Assembly (NCBI RefSeq): GCF_010093815.1
Contig: NW_022985575.1
Coordinates: 124,001 to 188,000 of the forward strand
Source of the DNA: Pseudovirgaria hyperparasitica
Taxonomy: Eukaryota; Ascomycota; Dothideomycetes; Acrospermales; Acrospermaceae
Reading direction: 5' to 3'
Length of the DNA: 64,000 nt
Shown here: piece after piece, positions 1-64,000 of the stretch
How positions within the stretch are numbered: the first letter of the stretch is position 1
Layout of the letters: the number at the start of each line of letters is the position of its first letter
The notes under the pieces: model-generated
The model's database searches: none
What the model saw: only the letters and a program-made list of their open reading frames with translations
Told to the model about the DNA's origin: nothing
Program-made: the position numbers and the translations under genes

Positions 1-301
1 CGGTAGCGTTCTTGGGGGAGAAGGACGGGCCGTCGGCGAGGTTGGCGGGGAGGAAGCAGTGGTGGAGAGATGGACAGTCGCCGTTTGGCGTGACGGTGCC
101 CGGGCAGAAGAGCGTGGGAGCATGGCAGAAGGAGTGGTTTGAGGGCGAGAATGGGATGTTGCATTCCGTGTTGATGCGTGCTTGGGACTCCTTGTAGTGC
201 TCGTGGAGTCTGGTTTTGAAGCTGTCTAGGCCGAGGACGGGGAGCGGGTTGAGGAGGTGCAAGAAGAAGACGAGGGCAGTGGTTGTGATGAACCGATGCA
301 T
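1..301 (-). CDS. Secreted cysteine-containing protein, N-terminal part (runs off window)
   Basis: The minus strand opens at an ATG at 301, preceded in frame by a stop (TAA a few codons upstream), and stays open for 100 codons to the window edge. The N-terminus is a clear signal peptide: a basic start (MHRF), a hydrophobic core rich in Thr/Ala/Leu/Phe, and a likely cleavage site near residue 24 (after Val-Leu-Gly). The mature part visible here has five cysteines in about 75 residues and one N-glycosylation-type Asn-His-Ser. I do not recognise the family, and the rest lies outside the window. An extracellular or wall protein is the reasonable reading; a small effector-like protein cannot be judged without the C-terminus. 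Confidence 0.7.
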   Translation of the reverse strand, partial: MHRFITTTALVFFLHLLNPLPVLGLDSFKTRLHEHYKESQARINTECNIPFSPSNHSFCHAPTLFCPGTVTPNGDCPSLHHCFLPANLADGPSFSPKNAT

Positions 302-480
302 GATGATGATTTTGGTGCAGCAAGAATGTTACTGGTGTGTGTGTGTAGAACTGGGAGGGAAGAGGATGTAATGAACAGGAACAAAAAGATGGGAGCATCC
401 TAATCACTTCCAGTCGACGTTGCATCCATCTGGCCATTTTGTGTTTTGTCCAAAGAAAACCCGTTGTACTTGCCTTCCAT

Positions 481-3354
481 TCACCCCTTAAGGTCTGCAA
501 GAGAATCCTTCAGCCGGTCCCAGCCATCTGTTCCTTCCCATGTATCCTTTCCTTTGCCCATGATACCCCTAATCGCACTCCGGGCCTTGAACTTCCAGTC
601 TTTTGCGACGAGCTCTCCATCTCCAGCGCCCAGGCCTTCAGTTCGATCCATCTCACCCAGACTTTGATAGGCATCGACCAAATCGATCGTAGCATCTACG
701 ACAGCATCCCATTGTTTCTCTTCGCTAAACTCCCAGCCAGGTTGACTGGTCACGCACCGCCATGCTTTTTCCTCTGCCTCGAGTGCTCGTGTCGGACGCT
801 TGCGCCAGAGCGCCAGCTTGGAGACAATCTTCCAGAGATGTGCCGACGACGTGATCAACGGGATGACTTTCTCGTCCACGAGTCTGACTACCATCCTCGC
901 GAGGCCCGGTTTGTTTGGGTCATAGCCCAGTCCTCCTTCCTCTTGATCTAGCGCAACGACGTGTCTGACGAGCATTTCAAGGATGGGCGCATCCACACAT
1001 TGCTCGCCAACTGACTTGCCGCGTATCTCGATGATTCGGCCCTGTGCTGTGACCATGTCGTTGTATGAGGGCGGGACAAGTGACGTAGCTACGATAAGCA
1101 CGTTCGCCCAGATCTTGTGGCTTTCGAACTTGAGGGTGGAGGCTCGTTTGAATGCTTTGAGTGCGTCACGGCGATGCTTCTGAGGATCGGACAATGCAGC
1201 TTGTGCAGAATGGTTGGCAGCATCTTCGCCTTCATCATCATCATCCAGTATAGTCGGAGGCATCCGCCTCTCGGTACCATCGGCAGTGACGTCGGGCTCG
1301 ACGTGGATCAAGGCAGCAGCAAGATTACTCCATGCCTCTGCGTCAGTGTCGTCGATTTGAACAGTACGAGAAAAGGCCTCTGCAGCTCTTACGTATTCCT
1401 GTAGTTCGAGAAGAGCGCACCCCATGGCAAACCAGGCGGACTGGTTGATCTGGTTAACCTTGAGCGACTGAGCATAGGCATGAGCAGCTTTTGTAAAGTC
1501 TCTGCCTGCGAAATAGTACTTTCCGAGCGAGCGCTGAGCACGAGCATAGCGGCTTCCAGAGACTTCCCAGGCTGTTTGGTACATGGCAGGGTCTTTGTCA
1601 ATGTCACCAATGATGCAATATAATCGTGGTGCATCAGAGGGTGGTGGAGATCTTGCCTTGCCTTCCCACTTCTCCGTATCTAGATCAGCACTCTCGTCGT
1701 CACCGCTAGTAGCATGGAAAAGCTGTCGTCGTACAACCATCTTAGCTTTGTCTTCGCGCTCTGTTGCGGCCCAGCATAAAGCTGCCTCGGCCCACATCTC
1801 GAGTCGCTCGTATATCTCGAGTGCAGACCTCAAGCCTCCCAGACTGACCCATCTTGAAGCAAGTTCTGCCTCCAGCTCCCATCTTGAGGGAGATGAGAGT
1901 TGGAAGACATACTTCAATCGCTCACTGACAGGAGCAGACTCGGACTCTTTAGCCCTCGGAAGAAAAGTCGAAGACGTGTTCTCTTTGACATCCGTGCTTT
2001 TCCCAGTGGTGGTCTCTGCAATGACTTGATCCACCAATACTTGTAATTGCAGCAGTCCTCGCTCGACGGTGCGTGATCTATAGCCCTCTACACGACTGCG
2101 CACGAGCAAGGCCTGTGTATATACCTGCCAATTCGAGCTCCCTCCCTCGAGTACACGAGTGGCGTATGGTAGAGTCTCTTCTCGCGTCAAGCCGTCTGCA
2201 GGAGACGTGTTCGTTATTGACGATGCAAGAGCAAGTAGGATGATGGAGTCGAAAGGGTCGAGTAGGGGTTGCTTCTCAGGGTCCAAATCTCTCAGGGCTT
2301 TCGGCAGAGATTCGTCACTGACAATATCAGTCATCGATGTCGGCTTCTTAGTAAACGAGATGGATTCCAGAAGGGTGTCGTCGTTGAGATCGAGGTTGTC
2401 TGGCCGCTTCGATGCTGTTGCTGCTGTTGCGTCTGTGCCATTTGCAGGCATCTCGGTCGAACTGCCACTTGGTAGACTTCTTGCGAGCACCACAAGCTGG
2501 CTCGTGTCTTTTTGCTGCCACTTTGTCCGCTTTCCGAGCAGTCCAGTAAGCGCAAACTCGAAGCCTCGTTCCTTAGTTGCGAGTTCCAGGTCTTCGCGAG
2601 CCAGCTTGTCCAGTCCATGATGGGTATGGATGGTGGCTTTCTCCAGCAAGAAAGCCACTCGTAATTCGTGTACACTGTTGACTGGCAAGGTGCCTAGTTG
2701 ATTCTCAAGCTCGTCGAGTCGCTCGAATATAGCTTTCTGCAGGGTAGGCGCGGGTTCTGACAGTAGCTTTTGGTGCCAAAAGTCTAGCCTCAAGCGCGCC
2801 CAAGGGAAGCTTTTTACATTCTGCGCAATGGGTGGGCATGACAAAATTGTTTTCGCCAGACAAAACAACTCTATGTTGGGCGTCAGGCGGTATGCAGCCT
2901 CTCCGTCGACAGAGAGCGAGGTTATAAGCTGCCGTCGAGTCCTTTCGACTTCAGACTTGGCTTTCTCATCTGCACTCGAAAGTAGGGTAAAGTCCAGTGG
3001 AGGACCAGTTACATTGCCTTGTAGAAAAGCACCAAACGCTGCAAGTCCAATGACGAAGTAAAGATGCTGCTGATATGCGGGGCTTTGCTCAATGCTGTCA
3101 GGAGGGGATTTCCTGTCTCCTAGAATGGCCTCGAGGCGGCATAGCACATAGTCACTCCAAAGTGGGAAATCCGATATCTGAATATCCTTCGTGTTGTCCT
3201 GTCCTCGAATGTCGCCAAGTAGCACCTTGGCGTGCTCGCTTTCGAGTAGTGTTTTGTAGTCGCCATTCTCCAGAGTTTCGAGATGCTTTTCAAGAGCGCC
3301 GCTTAGCTCTTCGGGCAGAGTTTGCCGTATATACTGTATTATGATATCAGCCAT
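481..3354 (-). CDS. EMW1: TPR-repeat protein, EMW1/TTC27 family
   Basis: One uninterrupted frame of 957 codons. The central to C-terminal half carries tetratricopeptide repeats in the arrangement typical of yeast Emw1 and animal TTC27: a conserved SRYARAQRSLGKYYF segment, then an AWFAMGCALLELQEY repeat and an AEAWSNLAAALI repeat, roughly residues 590-720. An N-terminal helical region (LPLWSDYVLCRLEAILGD-like) is also family-typical. Emw1 is essential in yeast and linked to cell-wall integrity; the molecular role is poorly defined, probably chaperone or scaffold-like. The start is placed at the ATG at 3354, giving MADII; another in-frame ATG at 3513 would add 53 residues of unlike composition and is less likely. 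An acidic insert between repeats (DDDDEGED) is low-complexity. The stop is TGA at 481-483. Confidence 0.88.
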   Translation of the reverse strand: MADIIIQYIRQTLPEELSGALEKHLETLENGDYKTLLESEHAKVLLGDIRGQDNTKDIQISDFPLWSDYVLCRLEAILGDRKSPPDSIEQSPAYQQHLYFVIGLAAFGAFLQGNVTGPPLDFTLLSSADEKAKSEVERTRRQLITSLSVDGEAAYRLTPNIELFCLAKTILSCPPIAQNVKSFPWARLRLDFWHQKLLSEPAPTLQKAIFERLDELENQLGTLPVNSVHELRVAFLLEKATIHTHHGLDKLAREDLELATKERGFEFALTGLLGKRTKWQQKDTSQLVVLARSLPSGSSTEMPANGTDATAATASKRPDNLDLNDDTLLESISFTKKPTSMTDIVSDESLPKALRDLDPEKQPLLDPFDSIILLALASSITNTSPADGLTREETLPYATRVLEGGSSNWQVYTQALLVRSRVEGYRSRTVERGLLQLQVLVDQVIAETTTGKSTDVKENTSSTFLPRAKESESAPVSERLKYVFQLSSPSRWELEAELASRWVSLGGLRSALEIYERLEMWAEAALCWAATEREDKAKMVVRRQLFHATSGDDESADLDTEKWEGKARSPPPSDAPRLYCIIGDIDKDPAMYQTAWEVSGSRYARAQRSLGKYYFAGRDFTKAAHAYAQSLKVNQINQSAWFAMGCALLELQEYVRAAEAFSRTVQIDDTDAEAWSNLAAALIHVEPDVTADGTERRMPPTILDDDDEGEDAANHSAQAALSDPQKHRRDALKAFKRASTLKFESHKIWANVLIVATSLVPPSYNDMVTAQGRIIEIRGKSVGEQCVDAPILEMLVRHVVALDQEEGGLGYDPNKPGLARMVVRLVDEKVIPLITSSAHLWKIVSKLALWRKRPTRALEAEEKAWRCVTSQPGWEFSEEKQWDAVVDATIDLVDAYQSLGEMDRTEGLGAGDGELVAKDWKFKARSAIRGIMGKGKDTWEGTDGWDRLKDSLADLKG

Positions 3355-3697
3355 ATCACTGCTGCCTACTTTCCGGGAGAAATAACAACAGATTTTAATT
3401 CTGGCACAAATTTTCACGTATTGATATTGTGAACTTGTGACAATTTTATCATTGTTAATGCCGAGGAAAGACCGATGAGTGGTATGGCACGTGGTTTGGT
3501 GCGGAGTATTCATTAGGACATCGTTAATTACGACACCGCAACATCATCGTCGACAGTGATAATTCATGTCTAAATCCGGAGACGTCCATCACGCCATCAA
3601 CCGAATGATCTAGTTTGATAGGATACACGAAGCAGGTATGTACAAATAGTGCAAGAGGCTTTCAACAAGCATTGTGGCTAGGGTATCAAAGAATCCT
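3355..3697. other. Short intergenic region
   Basis: This separates the TPR gene start from the end of the glycine-zipper gene (both minus strand). It should hold the promoter of the TPR gene and the 3' UTR of the next one. I see no RNA gene or repeat in it. Confidence 0.5.
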
Positions 3698-4586
3698 TTA
3701 GTCGGAGTCACTACTGGACGATGAGCTGCTGCTGCCTCCTCCGCGACTACGTGAGCGGTGCTTCTTGTGATGGCCATGGCCATGGTGTGCGGCCAGTCCA
3801 CCAAGAGCTGCAGACCCTGCATATCCACTACCGTGGCTGCCATGGGAGTGTTTATGCTTGTGCTCCTTGCCGTGCTTCTTCTTCTTCTTGTGCCTGGGTT
3901 TGTTAGTTGGACACGTTACAGAAAGGGCAGGTGTGCGTACTTGTCATGGCTGTTCTCCAGGACGTTTGCACCTATGGCACCCGCGACAATACCTCCGATG
4001 GTCCCTAGCGCACCACCGCCCAGCTTGTGGCCTGCAAAAGCGCCGAGGGCGCCGCCTCCAAGCGTCGCACCAAGACCGCGCTCGCCATCTTGAGCACCTC
4101 CGGGTCCGTATGCGCCAGGCGCTTGATCTTGATGACCGTAGCCTGGTTGGCCATGTTGTTGCTGGCCATACGGAGGCTGGCCGTGAGGTTGGCCCTGAGG
4201 CGGGTATGGAGAAGGACCACGGTCTTGCTCGTGGTTGTAGGGAGCTACTTGCTGGTGCTGCTGGTAGTCTTGCTGATAGCCCGGCTGCTGAGGTGGATAG
4301 CCTTGTTGCTGGTGCTGCTGATACGAGTCATGCTGTGGAGGATAGCCGCCCTTGGGAAGAAGTCAGCTTTGAGCAACTTGAAGTCATTCAACATAGACAG
4401 ACATACCTGCTGAGGTGGGTAGGGGTTTCCGCCGCCGTATTGATCGTGAGGCGGCTGGTATTGCTGCTGAGGGGCAGGCGAACCATACTGGTTGCCTGGG
4501 TTGTAGCCGTAGTCAGGAGGAGGTTGCTGCTGGTGCTGGCCGTAGCCTCCTCCACCACCTCCACCGTAGTAGTCGTTATTCGACAT
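3698..4586 (-). CDS. Gly/Gln/Pro-rich protein with glycine-zipper segment
   Basis: Three exons: 4407-4586, 3941-4350 and 3698-3893. The introns 4351-4406 (56 nt, GTATGT...AAG) and 3894-3940 (47 nt, GTACGC with a CTAAC branch site and CAG end) join in phase, giving 261 residues. The N-terminal half is low-complexity (Gly7 run, many Tyr-Gly, Pro-Pro-Gln and Gln repeats). The middle is a glycine zipper (LGGGALGAFAGHKLGGGALG followed by GGIVAGAIGANV, about residues 150-190), which can form a paired membrane-embedded hairpin. The tail is a Lys/His-rich stretch, HGHGHH and an octa-serine acidic end (SSSSSSSSDSD). Proteins of this layout are common and unnamed in Pezizomycotina; the zipper suggests membrane association. 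No enzymatic motif is seen. Confidence 0.8.
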
Positions 4587-7500
4587 TGTCTAGAATCTGC
4601 TACACTGGATATGTGTGATGTTGTTCGAAGTGGCCGTCGGTAGGGTGTATAGGTTACAGTGAGAGGATTGATAGAGATACTGGAGCTAGACGAGAGGGAA
4701 TGGTGAGACGGAGCGGGGGGAGGGGTGGCTAGAATAGCTCAGGGCTGAAGTGCTGGGTATATATATATGTATAGCTTACACCGTGGACAGTACACCGATG
4801 GTTTAGTCACGCTACCTGGCTAATTAGCTCATTCACATCCAGGCATGATGAGCTGCGGTGTTTGACGGTTCTGCGGTAAGACGGCAGCCTCAGGCTCTGA
4901 TCGACCTATGACGTGCAGCTGTTCGGGCCACTTTTTGCTGTTTCGGCCACACTCGCCCGAATTTGCGGCGTAGAGTGTGGCTGAGCGGCACTGAGCACAC
5001 GTGTCTTTCGGCTGTGCGCGACGGAGTGAATATACTTGTTATGGTTACTATAGCTATAGTAGTAGTAGTTCGCAACAGCTTTTGCGACCAGACGTAGAAT
5101 AGTCATCCAGTGTGGCAAACAGCATAAACACGTGACTGCAATGTACCTGAAGATCATGACGACCGCACCGCACCGCCTTGGACTGTTGGATACGAGATAC
5201 GAGAGCCCCTCCATGCACGTGATCTCCTCCATCCCGACCGAATTTGAATGTCCCTCCACGACCACTCTCCTAATCATCCAACATACCATCCATCTCGCGA
5301 AGCTCCTACTTATGCATTCAATTCAATGATGCACTCAACACTGACATCACTCATGGCGCTGTCTTAGTAGGATGCAGTCACTAATGAGATACCAAGACCA
5401 TGACACCAGGCACGTATCAGATTTCTGTCAGTCTAATCTAAGCATAACCAGACTCCTACTTCATTGTCTCGAGGTCTCATTAGATCAGCAGGAGCCAGTG
5501 TAGAGCTTCTGAGAAATGATAATATGCTACACAAATTCTCAAGTCCAGCTTGATAGACACCAGACTGCAAACATACCCTTGTCAGAAAACCATCTGACCT
5601 TTTCGGAGACAGGGCGCAAGTTCAAGGAACCTTGAAGTAGAGGAATCGACAGATGGAGAGATTCATGTCTCAGATAGCAAGATTCTCTCATCCTGTAGCA
5701 GTAGAGACACCAATATGTTCCTACGTAAGGAAAGTAGGTATAGTAGAAGTGGGCATAGGTCGGGGAAGTTGTCTTTAAGTGATCTGACGAGGAAGGAGCT
5801 GTCTTCCGCAGTACTATTCCTAAGAAGCTCCTTCCCTATGAGAGTAGTATACACACTACATTCCGTAAGTGTGGGCTATCTACTGAAAGAGCTCTTTATG
5901 GTTACCACGTTAGCCTCTCGCTCGAATCGTGTTATTTCGATATCTGATTCTTTAATACGCTTCAAATGATAGCTGGGCATTAGCATCGAGCTGAAGAGTT
6001 GGATTCTAGCATTGTGTGGATACTCATGACAGTTCGAGGCGTGGATCGAACAGAGCGCATTTTACTAGGGTTTGCGAGAGTATTAAGCGCAATCATGGCT
6101 TGCATCTACAAAACGTATCGGATGTTGTTAGTGGTCATGAGATATGAGTACCAAACCCTTGTCCAATCATCTGGCAATTTAATACCCAGATCCCACAGTG
6201 AAGATGTCCTTGCACGCCGGCAATGAACAACCGTATCGAAAAAGTGGCTTGATCCTAACACTACATTCTGCGCCCATACAGAACCATAGATCTCGTCGTG
6301 ACTGTTACTGTTGTTAGACCCTCGATCAAGCTCGCCACACCGCCATGACAAGTGCGAAGCTATATAAACAATAGACGAGACCCCTCTTATATGTCAACCA
6401 GATCAACGCCCCCAAGACAGCAATCTGACAGCAATAGGATCCCGAGATCCTGCATAATCTAGATCAATTCAGCCGCTATATAAACACTTCGTATCTAGGT
6501 AGAATCTGGGCACTAGGGCGCATGGGAATTCCGGCCGGCCGGGCCCCATGCGTCGTCGATCCGGCCCCATCCATCCACAACGGCAACTCCGAGCCGCAAG
6601 TGGAGTCACTATCACTTTTGGATTGTGTATTTTAACCTTTCACGCCTGACTACTACCACCGAGGGCCAAGACGACAAATGAGAGGCGACTGTATTCCAGA
6701 AGATATGTAGTTCGATTAGAACATTGCGTAACATCATGTCAAGTGGTGTACATATATGTAAATTCGATCGTCCAGCGCCTGCATGAACATGAATGATTCC
6801 GTGATTATAGTCTGCATGTCAAAGTATTTACGTGCAGCTAATAGATCTCGCGAGAGTCGTATGCTGTTCTTGCCCGTGATCCCGTATCCTTCAGATTAGC
6901 CCCTGAGCTAGCACGATTCCGAACTATTGCGTTGTTGACCGGCTGCAGAGTGACAGCGAATCGTACGTAGCTCTGCGTATTACTTTTGGGTTGTCTGATC
7001 ATGTCCAAGCTACACTGCTACAGGTGGATCTCGATTAATGATCGATTAACAAGCAATGCTGATGAGAGGCGGCGGAAGGACGTCCGTCCTACGCGCTGCG
7101 CTCGCGGCTCGTGTACAACTGTTGCCTAGAGCAAACACCAGTAGTGATTGCCCGGAGGGACCAGCAACTGCCAACTCTGCATTACACCCGTGATATTGCA
7201 ATTGTGCTTACAAACCATGTGTTGACATCCATGGATACTATATGAACAGATTCCAAGTTCTGCTACGAGGTTAAGTTAGAGCTACTGTCTGTCATGTTAT
7301 CTAAGAGAAGCCAGCAGGGCGTGGCAGATGGAATTGCGTGCATGCCGCAGTAAAGTAGATCTGTCGTTCTTATCCACGAGTACCATTCTGTTGGCTTTCA
7401 ACGTCTCCGATATCAGTATTGTCATACCTACACTGCCTGTGGAAGCCTCACGTGCCCTCTGTGTACAGCAAGGCTCTACATCAGCTCCAAATGGTCACTC

Positions 7501-10500
7501 GTCCGGTCAGACAAGGTGGGTGTCGGTGGCACTCTTTCCTATGAATCAACAAGACCAGAATTGTGCTGCGGACCACGAGATATGTGATTGAGTGAAGGAT
7601 ACACCAATCTGCGCTAGCGTCGTAGTTTGGTTTAAGTATATATATAGGCTCAATAAATCATGTTGTGCAGTCGCCATCCGATATTAAGGGTGGTGCTTGT
7701 CATGACCATGCCAGAGGCAACACGGCGCAAGATATTCAAGTCAGAAATGGGCATGTGAGAAATGAGATGGCTTAATTCGGACGTCGTGGTTGCACAGAGA
7801 TGTACAAGACTTCTCAAATATGGTGTCGGCGACCAATCATGGGTTCTGTCGGAACGGGATTCGAAAATATTCTTTTCTTGTACAACATTTGATCCGACAT
7901 GGTAGCAGAGCGCATCGTGAGGTGGCTTGAATCTTTTACGTGGGCACAACAACCACTCGTTAAGTGGCGTGCTCACGTCCATCGACAGGAACCGGTTCTT
8001 CAAGCATCTGACAGAACGCATACAGCTCAGATGCACGTATTAGTTTGATGGAGGCAAAGAATTCAGTGGTCAGCGGAGCCACGGACCGGAGGCTGGTCTG
8101 CCGGTGTCTAGTTCTCGAGGTGGTATTGCCACCGAATGTTTCCTACAGAGATCTACAGCCGTGTCAAACAAGGTGGAAAACACGGATTTGCATAAAGACC
8201 TGCCACTATTCATCCAGGCCACATATGCTGGAGTTGACCGTATATATTCATACGCCGGGCCATGGACAGCACGAAAATAAGGTTAATTCGGAGCCTAGGA
8301 CACCGTTGAATGACATGAATGGTGGAATTGGGCGAAAGCGAGAGCTGTAAGGGTACGTACGCTGACTTACGTTGCTGACGCGATCGACAGAGACGTACGA
8401 ATCTCAGACGGCGTGCTCATATAATACGACACAGTCAGGCGGTCTCGCATACTCGGAGTCTGGCATCACTAGTGATGGCCAGTCGTGCTTTGAAAGCGCC
8501 ATACGAGGTAGTTCGTACAGGCTGTGAGCAGCATATAATAATACCAGGCCGTAGCACAGGCTGTAGTGTCTCCGGACGAATCAGCCAAGGCTTCATGGGG
8601 TGGCTGACGGATGGAGCTGAAGAGGCTGAAGATGACCGTGCGTTGGAAGGGGAAGGCCTCACGCGCGCGTATTGCGGCGGATTGGACGACAGACAGGAGG
8701 AGTACAATGGTCAGCGAGCGTAAGCGGATATTGGTCGATGATTGGCATCCGTCTATACGGCTAGACGGGGCTGATGTTATTAAGGACTGTGGAGAAGAGA
8801 GGCGTAGAGCAGTAGTGTAGACCGACTGACTGATTGACACGCGACGGCGATTCCAGTCTAATCATCATCCGCAGTGACTGTGAGATGGGTTGCAGGCGCG
8901 TACGGAGGACTCGTGGACAAAGTCGAGGAGCGTTTGGTGGTACGAATGGTGATATATATATAAGAATATATCAATTCTGTGTCTGTGTGAGGAGGAGTGA
9001 GGGAGGGGAGAAGGATGAGGAAGAGGAGGAAGAGAAGGAGGAGGTGGAAGAGGGAAGTAATTAGTTGGTGGGGTTAGGGCGTGTTTGACGGCAAGGAGGT
9101 CCCTAAAATAGCTGCCCCCCCTGCCCATGAATAGCGCGGTGCCAGCCCATGATTTAGCGAGGATCCCCCCCAAAAACAGCCCAAGATCCCCGCCCAGAGC
9201 CCCCAACTTTGGCCCCAGTCAGCCCTTCCCGCCCCGACAGTGCGGTTGTTGTTATCATTCATTTCCAAGACTGTTCACTTTGAGCTGTCGTCTAAACACT
9301 GGGTAGCAGAAGACAGCCAGTATTATACACACTTCCACTCCCAAATCGTCTCTCCCATTCTCGCGCGCCTCACACAGCCCTCTATTCTACTTCCATCACG
9401 CATTTGCTATACTAATCCCTAATCATAGCCTCCTTACTTGTTCTCGTCTTCGTCATCGTCTTGGCTTCGTCCGGCCTTCTTTTTGCTTGCTATGGTCGTT
9501 CCGAATTGCCTCACATACACCGTTGCACAGGTTATGCCATGCCAAATCGAGTACTTAACCTTACGCACTTCCGATAATAGCTGCTCGCCCGTGCTGCATC
9601 GGCGCGCTTCTCTTTGTTTGCTCGACTTCGCTGCCTGTCAACGCGCGAGTTTACTATGCCTCTTTCGTCACCAAGGCCCCCCCCCCTCCCCCCCCCAGTA
9701 GCCTGTTTGTTCCAACGCGCTCCTGAGGCGAAGCTTAGTAGAAGAGCATGGGCTGCCTTGAGGGAGGCACTCGCAATTTATCTACTTGGCCTTGCTAATG
9801 GCTCATCGTAGAGCTGATGAGCAGGCGGACTTCTCGGATCAGGCACCGCTGTCATCCCGATCTATGGCGGCAGCGTAATTCGTACACCATTCATATAACC
9901 TCTTTAGTCTCTATCGCCTGTCCTTCTAGTTGATCTCTTGTCTGTTCCGGCTGCCGAAAATATCATCTCCCTGGTCCTCGATTATAGGTCTTCATCCTCG
10001 TGCTGGTATATACGACTCATCCTTACGATAAATCCCTTGTGGACTCCATACTTCTTCCTACATCTGCCTTGTAGGCTGTCATCCCTCACTTGACATCTCC
10101 CCACTGGACCTGCAGACGGTTTCACTCGGCCATCGAACGTGACTCAACGCTGTACGAATCCTGGGAGCCGTCTAGGAGGTTCAGAGTCAACAATCGATCT
10201 CTCCTATCTACTTTCCACACATCCATACTGCAGTGTCCCTTGCTCCTGGGCTCCGTCAGATAGCAACGACTAGAGTTTGTATCAATATCTATTTTCCACG
10301 ATCCTGAATTGTATCGAGGCCATAAAGGAATACCGTTAGCGGACTCACTGTTGTGAACGATAAGGCATAAGCATTCTTGGGATCCACTTTGTTCATAACC
10401 AAGGTTAGAGACAAATCTCAGACATTTCTCATCGTTCGCTTTCATAAGACATACCGACCATTGAGACACTGGCGGGCGTATCTGACCAAGCTTGCCATCC

Positions 10501-11025
10501 TCAGCATTATTTCTCATCGAAGAATGTACCTACTGACTCAACATAGGCACCAGTCCGTATCAATCTTGGCCTTGGACACTCAGAACCTGTATTGACTACC
10601 TTTACCTTGGTCATTGCGTAAGTATTGCTGTACAAAGAGCAGTTTTGAAGACCTTCTGTGTTCAAAACCACTTCAACTTGGACCATCGTCACATCAGATT
10701 TACATGTCAACCGCTCTGCTGTGTGTAGTTGGAGTTACTTAATAGCGGCACACTCGATCGAGAGCTGAATACCGGATATCTTCGAGTCTTCAGTCATTAC
10801 ACGACGACACACGACGTATTCACGGCGACAATCTATAATATTTGACTGGTAATTTCAAAGCAGTTCCATAGCTTTAGTCAGTATACGCGAGGTATCAAAC
10901 CACCACTTGGCACATAATCGTTCATCTCCAGTCGTCAAACTGGCTCTCGTGCAAGGACGAGTCCTTCAGGCAAGTGGTCCCTGACTCCTTGCTGCGCTGC
11001 CTCGACCACGTCGGCAGCTTGGGCG
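4587..11025. promoter_or_regulatory. 6.4 kb gene-poor region upstream of the MedA-type regulator
   Basis: No frame here has the length, domain content or splice logic of a gene; the open frames are short and overlap on both strands. There are purine tracts and long C runs (near 9115-9125, 9166-9174 and 9670-9701), TATATA tracts (near 4760, 7640 and 8950), and pyrimidine-rich DNA from about 9360 onward that resembles a fungal promoter and leader. MedA-type regulators in other fungi have unusually long leaders with small upstream frames, so part of this DNA is probably promoter and 5' UTR of the gene at 11026. No tRNA was recognised. Confidence 0.45.
8987..9058. repeat. Purine-rich (GA/GGA) tract
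   Basis: About 70 nt almost purely of G and A on the plus strand, made of GGA and GAA units. Tracts of this kind are frequent in fungal promoters and can exclude nucleosomes or adopt triplex structure; a function here is inference. Confidence 0.6.
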
Positions 11026-13345
11026 ATGAATGCTCTACAAGTGAGCTCTGATACCCGAGCAGACAGCTAACAGAGTATACATCAGCAGGCAGAAGGAGGC
11101 CTCAGGGCACCCTATATCGTCGACGACGACTCTGAGCCCTCGGAGCCAGCAGTGCTTCGAGACGGGCAGGACTACGAGGGGGGTCCTCTGACGGCAGCAA
11201 GTCTGTCGGCGACTCTCTTGTCAATGTCGGGGTACGGGAAGGGTCAAGAGGGAAACTTGGTGTATGGTGAGTATCCAGATGACTACTCCAAGGATGCAGC
11301 ACGTGTGCGTGGGAGAGTCTGACTGACCAGAGTGCCTGCCAGGATATGGCGCCACAAGATCGGAACCAGACCAGAGCTATGCTGTTTTCGCAACGCCTCA
11401 GTTTTCCTCGCCATATTCTGATGCACCTACACGCGCATCCCATGAGCCTTTGCTGGGCTCACAGTTTGAGCCGCGTGATGCTCCCTATCAGCAGCCGTAT
11501 TCCAATATCTTGAGCCCTCTGCCTCAACCGCGCCTGGAGATCACTTCCTTTTCGCCCTCCAAAGCTACTAATGGCCAGAAAATTTACATTCGCCTCAGAT
11601 CCAAATTCGACCTTACAGTACCAACTGTATACCGCTTCTCAGTCATGTACTACCAGAAGCGCTGCGAGGCAGCGCTGTCCAAACTCGACCAGAGTACACC
11701 ATACTTTAATTATGCTCTGGAAGCCGATATCCCACCATTCGATACAACGGGAAGTCTGGAGAGCCAAGTGCCGCTAGTGCTCCACATGGAGGATGAATAT
11801 GGGCAAAGTATCAGTGTTGTCGAAGTCGGGGACTTTACTTACGAGACTATGGATAATTATCCTGTCCACCAGACCAAGGGCAAGAGAAAGCGATCTGGTT
11901 CCGAAGATTCAACCCGATCTCCAGCAAAACGGATATCACAAGCGAATATACGTGGTGGCGGCAGGCTTAACACTTCCACATACTACCCAGCCGTAGGGCA
12001 GTTGCCAGCTTCACCTCCAACACCCAACCTCTCGACTGCACCAATATACTACGAACCATACCGACAGAGGATTTCCAGTTCATCGTATCCACAGATGCCT
12101 GAGCTCACTGCACCAGTCCCGCCTCAGACACGCATACCACATACAGGTTATAGTCCATACATGCCTATTTCACCGCCCGGTCGTGCCACTTCAATAGCCG
12201 GAACGCCTATCGGGAAACCAGTCCTCCCTTCGTCAAGTGATTCCACTGCGCCCACACTGGTACGGACGCCCACGGTGCAGCAGACGACGGCCACTCCGGG
12301 AACAAACTCTCACCCCTTCAATCCTTACCTGTACCCTTCCAAGGCTGTGTTGAAGATCGACGGCGATTTGGACAGGATGGCAGATGATTGGTCACGCGAA
12401 GAGAAAGAGGTGAGGCGGAGATTGGTACAGTTCCGTCGAAGGCAGACTGGAAGCACGATCACAGCAAATTTCAATGCTGTCACACCGGAAGAGCGAACTC
12501 CCCACAGCATATGCATCAGCTGCATATGGTGGGCAGAGAAGCAAGACTGGTTTGTGACGAGCGTCGACACGATCTTCTTACTAGAATCACTCGTGGCAGT
12601 TCGCTTTACGGTCGAGGAGAAAAACCGGATCCGACGTAACCTTGAGGGATTTCGGCCGCTCACCGTGTCGAAAGTGAAGGCTGATAGCGAGGACTTTTTC
12701 AAGATCATTATGGGATTCCCGAATCCGAAGCCCCGCAATATTGAGAAGGACGTCAAAGTATTTCCGTGGAAGATCCTAGCGCACGCGCTCAAGAAAATCA
12801 TTAGCAAATATGTGAGTAACTGTGTTAGAGTCATGGTCTCTCAAGTATCTAACCCAAGGAAACAGTCGGCAAGCTACTCATCCACGGCAGGGCCGATGCC
12901 GCCTTCGACCGTGAGCTACAACAGTGGCAGTATGTCAGAAGCAGGTACCGATACACGCTACACAATATCACCCAGGAACCGGTCGATATCAGGCGCCCCT
13001 ACGCAGTACCAGAACAGCAGCGTGACCTCTCCATCAGCTGGACCAGGGCGACTGTCAGCAGGACCCCAAGGCCAGAGAACGCCTTCAGTCTCGCAGGCAA
13101 GCTGGCATACGGCCCAGCACGCGCCGACGCCGTATACTGATAATCTCTCGTCATATGGGCGTGGAGCCAGCATCGATTACGCAGTCTTCTTGACGGAGCC
13201 TGGACTCCACGACCAATCAGCCCGTACACACCACACATCGCCGCATGGGGGTGTGGAGAAGGTGGGCAGGCAACGAGGCAACGTGGGGAGTCATATGGGT
13301 GACTACAAACTGCCAGGCTACGGTCATCGGACCAGCCAGGGCTAA
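11026..13345 (+). CDS. medA: MedA (medusa)-type developmental regulator
   Basis: Four exons: 11026-11040, 11089-11266, 11343-12811 and 12866-13345, giving 713 residues. The phases close exactly at every junction. The core at about residues 424-555 is the signature of Aspergillus MedA / Magnaporthe Acr1 / Fusarium Ren1: a VTPEERTPHSICISCIWW segment, then FVTSVDTIFLLESLVAVRF, the RRNLEGFRPLTVSK stretch, and NPKPRNIEKDVKVFPWKILA. These nuclear regulators control conidiophore and conidium morphogenesis, adhesion and virulence in other moulds. The flanking regions are long and Ser/Pro/Thr/Gln-rich, with a basic patch (KGKRKRSGSED). The first exon is tiny (MNALQ) and is the least certain part; the first 3' splice site could also be 11085, adding one Gln. 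Intron 3 is in frame and lacks stops, but removing it restores the family-typical ISKYSASYSS junction. Confidence 0.87.
12812..12865 (+). other. Stop-free 54-nt intron inside medA
   Basis: GTGAGT at the 5' side, a CTAAC branch site and an ACAG end, length 54 (a multiple of three), with no in-frame stop. Retention would insert 18 residues immediately after the conserved core instead of truncating the protein. Confidence 0.8.
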
Positions 13346-16300
13346 CAACAAACACTGTGGTGGAAAAGATAGCTGAACATAGCGGGAGAGGGAGGGAGAG
13401 AGAGAGGGTGTGTGTGTATGTGCGTGTGTATATGTGTGTGGATGGAAGGTAAACAAGGTTCGGTGGTGGTTGTGATGATTGTGATGATTGTGATGGGGGC
13501 GTCCATCCATCCATTCATCCACATTCGTCCCAGCTGATCTGATCATGCGACGGACGCGACACCCTTTGCCTGATACGGTTAGCGCACTTCTCAGCCTTGG
13601 CTCATCCACCTCCACCACCCACACAGCCAACACTACTTTACCATTCTCGGCCTCGACATCTGCACGTCTTCACATCGCATCCCTCTCTTTTTCTCTTTCG
13701 GTTTCTACTTCTATTTCTCTATCTCGTTCTCGTTCTCGGTCTATCTCTCTTTCTTTTCCTTTCTCACTCTATGACAAACAGCTGTACCGCAGCTCCTGTA
13801 GTACATGTTGGCAATCCAGCTAGCATTGTTTGCTCGCATCCATGTATCTCCTTAATAGTCACGATTGCTATCTCGCACATGTTTATATGGTTGTATGGTT
13901 CTACAGCGTCGCCGTCTCCTTTGCATGCTGCAGGATGCAGCTAGGCGTACTAATAGGGGGAAAGCATTTATTCGGCGTGCATGGTCTCCTTGTCTTTCTT
14001 TGGGTCCGCAAGGAGTTATCTGAGGATTTGCAACACTTAATGTCTCCTTGACGACATGTTTGTACTATTCTCGTTTGGCTGATAGACTGCGCGTAGATAC
14101 CTTGCATTGGGTCCGGCGCCATGGAATATGTAAGGGGAGCCGTATTATCACGGATATACATGCATTGGGTATGGGGTCATGTAACTGGGCCAGACAGACT
14201 GGCATGCAGTATTTCACAGCTATTTCACTCACGTTTGTTTCGTAGTCTGTCGTATTTACCTGTTTAGAAGTTCCGAGAACGATACCCCAGCATGCTCTAA
14301 TTCAGATGCTACTATTAGTTGTTCCAATGAAGCTGGTTTGACAGTTCTGCACACGCATACATACTTGTACGACTTTCCTGTTCCTGGATGGTGAAACGTT
14401 GCTGCGCCTGGTATAGTCATGCTCTTGTACCAGGTGTTCGATCCTGTACGGGCGGGATAAGGATGGATCCTGTGAGATGTGGTAGACTTGCAGCCACTAA
14501 GGCGTGTAATATGGAGCCGGGCTGGACACTGGCGTTATGTATCTCAATCCTGCTTTATTGATCCTTTGAGGAGCGAACGGGGCATTGCAGTGGCACCTGG
14601 TCATTTGATTTGTAAACCGTCAGGGCACTCACTCTAGGCGTCCGGTCTCGTCCGACGCAGCCTCGTTCGCGATGACAATGTTGGGTCTGCACGCTGACCA
14701 TGGATCTTATCTACACGTGCCTAGCGAGCCCTAGTAGCCATCTCTCACTCTCACCACACAAACGACATGAATCCGTTCATGGCGGTGCTGCGAATGGAAA
14801 TGTCCAGTCGCAATTGTTCCAACCGCACACAGTACACACATCTCCCACACCATGCATGCTTTGAAGCGTCCATCGCTCGCCTACGCCTGACCTGTCGTTT
14901 AAGCATCGAATTGCATCGCAACCACGCCGCGCACCTGGAACGCGGGACTAAAGGTTACTTCTGGCTGACTGTTAGTGTTGGGCGTAAGTTCGCCCATTGA
15001 CGGTGTCCTGTTTACTATGCAGGGTCCCTCCACCCATTCCCCCGCGCGATGCAAGAGGTACATACCCAACGCAGAAGATCGGTACAGTAATAGAGAAGCT
15101 GTGTGTCAACTCTCCAGACGCAAGATTAGACCGTATGCCTAATTGATCCGACGATCGAGGACGTAAACCTCGTCTTCGGGATCCGGCCGCACCACAGGGA
15201 AGAAGAGGGCAGAGGAGGGCGCGCTCGAGAACAGTAAGAGGAACTAGAGAGAGACGATTGACGTTGGAGTACGGCGCACGAGCAAATGGCACGCGTAAGC
15301 GACGGAGCGTGATGTTGTGATATTCCAGAATAGCAATAAAGATGTGGGCCGGCGGCAGCGGTCCGACCACTGCACTTATGATTGGTCACTCTCTTCACAA
15401 CGGCCCCTCCCTGGACCCACTTCAGCCATAGATCCTTCATGGCCCCCCTTCCTGCACATACACACACACATACCCCCCCTCATGCCAACCCCCTACCGCC
15501 TAACATTCTCTTCCCTCTCTCTCGAGAGAGAAAGAGAGTCTCCCCCACGCCTCCATCCCATGCCAGGGTGCCTCAGATCCTTCAAACACGCTGTCAGCAT
15601 TCTGGGACAGATGGAGCGAGGTCACCCAACGTTTGACGGGTTTTGACAAAAGAAGTCGGCTGGATCGGCGCCTCTGTCGGGACTGTATCAAATGATCGAA
15701 AGGAGTCTGTCTTGCGGGAGTAGAATCACTGATACCACTCAGGAATGGAGATATTGCCACAATTGGTGCTCGTTGCGGCCGTGGTGATTCACTGTTTACA
15801 TTACTATGATACCGAAGTCTTCCAGAATCAAATCCTACACAGGATCTAATCCATCTGGTCGCTTGCGCCTCGTTTAGCCAAGTCATCATGCTCGTTGCTC
15901 ATGACTGCTACTCCCTGTACTCCGTCAACCCTACGAGGGCGGCCAAGACATCGATATTGATGACTCATAGAACAACCAGCTTACGTTGCGTGCCTGGGCA
16001 GCCAATCGCCCATACGCAAGACTCGTAGTAGTGATGACAATCTCTTTCAGCCAGGGCAGACCTCCCATCTAGATTCGAATGCCTCAATATCATCCACTGA
16101 AAGAGGCAAATCTGATCGTCTAGGCCATAGAACTAGAGAGGCGTCATCGACAATCGCAATCATAAACCTCAGCGGGTCTCAATCTCCCAGTCTTCAGCAA
16201 TACCGCATGCGCGGGTCAGGCATACACGTCCATACTACTTCTTCTTCATGCATTCCCGGAAATTTTTCACGTTCGGCTCGGACAGTCGCGAGCCGCAGCC

Positions 16301-18050
16301 TCGAGCCAGCCAGCCCATAGATACCTCCCCTCCCTCCCCCTTGCTTGCCTTCCCATCCCTCTTCTCCCTTCATACTAATTAACCGCCCGCCTGTCCGCGC
16401 CGCAACGACAAGACAAGCCTCTCGGGCCCGTGAAGAATTCTCAATCCCCCAGACTTCTGGAGCCAGAACGTGCTTGCTGGAGAAGTGGGGACTCAACGAG
16501 GTTATGACGCCGCAAGCACGCATGCAACCCTCTGTCACGAGCATACACAACACACACGCCCACAAACGCCCACATCCAGCCTGCAAGCTAGATCTAAGGC
16601 AAACAAAAAAACCCGCCAATCTCGCTCTTTCATATCGCCCTGTTGGGCGACTGGAGCAGCCTGTGCGTAGCATGCAATCCTCCCCGTCCCACAGCCCGTT
16701 GCGAACGGCATTCGGACGCAGCATAATAATTTGACAATTCTTCGGCTTTGGCGACTTCTGATAGGTTGTAATGGAGGTGATTATGCAGAGCCTCGACTGC
16801 CACCTATCTGCCGAATGGATGGGTACCGGACCCACCTTTTTTTGTCAACGGGCCTCAGGCATCTATTGGCATACATTTATTCCACTCTCGGATCATTCCA
16901 TTGTTATGAAACACTCGCCAAGCGCCGAAGACTGCCGCGCGTATGTTCATGTATGCGATCGAGGACGCTCACCCCACCTCCGCTGCGAAAAATAAGGCAT
17001 TGCTAGCGACCTGTAATAATGTCAACGAGTCTTGGATGTGAGACCCCCCCTCCTCCCTCCCTTCGAGGCATGGACTATACAGGTTTCCAGAGTCAGCAGC
17101 CTCGCCGTCCAAGTCGCTGGCCGCAAGGCTGACACAGATTTACACTTCGCCGATCTATCAGATAGCGCTCGCTGCCTTGCCAGCGATTCGGGCTATTACC
17201 GCTGAAGGGCTCATCTCATGCAAGCTGCAGTGTGCTCGGCGTCCAACTGACAACTGGTCCCCCCCCCCAGATAGGCGCAATCATCACATAGACGCTGTGT
17301 CTAGAAGGATGTACATGCCCGGAATTGGTAGATGCATCATATCTCACATCCTGAAAGTGGTCCAAGGACCACTCAACATTCCAGACTATTCGCCTCCGCC
17401 ACATCTCTTTGCGGAAGACCGCTAGACGCATTTATCCAGTGCTTGCGGGTGATGCTGTGTTTCACCACTGCGAGAGCGTGCCTACGGTAAGACAGCTATG
17501 AAGCAAGGGAGTTTCTGGGCATGAAATATCACTGCGAGAGCGAATACTTGCTTCCAGAACGTTTCGAGGCGGGCTGTGCAGATCTGGTTGACGATTTGCC
17601 ACCACTTCCGGAAACGTTTCTGGTGGAATAAGACAGTCCATGTCGATGTCCATTCCATATCAGGGATGCTTGTTTGCGGCGTTGGATATGTTTTTTTTTT
17701 TGTTTTCGAAACAGCCGATCGAGGGGCGAGAGTGCGAATGCGACCGAGGCCGGACAATCTCTCGCGTGGTTTCCACGTCTGTAATTATGCCTCTTTGCAG
17801 GGCAGGCAAGTAGGAGGTAATAGAGGACCCGATGTGACGGCATACAGTAAAGTACAAGGCATGAAAGCCCGGCGATCTCGAGATCTTTGATGCCGGGTCT
17901 GAAAGCATAGCCTGATTCAGCATGCTACGTTCTTTGTAGCTTGATCCCAGCAAAACAATCCATCCGGGTCCGGGTCCGGGACATACCAGGCTGTTCAGCT
18001 CCGGCTCTAGGCAATGTTTACTACACCCTTGTCCCTGGCACGTGCAGCAA

Positions 18051-18080
18051 GCAAAGCAAAGCAAAGCAAAGCAAAGCAAA
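18051..18080 (+). repeat. (GCAAA)6 microsatellite
   Basis: Six perfect GCAAA units, preceded by a partial unit (GCAA). A typical strain-variable locus. Confidence 0.95.
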
Positions 18081-19322
18081 CACTGCCGACGACCCGGCTA
18101 CGTATTGATTGCAAATATAGAAATTGAAACCGGCATGTGTATTCGTATTAGTGAACAACATAATTTGATAGAGGTGGGTCATGTGCGCTGTCAATGTCGC
18201 GTCGATTGTGGTTAAAACAGGCAGAATAATTTGCGAGGGCCGACTTCGTTACCCCCTTGCTTGTTGTTGTCATGCTACGTTGTGATGGTATGTGAAGGTC
18301 TCTTGCAAGTCATGGAATGTGGACTGTTTACAGAGATCTTGTAATCGCCTTCTAGATAAAGCCGTGTCTGTGTGAGGAGGCATTGTTGTTGTTACTGCTG
18401 CTGCATATCGCGATAGAGGACCGTTTCATACGACCTTGTTCAACCCGTAGGATGTTTCTATACTTCTTCCTATCTCATTCTCGTATCATGCTCAGGTCCA
18501 ATGTACAACGTGCGGACCTTACATTACCGAATTGCATTTTCTTGTTTCAGCGATTGTGCCTTTGAATGTCAGCATTTCTTCTTTACCAGGTCTATCTGGG
18601 CTCAAGTCAAATTGTACATTCAGGGGATAGAGGGCCTTGACGGTAGGCCGTACCACCGCACTCCCCATATCCCGCACATGTTCTCTGCCAGGCGACCTTG
18701 ATTCTCCCAAGTAGGCAGCCAAAATGTTGCGAATGTGTTCATGCTATTCCTGGTAGTCGCCAGCTCCTTCTGTTAGATTACCTACTCCATCAACTAAGCG
18801 TCGTTCCTGGCTTGCTATTCCGAAAACGCTGTGCTTCTTTGTGTTATCCCGATGCTGCGCCCCTAAACTCTTTCATCTTGCCCTTATCTTCAAGCTCTAC
18901 CTTTTTTTGCGTTGTGGGACAATGGTCATGGCGTGCTTTCTTGTCGGATCGGTTCGAAGCTGATCTCTGGGAGAAAACAGGTCCTTCTTTGATTGTTCAT
19001 TCCATGTCCTATTCAGATAAGCTCTCTTGTGGCGAAATAGAGGTCCTAATTCATCTTAGGAAGACCAGACCTTAGTCTTTTAAGTGCTAGAGTATAACAA
19101 AGAGCGTTGTAAATTCTTGGCCAGGGTGTCTCGGGATGCGTTGTACAACAGGACGAAGGGGCCTGTGGCCAGAATGAAGGACGGCTTTGCTTTGCCGCGC
19201 AGTCTCGAATCTTACCTTATGGTATCTTTCTTCATTCACACCACCGGACTCGGTCTATCCAGCATAGATCAACATGGTCCAACTAAAGTGTGAATCATTC
19301 AATTGGTCGGTAGAGCGGACTA

Positions 19323-19410
19323 TTCAGAGCCTACTTATCATAGTGTCAAACTATGCTACTCATGCCTTCAGAGCCTACTTGTCATGGCATCAAACCCTGC
19401 TATTCATGCC
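19323..19410 (+). repeat. Two 44-bp tandem direct repeats
   Basis: Units at 19323-19366 and 19367-19410 both begin TTCAGAGCCTACTT and end CATGCC. They differ at seven positions, six of them transitions. Confidence 0.8.
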
Positions 19411-19520
19411 TTCGGTTTCCATCATCTATACCGCATAATTCAATACTCTCATGCATCTTTATCCAATAATGATTCGTTTTTCCTTCATGACCTTTCTCCT
19501 TTCGCCTGGATGGGCACCTT

Positions 19521-20309
19521 TTACTGTCCGAATGAAGGTCTCTTCGATCCGTCGTCGCGGCTCTTGCGTGGATCTTGCATCGTTGGTAGTTGGACCATGC
19601 TTTCTGGCACGAAAGGCAGAACATTGGTCGAATTCTTCGCTTTGGGCTCGGGTGGCAAAAGACGACCAGGCCGCGAGGACTTCTGAATGGTCGGTAGAGA
19701 TACCACTGGTTTTGCGTGGCTGGATCTCTCTTGGTGTGATAGCTGACGAGTCTGGCTGTAGTGATGTACTGGAGTGCTTAGCAGGTGAAAAACTAACGCT
19801 CATCATGAATCGAGGCAAGAAAATAGTGCAACCTACCTTTTCACCGCGCGTACTTCCATATTGACTGGTTCCGGACCAGAGTTTGTAAGCATAGCTCCTC
19901 CACTCTGCGTATCGGTGGACACCGACTGAGTCTCGAGCCATTGTTCGAGGGTTTCTTCGTCGTCATCTGGAGGGGTGGGTCCTTGAAAGCCCCTTTGCTG
20001 CTTGCTCATATCCTTTGATGATGAGTCTGCACCTGGCTGTTCGAACGACGAGCGGAACTGCTTGTTCATGGCATATGGTTCAGCATTCTGGCCGACCACA
20101 CCGGTAAGAGGCGCCACGAATAGCCCATTAATAGAGCTCGCAGAGCTTGAGCGTGGAAGCTGGGCACGGTGGAATGGCTGCACATGCTGATCTTCAGGTG
20201 GAACCGGAACACCACCGCTGCTTGAGTCGGAGTCGGAGTACTGCGGCGACGGAAACGATGCCAGCTCAGGGCTACCGTCAGGCTGATGAGAGACTTGGGA
20301 ATCTGACAT
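19521..20309 (-). CDS. Small Ser/Pro-rich, probably disordered protein of unknown function
   Basis: The first exon is solid: ATG at 20309 to 19837, 157 codons, rich in Ser, Pro, Gln and Asp (SDSDSSSGG, PTPPDDDEETLEQWLETQS). It ends at GTAGGT. Two acceptors are plausible. One at 19755 (intron 19756-19836, 81 nt) gives a 235-residue protein ending in a Pro/Lys-rich tail with stop at 19521. The other at 19768 (68-nt intron) gives 260 residues with stop at 19459. I prefer the former because its tail composition (KSSRPGRLLPPEPKAKN) resembles the first exon. Without splicing the frame stops at 19833. I do not recognise the protein; the short acidic WLETQS motif could be a binding helix. There is no signal peptide or membrane segment. 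Confidence 0.55.
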
Positions 20310-21743
20310 CTCTGTGGCTTAAAGGCGTGTTTGGGTCGCTACGTGACTGACGACGAAGATCTGAACAAGTTTGAGCCTAAGGGAAGGTACAAGTCATCGG
20401 GCAGGAGCTTTCGATGCCTATTCTTAAGATTTATCGCCGTAAATACGTAGTTCACTTGGAATGCTATCTGAAATTACGACTACACTCGGGCTGTCACCGA
20501 GTTGCTCATTGTACGCTAAATTTCTACAATCTTGTTCACTCTGTGAGGCGAATTTTCATTTGTCGAATAGGCCCGCGTAGATATTTACCTCTCGTGCTAA
20601 CAGTGGCTTTTCGAATGAAGTGAAACCTACGGTCACTATCGATAGCGCTTGTTGATTCATGGATCTGGGTTCAAGTTACGATGTTGCCCCCGGCTAAGAT
20701 GTTACAGTTACGCTTTGCATACACAAATGACCGGGTGTGCACCCCTGAGGACAATTTTATAGTGTTTGGATACCGTACAGGTTTCGTATAGACCATGGAT
20801 GCTTTTAGTTATGCTTACATGTTCGCAGAGTTCCCGTTGATTTATTTAGCTATCACTGTCTCTTGCGCACAGCTTGTTGATCTAATATAGCTCTTCCAAC
20901 TCGTCATGTCCACATATTCTACTGAAAGAGACCAAAGTATACCATCATTCTCTCAAACGGTATATCTAATTATATCCTTTTCTCGACAGCTCGGACATCC
21001 TCGACCTAAGAGGTTCCCAATCTCTCTTGTTTCTGCCCTTTGTCCAGCAACAGTGCACAGTGTTTTGCGCATGGGTCTCTACTGACTGGAGAATGTATCT
21101 GACACAAGTCTCCTTTTTCGACTCCAACACTATTAAAATGAATGACGGTGCCTTGACTCTCTGCGGCAGAGAGACTGAGGCGTCCTTTGAGCCAGAGATT
21201 ACTAGTAAGCCACGCTACAGCTCATCTACACAATATCGACTTGGCCTAATATGAAACGAAAACGGTTGCTGTCGTCTAACAGAATTCCATTGCTCGGTTC
21301 TTACGCTACGACCGCGATTTCATAGACGGTCTGAACGACGGAACTTATCCACGCGGTACCCCTTCCCGTATTATCGCCAATAGCAGCTAGGAGGAACCGC
21401 ATGTGCCTTGGCAATGGAACAATGATGTATATCATGCGTAGTTACAGGGTTCATCACAGACCAACTGTTGCGTGGTTAGACTTGATGATAGGATACAAAG
21501 GTCTATGACGCTATATAATATGTTGAATTGGGTCTGGCCGAACAGTACGGAGATCATACCTCTAGACTGCAATTAGAGGACATTTTCCCAGGGGTATACA
21601 AGAGGTTAATGTTCATATCTACAGAGTGAAGATATTGCCAGACTCAGGTGTCATGAGTGAATCTGAGACGGCTCTGAATTACGCTTATAAATAAAGGAAC
21701 TCAACGCATCTCCTAAGCAGGGATATAAAGCGAGATCTCATAT
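20310..21743. other. Intergenic region
   Basis: 1.4 kb between two minus-strand genes. It must contain the promoter of the Ser/Pro-rich protein (the pyrimidine-rich DNA lies close to 20310-20400) and the 3' UTR of the F-box gene. No repeat, RNA gene or convincing frame is seen. Confidence 0.4.
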
Positions 21744-22766
21744 TCATCCAGGCTGTCTCATGGGCTTTGCATTGCACGCCCACAATTTACCCCATATTGC
21801 ATTTTGTTTAATCCAATCCTGACAGAGCTCAATAGGACTTTCATCACCATAAAAGGCGGTCCCAACGTCGACACTCATCACGTCGACAAGGTTTTTAGGA
21901 TCCTGCTGCTTCCAAACAGGCTTGAACATGTATGTATGGTCTCTCTCAACATTAACGAAGATGAGTTTTATGGGCCGGTGGGTTCGTGTCAACCAGGCCA
22001 ACTTTGGGTTGCATGAGCCGAGAGAATCAGCTCTGGTAAGAATGACCGTGTCAAGATGCTCCAGACCTGCAAGGCTATCCCAGAATTGTGTGCTTTCAGT
22101 GTCAACATTGTATAGAGCCAGCTTCCTGAGAGCCGACCATGTGCTCCAGATTGGAGGTTCAGACAACGAAGTGTTTAGATCTAGATAGAGTTCGTCTCTG
22201 ACACAGACGAATTCCTCGAGGCTGGAAAGTTGAGCAAACGCATCGTGGAGCACATTGCGGACGCCAAGGTGATCGTCTTCCGGATAAAGTGCCCGGAAGG
22301 GAACGTCTACTACGAGTCTTCGGAGACTGCCGCAACAATGGCACAAGAGCTCTCTAACCCATATCGCGGTTGGGAGGTCGTCGAGATTGAAGTCATCAAA
22401 GGGAGCAAGATATGTTGAAGTAATATTGGAAAGTATGTCTGATCTGGGATTGGGCATTGATTGCAACGAGTTTGAGCGGTGGCGTTCCACAGTTAGTAGT
22501 AGTCGGCGTAGCCGGTCGTTCGAGTCTAGAAAGAGGCAACGGGTGAATAGATACCGGATCGCTGGAGAACATGTCAACTTGGAGGTCGTCGATAACGACA
22601 GAAGTGTTCTCGTGATGGCTGATCCGGGACTCCAAGCTATCCTTTGTTCTCCGGGCTGAGAAACCAAGCAATCGATGATCTGGAGTATCAACTCGGGCGG
22701 TAACCGCGGCGTTTGTTTATGTTGTCTGTAAGTTGCTGAACTGTCCGTTGAACGCAGAGTGGACAT
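21744..22766 (-). CDS. F-box-like protein
   Basis: A single exon of 340 residues. Residues 21-36 (RLPPELILQIIDCLVS) fit the first helix of an F-box, the segment that binds Skp1 in SCF ubiquitin ligases. The rest is made of leucine-rich helical segments with repeated L..L..L spacing (SLEEFVCVRDELYLDL, ALRKLALYNVD, GLEHLDTVILTRADSL) resembling a degenerate leucine-rich-repeat substrate-binding region, as in the many F-box proteins of plant-associated ascomycetes. The ATG at 22766 is the first in-frame methionine; upstream only a GTG precedes it. The substrate cannot be predicted. Confidence 0.72.
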   Translation of the reverse strand: MSTLRSTDSSATYRQHKQTPRLPPELILQIIDCLVSQPGEQRIAWSPGSAITRTLLSLSTTSKLTCSPAIRYLFTRCLFLDSNDRLRRLLLTVERHRSNSLQSMPNPRSDILSNITSTYLAPFDDFNLDDLPTAIWVRELLCHCCGSLRRLVVDVPFRALYPEDDHLGVRNVLHDAFAQLSSLEEFVCVRDELYLDLNTSLSEPPIWSTWSALRKLALYNVDTESTQFWDSLAGLEHLDTVILTRADSLGSCNPKLAWLTRTHRPIKLIFVNVERDHTYMFKPVWKQQDPKNLVDVMSVDVGTAFYGDESPIELCQDWIKQNAIWGKLWACNAKPMRQPG

Positions 22767-23103
22767 TTTCTGCTCGCCGAGATTCACCTTGGATTGTGGG
22801 TAAGCACGGTGATACTATAGAAACAGCCGGAGCAGGGCAGGTATCCGACGGATCCATTGCATCAATCTAGTAGCTTTTTACATAAGCTACCCCACCCGCT
22901 ACCTCCTGAAGGTTACGTAGTTACATTTGAATTCATGGGTAGGGTGTGCAGCGCTACCAGCTATGAGCCGTATCTAGGAAATTCGAATGCAATTGAGTCT
23001 TTGATCTACAGATGTTTTGGCCGATCTCGCGATGCCGCATAATATGAAAACAGAGCGTTCCTACTTATCCTTACAGGCAAAGATGACAAAACAGCATGAT
23101 ACC
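22767..23103. other. Intergenic region
   Basis: The promoter side of the F-box gene and 3' side of the carnitine acetyltransferase gene. Nothing else is recognised. Confidence 0.4.
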
Positions 23104-25229
23104 TTACAGCTTAGCCTTGGGTGCTTCTAGGCTTGGTAGCAGGATGTCTCTAATGTCACCGGCGGCCTCATTGAGGTAATGGCTCATACGCTCGTTACCC
23201 AGTTTCTTGCTCACAATGTTGAAGTTGAGGCTGTTTTCGTTGATCATGTATGCGATACTGGAATTAGTCAGTATGATATAAGTGGATACAGTCGTGTCAC
23301 TCACCCCCAGCCGTCCGGAATGACTTCACTCCATCCGTAACCATTGAAATATTCAGAGCTCAACTGACTAGTGCTGATGTACCAGCTGCTGGAGTAGGCG
23401 AAGGCGGGATCCTTATAGATCGCGGGAAGCTCCTCGCCTTCTTTCAAACATTTCTTCAATCCAAAAAGATGACGGTCTACGCCTTTACCATCCGAAGCGG
23501 CTGTGATATACTCACCCTGAGCCTTAAGGGCGGCTCGGAAAAGCTTAGCACATTCATCTGGTGAGACTTTAGGATCGGCCATGGCATCACAGAATGCTAC
23601 GCTCTCGTCGGAAACGGACCGCGACGTTTCAGTCCGACCTTGCCGGAAACGGCGTGTGGCAGCAGACTCATATGTAGGCCGGTTCTTGCCGTACATCTTA
23701 TGATATGCAAGTTGGATTACCATCTGAACGTAGCCATCAGGAGAGCATTTGAACTTCTTGATAAGCCCCTTGCCGTAGCCCTGGTACGCCTGTACCTTCA
23801 AATCATGGGCGCCTATTTGACTCTCGAAATGTTTGCGAGCATCCTCGATATCCTCCTGAAGTTTGCTATCAAGCTCGAATCGTATGGGTCGTGGATCGGG
23901 GAGGTTAGAACGCACTGAGGGATTGTCGAAATCCAGCTTGTTGTTGAGAATGAGGAAGTTGACAGTGTCATTTAGACGGTGGGTTGGAGTGCCGTCCATC
24001 TCGCTGTGTTCACCGTTAAAGCCAGAGGTACCGTTGTCATTGACAATGAATTGAAGCGGCTTGTCGAACCACCGATTAGATCCGTCTCCGTGCCAGAACT
24101 GCCGGGCGCGCTCCTCGAGTGTAACGGGCTTGGCGTCATCGAGACACACAAGGAATGCGGAAGATTGGATATCTTCCAGCGCAGCTTTGTTGGACTCGCT
24201 GACACTGATGAGACGTTCGCGAACCTGTGCAGATTTAGTAACCGGAAGGTTCAAGGTTGAGTCAAAATATGCACCTCTGCCCAGATGTCTCTGTTCTGAG
24301 AGGTCAGAATACCAACGGGTGACGCCTTCTCAGCCTTCTCGTAGATTTTTCGGAATTGCTGCTCAAGCTCGGAAGTGTTCAGCTGCTTGCCATCAATCTC
24401 TGTAGGAACCTTGAAGAATTGATTTTTGCGGACGACGATGATATGCTTGTGTTCCTCAAAATCATACTTGACGCTGTGGTCTTCAGGCTTGATAGGCAGG
24501 CGGCACGCATTGAACATCCATTTGTAGCTAGACATGGCGATTGGGAGCTTCTTCATATACTCCGGCTCCAACTCTTTCATATCGACCTGCCGCTTGAACT
24601 CCAAAGCTGCAGTGGTAATGGCAGCGGCACGTTTCGCCGGATCCCTTCGTTTTCTGTCGTCTCTGTGACTATAGAAATAGCTGACGTAGGGAACTACCGG
24701 GTCACGGTAGGACATATAAGCAGTGCTGTTCCACCAGTCGAAAATCCAATTCCTGACATTTGGGTCTTCTCTTCGGGCTTGCAGGCGTGATTGCAGTGTC
24801 TCACCGACGCCTCCAGGGCGGACGAAATCACTTACAGCTTTCTCGGTCTGTTCGTATTCGGACTTGGAGAGGAGAGGGTGTACGGATTTGAGGTATCGCT
24901 TGGAGGTCTCTTCTAGAGTGGGTACCGGAAGGCGAGGCAGAGAGTCCTCAAAGCGCAACATCTTGCCTTTGCTGAGATCCTCGACGTAGCCTGGGAGATT
25001 GGCATTCTCAGCTCTTTGGCTCTTTCGAGCAAACATCAGTCCGTTGCTCACCTTCTGGCAGAGACGAGTTATTCCTCCGCACTGGAGCCATGACGAGGGG
25101 CTATGACAGTAGTTAGTTATTGATTAGTATGTGCAAAGGATGATCGGGTACCTTGAATGCAGGAGCAGTGAGAGGTCGGTGGCGGAGGGCAAACGCAGAA
25201 GCTCGCGTTCTCGCGACTGTCTTGAACAT
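23104..25229 (-). CDS. CAT2: Carnitine O-acetyltransferase, mitochondrial and peroxisomal
   Basis: Five exons: 25152-25229, 25052-25100, 24275-24990, 23305-24224 and 23104-23257, giving 638 residues, all phases closing. It moves acetyl groups between CoA and carnitine so that acetyl units can leave peroxisomes or enter mitochondria. Family marks: PRLPVPTLEET near the start, the catalytic His354 in GEHSEMDGTPTHRLND, and STSQLSSEYFNGYGWSEV near the C-terminus. Exon 1 encodes a mitochondrial presequence (MFKTVARTRASAFALRHR: Arg/Ala/Ser-rich, no acidic residue). The protein ends PKAKL, and AKL is a peroxisomal targeting signal type 1. A second in-frame ATG lies four codons into exon 2 (MAPVRR), after the presequence. 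This is the layout of Aspergillus AcuJ and yeast Cat2. It shares an upstream region with malate dehydrogenase. Confidence 0.93.
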
Positions 25230-25358
25230 TGGAGAAGTGTAGGCAGAGAAAGTAGAGAAGAGAAGAATATCTATCTAGCGTATAGTACGCAAGGATACAG
25301 CTAGTCGGACACGGCCACCTGGGCAGTAGTAGGGAGAGAGGTGAATCTGGAAAAGCTA

Positions 25359-25364
25359 CCTCGG
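25359..25364 (+). promoter_or_regulatory. CCTCGG, possible FarA/FarB site
   Basis: Exact CCTCGG, 130 bp upstream of the CAT2 start codon. The match is direct; use as a regulator site is inference. Confidence 0.4.
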
Positions 25365-25519
25365 CCGTCGGATTTGGTTGCCTTGCAATTCGGCTGCTGC
25401 CCGGAGGTCCCGCTAGCAGTAGAGACCGAATAGACAGCACAACACGGCGAGTGGATGGGAGAAGACGGGATGTATTGGTGAGTTTGGGGTGAAAGGTGGA
25501 GCCAATGTAGCGTAAGTAG

Positions 25520-25525
25520 CCGAGG
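25520..25525 (-). promoter_or_regulatory. CCTCGG on the minus strand, possible FarA/FarB site
   Basis: CCGAGG on the plus strand, the reverse complement of the core, 291 bp upstream of the CAT2 start. The match is direct; function is inference. Confidence 0.4.
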
Positions 25526-26323
25526 TTGAAGTGTCAGTTGAACGAGGCGCGCGCCGAGATGCATCCGGATAGATCAACCAACAACCCTAAATGAGTCCCG
25601 AGCGTTGCAGTGGATCCAGAGGTTTGATCCATACTGTAGATGAGCGTCACGCCGTCGGCGTCCTCTGAAATGACGGAGCTATTTACAGTATCCATCAAGA
25701 TATGGAGTGCCTGTTAGATTGAGGGAGTCTTCTTATTAACTTGCTACCTGATAAGCCAGGCAGTCGGCCAGTTCTCCGAAATGGAAGAGTATCAGCACCA
25801 GTGGTCAGCTTCAGCACCAAACTGTATAGATTTATCTGCCAAGTCAAGGTCTCATGCACTGTCGTCAGCGAGCAGAGGCAATGCTGAAGCCATACACACA
25901 AGATGCGTATGGTGATTGATCCTGGGGGCAAATCTATCAGTGTGGCTACTACAAGGCTGGCTGGCTCTCAATGCATAGATGCTCGTTGGCATATATCAAT
26001 CGTGAAGGCGACACCAGAAACACCTGCGTCCAACCTCTTGCATATGTGTACATGTTTGTTGTGCGGATAGTAGAGAAGAATTCACTTGCATTATAGAGGA
26101 TTAGAGGGGTATGCAGGGCTTGGCGGGCGCGGAGTCGGCGCAGGGACCAGTTAGTGGTCCTGGCGCTCTCTGACTTTAGCTCTGGCTCTGAAACTTTTCC
26201 CTCAATACGACACCTGGACGGTATTACACTTCATCTCTTTCCCATCATTCTTCATCCTCTGCTCAGAGAACTTCTGTCATCACCATCAATTCACCCAGTC
26301 TTCTCTTCTACACCCCCACAATC

Positions 26324-27685
26324 ATGTCTTTTGCACGCCAGATGCTCGGGGCCACTCAGAGGAGAGCCTTCTCCGCCTCGGCTCGTCAGGTACGCCCCGT
26401 CTAACTACGCTGCACTACATTTCCCGAAACGCATTCGGCATTCATTATCATCGCTCTATATGCGAATTGAAGCTGATGAGTGTTCTGTAGGCATCCAAGG
26501 TCACAGTACTCGGCGCTGCCGGTGGTATTGGTCAGCCACTGTCGCTGCTACTGAAGCTGAACCCTCGTGTCTCCAAACTCGCCCTCTACGATATCCGTCT
26601 AGCTCCCGGTAGGCCGAAGCTTTCCACTCAGTATACGTCGAGTAATAAAGTACCATCGGACAATGGAGTTCTGACATTATGGTCGTAGGTGTCGCCGCCG
26701 ACATTGGTCACATCAACACCAAGAGCGAGGTATGCGGCCCCACGGTTCCGAGCAATAGCCTTCAGGGCTGACGATATTGCAGGTAAAAGGATACGATGCC
26801 ACTCAGTCTGCCCTGCATGAAGCTTTGGAGGGTGCTGAGATTGTTGTTATCCCAGCTGGTGTTCCACGTAAGCCTGGGATGACGCGTGATGGTAGGTCTG
26901 CTCCGCAATCATCATAGAACACAGCTCATCCTATCTCCAGACCTCTTCAACACCAACGCATCCATTGTCCGCGACCTCGCCAAAGCTACCGCTGATGCTG
27001 CGCCAAACGCCAAGGTTTTGATCATCTCCAACCCGGTACGTAGTCTTCAAATCATCTGGATCGGTCAGGGACCAATTTTAATGAGTGTCACTAGGTCAAC
27101 TCTACCGTTCCCATTACTGCTGAGGTTTTCAAGTCAAAGGGCGTCTATGACCCCAAGAAGCTTTTCGGTGTCACCACTCTCGATGTTGTCCGTGCTTCTC
27201 GCTTCATCTCTGAGCTGAAGGGCACCGATCCCTCAGATGAGAAGATCACCGTCGTCGGTGGTCACTCCGGAGCTACCATCGTTCCCCTTCTATCCCAGTC
27301 TGGTTACTCGCTGGAGGGCGAGAAGCTTGACAGCTATGTCCACCGCGTTCAATTTGGTGGCGACGAGGTTGTCCAGGCCAAGGGTGGCGCTGGTTCTGCT
27401 ACTCTTTCCATGGCTATGGCTGGTGCCCGCTTCACTGAGTCTCTCCTGAAAGCTTCTCAAGGAGAGAAGAACGTCATCGAGCCAACATTCGTTGAGAGCC
27501 ATCTATACAAGGATCAAGGCGTTACTTACTTCGCCTCCAATGTTGAGCTCGGCCCCAACGGTGTTGAGAAGATCCACCCCGTAGGTAAGCTCACTGCTCA
27601 CGAACAAGGCCTCCTCGATGCCTGCCTGAAAGACCTCAAGGGCAACATCGAGAAGGGTGTTAAGTTCGTCAAGGAGAACCCATAA
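26324..27685 (+). CDS. MDH1: Malate dehydrogenase, mitochondrial
   Basis: Six exons: 26324-26389, 26491-26608, 26689-26729, 26783-26891, 26941-27035 and 27095-27685, encoding 339 residues with every phase closing. It interconverts malate and oxaloacetate with NAD in the TCA cycle. Residues 1-22 ([20 protein letters not shown]) form a mitochondrial presequence. The NAD-binding loop GAAGGIGQ is at residues 29-36, then [18 protein letters not shown] with the substrate-binding arginines, and the catalytic His200 in [12 protein letters not shown]. Length and motifs fit the mitochondrial/glyoxysomal class. There is no PTS1 at the C-terminus (ends KENP). Five introns for about 1 kb of coding sequence is typical of this conserved gene in fungi. 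Confidence 0.96.
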
Positions 27686-28174
27686 ATGAACGATGGAAGG
27701 GTTGTAAATGAGAGGGTCATGTACGAATTCTGGTGTGACTGAAGAAGACAAAGCAGTCAGGATCCCTTGGTTGCGGCGCTTTGTTCGCAGGCGCTTGACG
27801 ATAGAGTGAAACATTTGGGTCTTGGATTTGGCTGTTACTCGTGTAGATTTAATAATCCAAATCTTCTTCGCCCTTAACCTCCGGTCAGAATATCTTTCTT
27901 CGGTACGGTTCTTCCATCTCTATATACTCGTACACATACTTGTCCAAGCGTGGTTGAAAGTGCTTGACTTGAACTCAGCTAAAGGCGTTCATCGAGCTTC
28001 CCCTAGCTTCTGACGAGACCCCTCCCTCTCCGTCCCTGCAATCCGTCGGCCATAAATGATCGCCACAGGTCGCCACCTATCTCGTAAGATCCATGAGCAT
28101 TTAGGATATCTAAACAATTGTATTCACACTACATACATACCAGCATCAGCTTTTGACGCACATATTTGGCCACC
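27686..28174. other. Intergenic region between MDH and aldolase-family gene
   Basis: The 3' UTR of malate dehydrogenase and the promoter of the next plus-strand gene. Pyrimidine-rich DNA occurs just past 28010. Nothing else is recognised. Confidence 0.4.
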
Positions 28175-29032
28175 ATGACCCCCTCTGCAACGACCCTCGT
28201 CTCTGAGCCCACCCATAACGCCGCCCTGGGTGCCCTTGGGCGCACTGTCACTGGCAAACCCCTCAAAATCCGCTCCTACCCCAACTTCACCACCCTCCTC
28301 GAAGAACGCATATACCGAAAACAGCATCTCGCGGCCGCGTTTCGCGTCTTTGCAGACCGCGGCTTTGACGAAGGTGTTGCGGGCCACATCTCCGTCCGGG
28401 ACCCCATCTTGACCGACCATTTCTGGCTGAATCCGCTTTCAATGCACTTCAGCCAGATTCGGGTTTCTGATTTGATCTTGGTGAACGAGCAAGGCGAGGT
28501 AGTAGAGGGCGAGGAGCCTATCAATGCCGCGGCGTTTGCGATTCATTCTGAGATTCACAAGGCAAGACCGGAGATCAATGCGGCGTGCCATGCGCATAGT
28601 GTATATGGGAAAGCGTTCAGTGCGTTTGGACGTGAGTTGGACATGATCACCCAGGACGCGCTGCGGTTCTATAAATCACACAGCGTATATGACTCCTTTG
28701 GCGGCGTTGTATTGGACAGGGAGGAAGGCAGGCGCATTGCGGTATGCTTGGGAAAGGGGAAGGCCTGTATACTGATGAATCACGGGCTGTTGACCGTGGG
28801 GGAGAGCGTAGACGAGGCAGCGTTTTGGTTCATTAGCTTGGATAAGACATGCCATGCGCAGCTTCTGGTGGACGCGGCTAGGGCTGGGAGTGGAAGAGAG
28901 CCAAAATTGATTGGAGAGGAGGAGGCAAGGTTTAGCTATGAGCAGGTAGGTTTACCGGCGAAGGGGTGGTTAGCATTTCAGGGATATTTTGATGAGCAGG
29001 TTGCGAAGACCGGAGGCAGTCTTTTCATGTAG
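28175..29032 (+). CDS. Class II aldolase/adducin domain protein
   Basis: A single exon of 285 residues. The ATG at 28175 has a near-perfect translation context (GCCACCATGA); the frame is open slightly further upstream but only from a TTG. The class II aldolase/adducin fold is evident: EGVAGHISVRD (about residues 70-80), the metal-binding histidines of AACHAHSVYGKAF and the third His in MNHGLLTVG. Bacterial members are fuculose- or ribulose-phosphate aldolases or epimerases using zinc. Fungal relatives are cytosolic, mostly uncharacterised, and keep the metal ligands as here, so it is likely an enzyme rather than a structural adducin. The substrate is unknown. The GC-rich codon use differs slightly from its neighbours. 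Confidence 0.88.
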   Translation: MTPSATTLVSEPTHNAALGALGRTVTGKPLKIRSYPNFTTLLEERIYRKQHLAAAFRVFADRGFDEGVAGHISVRDPILTDHFWLNPLSMHFSQIRVSDLILVNEQGEVVEGEEPINAAAFAIHSEIHKARPEINAACHAHSVYGKAFSAFGRELDMITQDALRFYKSHSVYDSFGGVVLDREEGRRIAVCLGKGKACILMNHGLLTVGESVDEAAFWFISLDKTCHAQLLVDAARAGSGREPKLIGEEEARFSYEQVGLPAKGWLAFQGYFDEQVAKTGGSLFM

Positions 29033-29901
29033 TCAAGTAGAAAATTACATGAATTGTAGGCATACATGTTTCCCCAGCGTCTGCGAAAACTTCAACACAA
29101 GATAATAGCATTGACACACCTATGTACAATTGATGTGCAAGTATGGAAACCAAGGGGCGGCGTTACCAGAGCAACGAAGCATATAATAATAATAAGTACC
29201 TATTGGGGACTAACCACAGTGCCTACGAGTACATATGCAGTATGAAGTCGGCATACGTGCAAGCTATCAAGAGAATTCTGGCTTTCTCGTAGAGACGTGA
29301 TACCATGTGAGCGTAATATTTAAAGCTGATGACCGTAATTCATCGAGTAGTTGCATTTCCGGCAAGGCTATAAGCGGGCCATGTCAGGCAGGGTGTGATT
29401 GTGGCAACGCGTCATGCCATCGATGTCCAACGGCAGAAAGACGTAACACCTCATGAGCAAATGGTCAGGTCGATTTCAAACACACCGAATCGACATCAAG
29501 AGATCAGGCAAGCCTCAAAATGAAACAAAAAAGGCCACAACCGTGAGGATCACGAGACGTAGATCGCGAATACGAGTGTGCAGATTTCCCAGTCAAACAC
29601 GAGGCCAGAGTTATGTTATCGAAAAGGTCAATGCAAAGACGGGTATCCAGATATGAGATGAGAGTCGAAGCATAAGTCCAGGACCAGAGGTGTCACCGTG
29701 ACGAAGAAGGTGTTAGAAAAAGCGTCAGAAGATGCATCACTGCGAACAACGCCGGCCATGCATGCATATTACAGTCGCGTCAGTATCGCCAGATGCAGTT
29801 GATGTCAGAAACGGCGAGAATCTCAACGTGGCGTATCAGATCATGTCGAGGCTTCACCCGTTTATGAGCAGAGCACGAGCAATATCACCAGAAAGTCGAC
29901 T
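29033..29901. other. Intergenic region between convergent genes
   Basis: It holds the two 3' UTRs and nothing that I recognise. The short plus-strand frame at 29453-29656 has no support. Confidence 0.4.
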
Positions 29902-31845
29902 CTAAGCAGGAGCTGATCCCTGGCCTGGTTGGCCTTGACTACCCTGTTGTTGGGCAATGGCTGCATACCACATCGCAACATAATTCTGATAGCCTCCGTA
30001 AGCAGCATAAGGGTCAGCTCCAGCGGCGTCAGCACCAGCGGGTGCTGATCCTGTAGCTGTGTTGGGCATCATGACCTGCGATTGGCCGTACGATGGCTGC
30101 TGTTGTGAGTAACGATCACCGTAGCTGTCATCGTTGTTGTTGCTACGTCCTCCCCGGCCGCCGCGGTTACCGCCGCCACGACCTCCACCATCACGTTCAC
30201 GTTGTTGCTACAGAAATCAGTACAAGTAAACAGCGGAGTGCTCGCAACGCTACTTACCACTGTTTCGACTTTGTCCCAGATAGCTGTCTTCGCCTGTTCG
30301 ATTGCTTGTCGAGTACCAATGAGTCCAATCTCTCGCTCAATATCAGCACCGCTTGGTTGGGTAACATTGATCTTGCATCCAGTCGTGTTCTGCATATCCT
30401 TGATAGTCTCTCCGCCTTTACCAATTATCATACCCACAGCCTCAGAAGGAACGTGGATGGTCTCATTGATCTTGTCAGAAGCTCCCTGGTTGAAACCACC
30501 GAAATCCAAACCGCCACCACCTCGGGCTTGGTTTGTTGTGAATTGCTGCTGCTGCGGCTGCTGCTGCTGGCCGTTTGGATTCCTCGTGTCGCTCTCGACA
30601 ATCTCGAGGATAAGGTGCTTGGCTTTGTCGGCAGCTTGAGGAGTGCCAATAAGATTTACGGGTCGTAGTCCATTGATACTCTTGTTCTCGCCCACAATGT
30701 TTACATGGCAGCCACTGCGCTCCTGAAGATCGCGAATAGTCTCACCACCGCGACCAATGATAAGGCCAACAGTCTTATCTGGTACCATAATCTGTAGAGA
30801 GTTCTCACCTTCTTTCAGTACTGGGGTGACACTGCGTTCATTCTGTTGTTGGCGTCCTCTGTTTGCCATGGCAAGATTTGCTCTGGTGCCAGCATTCATG
30901 TCTTGTGGTGGATTCCCACCATTCTCCTCAATAATTCTATTGATTTCTCGCTTGGCTTCAACTCTAGCGCGTGTATTACCCGTGATACGACAGTGTCGGC
31001 GAGGACCACTGTTCTCAGGACCACTGATAAACTGTATTCGTGTTTTGGTCTCGGTCTCAATTCGCTTCAAGTTTTCGCCTTGTCTACCAATGACAAGGCC
31101 TACCAGCGCAGAGTCGATGACAATGATCTCATTGTCTGGTGAGTTATCGGGTGTCCTGTCGCGTGCGTATTGACGATTAGGTGAGAAAGTATCACGTCCG
31201 CGTGGTCCTGGAGAACGCGATCGATCTCGGCCATATGTACTGCTACCACCGCCGCCGCCGCCGCCGCCGCCGCCGCTGCGTCTATCAGCTCTACGCTCAT
31301 CGCGGTAAGGATTATAGCTATCACGGTAGTTGTCTCGACGAGGTGGTGTCCTCGAGCGTGAGCGCGACCGTCGATACTGTTGTCGGCTTGCTGTTCTGGG
31401 GTCATCTCGGGATGTTACTTTGCGATATTAGCACAGTTCGTTTTTGACCATCGAATGCAGATTTACTTGAGCTTGCGCGGCCACTATCGTATCCCTTCTC
31501 AGCAGCAAAGCCACGAGCTTTAGCAATCGCGTCGGCGATACTAACCGAGCCTGTATTCACAGGTCTGATCGAGCTGAGATCTAAGCTCCCAGAGCCAGAG
31601 GGCTGTGGGAGGTTGAAGCCAGGAAGGCCAGCCGGTGGAGTAGGATTGGTCAGAGCTGGGTATCCAGGTGGCATGCCAGGCACTGGTTGTGGCGGTGGAG
31701 CCGACTGTTGAGGAGTCTGACTCTGACCGGCAGGTCGCTGAGCAGCTGAGGTGGTGGTCCATTAATTTTGTATAGATGAGATGTGTGTTTTGAAAAACTT
31801 ACCAAGAGCTGCAAGAATTGACGAGATATCTGGCTGCGCGGCCAT
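29902..31845 (-). CDS. Three-KH-domain RNA/ssDNA-binding protein (FUBP-like)
   Basis: Four exons: 31803-31845, 31467-31745, 30258-31417 and 29902-30207, giving 595 residues. Introns: 31746-31802, 31418-31466 and 30208-30257. Three KH domains carry the nucleic-acid-binding GxxG loops GRQG (about residue 218), GRGG (329) and GKGG (440), each followed by the expected helix (ENLKRIE, ETIRDLQ, ETIKDMQ). Between them lie Arg/Ser repeats, a deca-glycine run and Gln-rich linkers. The C-terminus is RGG-rich (GGGRGGGNRGGRGGR), then Tyr/Gln-rich with YAAYGGYQNYVAMWYAA, resembling the Tyr motifs of far-upstream-element-binding proteins. A nuclear role in splicing or transcript control is likely. Introns 1 and 3 partly read through in frame, so a genome annotation may mis-call these ends. 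Confidence 0.9.
31245..31274 (+). repeat. (GCC)n trinucleotide run coding a deca-glycine tract
   Basis: Eight GCC preceded by two ACC on the plus strand read as ten glycines in the KH-domain gene. Such runs are prone to length change. Confidence 0.9.
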
Positions 31846-32602
31846 TCTGCAGATACAGAAAGGGACAGCAAAGAGTGAGAGTGGAGATATTGGCAATGGC
31901 CACTCCGGCAGTTTTTTACCGAAAGACTGTAGATGAGGCGCTGGGATGTATTGTCGGGCGCGAAATGCAAAGTGCGAAGTGTGAAGTGTGAAGTGAGTAG
32001 TTTGAGCTAGTAAGTGTAGAAAAGCTGCGGTAAAAGGCCGAGAGCCGCGCCGAGGGAACAGCTTACTAAGCAATAATGGATATCTTACGGTATAATTCGA
32101 CCCTAATCACATATATTCACCTGATGCTCAGAGTTAAGGACGAAGGAATTGCCTCATCCATTCGTTCAACCACTAATATTCCGACCATAGTGAAATCATC
32201 TATATATCTATGCTCTCATTCAGAATCAACGTGCCATTGATATGACGGACATTATATTCAGCCCACTCACTAATAAGGTCTACCAACTATCTATTAGCAA
32301 CTTCTTCGTCTCTTTGGAGCTTATGTTCCCCCCCAAATCCGTATTCTCCAACCTAGTGTAGAATACAATACATCACGTTGAGTTTCGATCAGGGTAAAAT
32401 CTGATGTGATGGCCCATTGGCGCCTTATCCAGTTGCGGCCTAAATCCATCAGATGCGTCCCCGCTCATCAATCCAAACTCGGCATAGAACAGAACACCAA
32501 GGACAATCTAATTAACTCCCCAAGGGCCAAGGTCGAGTTAATTTCCAGCATCGCATCTAGAAATTCAGCTCTTTCCATCAGTTCCGGAGCCAAGAAGTCG
32601 TC
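31846..32602. promoter_or_regulatory. Divergent promoter region of KH gene and SDR gene
   Basis: 757 bp between two start codons pointing apart. A cluster of AAGTGCGAAGTGTGAAGTG-type units (about 31970-31995) lies near the KH gene. No other feature is recognised. Confidence 0.45.
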
Positions 32603-33580
32603 ATGGCTGACGCACGGAAGATCGTCCTGATTACAGGGTATGGAAAATCTCACAATGCTTTACACAGTTCGCATCTGATGATGGAAGACTAAGACATCAC
32701 ACAGGACTAGCAGCGGTGCCGGGGAAGCTTTGGCTAAGGAATTCTTGTCGAAAGGTATCTATCCATTATTAGAACTCGAGTCAAAGTAATGTTACCAACG
32801 TTGACGAATTCATCAGGCTTTCGCGTCCTAGCCACAGCTCGCAATACAGACTCAATCATACACCTCGCTGACCTCGGCATCGAGACCTTTAGCCTCGAAG
32901 TCCACAAGCCAGCATCTATAAAGTCCCTCAAGTTGCAAGTCGACGCTCTCACCAACGGTCGCCTGGACTACCTTGTCAACAATGCTGGCCGCAACTTGAC
33001 TGTACCCGCACTCCACGTCGACTATGATGAAGTGCAGTACACTTTCGAAACGAACGTTTTCGGTGTCATGCGCATGTGTAGCGAATTTGCGCCCCTGTTG
33101 ATCGCTGCTAAGGGCACGATCGTACAAATCGGCAGTTTAGCCGGCGTAATGCCATACGTGTTTGGCAGTGTATATAACTCTTCGAAAGCGGCGTTGCATG
33201 CATATTCTAACACGTTGCGCGTTGAGCTCGCGCCGTTCGGTGTGCACGTACTTACGATTGTGACGGGAGGCATACAGTCAAATATTGCGCGGACGGAACG
33301 TAGCTTACCTTTGGACTCGATTTACCTGCCGATTGATTCAGACTACCAGCGCAGATTAAAGCACAGTCAGGAGGGAGCTAGTATGCCTGCTAAAGATTAT
33401 GCAAAGAGCGTTGTGAATGCTGCGACACGTAAGAGGGTGCCGCGCTTCCTATGGGAGGGGAACAAGTCATGGCTGGTGTGGTTGCTGTCGACTTTCTTTC
33501 CGACTTGGTTCATGGATTGGTACTTCACGCGGACCTTTGGGCTATGGAAGTTGCATGGAATACATACGAAGACAAATTGA
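32603..33580 (+). CDS. Short-chain dehydrogenase/reductase, AYR1-like
   Basis: Three exons: 32603-32637, 32705-32754 and 32817-33580, encoding 282 residues. It is a classical SDR: NADP-binding GTSSGAG at about residues 12-18 (split by intron 1), NNAG at 83-86, catalytic Ser135, and Tyr148-x3-Lys152 (YNSSK). The C-terminal third (LVWLLSTFFPTWFMDWYF) is hydrophobic and aromatic, as in yeast 1-acyl-dihydroxyacetone-phosphate reductase Ayr1, which sits on lipid droplets and the ER and makes lysophosphatidate. The Ayr1-like role is inferred from this overall shape; many fungal SDRs of the same group act on other lipids or polyketides. It runs convergent with the GH12 gene, 179 bp apart. Confidence 0.85.
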
Positions 33581-33759
33581 GTATAAACAGGCGGACCATG
33601 CAAACTAATGTAGTGTCTAGAAGTGAGTCACCGTATGGCGGCAATCATAATTCTCTTCTAGAGTAACAGGGTTCTTAATCTCGAACAATGATTAGCATCC
33701 ATCCACTGCCCCTTCACGATTGTCAAAGAACGACAAATCTCACCCGGCTCGAGCATCAA

Positions 33760-35069
33760 TCACAATACTGACAACCCTCCCATAAGCAGCATCGCAACGA
33801 AATACCCTGTACCCACCGACAAATATGTCCACAGGCCACTCGCAACTTCCAAGGCCGCTGCTCCGCCGCCCACACTGGTCTGTACTGGCAGCTCTTCAAC
33901 ACTCGTGTCCACAGGACTTGCACCCTCCGCTGGGCTCTTTACATCGGCGTGAAAGCTTTTTACATAGAACTTGACATTCTCTGCGGCGTAAAAAGTTTCA
34001 CTGCCAAACTGAACAGTACCCAGATACGTGTCCCAAGGCATGAAACCATACCTAGGGAGGAAATGCACTAACGGCGTGACATCACCGTAGAATTGCGTAA
34101 GTGGCGCTGTAGTGACCCATGAGAATACGGTCTGTCCGTTGCCGTTTGTGCCTGCATACAGCGTGCTATCGTTGTCGAGTATCAGCAAGAAATCATTCTC
34201 CGCGATGGACTTACAGGACATCGGCATTACTCACAACTCAGCATTCCCAACCGTCTGCACTATGGGCGTAACTCGCGCCTGATCCATACCTATCGGCTCG
34301 CTGGCCCTGCCAAATCGACCTAGCCACACCATGATCTCATAACGTTGCTTCGCCGGTGTCCTACTTCGGTTTGCGTCGGCATCGCAAAAGAGGTCCATAA
34401 CGACATTGGCTTCGATACCGATGGCATCGAGAGCATCAGCATTAGGAGAAGTAGTTGGGTCGTCGGATAAACCTTCAATGAGGGAAGAGGGCTGTTTGGA
34501 GGTATTAGGCTGCTCGTGAATGCGAGTTGAAGGAGGCCGACCTTCATTGCCCACTCAAGGGATAAATCCAGTTGGGAGAGATTCGCAATCGAGACGGGCA
34601 AGACGTCAGAGTTGAGCTGGATGTGCGGGTATGCATGCACTCGTGGTGGACTCGATTGCCACCTCCATTCTGCGATGAAGGCATTGCTTGTGTTGTCCCT
34701 GGATGGCTACAAGATGTCATCATTAGAAGTGGGTCCGGCGCCTCTTTGACATACATATAGACACGTCCAGCCAGATTCGTCCTATGGAGCTCATCAGAAG
34801 TCATACAGGACTGCATTTGGTCGTCCTTCAGAAAAGACATACTTGGTTCCAGGCATTGCTGTTGACTAACAGCTGATCAGCGTGTAGTATCAAGAGCAAA
34901 GTATGAGATGTAATGAGAACCGTTTCTGGTCATACTCACATGTGTAGTTGCCCTGTACACGCGCGTCATCTTTTCCACATAACTGTTGGGGCTGGTTCTG
35001 GGCGTCTACACGCCCGAGCAGCACGCGACATCCCAACAGATAGCTCCAAACGGCCTTGGTGTACCCCAT
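33760..35069 (-). CDS. GH12 endo-beta-glucanase, secreted, probably GPI-anchored
   Basis: Six exons: 34940-35069, 34843-34865, 34755-34781, 34542-34706, 34235-34491 and 33760-34165, making 335 residues with all phases closing. GH12 enzymes cleave beta-1,4 links in cellulose, xyloglucan or mixed-linkage glucan. Family features in order: signal peptide (to about residue 24), LCGKDDARVQGNYTFNSNAWNQ-type start with Cys pairing, EWRWQ, YPHIQLNS, YEIMVWLGRFG with nucleophile Glu167, LYAGTNGNGQTVFSW, and VQFGSETF with acid/base Glu257. A roughly 25-residue insert (about 116-140) precedes the IEANVVMDLF strand. After the catalytic domain come a Ser/Pro/Glu linker and a hydrophobic C-terminus (YFVAMLLMGGLSVL), fitting a GPI signal. 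The donor of intron 34492-34541 is unusual (GTCGGC) but is the only in-phase choice I found. The gene lies next to UDP-glucose dehydrogenase. Confidence 0.85.
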
Positions 35070-36235
35070 ACTGTGCTTTAGCAGTTGGGGGTTCCACGAA
35101 TATGGAAGAACAGAAAACCTCCGCAGAGATTGGAGAAGAGAGAGGCTTTCTATGAAGGTGGTCAGAGAGTGAGATCGTCACCTCCACCGGGCGTTACCTG
35201 CTTCTGTGGGTGGACGATTGGTGCACCATGATAAGAGACGTAGGTGGTATCTATTATGTTGGACGGCAGACATTTTACCGCCGTCAGCTCTCTGGCTACA
35301 CCGTGTGGTATACAGCACGTTGTGCCCCGTGACTAAGTGCGTAGGGTGAGGGCGAAACGTCTTCGATAAACCCAAAGATAAGCTGTCAAGAAGTCCTAAA
35401 ATTGCGCATGCGAATTGACACTATTGCACTAAGAATATATCTGCTTGATGAGCTGGCACGAAAAACGCGAGAGAGCGAGGATGCAGCACTGAATCTCCAG
35501 CCAATGCTATACCGTAATACAGGTGCACTACGGTACTACGGTGCAAGAAGGTCGCGAAGAGAGACCTCCTGGTAAATTTTCCACGCGGGACGTAGCTACG
35601 TTTGACCTGTAAGAGGGCTTGCTACCGGACTCGGGTCACTCGGGTCCAGTGCGAGGATGAATCGCATTCTCTGCGCTTCCAAGTTTACTTATATTGCATA
35701 GACTCGATATAATGCGGAACGTATTACCGTTGGATCACTGGTAGGGATCGACCAGCTGGGTCGGGAGTGGACCAAGTTGTGAACTCATGCACGACTTTAG
35801 GCCCACACTGGAATAGTGGACAATACATACGGAGGTGTTGTAGGGATAATATGATATACCTGAAATCTTCCAGGTGATGGCGACTGCGAGTAGACAGATT
35901 TTATTAGTGGAGATAATGGACGTGTAGCACTGTTAATGCAAGGATTGGGTATCTACAGGGTTGGAAAATTGTGAATTTCAGGAGCCACAGGGGTGACATC
36001 TACTGTGCAGATATTCATCCCTGTAGGGCGAGAATCACATTTATGCAGGTTGTGCCGAGTCTATCGTCCGAACCCTGGTACCTGGGAACGAGTACTACCT
36101 ATCATATTGTTTGCTCCTTACCCCAAAGATGTCGTGACGCGTTTGCCATGAGATAGAGCAGAACCCCCAAAAGTCAAACTATTACGGAATGAAGCAAACA
36201 ACGATTGAAATGCAGGGAAGGAAATCAGCGGTCTC
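35070..36235. other. Intergenic region upstream of GH12
   Basis: 1.2 kb with the GH12 promoter and the 3' UTR of UDP-glucose dehydrogenase. It is more AT-rich toward 35700-36000. No gene recognised. Confidence 0.4.
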
Positions 36236-38275
36236 CTAGCAGACCTCAAACCCTCGCAACCTAGATCTTTTGCCAACTTTGCCGACGCTCTCTACTCGGA
36301 AACCCATGTCTTCCAGGCCCTGTGCATCAAGAACACCACGTGCATCAAACACCCACCTGGGCATTTTCATGCCACGGCCAACTTCCTCCCACTTGAGGTT
36401 CTCACCAGGATAGCTCTTAAGTGCGCCAGGTGCCTTGTTACATTTGGTGCACTCTATATTACATTGAGGCTGGGAGCGAAATAGGGTCTGCTGCGCATTG
36501 AGGTCCCAGTCCTCCGGTAGGACTTGTACCTGGGCCAGACGGGCCAAAGCAGTGTGCACATAGCTCTCGACGGCTGCTGCAGAGCTGTCAGCCTGCGAGA
36601 GTGGTGGGTACCTGAATTGATCCCAATCCGTAAGTATGAGTACGGCGGAGGAGCCTGTGCACGCCGTATATGGGTCTGCGTGAACATTGATGGGCCCTTC
36701 TGGGGCAATGATGCCGCTTCCAGCTGCACCAAATAAGGCTTGAAGTTCTGTACATATGTCGGCAGGTGTACATCCAGGATCGTAGATAGCAATCTCCGCG
36801 GGTCTTTCCCGAAGTAGATGTTCAATGACCGAGATCGATTGTGATTCTCGAGTATCGGACGTATCTTTTTTGAAAGCATAGCCAAGTATAGCCAGCTTCT
36901 TACCGGTTAACGAACCATTGAGTGACTTGATGACTGTGACACAGGTAAGCTGATGCAGTGCCTCTCATCTTAGCGGGCGTTTACCTCGTTTGACCAAGCG
37001 TTCACATTGCCAAACATTGATATCCACGACAGACTTCCAGTATGCAGCCACCTCTGGCAGGTCAAGTGACTCAGCAAGGTATGACAAGCTTAGGATGTCT
37101 TTCTTGAAACACGATCCACCAAAACCCAAACCTGCGTGGAGGAATTTAGCACCAATGCGGTGATCCATTCCAATGGCACTAGCAATATCCGAGACGTCTG
37201 CCCCTGTCTTCTCGCATATCGCACTGACGGTATTGATGCTGCTAATCCTCTGTGCTAGCATGGCGTTCGCCACGAGCTTGGCAAGCTCTGATGACCAAAG
37301 GTGAACATTAAGGATCGACGCCTCGGGAACCCACGCATTATAGACTAGAGCTAGTCTGGCAGCGGCAGTAAGACCAGACGAGGTGTTACTTGAGCCTATC
37401 AGGACTCTTGATGGGTGTAGTAGGTCAGAGATAGCTGTACCCTCGGCGAGGAACTCCGGATTGGACAGAATCTCAAATGGTACCCCTGGGCGGTGGATAT
37501 CAAGCTTCAAATTTTATTAATGGCATGGTCAGAGGGCGAATTTGGGTTGCTTACAATATCTCTGATGACTTGGGCAGTCCTGCAAGGAACGGTACTCTTC
37601 TCAACAATGATGGCACCGGGTTTGGCTACCACAGCAATGGATCTCATAGCTGATTCAAAGATCGAAATATTGGTTGCTGCCCCAGCCCCCACACCGACCA
37701 ATTTCGTTGGCGTATTGACACTCAGGAAAATGATGTCCGCTTCACCAATTGGTTGTTCGCAGTCCGTAGAAAAGAAGAGATTTGGTGTACGCTCAGGAAA
37801 AGCCACACTTTCCTTGGCACTGCCACGTGCAAGGATTGTGGCATTTGTACCATCTCGCGCAACTCGTACAATGTCGTCCAATCCTGGTTCATGGATTGGT
37901 AAATGCTTAGACTGCCATCTGCTTATTCTTGAACTGTCCCTGTCGACCACGGTAACTTGAATTTGTGGATTGGAAAATGCCAGAACTGCAGCCGTTGGCC
38001 CACCTACATTCATAGTTAGTATTGTCATATGTGAGCTGAACTGTCTACTAACCTACGTATCCAGCACCAACAAAGCATATCTTGGTGACAGGGTCAAAAT
38101 CTGCCGCCCGAGCTCGAATTGGCCCACCAGATTCCGTCGATATTTTGGGTGACGCATTGTCGTCAGAGCCAGAGATCGATGTTGAGCTCGAAGTACGAGA
38201 CAAAGTAGGAGAGATCGAAGGCGACGCAGTCCCTGACTGTGAACAAGGTGTGGATGTACTGGACAAAGCGGACAT
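36236..38275 (-). CDS. UDP-glucose 6-dehydrogenase (UGDH)
   Basis: Four exons: 38053-38275, 37555-38003, 36985-37504 and 36236-36933, total 629 residues with exact phases. It oxidises UDP-glucose to UDP-glucuronate with two NAD. Seen in order: a roughly 60-residue Ser/Thr-rich extension, NAD-binding FVGAGYVGG (about residues 70-78, split by intron 1), the SVNTPTK and EKSTVP strands, [14 protein letters not shown], catalytic Cys356 in [10 protein letters not shown], then the C-terminal UDP-binding domain ([41 protein letters not shown]). A Cys-containing insert ([11 protein letters not shown]) lies within that domain. The first ATG is at 38275; the frame is open upstream but only from a GTG. 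It diverges from the glycosyltransferase at 39997. A GDP-mannose dehydrogenase is less likely, given the fungal UGDH-type length and C-terminus. Confidence 0.9.
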
Positions 38276-39996
38276 TTTGCCAGAATCTGACACAGGACCT
38301 GTAAGTACAATAAGAACAAAGTCCCTGTGATTGAACGATCTAGACAAAGGATATGCTGATTCAATTCCCAGGAGAAAGAAAGATTCGGAGCACTTCTTTA
38401 AATCTTGTAGGAGAATACAGTGCGCGGAGTCACCATTTGGATGAGCGTCTTGAGCGCTGTCACAAGCTATATGCCGCGAGATTGTACAAAGTCGAGCAGT
38501 GGCACCTAGTCTAGGCCACGCTCTATGGCTTTGTGGCAGAGGCGCCCGAGGCGGGATCACAAAGCGCAGAGTGATTCTCGCTTGGGCTGAGATGCTACAG
38601 ACTTACAGTGGCGAAAGCAATAGACTTCCAGTATACGTTGTAAAATGCTAGTCCTAGTGTTCCAATATGCAGTCTAGCGGACAGGGGCACCAAAGCCTCG
38701 CGAGAGCTGTGAGAGCTAATGCCGTTGATAAATCAAGGTATTAAAGCCTTTGAGCCAGGTGAGAGAGATCTGTGCATAGAGAAAGGAATTATATGCGGGC
38801 CAAGAGAGAACGATAAGGGAGTTGTAACATGTGTATTGACGACAAGGAAGGGCCAGAGCCGGTGGGGAAAAGGGAACAGGACAAAAAGTTACTGTTGATC
38901 AGGGTCCCATGCAGTCCGACTAGGTATGAAATGGCACCCTGCAGAAGATCTGCAGTCAATGAATGTCAAGATCGAATCTCGGTGCCGTAAGTAGTCTGAA
39001 CCCGCACACAGACCAGACACGAGAACATTATTCTGCAAGAGCCATTCGGCGTCCATCGCAGCGCCCATGAGGTCGGAAACAAGCCATGCAGCACGATCCC
39101 GAGTCGGAAGACGGTGATACGATGTCCCAGAGACCAATGTCCGTCACTTGAGTACACGGATGGCAGAAAGGCGCCTACTGTGCTCTCGAAGGGCGACAGG
39201 TAGGAAGCTTTGATAGCCTGATGCTCGTTATACGGCATCTAGGTCGGCAGGTCGATTGAGTTGGTACCGAAGCGACGCGTCAGTCGTCTTACTGATTGTA
39301 TTGTAGAGGTCTTTGAAGGTTGTGAATAGACTCGATGAGAGATGATAAGGAGTTGTTGAGATAAATTATAATGGGTCGACAGAAGCTACGTAAGTACTAG
39401 TTCCGATATTCCTGCACTATTCCAATATAGGCAAAGTCTGGATCGAAGCGGTTCTCGGCACGGCCCGCTGAAATATCGCCTATGCGCGTTCACCGTTGCA
39501 AAATCACAATATCACCACCCCTTCAATGATTCACTCTTAGGCGTGCCATGTCGCGTCATCGCCTTTATAGCCATAATAGAGCCACCCATGTTCCCCCTGT
39601 AAACTACCACGTGTGAGTGTTCGTGGAAAGCAAGTATGAAATCCCAGGCTACCGGTTTATCGGTCAATGGCTCGATGCAAGAGGCATCGCAGGTCGCCAC
39701 AATGCCACGCCCTGGGCTGAGCTTAGGCCTATCATTTCATTCGTCCTACCTGAGGAACAGGGTATACTCCCGAAGTGCACAGAAGATACCACGAGAAGCC
39801 TGCATATAGCATCCAGTGGGTTTTGTCGATATGGGGGTTGATATTCCAAGACGTTGCGCAGAAGCTGTGTCTAGGGCCGCCACAACAGCGCTGCAGAGGA
39901 CACTAAAACGACAGAAAAGTTCCGAAAGTCAACAGTGGATAGATCATTGTTGGTACAAAGTCTCGACTTCTCCGACTTCCTCCAACCCGACTGAGA
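38276..39996. promoter_or_regulatory. Divergent promoter region of UGDH and GT2
   Basis: 1.7 kb between two start codons pointing apart. Several short frames occur on both strands (for example minus strand 38889-39238), with no domain or splice support. An in-frame stop at 39940-39942 fixes 39997 as the first methionine of the glycosyltransferase frame. Confidence 0.5.
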
Positions 39997-42591
39997 ATGG
40001 CCCATCGGTCCCCGCCCGTCCACCGAACAAATATGACTTTCAGTGCGCATCAAGACCATGCGATCGCACATGTGGTAACTCGTCAGGATATCTCCAGGCG
40101 ACTTGCAGCACAGTCTTCAAATGAAGATTCTGGACTTGATGCCAATTTGCTCCAAACTCAACTTCGAGCTACAGAAGAAGGCCAAGGGTTGAAAGACATA
40201 GGCGTTCGGCGACATGCAAGTCTGACATCCAACCCTGTCAGCAACAATAGCAGTACACCTGAGCTAGTCTACGGGATCAGAACACCTTCAGATGATGGCA
40301 GTGTGAGTAATGGACCGTTCGATTCCCACGCGATAAATGCTGACGGCTCACGATCAGACATCACATATCCCTGGTGAATTCCATGCTAGCTTAAGGACTG
40401 GTCTGAGACAAGCACTAGATACACAGGATTCGAAACAGCTCCGAGCGTTTCCTAGGATACGTTACCCAAACGATCTCTCCGGGCGTGCCAGTGCCACGCC
40501 TAGCTATGACTCGCTCCAAATCCGTGTGCCCATATCGGCTTCAGAGCACTATGCGTTTCGCACTGTTAGCATCGTTGAGCGATCTGCATCCGCAAGGACG
40601 ACTCCAGATATCACAGAAGTTTACGAGGAATCGGAATCGGACGATAGATACATCCACCGTCATGTCACACGATCTCGAAGCTTCACCTCCCTCCCACGGC
40701 CCGCCCCTGCCCACCTCAGTCGTAGAAGTTCGTTGCCCGGCCTGACACGTAGTGCGAACGATGTATACACTATGTTCACTATCAAGACTCCGAGTCGGAC
40801 GCTTATTCGACCTTGTGTCGGTATACCTTTCTCCAATAAGCACTACCAGCAGGAGTCAGCACACGATGATATCGAAGCTAGTGCAACGGCGAATGCTGTA
40901 GCAGTCGAAAAGCAGGAGGAATATCCTTCTGCTGAAGGGAAGAAGACCACGCCAAACATCTTTCGACGCGCTAGGAATAACTTGATTGCTACGTACGCCC
41001 CTCGAGTGCCACCCCCTTTAATACTACCGAGCGGGCCAACCGACGTAGAGAAAGTCTCATATCTCAAGACGAACCGCCTCTTCTTGTACACGTTTGGATG
41101 TCTTTCTTTTCTCAGCTTGTCAGCTGGTATGTGGTTGTTCGTCGTCTCTTCGATTCCATTCTACTGGTTTGGTCTTATGGTCGTGCTGCTCCAATGCTAT
41201 CTCTTTGTCTCATATGCAGTTTCGATCTGTGGTAAAGATTGGGACTACGAGGCACACAAAAAGACACTAGAAGATCATCCAGTCACTCCAGAGACAGCAC
41301 CGACAGTCGACATTTATCTTCCGTGTTGTAAAGAGCCAATTGAGGTACTCGAAAACACATATAAGCATGTCACAGAGCTCATCTACCCACCCGATAAGCT
41401 GAAAGTGTATGTACTCGATGATGGGGCAGACGAGGCGGTCAAGACCCTAGCAGAGCAGTACGGCTTCACCTATATTCTGAGAGATGATAGACCGCGGCTA
41501 AAGAAAGCTGGGAATTTACGATGGGCTTTTGCTCGGACATCTGGCGACTTCTTCAATATTTATGATGCCGTAAGTAACATGGGATCTTACTAGCACATCA
41601 TTGGACCTCAACTGATATATTCCAGGACTTTTGCCCTCGGCCTGACTTCCTCATGGAGATCATCCCTGAACATATAGCCAATCCACGAGCAGCAATCATC
41701 CAGACACCTCAGTTCTTTCGCATCAAAGACGAGCAGACTTGGGTCGAGCAAGGTGCAGGTGCTGTACAGGAACTCTTCTACCGCGTCATCCAAGTCAATC
41801 GCAACCGCTTCGGTGCATCAATTTGTGTCGGATCCAACGCCGTTTACAGACGCCAAGCCCTCGTTGAAGTCGGCGGTACGGCCGAAATTGGGTTCTCGGA
41901 GGATGTACACACCGGATTCTACGCTTTGACACGCGGATGGCAGGTCAAGTACGTTCCTTTATGCCTGGCCTGTGGTATTTGCCCGGATACGCCGCGTGCA
42001 TTCTTCAGCCAGCAGATGCGATGGTGTATGGGTAGCACGACGCTGCTTACGAACCCAGACTTCTGGACGTCGCCGTTGAGTTTGATGCAGAAGATCTGCT
42101 ATTTGTCAGGTATGATGTACTACAGCGCCATTTCGTTGTCTATCTTCCTGAATCCGCTACCGGGTATCCTCATGATATGGGTACGGCCCGAGTATGTCCG
42201 GTACTACAATCTTGCTTTTGCCGTACCTAGTATTCTGTACTCGCTGCTTGCAATTCGAGTATGGGCAAAGGCATCATACGGACTGAATGTCCAGTTCGTC
42301 ATGATGATTCAGTCCTTTGCATACTTCACCGCTATCAAAGACCGACTATTCGGGAGAGCGTTGGCTTGGGTGCCTAGTGGCGACACCAAGGCTCACAAGA
42401 ATAACAAGTACAGAAATATGCGTATCATGGCGTGGGTGTGGATGTGCAGTGCGAGCGGAGCGCTGATTGCCGGGACGACATATCAAGTGCTGCGTGGCAT
42501 GAAGTGGTATGATTGTTTCCCCGTGTTGTGTTTGACGGCCTTTAACTTCTTTCTGGCGCATCGTTTTCTGCTTTGTCATGGAAAGCTGTGA
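39997..42591 (+). CDS. Cellulose-synthase-like family 2 glycosyltransferase, polytopic membrane protein
   Basis: Three exons: 39997-40302, 40358-41569 and 41626-42591, giving 827 residues; all phases are zero and close. About 300 residues of Ser/Arg-rich cytosolic N-terminus come first, then two membrane spans (LFLYTFGCLSFLSLSAGMWL onward), the GT-A catalytic domain and at least four C-terminal spans. The processive-synthase signature is complete: Asp-Asp-Gly (456-458), KKAGNLRWA, DAD (505-507, spanning intron 2), the acceptor-site SEDVHTG (Asp599) and QQMRW (635-639). This matches bacterial BcsA, plant CesA and fungal CelA/Tft1-type mixed-linkage glucan synthases, and more distantly hyaluronan-type synthases. 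It should polymerise a UDP-sugar and extrude the chain through the plasma membrane. The product is not determined by sequence alone. Confidence 0.9.
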
Positions 42592-43118
42592 ATATGAGGG
42601 CAGATTTGGGTGGATGGTAAGCATGGTACTGGGTTCGTAGGTGTATGTGGAGAAGTAGGTTTAGTAGGAGTGAGGTGGCTTAATGTGATAGAGGGTGATT
42701 TGTTCTGGGAGGATCATGCGCAATACGAATCGCTTTTAGCCGTTACATGACGTCGGCTATTGATTCCATACGTATACATGTGTACAGACAAAAAAAGTCA
42801 TCCATGAATATGTGAATCGTAATAATACAGTATATACCGGTCTTCCGTGTTAGTATATAGTAGTACTTACTCGCTATTATAGACTATAGAGAATATAAAA
42901 TATAGAAGATAGAAGTATAAGAGAGTATTATACTACCGAACTACCTATAATAGACTATTATATAATATATAATAATACTATACTATTGTTTAGGTATAGA
43001 CTAGTAGACTCGTATAAATTTACGAGTAGAATATAGTAACTTAAGTAGAATTATATGTAAAAAATTAGTAGTAAAAGTAGTTATATTAAATACTAATCTA
43101 TACTATCTAAGATATATA
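42592..43118. other. Transition into AT-rich repeat DNA
   Basis: The glycosyltransferase 3' UTR, then from about 42840 DNA dominated by TATA, CTATAG and TAATA words. It marks the border between gene-bearing and RIP-affected DNA. No coding potential is seen. Confidence 0.6.
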
Positions 43119-44762
43119 CTTATAATAATAATAATATTATATAACTAGGTAGAGTAGTACTCTATAGGCCTATGCCTCCTCTAGTCTAAGCTACTATGTA
43201 AGAAGAAACCCCATAGAGAAAAACTTCCTTATATCTATAACTACATCTCGTTAAGCCTCTATTTCGTCTTAAGTATATAGCTATAGGGTACGCCTATTAG
43301 CCTATAGCCTATATTACCGTTATTTTACCCTTAGGTAGCACGTATAGGTGCGGAGGTTATTAGTTAAGGGCTACCCTTAACTAATAATCGGGGTTCTCCC
43401 GGGGTTCTTCTGGTATATATCGGGTTACTACCGGCGTATGCCGGGTCTCTTCCGGTATATATTTCCGGGTCCACTAGAATTAGAGGAGTGGTAGATATAT
43501 AATTATCTACCGGGCGACGTCCTTTAGGAACTTATTAAGCTATCGTACGATATCGGAGGTTCTTATCGTATAGATAAGCTTCTACCTTTACGTGTGAAGA
43601 TCGGGGCATATTACGAGATAGTAGCGTATTATGCCTCTCCGGCCACACGCCTTATACTATAGAGACACGTCGGGGACGCCTCTCTTATAGAGGTAGTATA
43701 GAAGTCCTATAGCGCCCGTTCGGGCTTAGAGGAGTATAGATGCCTAGGCCTTTATAAGCCCTTTATATATCCATTTACTTAGCTCCTTCTATAGTCCTTA
43801 GATCCACTCTAGGTACCTATCCTACTAGAAGGCCCACTAGGCCCGGAGTGTCTCTTTCTACTTATCTTAGATCCACGACCGTATACTTCGTCCGAGCTCT
43901 CGAAGGCTCTATTAGTCTAGAAGGGTATCTAGGTTATCCTTAATCTCTTATACTACTTAGTTCGAGTCTATTTCTATCGGGCACTTATACTATAGTCGAG
44001 TCCGGCCTATATATAAGAGTACTTAGTAGTATACGCTAACTCGCGCGCGTAGCGCGGCGAAGGTATATTCTACTTTTCCTACACGTTCCTATGCTTATTA
44101 TTTAGTAAAGTATACCACTCTCTATATCTAGTAGAAGTTATATATGCTTATAACGTCTGTCTCGCGTCGTAGTAGCACCGTGTTAGTAGCTTTATATACG
44201 CCTAATATAAGACGGAGTATACGGTTCTATATAGATTCGAGCTTTATTCGCCTAGTCTATATAAGGGCCGTATACTAGCACTCGTATCCGTACATGAAGG
44301 CGGGTCGTGCTATAGATATATATAGTTAGCGTGCCTTATCCCGGGCGGTTCCCTATATAGAGGCTGTAATCCGTCGTATAGCGGCTTCTACCTAGAGGGC
44401 CCTAGAAACGGCGTATGCTACCTATAGTCCCCATTTAAGCTTATTATCGATCATGACGCCGAGTGCGCGTATACTTTATATCGGCGGTTCGTTAAAGGCG
44501 TCTATTCTAGGGCGTCGCTCGCCTTCCCTAGTAGCCCATTTCCCACGGCGGTTAATAAAGTACATGAGTTAGTACTTTTCGGGGGCGAACTTTACTCCGT
44601 GGCGCTTTACCCATTAGACGCATCTCCCGTGGTCTTATTTAAGTTATCTATATGTTTGGCTAGTGTTATTATCGATGGCTAGAAGGTATATATCGTCTGC
44701 GTACCCTACTACCTCTATGTGTTACATTCCCTAGAGGAGGTCTACAGTGAAGAAGAGGCCTC
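43119..44762 (-). mobile_element. 5'-truncated non-LTR retrotransposon, copy A (inverted)
   Basis: Read on the minus strand this is the last 1.6 kb of the same element as the two long copies at 49235 and 55899. It contains the reverse transcriptase active-site box read as Tyr-Ala-Asp-Asp (44692-44703), the RNase H-like region, the terminal hairpin (43357-43387) and an (ATT)n tail at its 3' end (about 43119-43140). Homology to the other copies stops at about 44762, inside the reverse transcriptase region, as expected for incomplete reverse transcription. It is less mutated than the other copies (more CpA and CpG retained), but many stops remain. Confidence 0.8.
43357..43387. repeat. Terminal hairpin of LINE copy A
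   Basis: Perfect 14-bp arms TTATTAGTTAAGGG and its complement around a 3-nt loop. Confidence 0.9.
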
Positions 44763-46215
44763 CAGTTCGAAGTCGGATGACTCCTACAGGTTCGACGTGC
44801 CCTATACCATCAGGCCCTACTCCTGTTTTTGCCTTATCTCATCCCCTTTAGGCTTATACCTCCAGCTCTACTAGAAGAGGGGCACGACGCCTCTTCTAGC
44901 TAGGAAACTACGAGGTTTGCTCCTTAAACTCATGTTACTAGCGTGCGTGCCTAGCGACACGTTCTGTCTCTTCATAAATCGACACGCGCATCCGTTCTCT
45001 CGGGCCATATAGTAGTCTCCCCGGCCAGGACGTGATCCCGCCTACTTCTAGGTATACTAAAGGTTAGAGCCCATTAAAGGGGTGAGGTCCTTAGAGCCAG
45101 CAGTTACTACTATATACCACGCCCCGCCTTTAAGCATGGCTACTATCTAGTTTTGCGTTACCCATGAGGATCTCTCTACGATAGGCCGACCGTGTCTTAT
45201 AGGCGAGCATTCTTTAAGTCCTATACGTGTACACTCGCGTGACGCGCCTAGGCGACTTAAGTATCCTCTACCTACTAACCCGACTTATTTCCACTACTTT
45301 TTAATAGGTCTCTATAGCCGCCTCTTGCCTATGTCCGTGTACTATTATCTATGTATACTAGCGCCCTACCTCCCACGGTAGACTATGACATCTCTTATAC
45401 GCGGGAGCCGCTCTATCTATCCTAGACCTAAGCGGTATCCCGTATCGAGCGAAAGGTCTTAATAGAGTCGCGCTACTGGTGGTCGCGCTAGGCGTCTTAA
45501 TAAACGTAGTTTAACACTATAGGAGAGTTAGCCTTAACAAGTTCATCCGCAGTAGTTTGTAGTTGCCCTCGACGTGATTTCTCGCTAATCCTTACGCACC
45601 CAGAGCCATTTAAGCCTCGAGGTGTCCTATCGCGCTACTAGGACTTCCGCTTTCTCTACCCACATGGTAAGGTAGATTCAGGCCTGCTTTTAACACAGCA
45701 GTAGCGCGTTAGGTGGTTTTCTTATCCCGGTATCCTCGTGGACTCCTCTTAACGCGTTAATTAAGAATAGGATGGAAGTATATGCTATCCCAGCTGGTTT
45801 ATTACGGTGTGGTCCCTGTAGAGTAACGCGTCGCGAAAACTCTACAACTACCCACCTAGCGACGACGAGGTCGCCATTAACGCCGCTCCGAACCTCTTGC
45901 TACCTCCGAAGAGGCATTGCCCAGCTACGACGACGTGGACGCGGTTCGTGAGACTTCGCAGCCAGATATATACTTATAGAGATCGACTTTATAAAACAAG
46001 TTAATAGTACTAAATTAATTATATCTAGCTATACTATAACCTTTTATACTTTATTCTTATAGAATATAAAAGATATTATAGATGGATATTTAATAAGAAT
46101 AGATATAAAAAGGACATAGATAGAGCTATATAATCTATCTAAGTTATTTTATTTCGTATTCTTATAAACTATAATTCTCGTCTCCGGCCGTTATTATTAT
46201 TCATATTCTCGTTAA
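44763..46215. other. Unclassified repeat-like segment with partial RIP signature
   Basis: From 44763 to about 45965 the DNA is clearly richer in GC than the flanking elements and keeps many CpA/TpG steps, yet has interrupted frames on both strands. It has no counterpart in the two long elements. From about 45970 to 46200 it is AT-rich again (TATAT and TTATA words). I recognise no transposase, integrase or reverse transcriptase motif. It may be the remnant of another element or a duplicated, mildly mutated gene. Confidence 0.4.
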
Positions 46216-48598
46216 TTAGGACTTTATGGGCGTGTCGCTTAGTGAGTCAACCTTGCCTGTCCAATAATTGATCCAGTTATAGATCTCACTATAGACCGTT
46301 AGAGCTACCTAGTAACAAAGGATAGGAAGACTTACGTATGCCAAACCAGGCTATTCTCCCGGTCCTGTACCCAGTGATTCTCATTTGGGAAGTTAAGAAA
46401 TCGACTTGGCACGCCCTTCTCCTGTAGCACGTTAAACAATGCGATGCCATCTCCAACAGGTAGTCTGTAGTCTAGATCGCTGTGCACGATGAAGTGTGGC
46501 GTTGAGAAGTTTGCGGCATGGTCGAGCGGATCAAACTTATTATAGTTCTGCATAGCATTAAGCCACGTCCCATTGTTGTCGTGGTTTATGAACCAAATTT
46601 CATCAGTCTGGTACTTGCACTCGCCACAGGCGGTCCCGTCGTGTGTCACGAGTGCCTTGAACTTGCGACCGAAGTCGTGACCTTGGATCCAGTTAGTCAT
46701 AAAGCCACCGTAAGAGGCGCCGGCCCCAATAGCGTTGTCGAAGTCAATATAGTCGTAATTGTCCTTCGCATAGTTATATGCGTTGATAAGATCCTCGTAC
46801 GGGTATGAGCCCCATTCGTTCGTAATGTTGTCGGTAAGCTTCTGGCCGAATGAGGTACTGCCGGTTGGATTAGGGCCAATGAGGACATAGCCCTGGTCAG
46901 CCCATGTTCGCAGGTTCCATCGTGTGCTCCAAGTGTTTCCGGTATAACCCTGCGGGCCACCGTGAATATAGAAAACCAGAGGATATTTCTCATCTGCAGA
47001 GAAGTTGGTCGGCTTGATTAGGACAGAGTGCTGGAGGTCACCTTGGCTGCCAGGGTACCAGAACTCCTCGAAGTCTTCCGGGTGAAGACCTGTGAGACCA
47101 GGATCAACATCATTCGCAGCAAAAAGGATTTCAATATGGGATTCCGGGGTCACGGTGTAGAAGTTACGCGAAGTCCAGACAGCGTTGGAGGAGACGAGTG
47201 CGTTACCATTGGGAAGGACATCGAAGTCGGTGATAGAAGTCTTACGGCTGCCAGTTACGTTCTTTGGTATAAAGCTGGCATCCGAATTGACAGGAATGAT
47301 GAAGAGCTTGGTAGCAGCAATGTAGTCGGCACCAACGTATAGGTGCTGACCATCAGGTCCCCATTTTAGAAGCCCAACACTCAAGTCCCAGTCAGGCGCA
47401 AGGTTCTTTATCTCACCAGAGTTAAGATCAGCTAGGTACAGCTTGATTCGGTCTGACTCATATGAGATACCGTCTTGCTGTCCATAAGCAACGTATCTGC
47501 CATCAGGAGAGAATCGTGGAGAAGATGAAGCACCCTTAGCAGTCTCGGGCGCGGGGCTGCCTGGACCATTGATAGCTTTGGGAGCTGACGAGCCATCGAA
47601 AGGGACCTGGTATATGTAGCTGGCAGTGTAGTTGGCCTTTGGAAGATGAGGAGCCTTGGTGAGGAAGACAACACTTGTGCCGTCAGGGCTGAGATCGAAA
47701 TCACCAGAGTCGCCGAACGGTTGAACAGGAGTCTCGGGGCGAGTGACGTTATACTCGAGGGCACTAATGAGATTCCGAACATCTCCTTTCTGTGCCCACG
47801 TGCCGTTGCTGTTGCCCAGAGTACCGGCAAACACGGCATAGCGCTCATGAGAGATGTATGCATCCCAATGGCGAATGTAGATGCTGTCATAATATCGAGC
47901 GGTACTATAAGGCTCGGTTGCGAGCTCCGAGTTGTAAGCACTGCCGTTGTTCGCATAGGCTAGCGAGGAAGCGATCCAGTTAATGTCGCCATTTTCGGTC
48001 TGCCTGGCCTTAAAGCCAGAGAACGGTGCTGCAAGGCTGGTGATGAAGGAACTTCTAAGGAGTCAGCCAGGACCTGGATAGGAGAGCTCTGTGCTCGATT
48101 CGCGTGGAGACTCACGGAGCAATAATTTCGGCGCCAATGTCGGCGGACCATATGGAGATACCACCAGAGACCTCATCATTCGTTCTGTTTATGTAGATGA
48201 CGCTAGTATCAGTGGGCCCAATCCACAGTACCTCTGAGACTTCACTGCCCCATGGGAGCTCAGAGATGTTTCCTGTGGCAACATGGAGTAAGTTCCAGGT
48301 AGTTGACGGCTCGTGCTCAGCCCAATCGTAGGTGGTAGAGGTGAACACAGCCAATTGCTATATATCTGTCAGGACGAGGAAGCTACCCAGCAGCTCGGTG
48401 GAGAAGGTACAGCAGTAGGATTGACAGTTGCAGCACTCCGGCGAGGAGCAGCAAGCATAAGCCTATAGAAAGAAAGTATGTCAATCAGAATATGAGCAAT
48501 AGTTGAGAGCGATAAACTCACTCGGGAGTGATGGCTCTTGCAAAGGGCAGGAGGGCCGCCACAAGGGCAGAGATAACTTTAGTCGGTGGGGACATCAT
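46216..48598 (-). CDS. DPP5: Dipeptidyl-peptidase V (secreted S9 serine peptidase)
   Basis: Five exons: 48522-48598, 48411-48462, 48116-48357, 46336-48054 and 46216-46288. The total is 720 residues, with all phases closing. Exon 1 carries a signal peptide (KVISALVAALLPFARA). A beta-propeller region (SPDGTSVVFLTK, SPDGRYVAYG, WGPDGQHLYVG) precedes an alpha/beta-hydrolase domain with catalytic Ser571 in GAGASYGGFM, an Asp in HSDLDYRLP (about 652) and His684 in NENHWVQ. The oxyanion region YIHGGPQGY and many N-glycosylation sites are present. Fungal DPP V trims X-Ala, His-Ser and Ser-Tyr dipeptides outside the cell and is a known antigen in Aspergillus. The last exon restores the family-typical NWINYW end; without that intron the frame stops at VWHT. 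All catalytic residues are intact although retroelements lie on both sides. Confidence 0.92.
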
Positions 48599-49210
48599 GG
48601 CTTATTGCTAACGGTAGCCTTCCACTTGTGAAGACTCGACGAATGCGGGACAGACAGCATATTTCCAATTCATGCTCTGCCGTTCCAAGGTATGCTTTAT
48701 AGCGGTCGGTCGACCACGACGGGATCTCGTAGCCGACCGTGGCGTCGACCTCGGGAAGGAATATCCATAGAGAAGGTCGTCCTCTAAGGTAACTTATCTT
48801 GATGGATTAATGCAGGGCCAGTCTAGGTACATCTACCTATCACCCAATCGCCTCCCACGTACGGCACTCGCTTCTACTACCCAGGGACCTGCCTAGCTAG
48901 GTAGGTAAGCACTGGGTAGCTTTCATGGTATACTATCAGGTAGCTATCATCCTAACGTCATGGAGGAGTTAGCTAAGATTACATGTAAGAAGTTAGATCT
49001 ACGTTAATAGATCTAAGAGTAGATATTATATAGGAAGAATATATTATTTCTTCTAAAGAATAGTATAAATTAATTGTTTCTAGTAGCTTACTTTATAATT
49101 TAATCTAAACTTTAACCTTTAATACTAATATTTATTAGATAAGATTTCTAAGATTAATAAATATTAAAATTAATAATAGAGAATCTATTTATTTATATAG
49201 TATTATATAA
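48599..49210. other. DPP5 promoter and AT-rich transition
   Basis: To about 48960 the DNA has ordinary composition and includes repeated CTAGGTAGGTA words; it probably is the DPP5 promoter. From about 48980 it becomes strongly AT-rich up to the next retroelement. No gene recognised. Confidence 0.5.
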
Positions 49211-49234
49211 AAAACTTCTTTATACTCTAAGAGA
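49211..49234 (+). mobile_element. First 24 bp of non-LTR element copy D (left of the copy B insertion)
   Basis: These bases match the extreme 5' end of the element and are separated from the rest of copy D (54557 onward) by copy B. They end with the target-site duplication of copy B. Confidence 0.6.
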
Positions 49235-49469
49235 TAAAACTTCTTATACTCTAACGGACTAAACTAGTTAATTCGGGGTAAAACAGCGATTTACATACAT
49301 TAAACGATAGAGTACACCGAGTATAACAATCTCCGACATACATATATACGTATAGCGTATAATATACGACGATACTAATATATAGAGATACTATATATAT
49401 ACGCTTAAAGACTCTTTAATAATATAAGTATAGACTATATCTAATAAATACTAACACGCCGACCCCCTT

Positions 49470-49500
49470 TTATTAGTTAAGGGCTACCCTTAACTAATAA
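49470..49500. repeat. 5' hairpin of LINE copy B
   Basis: The same 14-bp arms and CTA loop, about 235 bp inside the element's 5' end. Confidence 0.9.
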
Positions 49501-52500
49501 TTATAGCGGCCTTAGGCACTAATATACCCCGGCTTCTACCGGGTATACCCCTAATACTAGTATAGTAGAAACGGCTATATAGCGGTATATTCTAGAATAA
49601 TTAAACCCCCGTCTAATAAATAACGAATAACTAAGGGCGTATAATACTATAGATAATAGAGATAGAGGGGACTCTACCTAGAGAGACCCTCCCGGATAAG
49701 ATTAACTACTAGATAGTATATATAGAGAGGGAAGTTAAGAAGGGAGAAACGGCCCTACTTAGTATCTTCTAGAACCTTATCCGGAATATTAGAGAGCTTA
49801 CCGTAGGAGTAAAATAGGCGCTAGAATTAGACCCGGAATCTAGACTAGATCGTATAGAGGCCAGTCTATAGAGGATCTAGGAGGGCCTTACCTAGGGAAA
49901 ACGCCCTAGTACGTGGGTATAGATCGCCGCACCTATAAACGGAATAGCTATATTAGCTAAAATACTAAGGGCACCTATAGACGGGGTATATAGTATATAA
50001 GTTACTATCTAGAATAAAGAAGTACTCGTATAAGTCTAGTAAGCGTCCCTAAAGGATATTATAAATAAGATTAATAAATAGAAAGGGATATAGTTAAATA
50101 TAGTAGCCGCTAAACTCACCCTAGAAGGTATAGTACTAACTACTACTACTAATACAGCCTAGTAGACTATCTCGCGTAACCCAAACGTAATTAATAATAT
50201 CTTCCCTAGCGCGTCCGTCCGCGTAACCACGTATCTAATATAGATATATACTATCTCTATCCGAGAATACATTATTAGAGAAGATAATATTAAGTAAATA
50301 GAGTAATCTAACGAACCAAAGTACCCTAGAATTAAGATCGCGAAGGCGTGGTGGAAGAACGTCTAAGGGATTAAGATAAAATTAAAAAAGTACTCTACTA
50401 TAATAGTAGAGCTTAGGGACCCTACTCTCGTCTATAGAATAACATAGAAGGGCTTCCTAGCTAAAGGAGAGCTACTTACGGCGGAACTATAGAATAGAGC
50501 ATAGATAATAACGTAATACTTTAACTATTAGAGATATAGATATACTAGATAGAGGTACTCTTAGAAGACCGCCTATAGGTAGTATAAATAGGGCTATAAT
50601 ACTAAGGCATGCCCTTATAAGACGCAGAGCGATAAGACGCGAGATAGGGATACCGCTAAGTACTCTAACTACGACGGGAAATACCTATTCTAGTTAGTAA
50701 CGTATACGAAACGTAAGTAGGTCGTAGAATATATTAACGTGATAAAGATAAGAGGAGTAAGGTAGATATACTAAGCTATAAGGCCCTCGCTACCCTCGCC
50801 GCTATCCCTAACTTTACTTATAAATCTAGTAATTACCCCCTAAAGGGGAGAGGATAACGTGTAATAGTATACTATATAGAGAAAGATAGGCCGACCCTAG
50901 GGTATACTTAAAGCCGCTACCGCGCGAGGATAATCACGCCTTAGCGCCACTAATATATAGACTTAAACTTTCCCTAGCACCTAATAAGGGTATAAGATAT
51001 ACTTATTATTATATAGGTAAACGTATAATATAAATAAGAAAACTAAGTAACGCTTCTAGAAGAAATAGGAGCCGTAATAATAGCTATCTAGGAACTATAT
51101 AAATACTACTAAACTAATAAGCTAATAATATACCTAGGATACTATACTATCCACCCCATAGGCCCGGATAGAAGAGTTATATTTTATATATATAAGTCGA
51201 TCCCGCTCTTAGAATAGTCTTATACCGAATATAATAACCTCTAGATAATACTATATCTCTAGATAAGTATAGGGCCTATCTACATCTATAATATCTATAA
51301 TTAATAGTAATTACTTATACTAGACGATATACTAGAGGGCACCACGACGCCGGGATAATATATCCTCCTAGGTAACTTTAATCTCTACTATAGATAGTAG
51401 GGAGGCCTAGCCGTCGTAAGAGAAGAACTTAGAGTAAGGGAACTATATATACGGTACCATGACTTTCTATACCTCCTTATACCTATAGGGTAGATTACCT
51501 AGAGAAAATATAAATAGAATAAGGACGGGTCTACGCTCGACCTTACCCTTACTACTAAGTACATTAGCTATAGAGTATAGTACTACCGCCCGAGCCGGAT
51601 ATAGACGGACTCCGACTACGAATATATAGAAACCATAATAGACGTCTCTACTCTTAATAAATAACGTAGAAAATAGCTATAGAAGGATACTAATTAGGAT
51701 AAATACCTAGAGGACCTAGAATCGGCGATTCTAGACCCCTCTATAGTCGACGTATCTAACGGCCTAGCTATAGATAAGGCCGTATAAGTCCTCCTTTAAG
51801 TATACTAAGCCACGAGAGATAAATACGTGCTATACTAAATATATAGACCTCTAGAAGCAAGGGGTATACCTTAAATACGAGAGTATAGAAGAGACGCCCG
51901 TAGACTATATATATATATATACTATATCCGGACGACTAAGGCGTGGGAAGAGTAGAAGAAAGTAGTACGATATCGTAATAGGGCCCTCTATAATAAATAA
52001 CGAAAGTAATAGCGTATAATTACCGATAAATATATATAGTAAGCCGTAGAGCTATAGCGTATAGTAAAGTAGGCTAAGGGTATAGACGCGCCGATACCGC
52101 CGCTACTAATGCCTCCCCTAATATACTAAGAGAGAATATACTCTATAAGTCTAGAGAAGATGGAGATCTTACGTAAAGTTATATTCCCCCTCCCGGAGCT
52201 AGTAGACCTATTAGATATTAATAATACTAAATATCTAGATATAATTAATATCCCCTAAGAGGTTATCGAGGAGAATATACTTAACGCCGTTAAAGTACTC
52301 CTAAATAATAAGGTACCTAGACCGGATAGGATACCGAATAGGTGCCTTAAACGTACTATACTAGCTACCCTACCACTTATTAGTTATATATTTTAAGTAT
52401 ATATTAAGAACGGATACTACCTCTAAAGCTTCCGGGCTATCTATACTATTATACTTCTAAAACTAGGGAAGAACTCTAACTCCCTAAAAGAATGGAGGCT

Positions 52501-54279
52501 AATTACCCTCCTCTTCTATCTTAGGAAGATACTAGAGACTATAATTACGAAGAAGATAAGCGCCGTAGTATAGAAATATAACCTCCTCCTAGTAAACTAG
52601 AAGGCGAAGGCTAGAAGCTCTCTAATTACTACTATCTAATATATTCTCGAAGTTATCTAGACCGTATAGAAGTAGGGACGTATAGTAACGCTACTCTCTC
52701 TTAACATGGCCGGCGCATTCGATAAAGTAAACCATATAAGACTTATCTATAACTTATAGAAGAGGCGTATACCCGCGTAGATTACGTGGTTTATATAGTC
52801 CTTCCTTACTAAAAGAGTTACCTAGATATATATCTCTAGATATCGAAGTAAGTATAAGAAGACGGCTTACGGCATCCTATAAGGAAGTACTATCTCCCTA
52901 ATTCTATTTCTCTTCTTTACTATAGACCTTCTCTAGAGAATATAACGTATAGAGGTAGTAGGGTACGTAGATAATATATACCTTCTAGCTATTAATAATA
53001 ATACTAGCTAAATATATAGATAACTCGAATAAGACTACGGGAGATATATCTAATAGGTAAAGCGCTATAGAGTAAAGTTCGCCCCTAAAAAGTACTAACT
53101 TATATACTTTATTAACTACTATAGGAAATAGACTACTAGGGAAGGTAAGCGATACTCTAGAATAGACGCCTTTAACGAACCGCCGATATAAAGTATACAC
53201 GTACTTAGCGTTATAATTAATAATAAGCTTAAATAGAGACCATAGGTAGTATATACCGTTTCTAGGGCCCTCTAGATAGAAGCCGCTATATAATAGATTA
53301 TAGCCTCTACGTGGGGAACCGCCTAGGATAAGGCACGCTAGCTATATATATCTATAGTATAACCCGCCTTTACGTACGGACACGAGTACTAGTATACGGC
53401 CCTTATATAGACTAGGCGAATAAAGCTCGAATCTATATAGGACCGTATACTCCGTCTTATATTAGGCGTATATAAAGCTACTAACACGGTACTACTACGA
53501 CGCGAGATAGACGTTATAAGTATATATAACTTCTACTAGATATAGAGGGTAGTATACTTTACTAAATAATAAGCATAGAAATATATAGGAAATATAGAAT
53601 ATACCTTCGCCGTACTACGTATACGAGTTAGTGTATACTACTAAGTACTCTTATATATAGGCCGGACTCGACTATAGTATAAGTACCTAATAGAAATAGA
53701 CTTAAACTAAGTAGTATAAGAGATTAAGGATAACCTAGATACCCTTCTAGACTAATAGAGCCTTTAAGAGCTCAGACAAAGCATACAGTCATAGATCTAA
53801 GATAAGTAGAAAGAGATACTCCGGGCCTAGTAGGCCTTCTAGTAGAATAGATATCTAGAGTAGATCTAAGAACTATAGAAGGAGCCGAGTAAATAGATAT
53901 ATAAAGGGCTTATAAAGGCCTAGGTATCTATACTTCTCTAAGCCCGAACGGGCGCTATAGAACTTCTATACTACCTCTATAAGAGAGGCGTCCCTAATAT
54001 ATCTCTATAGTATAAGGCGTGCGGCCGGAGAGGTATAATACGCTACTATCTTATAATATACCCCGATCTTTATACGTAAAGGTAGAAGCTTATCTATATA
54101 ATAAGAACCTCCGATATCGTACGATAGCTTAATAAGTACTCTAAGGATATTACCCGGTAGATAATTATATACCTACTACTCCTCTAATTCTAGTAGACCT
54201 AGAAATATATACTAGAAGAGACCCGGTATACGCTAGTAGTAACCCGATATATACCGGAAGAACCCCGGGAGAACTCCGA

Positions 54280-54310
54280 TTATTAGTTAAGAGTAGCCCT
54301 TAACTAATAA
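54280..54310. repeat. 3' hairpin of LINE copy B
   Basis: The same hairpin about 235-265 bp inside the 3' end, with one stem mismatch (GAG instead of GGG). Confidence 0.85.
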
Positions 54311-54556
54311 CCTCTATACCTATATATACTACCTAAGGGTAAAATAATAGTAATATAGACTATAGGCTAATAGGCGTACTCTATAGCTATATACTTAAGA
54401 CGAAATAGAGGTTTAATAAGATATAGTTATAGATATAAGGAAGTTTTTCCCTATAGGGTTTCTTCTTATATAATAGCTTAGACTAGAGGAGGCATAGGCC
54501 TATAGAGTACTACTCTACCTAGTTATATAATATTATTATTATTATACTCTAAGAGA

Positions 54557-54737
54557 CTAAACTAGTTAATTTAGAGTAATATAGAGATCTATATATATTA
54601 ATTAATAGAGTATACTAAGTATAATAACCTCTAATATATATATATATATATAGTATATAGAATATAATAATACTAATATATAGAGATACTATATATATAT
54701 ACTTAATAACTCTTTAAAGATATAAGTATAGACTATA
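54557..54737 (+). mobile_element. 5' fragment of non-LTR element copy D (right of the copy B insertion)
   Basis: It matches the first roughly 200 bp of copies B and C (ACTAAACTAGTTAATT onward, through AAGTATAGACTATA) but is more degraded. It stops at about 54737, where unrelated DNA starts. Together with 49211-49234 it is the target into which copy B inserted. Confidence 0.65.
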
Positions 54738-55898
54738 ATAAATTACTAGCTAGAGCCATAGAAGGATACATAGACTCTAGCACGAGTAGCGTAAGAGGTA
54801 GTATAGTATATAGAAGAGGTGCCTATAATATAATAGGTAGCCTTAGGTAGTAACCTAAGGCTAAGATAGATACCTATAGGAAGAACTAATTATAGATACT
54901 TAGAATAGGTATTCTAAGTAATCTATATAGTAATTAGAAATAGAATATTAGTATTCTAAGTAATATACTAAATACTTAGAATAAGTATTTTAATTAGAGG
55001 ACCTTAGTAGAACTATATAGACCCTTTAGACCTAATCTCTAGAGATAGTTCTATAGTAATTAATTTAAACTTATACTAATATAATTACTACTTTACTTAC
55101 CTACTAGCTAGTTACTATTTATACTCTATTAATACTTACTATAAATCTACTTATACTCCTCTAAGTCTTCTAAGTACCTTTATCTTAAGGAAAGCTAGAA
55201 TACTCTATATAACGGACTACTTAAGGGATAGACCGTATCCTTATCTAGGAAGGTTTATTATAGTTTAATTACTCTACTTAGACTCTAAAATAAGTATTTA
55301 CGCTATCTATTTAAATGTAAAATAGTAAATAATAGATAATTCTTATCTTTGCGAACTACTCTATAAGTACTAACTATAGAGTAAGTTAGATATCTTATTA
55401 CTAAACTAGGGGAGTAAGTTATAGAGCTCTAGAGAGAAAACGTTAAACTTAGAAAAGCTAAAGAGAGCTTTAAAAGAAAAATCCTAGAATCTTTTAAAGG
55501 TAAGCGAAGTAAACTCTAAGGATTTCTAATATAGATTAGAATATACCTTTAGACCTATTAAATTTAGAACCTAGAAGAATAAGTTATATTTACCGCTAGA
55601 CTACTAAAGAGAGACGTACTCGCGTAGTTCGAGCCTTACTTAAGGGACTTTATAGAAAATAATCCGTAGAATTAATAGAATAATACTACTAAGATCTTTA
55701 AACATTTTAAAGAATTTAAGGAATATATTAAAACGATCTTTAGAGATATAGATAAATAAAGAATAGCTAAGAGACGAATCTAGTAAATAGTCTAGATAAA
55801 ATCTATATCTAACTACGCCTCTAAATTCTAATAAATCTCTAGTTAGCTAGAATAGAATAATAAACCTCTAATTCTCTAGTTCTATACTAGATTATATA
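54738..55898 (+). mobile_element. Gypsy-type LTR retrotransposon, left part (leader and gag)
   Basis: RIP-mutated DNA whose second half reads, through stops, as a retrotransposon capsid (gag) region: FKEFKEYIKTIFRDIDK-like text at about 55700 and YASKF at about 55815. The frame is cut at 55898 by the insertion of LINE copy C and resumes at 61236. The first 300-400 bp may include the 5' LTR and primer site, but no LTR boundaries can be drawn without the second LTR. Confidence 0.6.
55883..55898 (+). repeat. Target-site duplication of LINE copy C, left
   Basis: TATACTAGATTATATA, repeated exactly at 61220-61235. Confidence 0.85.
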
Positions 55899-56131
55899 GA
55901 ACTTCTCACACCCTAACGGACTAAACTAGTTAATTCGGGGCAAAACAGCGATTTATATACATTAAACGATAGAGTATACCGAGTATAATAACCTCCGATA
56001 TACGTATATACGTATAGTATATAATACGCGATAATACTAACGTGTAGAGATACTATATATATACGCTTAAAGATTCTTCGATAATATAAGTATAGACTAT
56101 ATCTAATAAACGCCGACACGCTAACCCCCTT

Positions 56132-56162
56132 TTATTAGTTAAGGGCTACCCTTAACTAATAA
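56132..56162. repeat. 5' hairpin of LINE copy C
   Basis: Perfect 14-bp arms with CTA loop, at the same element position as in copy B. Confidence 0.9.
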
Positions 56163-59100
56163 TTATAGCGGCCTTAGGCACCGACGTACCCTAGCTTCTA
56201 CTAGGTATACCCCTAATACTAGTACGGTAGAAACGGCTATATAGCGGTATATCCTAGAATGATTAAACCCCCGTCTAATAAACGACGAATAACTAAGGGT
56301 ATATAACGCTATAGATAATAGAGATAGAGGGGACCCTACCCGGGGAGACCCTCCCGGATAAGATTAACTACTAGATAGTACGTATAGAGAGGGAAGTTAA
56401 GAAGGGAGAAACGGCCCTTCTTAGTATCTTCCGGAACCTTATCTAGAATATTAGAGAGCTTACCGTAGGAGTAAAATAGACGCCGGAATTAGACCTAGAA
56501 TCTAGACTAGATTATATAGAGGCTAGCCTATAGAGAATCTAGGAGGGCCTTACCTAGGGAAAACGCCCTAGCACGTAGGTATAGGTCGCCGCACCTATAA
56601 ACGGAATAGCTATATTAGCTAAAATACTAAGGGCACCTACGGACGGGGTATATAGTATATAAGTCGCTATCTAGAATAAAGAAGTACTTATATAAGTCTA
56701 GTAAGCGTCCCTAAAGGATATTATAAATAAGATTAATAAATAGAAAGGGATATAGTTAAATATAGTAGCCGCTAAACTTACTCTAGAAGATATAGTACTA
56801 ACTACTACTACTAATACGGCCTAGTAGACTATCTCGCGCGACCTAAACGCGATTAATAATATCTTCCCTAGCGCGTCCGTCCGTGTAACCACGTACCTAA
56901 TATAGATATATACCGTCTCCGTCTAAGGACACGTTATTAGAGAAGATAATATTAAGTAAATAGAGTAATCTAATAAACCGAAGTACCCCGGGATTAAGAT
57001 CGTAAAGGTGTAGTAGAAGAACGTCTAAGGGATTAAGATAAAATTAAAAAAGTACTCTACTATAATAGTAGAGCTTAGAGACCCCGCTCTCGCCTATAGA
57101 ATAATATAGGAGAGCTTTCTAGCTAAAGGAGAGCTACTTATAGTAGAACTATAGGATAGGGTATAGATAATAACGTAATACTTTAACTATTAGGGATATA
57201 GATATACTAGGTAGAGATACTCTTAGAAGACCGCCTATAGGTAGTATAAATAGGGCTATAATACTAAGGAATACCCTTATAAGACGTAGAGCGACGAGAC
57301 GCGAGATAGGGATACTACTAAGTACTCTAACTACGACGGGAAACATCTATTCTAGTTAATAACATATACGAAATATAAGTAGGTCGTAGAATATATTAAC
57401 GCGATAAAGATAAGAGAAGTAAGGTAGATATACTAAGCTATAAGGCCCTCGCTACCCTCGCCGCTATCCCTAACTTTACTTATAAATCTAGTAACTACCC
57501 CCCGAAGGGGAGAGGATAACGTATAATAGTATACTATATAGAGAAAGATAGGCCGACCCTAGGGTATACTTAAAGCCGCTACCGCGCGAGAATAATCACG
57601 CCTTAGCGCCACTAATATATAGACTCGAACTTTCCCTAGCACCTAATAAGGGTATAAGATATACTTATTATTATATAGGCGAACGTATAATATAAACGAG
57701 AAAACTAAGCGACGCTTCTAGAAGAAATAGGAGCTATAATAATAGCTATCTAGGAACTATATAAACACTACTAAACTAACAAGCTAATAATATACCTAGG
57801 ATACTATACTATCTACCCTACGGGCCCGGATAGGAGAGTTATATTTTATATATATAAGTTAATCCCGCTCTTAGAATAGTCTTATACCGAACGTAATAAC
57901 CTCTAGATAACGCTATATCTCTAGATAAGTATAGAGCCTATCTATATCTATAATATCTATAATTAATAGTAATCGCTTACGCTAGATAATATACTAGAGA
58001 GTACCACGACGCCGGGATAATATATCCTTCTAGGCGACTTTAATCTCTACCATAGATAGTAGGGAGGCCTAGCTATCGCGAGAGAAGAACTTAGAGTAAG
58101 GGAACTATATATATAGTACTATAACTTTCTATACCTTCTTATACCTATAGGGTAGATTACCTAGAGGAAATATAAATAGGACGAGGATAGGTCTACGCTC
58201 AACCTTACCCTCGCTACCGAGTATATTAGCTATAGAGTATAGTACTACCGCCCGAGCCGGATATAGACGGACTCCGACTATAAATATATAGAAACTATAA
58301 TAGACGTCTCTACTCTTAACGAATAACGTAGAAAATAGCTATAGAAGAATACTAATTAGAATAAATATCTAGAGGACCTAGAATCGGCGATTCTAGACCC
58401 CTCTATAGTCGACGTATCTAACGGTCTAGCTATAGATAAGGCCGTGTAAGTCCTCCTTTAAGTATACTAAGCTATAAGAGATAAACACGTGCTATACTAA
58501 ATATATAGACCCCTAGAAGCGAGGGGTATACCTTAAATACGAGAGTATAGAAGAGACGCCTATAGACTATATATACGTATATACTATATCCGGACGACCG
58601 AGGCGTAGGAAGAGTAGAAGAAAGTAGTATAATATCGTAATAGGGCCCTCTATAATAAATAACGAAAGTAATAGTATATAATTACTAATAAATATATACG
58701 GTAAGCCGTAGGGCTATAGCGTATAGTAAAGTAGGCTAAGGGTATAGACGCGCTGATACCGCCGCTACTAATGCCTCCCCTAATATACTAAGAGAGAATA
58801 TACTCTATAAGTCTAGAGAAGATGGAGATCTTACGTAAAGTTATATTCCCCCTCCCGGAGCTAGTAGACCTATTAGATATTAATAATACTAAATATCTAG
58901 ATATAATTAATATCCCCTAAGAGGTTACCGAGGAGAATATACTCGATACTATTAAAGTACTCCCGAATAATAAGGCATCCGGACTAGATAGAATACTAAA
59001 TAGATACCTTAAATATACTATACTAGCTACCCTACCGCTTATTAGTTATATATTTTAAGTATATATTAAGAATAGATACTACCCCTAAAGCTTCCGGGCT

Positions 59101-60941
59101 ATCTATACTATTATACTCCCGAAACTAGAGAAGAACTCTAACTCCCCAAAAGGATAGAGACTAATTACCCTCCTCTTCTATCTTAGAAAGATACTAGAGA
59201 CCACGATCGCGAAGAAGATAAGCGCCGTAGTATAGAAATATAACCTCCTTCTAGTAAACTAGAAGGCGAAGGCTAGAAGCTCTCTAATTACCGCTATCTA
59301 ATATATTCTTAAAGTTATCTAGACCGTATAGAAGTAGGGACGTATAGTAACGCTACTCTCCCTTAATATAGCCGGCGTATTCGATAAAGTAAACTACACG
59401 AGACTTATCTATAACTTATGGAAGAGGCGTATACCCGCGTAGATTACGCGGTTTATATAGTCCTTCCTCGCCAAAAGAGTTATCTAGATATATATCTCTA
59501 GATATTAAAGTAAGTACGAGAAGACGGCTTACGGTATTCTATAAGGAAGTACTATCTCCCTAATCCTATTTCTCTTCTTTACTATAGACCTTCTCTAGAG
59601 AATATAATATATAGAGGTAGTAGAGTACGTAGACGATATATACCTTCTAGCTATTAATAATAATACTAGCTAAATATATAGACGACTTAAATAAGACCAC
59701 GGGAGATGCGTCTAATAGATAAAGCGCTATAGAGTAAAGTTCACCCCCGAAAAGTACTAACTCATATACTTTATTAACTACTATAGGAAATAGACTACTA
59801 GGGAAGGCGAGTAATACTCTAGAATAGACGCCTTCGACGAACCGCCGATATAAAGTATATATATACTCGGCGTTATAATCGATAATAAGCTTAAATAGGG
59901 ACCATAGGTAGTATATACCGTTTCTAGGGCCCTCTAGATAGAAGCCGCTATATAATAGATTATAGCCTCTACGTAGGGAACCGCCCGGGATAAGGTACGC
60001 TAGCTATATATATCTATAGTACGACCCGCCTTTACGTACGGACACGAGTACTAGTATATAGCCCTTATATAGACTAGGCGAATAAAGCTTAAATCTATAT
60101 AGAACCGTATACTCCGTCTTATATTAGATATATATAAAGCTACTAATACGGTACTACTACGACGCGAGATAGATATTATAAGTATATATAACTTCTACTA
60201 GATATAGAGGGTGGTATACTTTACTAAATAATAAGTATAGGAACGTATAGAAAATATAGAATATACCTTCGCCGCGCTACGCGCGTAAGTTAGTATATAC
60301 TACTAAGTACTCTTATATATAGGCTAGACTTAACTACGGTATAAGTACCCGATAGAAATAGACTTAAACTAAGTAATATAAGAGATTAAGGATAACCTAG
60401 ATACCCTTCTAGACTAATAGAGTCTTTAAAAGCTTAAATAAAGTATATAGTTATAGATCTAAGATAAGTAGAAAGAGATACTCCGGGCCTAGTAGGCCTC
60501 CTAGTAGAATAGATATCTAGAGTAGATCCGAGAACCATAGAAGGAGCCGAGTAAATAGATATATAAAGGGCTTATAAAGGCCTAGATATCTATACTCCTC
60601 TAAGCCCGAACGGACGCTATAGAACTTCTATACTACCTCTATAAGAGAGGCGTCTCTAATATATCTCTATAGTATAAGGTGTGCGGCCGGAGAGGTATAA
60701 TACGTTACTATCTTATAATATACCCTAATCTTTACACGTAAAGGTAGAAGCTTATCTATATAATAAGAACCTCTAATATCGTATAATAGCTTAATAAGTA
60801 CCCTAAGAACGTCGCCCGGTAGATAATTATACACCTACTACTTCTCTAATTCTAGTAGACCTAGAAATATATATTAGAAGAGACCCGGTATACGCCGGTA
60901 GTAACCTAATATATACTAGAAGAACCCCGGGAGAACCCCGA

Positions 60942-60972
60942 TTATTAGTTAAGGGCAGCCCTTAACTAATAA
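60942..60972. repeat. 3' hairpin of LINE copy C
   Basis: Perfect 14-bp arms with CAG loop. Confidence 0.9.
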
Positions 60973-61192
60973 CCTCCGTATCTATACGTACTACCTAAGG
61001 GTAAAATAATAGTAATATAGGCTATAGGCTAATAGGTATACTCTATAGCTATATACTTAAGACGAAATAGAGGTTTAACAAGATATAGTTATAGATATAA
61101 GGAAGTTTTTCCCTATAGGGTTTCTTCTTATATAATAGCTTAGACTAGAGGAGGCATAGGCCTATAGAGTACTACTCTACCTAGTTATATAA

Positions 61193-61219
<27 letters not shown>

Positions 61220-61223
<4 letters not shown>

Positions 61224-61235
61224 CTAGATTATATA
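61220..61235 (+). repeat. Target-site duplication of LINE copy C, right
   Basis: TATACTAGATTATATA, identical to 55883-55898. The first base is ambiguous with the (ATT)n tail. Confidence 0.85.
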
Positions 61236-64000
61236 ATAATATTAAGGACGAAATCTCTAGAGAGAGAGAGACCGTTCTACCAACCTCTAGAAGTATATTA
61301 AGCTTATAGTCTAGATTAATAACTAACTATATAAGAGACGCTATAAGAAAAGAGGGAAGAAGGTCTTTTAACCCGTACTTAAATAAGATATAAGGAAGGG
61401 CTATATTAATAAAGCCCTAAACTACTTATATAAGGGATTCTATAATAGACCTATACCTATAGAACTTAGCACCTTATAGATAAAACATCTATCTAATAAA
61501 GAAAAGGAGTAACTAAAGAAGGAAGGTAAGTATCTCTACTATAAGGAAAAGGGACACTATATACGTGAATACCTAAAAAATAAGAATAAGAAAAATTAGA
61601 TTAAAGACCCGGTACTAAGATAAGGGAACTTCGCCGTAGAAAAGGAAGAAGTACCTTATATAGCTATGTTATAGACTAGTTATACTAATAATCTCTATTT
61701 TATATATAAGTTAGAGAAAGATAGTATAGATTAGTATCTAAAGAAAAGAAACGTCTTAATAGCTAGTAAATAACCCCTATCGCTTTATAAAAAAGTAGAA
61801 CTATAGAAACACTTAGAAGTAATAAGAAGACCTAAACTAACTAAAGAAATAGTACCTAAAGAAGTAATAATTAAAGAAAGTACTATAGAAGAGGATAGTA
61901 AGAAAGAAACCCTTACTATAGAGGAACTATATAATAAGTTAATAATAATATAAGACCCTATTACTTACTATATTATCTATTACTATAGAAAGTATATAGA
62001 TAAGAATAATAGAGACCCACCTAGAAGAGGCGTAGAAATCTAATTAGAAGATAACTAACTTATTTCACTCTATTACGAGGAACACGGTAAGACTTTCTAG
62101 GTTACTTATATCTATAATAACTATCTTCGCCACCTCTATAAGAAGTAAACCTAGAAATAGTTTCTATAACGGTATTAAAACCAAGTAATCCTAAAAGCCT
62201 TTAGAGACAAAGATATATAATAAAAACGAAATTTGCCCGGAGAACCAATACACCCAATGCCCGGACGTTACGTACCAAACTTATTTAATATCCAAGGCTA
62301 TTATATGGTATAACCTTCGAGTAGACTTAGATAAAATTAAGAAATAAGTTTAATCTATAATCTAACTTATATAAGAAATAGAATAAGAACTTAGTAAGCT
62401 ACGAAAAAACTAGGAAGGCCGGATATACTAAGAGAAATAGCTAAGCTAAAAAAAAAATCTCTCGTATCTATTAGTAGCTTAGATAATAAAACACGAATAT
62501 CTCTTAAAATTTAGCTCTATTAAAAATACTCTATTAAGGTACTAATTAATAGCGGAGTATAGTCTAATTTTATCTCTCTAACTATAGTAGATAAACTAAA
62601 AATACCCTATAATAGTAAAGAAGAACTATATAAACTATCCACGTTCAAAGGACTCAATATAGAATATACTAATAGAATAGTATACTTAGAAATAGAACCT
62701 CTGGATTTAGTCTTAATAGTAGGACACTAATAATTACGACTAGATATAGCGGAACTAGAATAATATAACTTAATCCTAGAAATACTATAGCTCGAAGAAG
62801 TTAACCCTACAATTAACTAGAAAACTAAGAAAATTATACCCTAGAGAACATTAAGACCCTTAGAAACTATTAAAGAAGAAGTAGAGATTAATAAACCTAT
62901 AAAGGCGCTAATAACTAGAAAGTCTATCTACTATATTCGGAAGCTTAACGATAAGTAAGGTAATATAAAGAGTAGACCCTTATATAAGAAATACGTAGTA
63001 TAATAAGGCACGCCTATAGATAAATAGATTTAAAAAATAAATAACGTACTTATACTAAAGGAATACTACTAATACTATATTATCTTTAAAGAAGAACTTA
63101 AGACGGGATTACTAAAGTATAGCCTATATAATTATATAATAATACTCTAACTAGAAATAGCACCTATATTTAAAAGTATATACTAACTTACCGAAAAATA
63201 ACTAGAGATAATATAATAATATATTAAGAAAATAGAAGTAAAGGGATATATCCGACCCTCTAAATTACCTATAGAATATCTAATACTCTTTATACTAAAA
63301 AAAAGATAGGAGCGAACGACCCTATATAGACTATTAATACTTAAATAATATTACTATTAAAAATAGATACCCTTTACCCTAAATTAATAAATTATAGAAC
63401 TAACTCGTAGAAGCTTAGTACTTTACTATAATAGACTTATAAGGAGCCTATAACCTTATATATATAGTAGAAGGAGATAAATAGAAAATAGCTTTTTAGA
63501 CTTAATACGGCTACTATAAATATCTAGTAATACTATTTAGGCTAACTAATATACTAGCTATATTCTAAGTACTAATTAATAATATACTAAGAGAATATCT
63601 CGACTACTTTATAATAGTCTACCTAGACGATATATTAATTTATTTAAGAAACCTATTAGAGTATAGAGAATACGTATATAAGGTACTTTAGAAATTACGG
63701 ATAGTAAATCTACTAGTAGAGTTAAAGAAGAGTATCTTCTATATATAGAAAGTTATATTTTTAGAATTTAAGATTATATCTAGAGAAATATAAATAGACC
63801 TAAAGAAAATTAAGACTATTAAAAACTAGAAGTAACCTAAGATAGTTAAGGAAATCTAAGGATTTACCGGATTCACGAACTTTTATAGAAAATTTATATA
63901 TAACTATTCTATAAAAACGGCTCTACTATATAAGCTTATAAAGAAAAATATAATATTTAAATAAGGACTAAAGTAAGAATAAGTATTTTAATAGTTAAAA
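61236..64000 (+). mobile_element. Gypsy-type LTR retrotransposon, right part (gag end, protease, reverse transcriptase)
   Basis: This continues the gag region interrupted at 55898 and runs off the window. In order: a degenerate zinc knuckle (61531-61572); a protease strand near 62545 reading Leu-Ile-Asn-Ser-Gly (the usual active-site Asp is now Asn); and a reverse transcriptase from about 63150 with the box Tyr-Leu-Asp-Asp (63620-63631), followed by GFTGFTNFYRKF-like text near 63855. The protease-then-reverse-transcriptase order and YLDD identify Ty3/Gypsy. Stops and Trp/Gln losses show RIP; integrase lies outside the window. Confidence 0.82.
61531..61572 (+). other. Destroyed CCHC zinc knuckle of Gypsy gag
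   Basis: Spacing x2, x4, x4 with KEKGH intact, but all three cysteine positions read Tyr (TAC/TAT), the expected G-to-A outcome from TGC/TGT. Confidence 0.75.

Follow-up and report, generated by a model that had tools for sequence, protein, structure and literature searches.

The GH12, UGDH and GT2 genes

The window, a 64,000-nucleotide stretch of Pseudovirgaria hyperparasitica DNA, contains genes for a GH12 endo-beta-glucanase, a UDP-glucose 6-dehydrogenase (UGDH) and a processive family-2 glycosyltransferase (GT2), whose positions are given in Table 1. All three are modelled as spliced genes without frameshift, the predicted exons having been placed by hand. The genes are intact and their products score above the Pfam cut-offs of their families, which confirms the three-gene linkage claimed in the original prediction. 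One 50-base GH12 intron has a weak donor, GTCGGC, and was accepted because the spliced protein aligns there without a gap to the GH12 of a second locus, on contig C2. The divergent arrangement described for UGDH and GT2 is borne out as well, with 1,721 bases between the two start codons.

Table 1. Coordinates of the three genes and the intergenic region within the window
Feature	Position	Strand	Exons	Remarks
GH12 endo-beta-glucanase gene	33760..35069	-	35069-34940, 34865-34843, 34781-34755, 34706-34542, 34491-34235, 34165-33760	six exons, 335 aa
UDP-glucose 6-dehydrogenase (UGDH) gene	36236..38275	-	38275-38053, 38003-37555, 37504-36985, 36933-36236	four exons, 629 aa
UGDH-GT2 divergent intergenic region	38276..39996	.		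possible shared promoter, without motif support
Processive family-2 glycosyltransferase (GT2) gene	39997..42591	+	39997-40302, 40358-41569, 41626-42591	three exons, 827 aa

The GT2 begins with about 310 poorly conserved residues, which are followed by two TM-like segments, the catalytic domain and more TM-like segments. Its processive core (D, D, D, QxxRW) reads DDG, DAD, SED and QQMRW, all four motifs being those first proposed. The protein matches PF13632 with 74 bits and stays below threshold for Cellulose_synt (19 bits, cut-off 24.7). That model, PF03552, has no match in a six-frame search of the genome at E 0.001 and does not separate its GT2s. Among solved structures, cellulose synthases are the best matches (BcsA, E 7e-36); CesA3 matches weakly (E 7e-4), and the CslF6 row is not found for the core at E 0.001. 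Pfam searches found no PilZ domain in the window GT2 at E 0.001 or in the C2 GT2 at E 1.

UGDH has a Ser/Thr-rich N-terminus, three UGDH Pfam domains above cut-off (158.6, 106.6 and 71.2 bits) and a GFGGSCF motif with the catalytic Cys. It is closest to animal-type UGDH (E 2e-135), the best row below that group standing at 3e-63. The GH12 matches its Pfam family with 77.1 bits (cut-off 27) over profile positions 2-206 of 207, and solved GH12 endoglucanases match it with a best E of 5e-19. Its YEIMVW and QFGSETF stretches align with YELMIW and QFGTEPF of structure 5gm3, so that both catalytic glutamates are present. By hydropathy alone, the best 15-residue stretch is more hydrophobic at the C-terminus (1.91) than at the N-terminus (1.17). 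The secreted, GPI-type enzyme originally proposed needs correction to this extent: the tail is a plausible hydrophobic end that may be a GPI or membrane anchor, and the N-terminus is weakly signal-peptide-like and only moderately hydrophobic.

A second trio in the genome

Searching the 35-Mb genome for GT2s of the window type returned two; the other copy, on contig C2, likewise has a UGDH and a GH12 close by, so that the same genes are linked at more than one locus. Since the whole genome holds only three UGDH loci and four GH12 matches, the chance of finding both families within ~17 kb of one GT2 is roughly 3e-6 by our own arithmetic. The linkage is not accidental. Gene order and orientation differ between the two trios, the GT2 cores share 66% identity, and pS between the trios is 0.77-0.86, with synonymous sites saturated. 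To judge from their sequences, the two trios are old. No further gene is common to both in the flanks compared, and no published account of such a trio was found in the literature searched.

The two trio UGDHs are nearer each other than either is to the third UGDH of the genome, which lies on contig C20 and adjoins a GT4 glycosyltransferase. Both trio GH12s end in a hydrophobic tail and carry an insertion not present in the C10 GH12, in a comparison of the window, C2 and C10 copies that left out the C8 GH12. The C2 GH12 seems to be without its first ~55 residues, which implies that trimming is dispensable or has been lost there. Co-regulation of UGDH and GT2 from a shared promoter, as once suggested, gains nothing from the C2 copy: the two promoter regions share 9- to 12-mers at chance level, and a promoter motif common to both trios was accordingly rejected.

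Relatives of the GT2

In the trees the window GT2 falls with short synthases from Actinobacteria and from a Leptolyngbya plasmid, apart from BcsA-type and CelA-type enzymes. Support for this clade is 100/99 in a 30-row tree, which carries a long-branch warning for the CelA-like rows, and 100/100 in a 15-row tree that left out F_C3, Strep_L065, Actmyc_L064 and Strep_L061. The Leptolyngbya protein matches the window GT2 at 41% over 89%. Both the 30-row tree and the survey of bacterial regions used one copy each from 20 of the 29 genomes matching at 1e-60; the nine left out comprise G201 and G227, with full-length matches, and seven with weaker, partial ones, and the second copies in G088, G098 and G194 were left out too. 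Two bacterial relatives miss the NCBIfam CelA/BcsA cut-off (198 and 189 bits against 699). Viral contigs gave 22 pattern matches, none of them a relative.

A Pfam GH26 lies near the synthase in 13 of the 20 actinobacterial regions, where about 0.17 genes are expected. Searches with phmmer give the same count, L128 being found by Pfam only and L132 by phmmer only. GH26 or GH16 is present in 15 regions; GH16 and acyltransferase counts come from phmmer, with Pfam confirming GH16 in L122 and acyltransferase in L119 and L122. A nucleotide-sugar dehydrogenase that is best against UGDH models occurs in four regions (about 0.16 genes expected). None was found in the other 16, including L120, a near-copy of L119, which implies that this synthase type does not need a nearby UGDH everywhere. 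On the Leptolyngbya plasmid (L060) most neighbours are hypothetical proteins; no annotated neighbour is named a UGDH or a glycanase, and phmmer found neither UGDH nor GH12.

The original prediction had also named, for comparison with the GT2, CelA/Tft1, the cellulose-synthase-like GT2 described for Aspergillus in the portions of PMC4344333 and PMC5519750 used here. Two in-gene Tft1 primers translate close to a CelA-like gene on contig C9 (PHHYKAGN, HEFLQIG) and unlike the window gene (RPRLKKAGN, PLCLACG), in a test of only ~13 residues with the reading frame chosen by fit. Besides BcsA, the C9 gene also matches CesA chains and plant CslF6 (E 8e-4), and the two GT2 types separate in both trees. 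On the primer-derived residues and the trees, identity of the window GT2 with CelA/Tft1 was dropped. The celA qPCR primers in the portion of PMC7140844 used here match the whole genome, at up to three mismatches, at one place (equal to the control) and at six places; none of these is at the GT2 loci discussed, and the result is undecisive.

A proposed joint role for the trio and the alternatives

Joint function of the three genes is well supported, and we lean towards the reading that they work as a single unit producing an acidic beta-glucan for the surface of the fungus. UGDH would act in the cytosol, oxidising UDP-glucose to UDP-glucuronic acid. In the membrane, GT2 would polymerise UDP-glucose, and probably UDP-glucuronate too, from the cytosolic face and pass the growing chain through its own membrane pore; polymerisation at the cytosolic face coupled to such a pore is the logic of BcsA, and the use of two donors is that of the pneumococcal type 3 capsule synthase. 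A secreted, tail-anchored GH12 would then cut beta-1,4-glucosidic bonds at the surface, setting chain length or releasing the chain. Of these elements, we infer glucuronate incorporation, a joint pathway, the beta-1,4 linkage and the surface location of GH12. The make-and-trim idea of the original prediction is partly upheld by the recurrence of the trio in different orders and by bacterial relatives beside endo-glycanases; its glucuronate option draws partial support from a UGDH in both trios and from dehydrogenases above chance in bacterial regions. Against the acidic-glucan model, we know of no action of GH12 enzymes on glucuronate-rich chains. A xyloglucan-like reading via UDP-xylose was rejected, as the two strongest of 21 PF16363 epimerase/dehydratase matches in the genome, the two that were checked, rank other enzymes above UDP-glucuronate decarboxylase.

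The GT2 might instead make a neutral beta-1,4 or mixed-linkage glucan that GH12 trims, with UGDH supplying other enzymes or balancing the UDP-glucose pool. This would fit cellulose synthases as the best solved-structure matches, and bacterial relatives that mostly lie beside GH26 or GH16 and have no nearby dehydrogenase. We consider it rather unlikely, since the trio UGDHs are alike beyond the third UGDH and are linked to GT2 in both copies, and dehydrogenases are enriched near the bacterial relatives as well. Alternatively, the three genes may be linked only by an old segmental duplication and have no joint function: a single block could yield both trios and would account for the doubled linkage even if selection has not continued, and the C2 GH12 looks truncated. 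That linkage reflects segmental duplication only is nevertheless improbable, for content was kept while order and orientation changed, the flanks compared have no other common gene, and bacteria show parallel linkage of GT2 with glycanase and with dehydrogenase. More improbable still is that the GT2 marks the established CelA/Tft1 locus for mixed-linkage glucan synthesis, beside which UGDH and GH12 happen to lie. The standing of CelA/Tft1 as Aspergillus' described enzyme, the sub-threshold Cellulose_synt score and the weak CesA3 match speak for it; the Tft1 primer residues, a CslF6 match for C9 and not for the window core, and the trees speak against it, as does the one celA neighbour named in the portion of PMC5519750 used, a DUF3431 gene.

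Because the GT2 of the proposed acidic-glucan unit is more like bacterial synthases than like the cellulose-synthase-like enzyme known from fungi, its product may be a fungal wall polymer not described before. More tentatively, filamentous fungi may possess a second cellulose-synthase-like lineage of bacterial type, distinct from CelA/Tft1 and akin to a gene on a cyanobacterial plasmid. A eukaryotic UGDH and an anchored GH12 would have come together around it, making and trimming an undescribed, acidic, cellobiuronan-like wall or matrix polymer; in bacteria the same functions would be served by unrelated GH26 or GH16 glycanases and by dehydrogenases of their own. If so, ascomycete walls hold an acidic glucan from a dedicated three-gene unit, and the uronic acid of fungal walls, so far poorly explained, becomes open to genetic study. 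A further lesson would be that not every fungal GT2 of cellulose-synthase-like type should be named CelA. GH12, whose members are usually taken for degraders of plant walls, would gain a likely self-directed, surface-anchored enzyme.

Comparison with known systems

BcsA, among the best solved relatives, shares DDG, DAD, ED and QxxRW with the window GT2 (30-32% identity to Cereibacter BcsA over part of the length); unlike BcsA, the window GT2 has no PilZ match, and its locus includes UGDH. The bcs operons also have an endoglucanase nearby, although their BcsZ belongs to GH8 and not to GH12. The pneumococcal type 3 capsule locus places one processive GT2 next to UGDH and uses both sugars as UDP donors, a likeness to the trio in gene content. 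The synthases of Leptolyngbya boryana pLBA (WP_017286867) and Galbitalea are 33-41% identical to the GT2 over most of the core, and the short synthases of this group share KKAGN, ADF.PRPDFL and QQ.RW with it; the actinobacterial ones frequently have GH26, GH16 and acyltransferase genes nearby, whereas the fungal trio has GH12.

Among fungi, CelA/Tft1 (A. nidulans AN8444, A. fumigatus Afu3g03620), a mixed-linkage (1,3;1,4)-beta-glucan synthase, is likewise a membrane GT2 of cellulose-synthase-like type; the window GT2 is of another sequence lineage, with 23-27% identity over ~228 residues when aligned to C9, the CelA-like gene of this genome. In the portion of PMC4059230 used here, which cites Fontaine 2009, filamentous ascomycetes have a UGD-GT1 pair for an acidic glycolipid, in which UGDH adjoins a glycosyltransferase. 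The C20 UGDH-GT4 pair resembles it; the trio differs from the reported pair, which has a GT4-type enzyme, a lipid product and another UGDH paralog, with no GH12 reported in that portion. The same portion describes a two-gene CHSL-UNGD cluster found in Wangiella, Fusarium and algal viruses, which, like the trio, joins a GT2 to a nucleotide-sugar dehydrogenase, but with a chitin-synthase-like GT2, a UDP-GlcNAc dehydrogenase and, in some species, a polysaccharide deacetylase in place of a glucanase.

Gene models of the trio and the CelA/Tft1 question

The original prediction of three neighbouring genes, encoding a GH12 glucanase, a UDP-glucose dehydrogenase (UGDH) and a BcsA-type processive synthase (GT2), is upheld. 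The assembly comprises 35.03 Mb in 59 contigs, and the window occupies positions 124001-188000 of contig C27, which is 191,731 bases long. Models built by hand from the sequence are intact, all three carry introns (48 to 74 bases, n = 10), and all three proteins score over their Pfam cut-offs. Among solved structures, the GT2 core matches BcsA (E 7e-36), UGDH matches animal-type UGDH (E 2e-135; next kind 3e-63), and GH12 matches GH12 endoglucanases (E 5e-19). The GT2 catalytic motifs DDG, DAD, SED and QQMRW are all found, as are the GFGGSCF motif of UGDH and the two glutamate motifs of GH12, which have a catalytic role. The GH12 spans positions 2-206 of the 207 in its family profile; its secretion and GPI anchoring were assessed from hydropathy alone.

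Features discussed, with their locations
Feature	Location	Strand	Exons	Length
Window trio	window 33760-42591			
GH12		minus	six	335 aa
UGDH		minus	four	629 aa
GT2		plus	three	827 aa
Short-chain dehydrogenase gene	window 32738-33580			
AT-rich block beyond GT2	window 42600-64000			
C2 GH12	L022:636-1568			
C20 UGDH and neighbouring GT4 gene	L024:4508-8730			
CelA-like GT2 gene	L050, about 4841-6427			
CelA-like GT2 gene	L051, about 3994-5781			
Leptolyngbya plasmid synthase-like gene	L060:11992-13503			

The AT-rich block, where GC falls as low as 26%, bears an extreme RIP-type signature, with TA/AT of 1.6-1.8 and (CA+TG)/(AC+GT) of about 0.1 from 50 kb on. The signature is weaker at 42-50 kb and disappears at 46-48 kb, the site of a 576-aa open frame. 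The trio adjoins this block close to the contig end and is itself free of the signature.

A likeness of this GT2 to CelA/Tft1, the described fungal mixed-linkage glucan synthase, was not borne out. Two primers are printed as lying within Aspergillus fumigatus Tft1 in PMC4344333; with the frame chosen by fit, they encode KPHHFKA and, reversed, EPLQFG. At these sites the GT2 on contig C9 reads PHHYKAGN and HEFLQIG, and the window GT2 reads RPRLKKAGN and PLCLACG. The C9 protein has matches to plant CslF6 (E 8e-4) and to CesA chains as well, ranked after BcsA; the window GT2 core has a weak CesA3 match (E 7e-4) and no CslF6 row at E 0.001 in the solved-structure search. Two trees separate the window GT2 and its counterpart on contig C2 from those on C9 and C6. 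The window GT2 is thus probably not CelA/Tft1, on a comparison with Tft1 that covers about 13 residues. The CelA-like genes in regions L050 and L051, about 30% identical to each other in rough models, likely include one or two Tft1/CelA relatives. The neighbour named for celA in PMC5519750 is a DUF3431 gene. PMC5653360 describes ZtGT2 as an ortholog of Cryptococcus CPS1.

A second trio and the age of the linkage

The whole genome holds four GH12 matches, three UGDH loci and two close GT2s of the window type, in the window and on C2; the next GT2 matches are those on C9 (27% identity across some 216 residues) and C6 (42% across 81 residues and 32% across 69). The C2 GT2 is likewise accompanied by UGDH and GH12. 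With three UGDH and four GH12 loci in 35 Mb, our own arithmetic puts the odds that one GT2 has both within about 17 kb by chance near 3e-6. The linkage of the three genes is thus no accident. Open frames of at least 40 aa were compared between two stretches, the window with another 13.7 kb of its contig and the 30 kb surrounding the C2 copy; all matches at E 1e-4 fell within the three trio genes, shadow frames included. The short-chain dehydrogenase gene adjoining the window GH12 is not part of this shared content.

The C2 genes run UGDH, GT2, GH12 on a single strand, whereas GH12 and UGDH lie opposite to GT2 in the window. Between the copies, the GT2 core is 66% identical at the protein level, UGDH past its N-terminus 65.5% and the overlapping part of GH12 47.9%; synonymous differences have reached saturation (pS 0.77-0.86). 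Introns 1 and 2 of UGDH and the last of GH12 occupy matching sites, the others being private. Together, these sequence comparisons indicate that the two trios separated long ago, through duplication or fungus-to-fungus transfer, and that linkage was kept during reshuffling. The C2 GH12, starting 257 bases past the GT2 stop codon, aligns to its window counterpart only from about residue 55 onward, and its best Pfam stretch begins at profile position 81. No N-terminal exon was found in 30 kb when residues 1-75 served as the query (best E 0.73). It therefore looks 5'-truncated and is likely a decaying copy. Since the window GT2 also has the shorter branch (0.16 versus 0.37), the window trio is the more complete copy.

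Bacterial relatives and their neighbourhoods

Among the best 20 of 825 matching records in a plasmid collection, two from Leptolyngbya boryana rank first, at 41% identity across 89% of the GT2 core, the remaining 18 reaching at most 33.0%. The Leptolyngbya gene is the nearest bacterial relative among the matches listed; it lies on a 78-kb plasmid amid mostly hypothetical genes. A relative in Galbitalea soli is 34% identical over almost the full length, and 29 of 296 genomes drawn evenly from the class of Galbitalea, the Actinobacteria, match at 1e-60. In a tree of one copy per genome from 20 of these 29, rooted on four BcsA-type rows, the fungal pair nests within the bacterial clade (100/99), beside Leptolyngbya (96/96). 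By this placement the relatives of the GT2 are bacterial; we are unsure of the direction of transfer because the program warned of long branches and the tree includes only a single cyanobacterial row and two fungal ones.

From each of the 20 genomes, the surroundings of one GT2 relative were taken, up to 19 kb per region (366 kb in total). A nucleotide-sugar dehydrogenase occurs in four (L119, L122, L130 and L131), against 0.16 expected from 60 PF00984 matches in 136.8 Mb (rounded sizes). Each of them satisfies the general nucleotide-sugar dehydrogenase model, and their best equivalog is UGDH (TuaD or AglM), with scores under that model's cut-off. Pfam finds GH26 in 13 regions, where 0.17 genes would be expected (63 across 136.8 Mb), and phmmer finds GH16 in L122 and L137, so that 15 of 20 hold one glycanase or the other; an AT3-SGNH-like acyltransferase occurs in ten (phmmer). 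Some regions are closely related (L119/L120, L130/L131 and L133/L135/L136), so these counts overstate the number of independent events, which for the dehydrogenases is about three; L120 has none despite its kinship with L119. At L122, the second Galbitalea locus, the GH16 glucanase, GT2, acyltransferase and dehydrogenase adjoin each other.

These neighbourhoods bear the same functions as the fungal trio. The actinobacterial glycanases are GH26 or GH16, however, whereas the trio has GH12 and an animal-type UGDH; the fungal set therefore looks like an independent assembly around a related synthase. In Actinobacteria, GH26/GH16 glycanases and AT3-SGNH acyltransferases repeatedly neighbour synthases of this family (L079 and L118-L137), suggesting an acylated beta-glycan pathway.

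Proposed role of the UGDH and known systems

In the proposed mechanism, UGDH would provide UDP-glucuronate on the cytosolic side, GT2 would both polymerise and secrete, and the putatively anchored GH12 would trim at the surface. Use of UDP-glucuronate as donor by GT2 is the favoured reading, since both trios have retained a UGDH of their own although another exists on C20. By segment, identity is 70, 80 and 47% between the UGDHs of the two trios, and 47, 64 and 34% between the window and C20 enzymes. The top two PF16363 genes have a nearest match other than UDP-glucuronate decarboxylase; this is weak evidence that the end product is not UDP-xylose. Counted against the model are the 16 of 20 bacterial regions that are missing a dehydrogenase, the truncation of the C2 GH12, and the promoters of the window and C2 trios, which share words no more often than chance would give.

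The C20 UGDH adjoins a GT4 glycosyltransferase gene, an arrangement resembling the UGD-GT1 acidic glycolipid pair of Wangiella and Aspergillus; that pair is reported from many Eurotiomycetes and Sordariomycetes and from one Dothideomycete only (PMC4059230). Open-licence literature, covered mostly at the level of titles and the starts of abstracts, yielded no description of the GH12-UGDH-GT2 trio, which we file as a variant of a known scheme: a processive synthase accompanied by one enzyme that supplies a precursor and a glycanase that trims.
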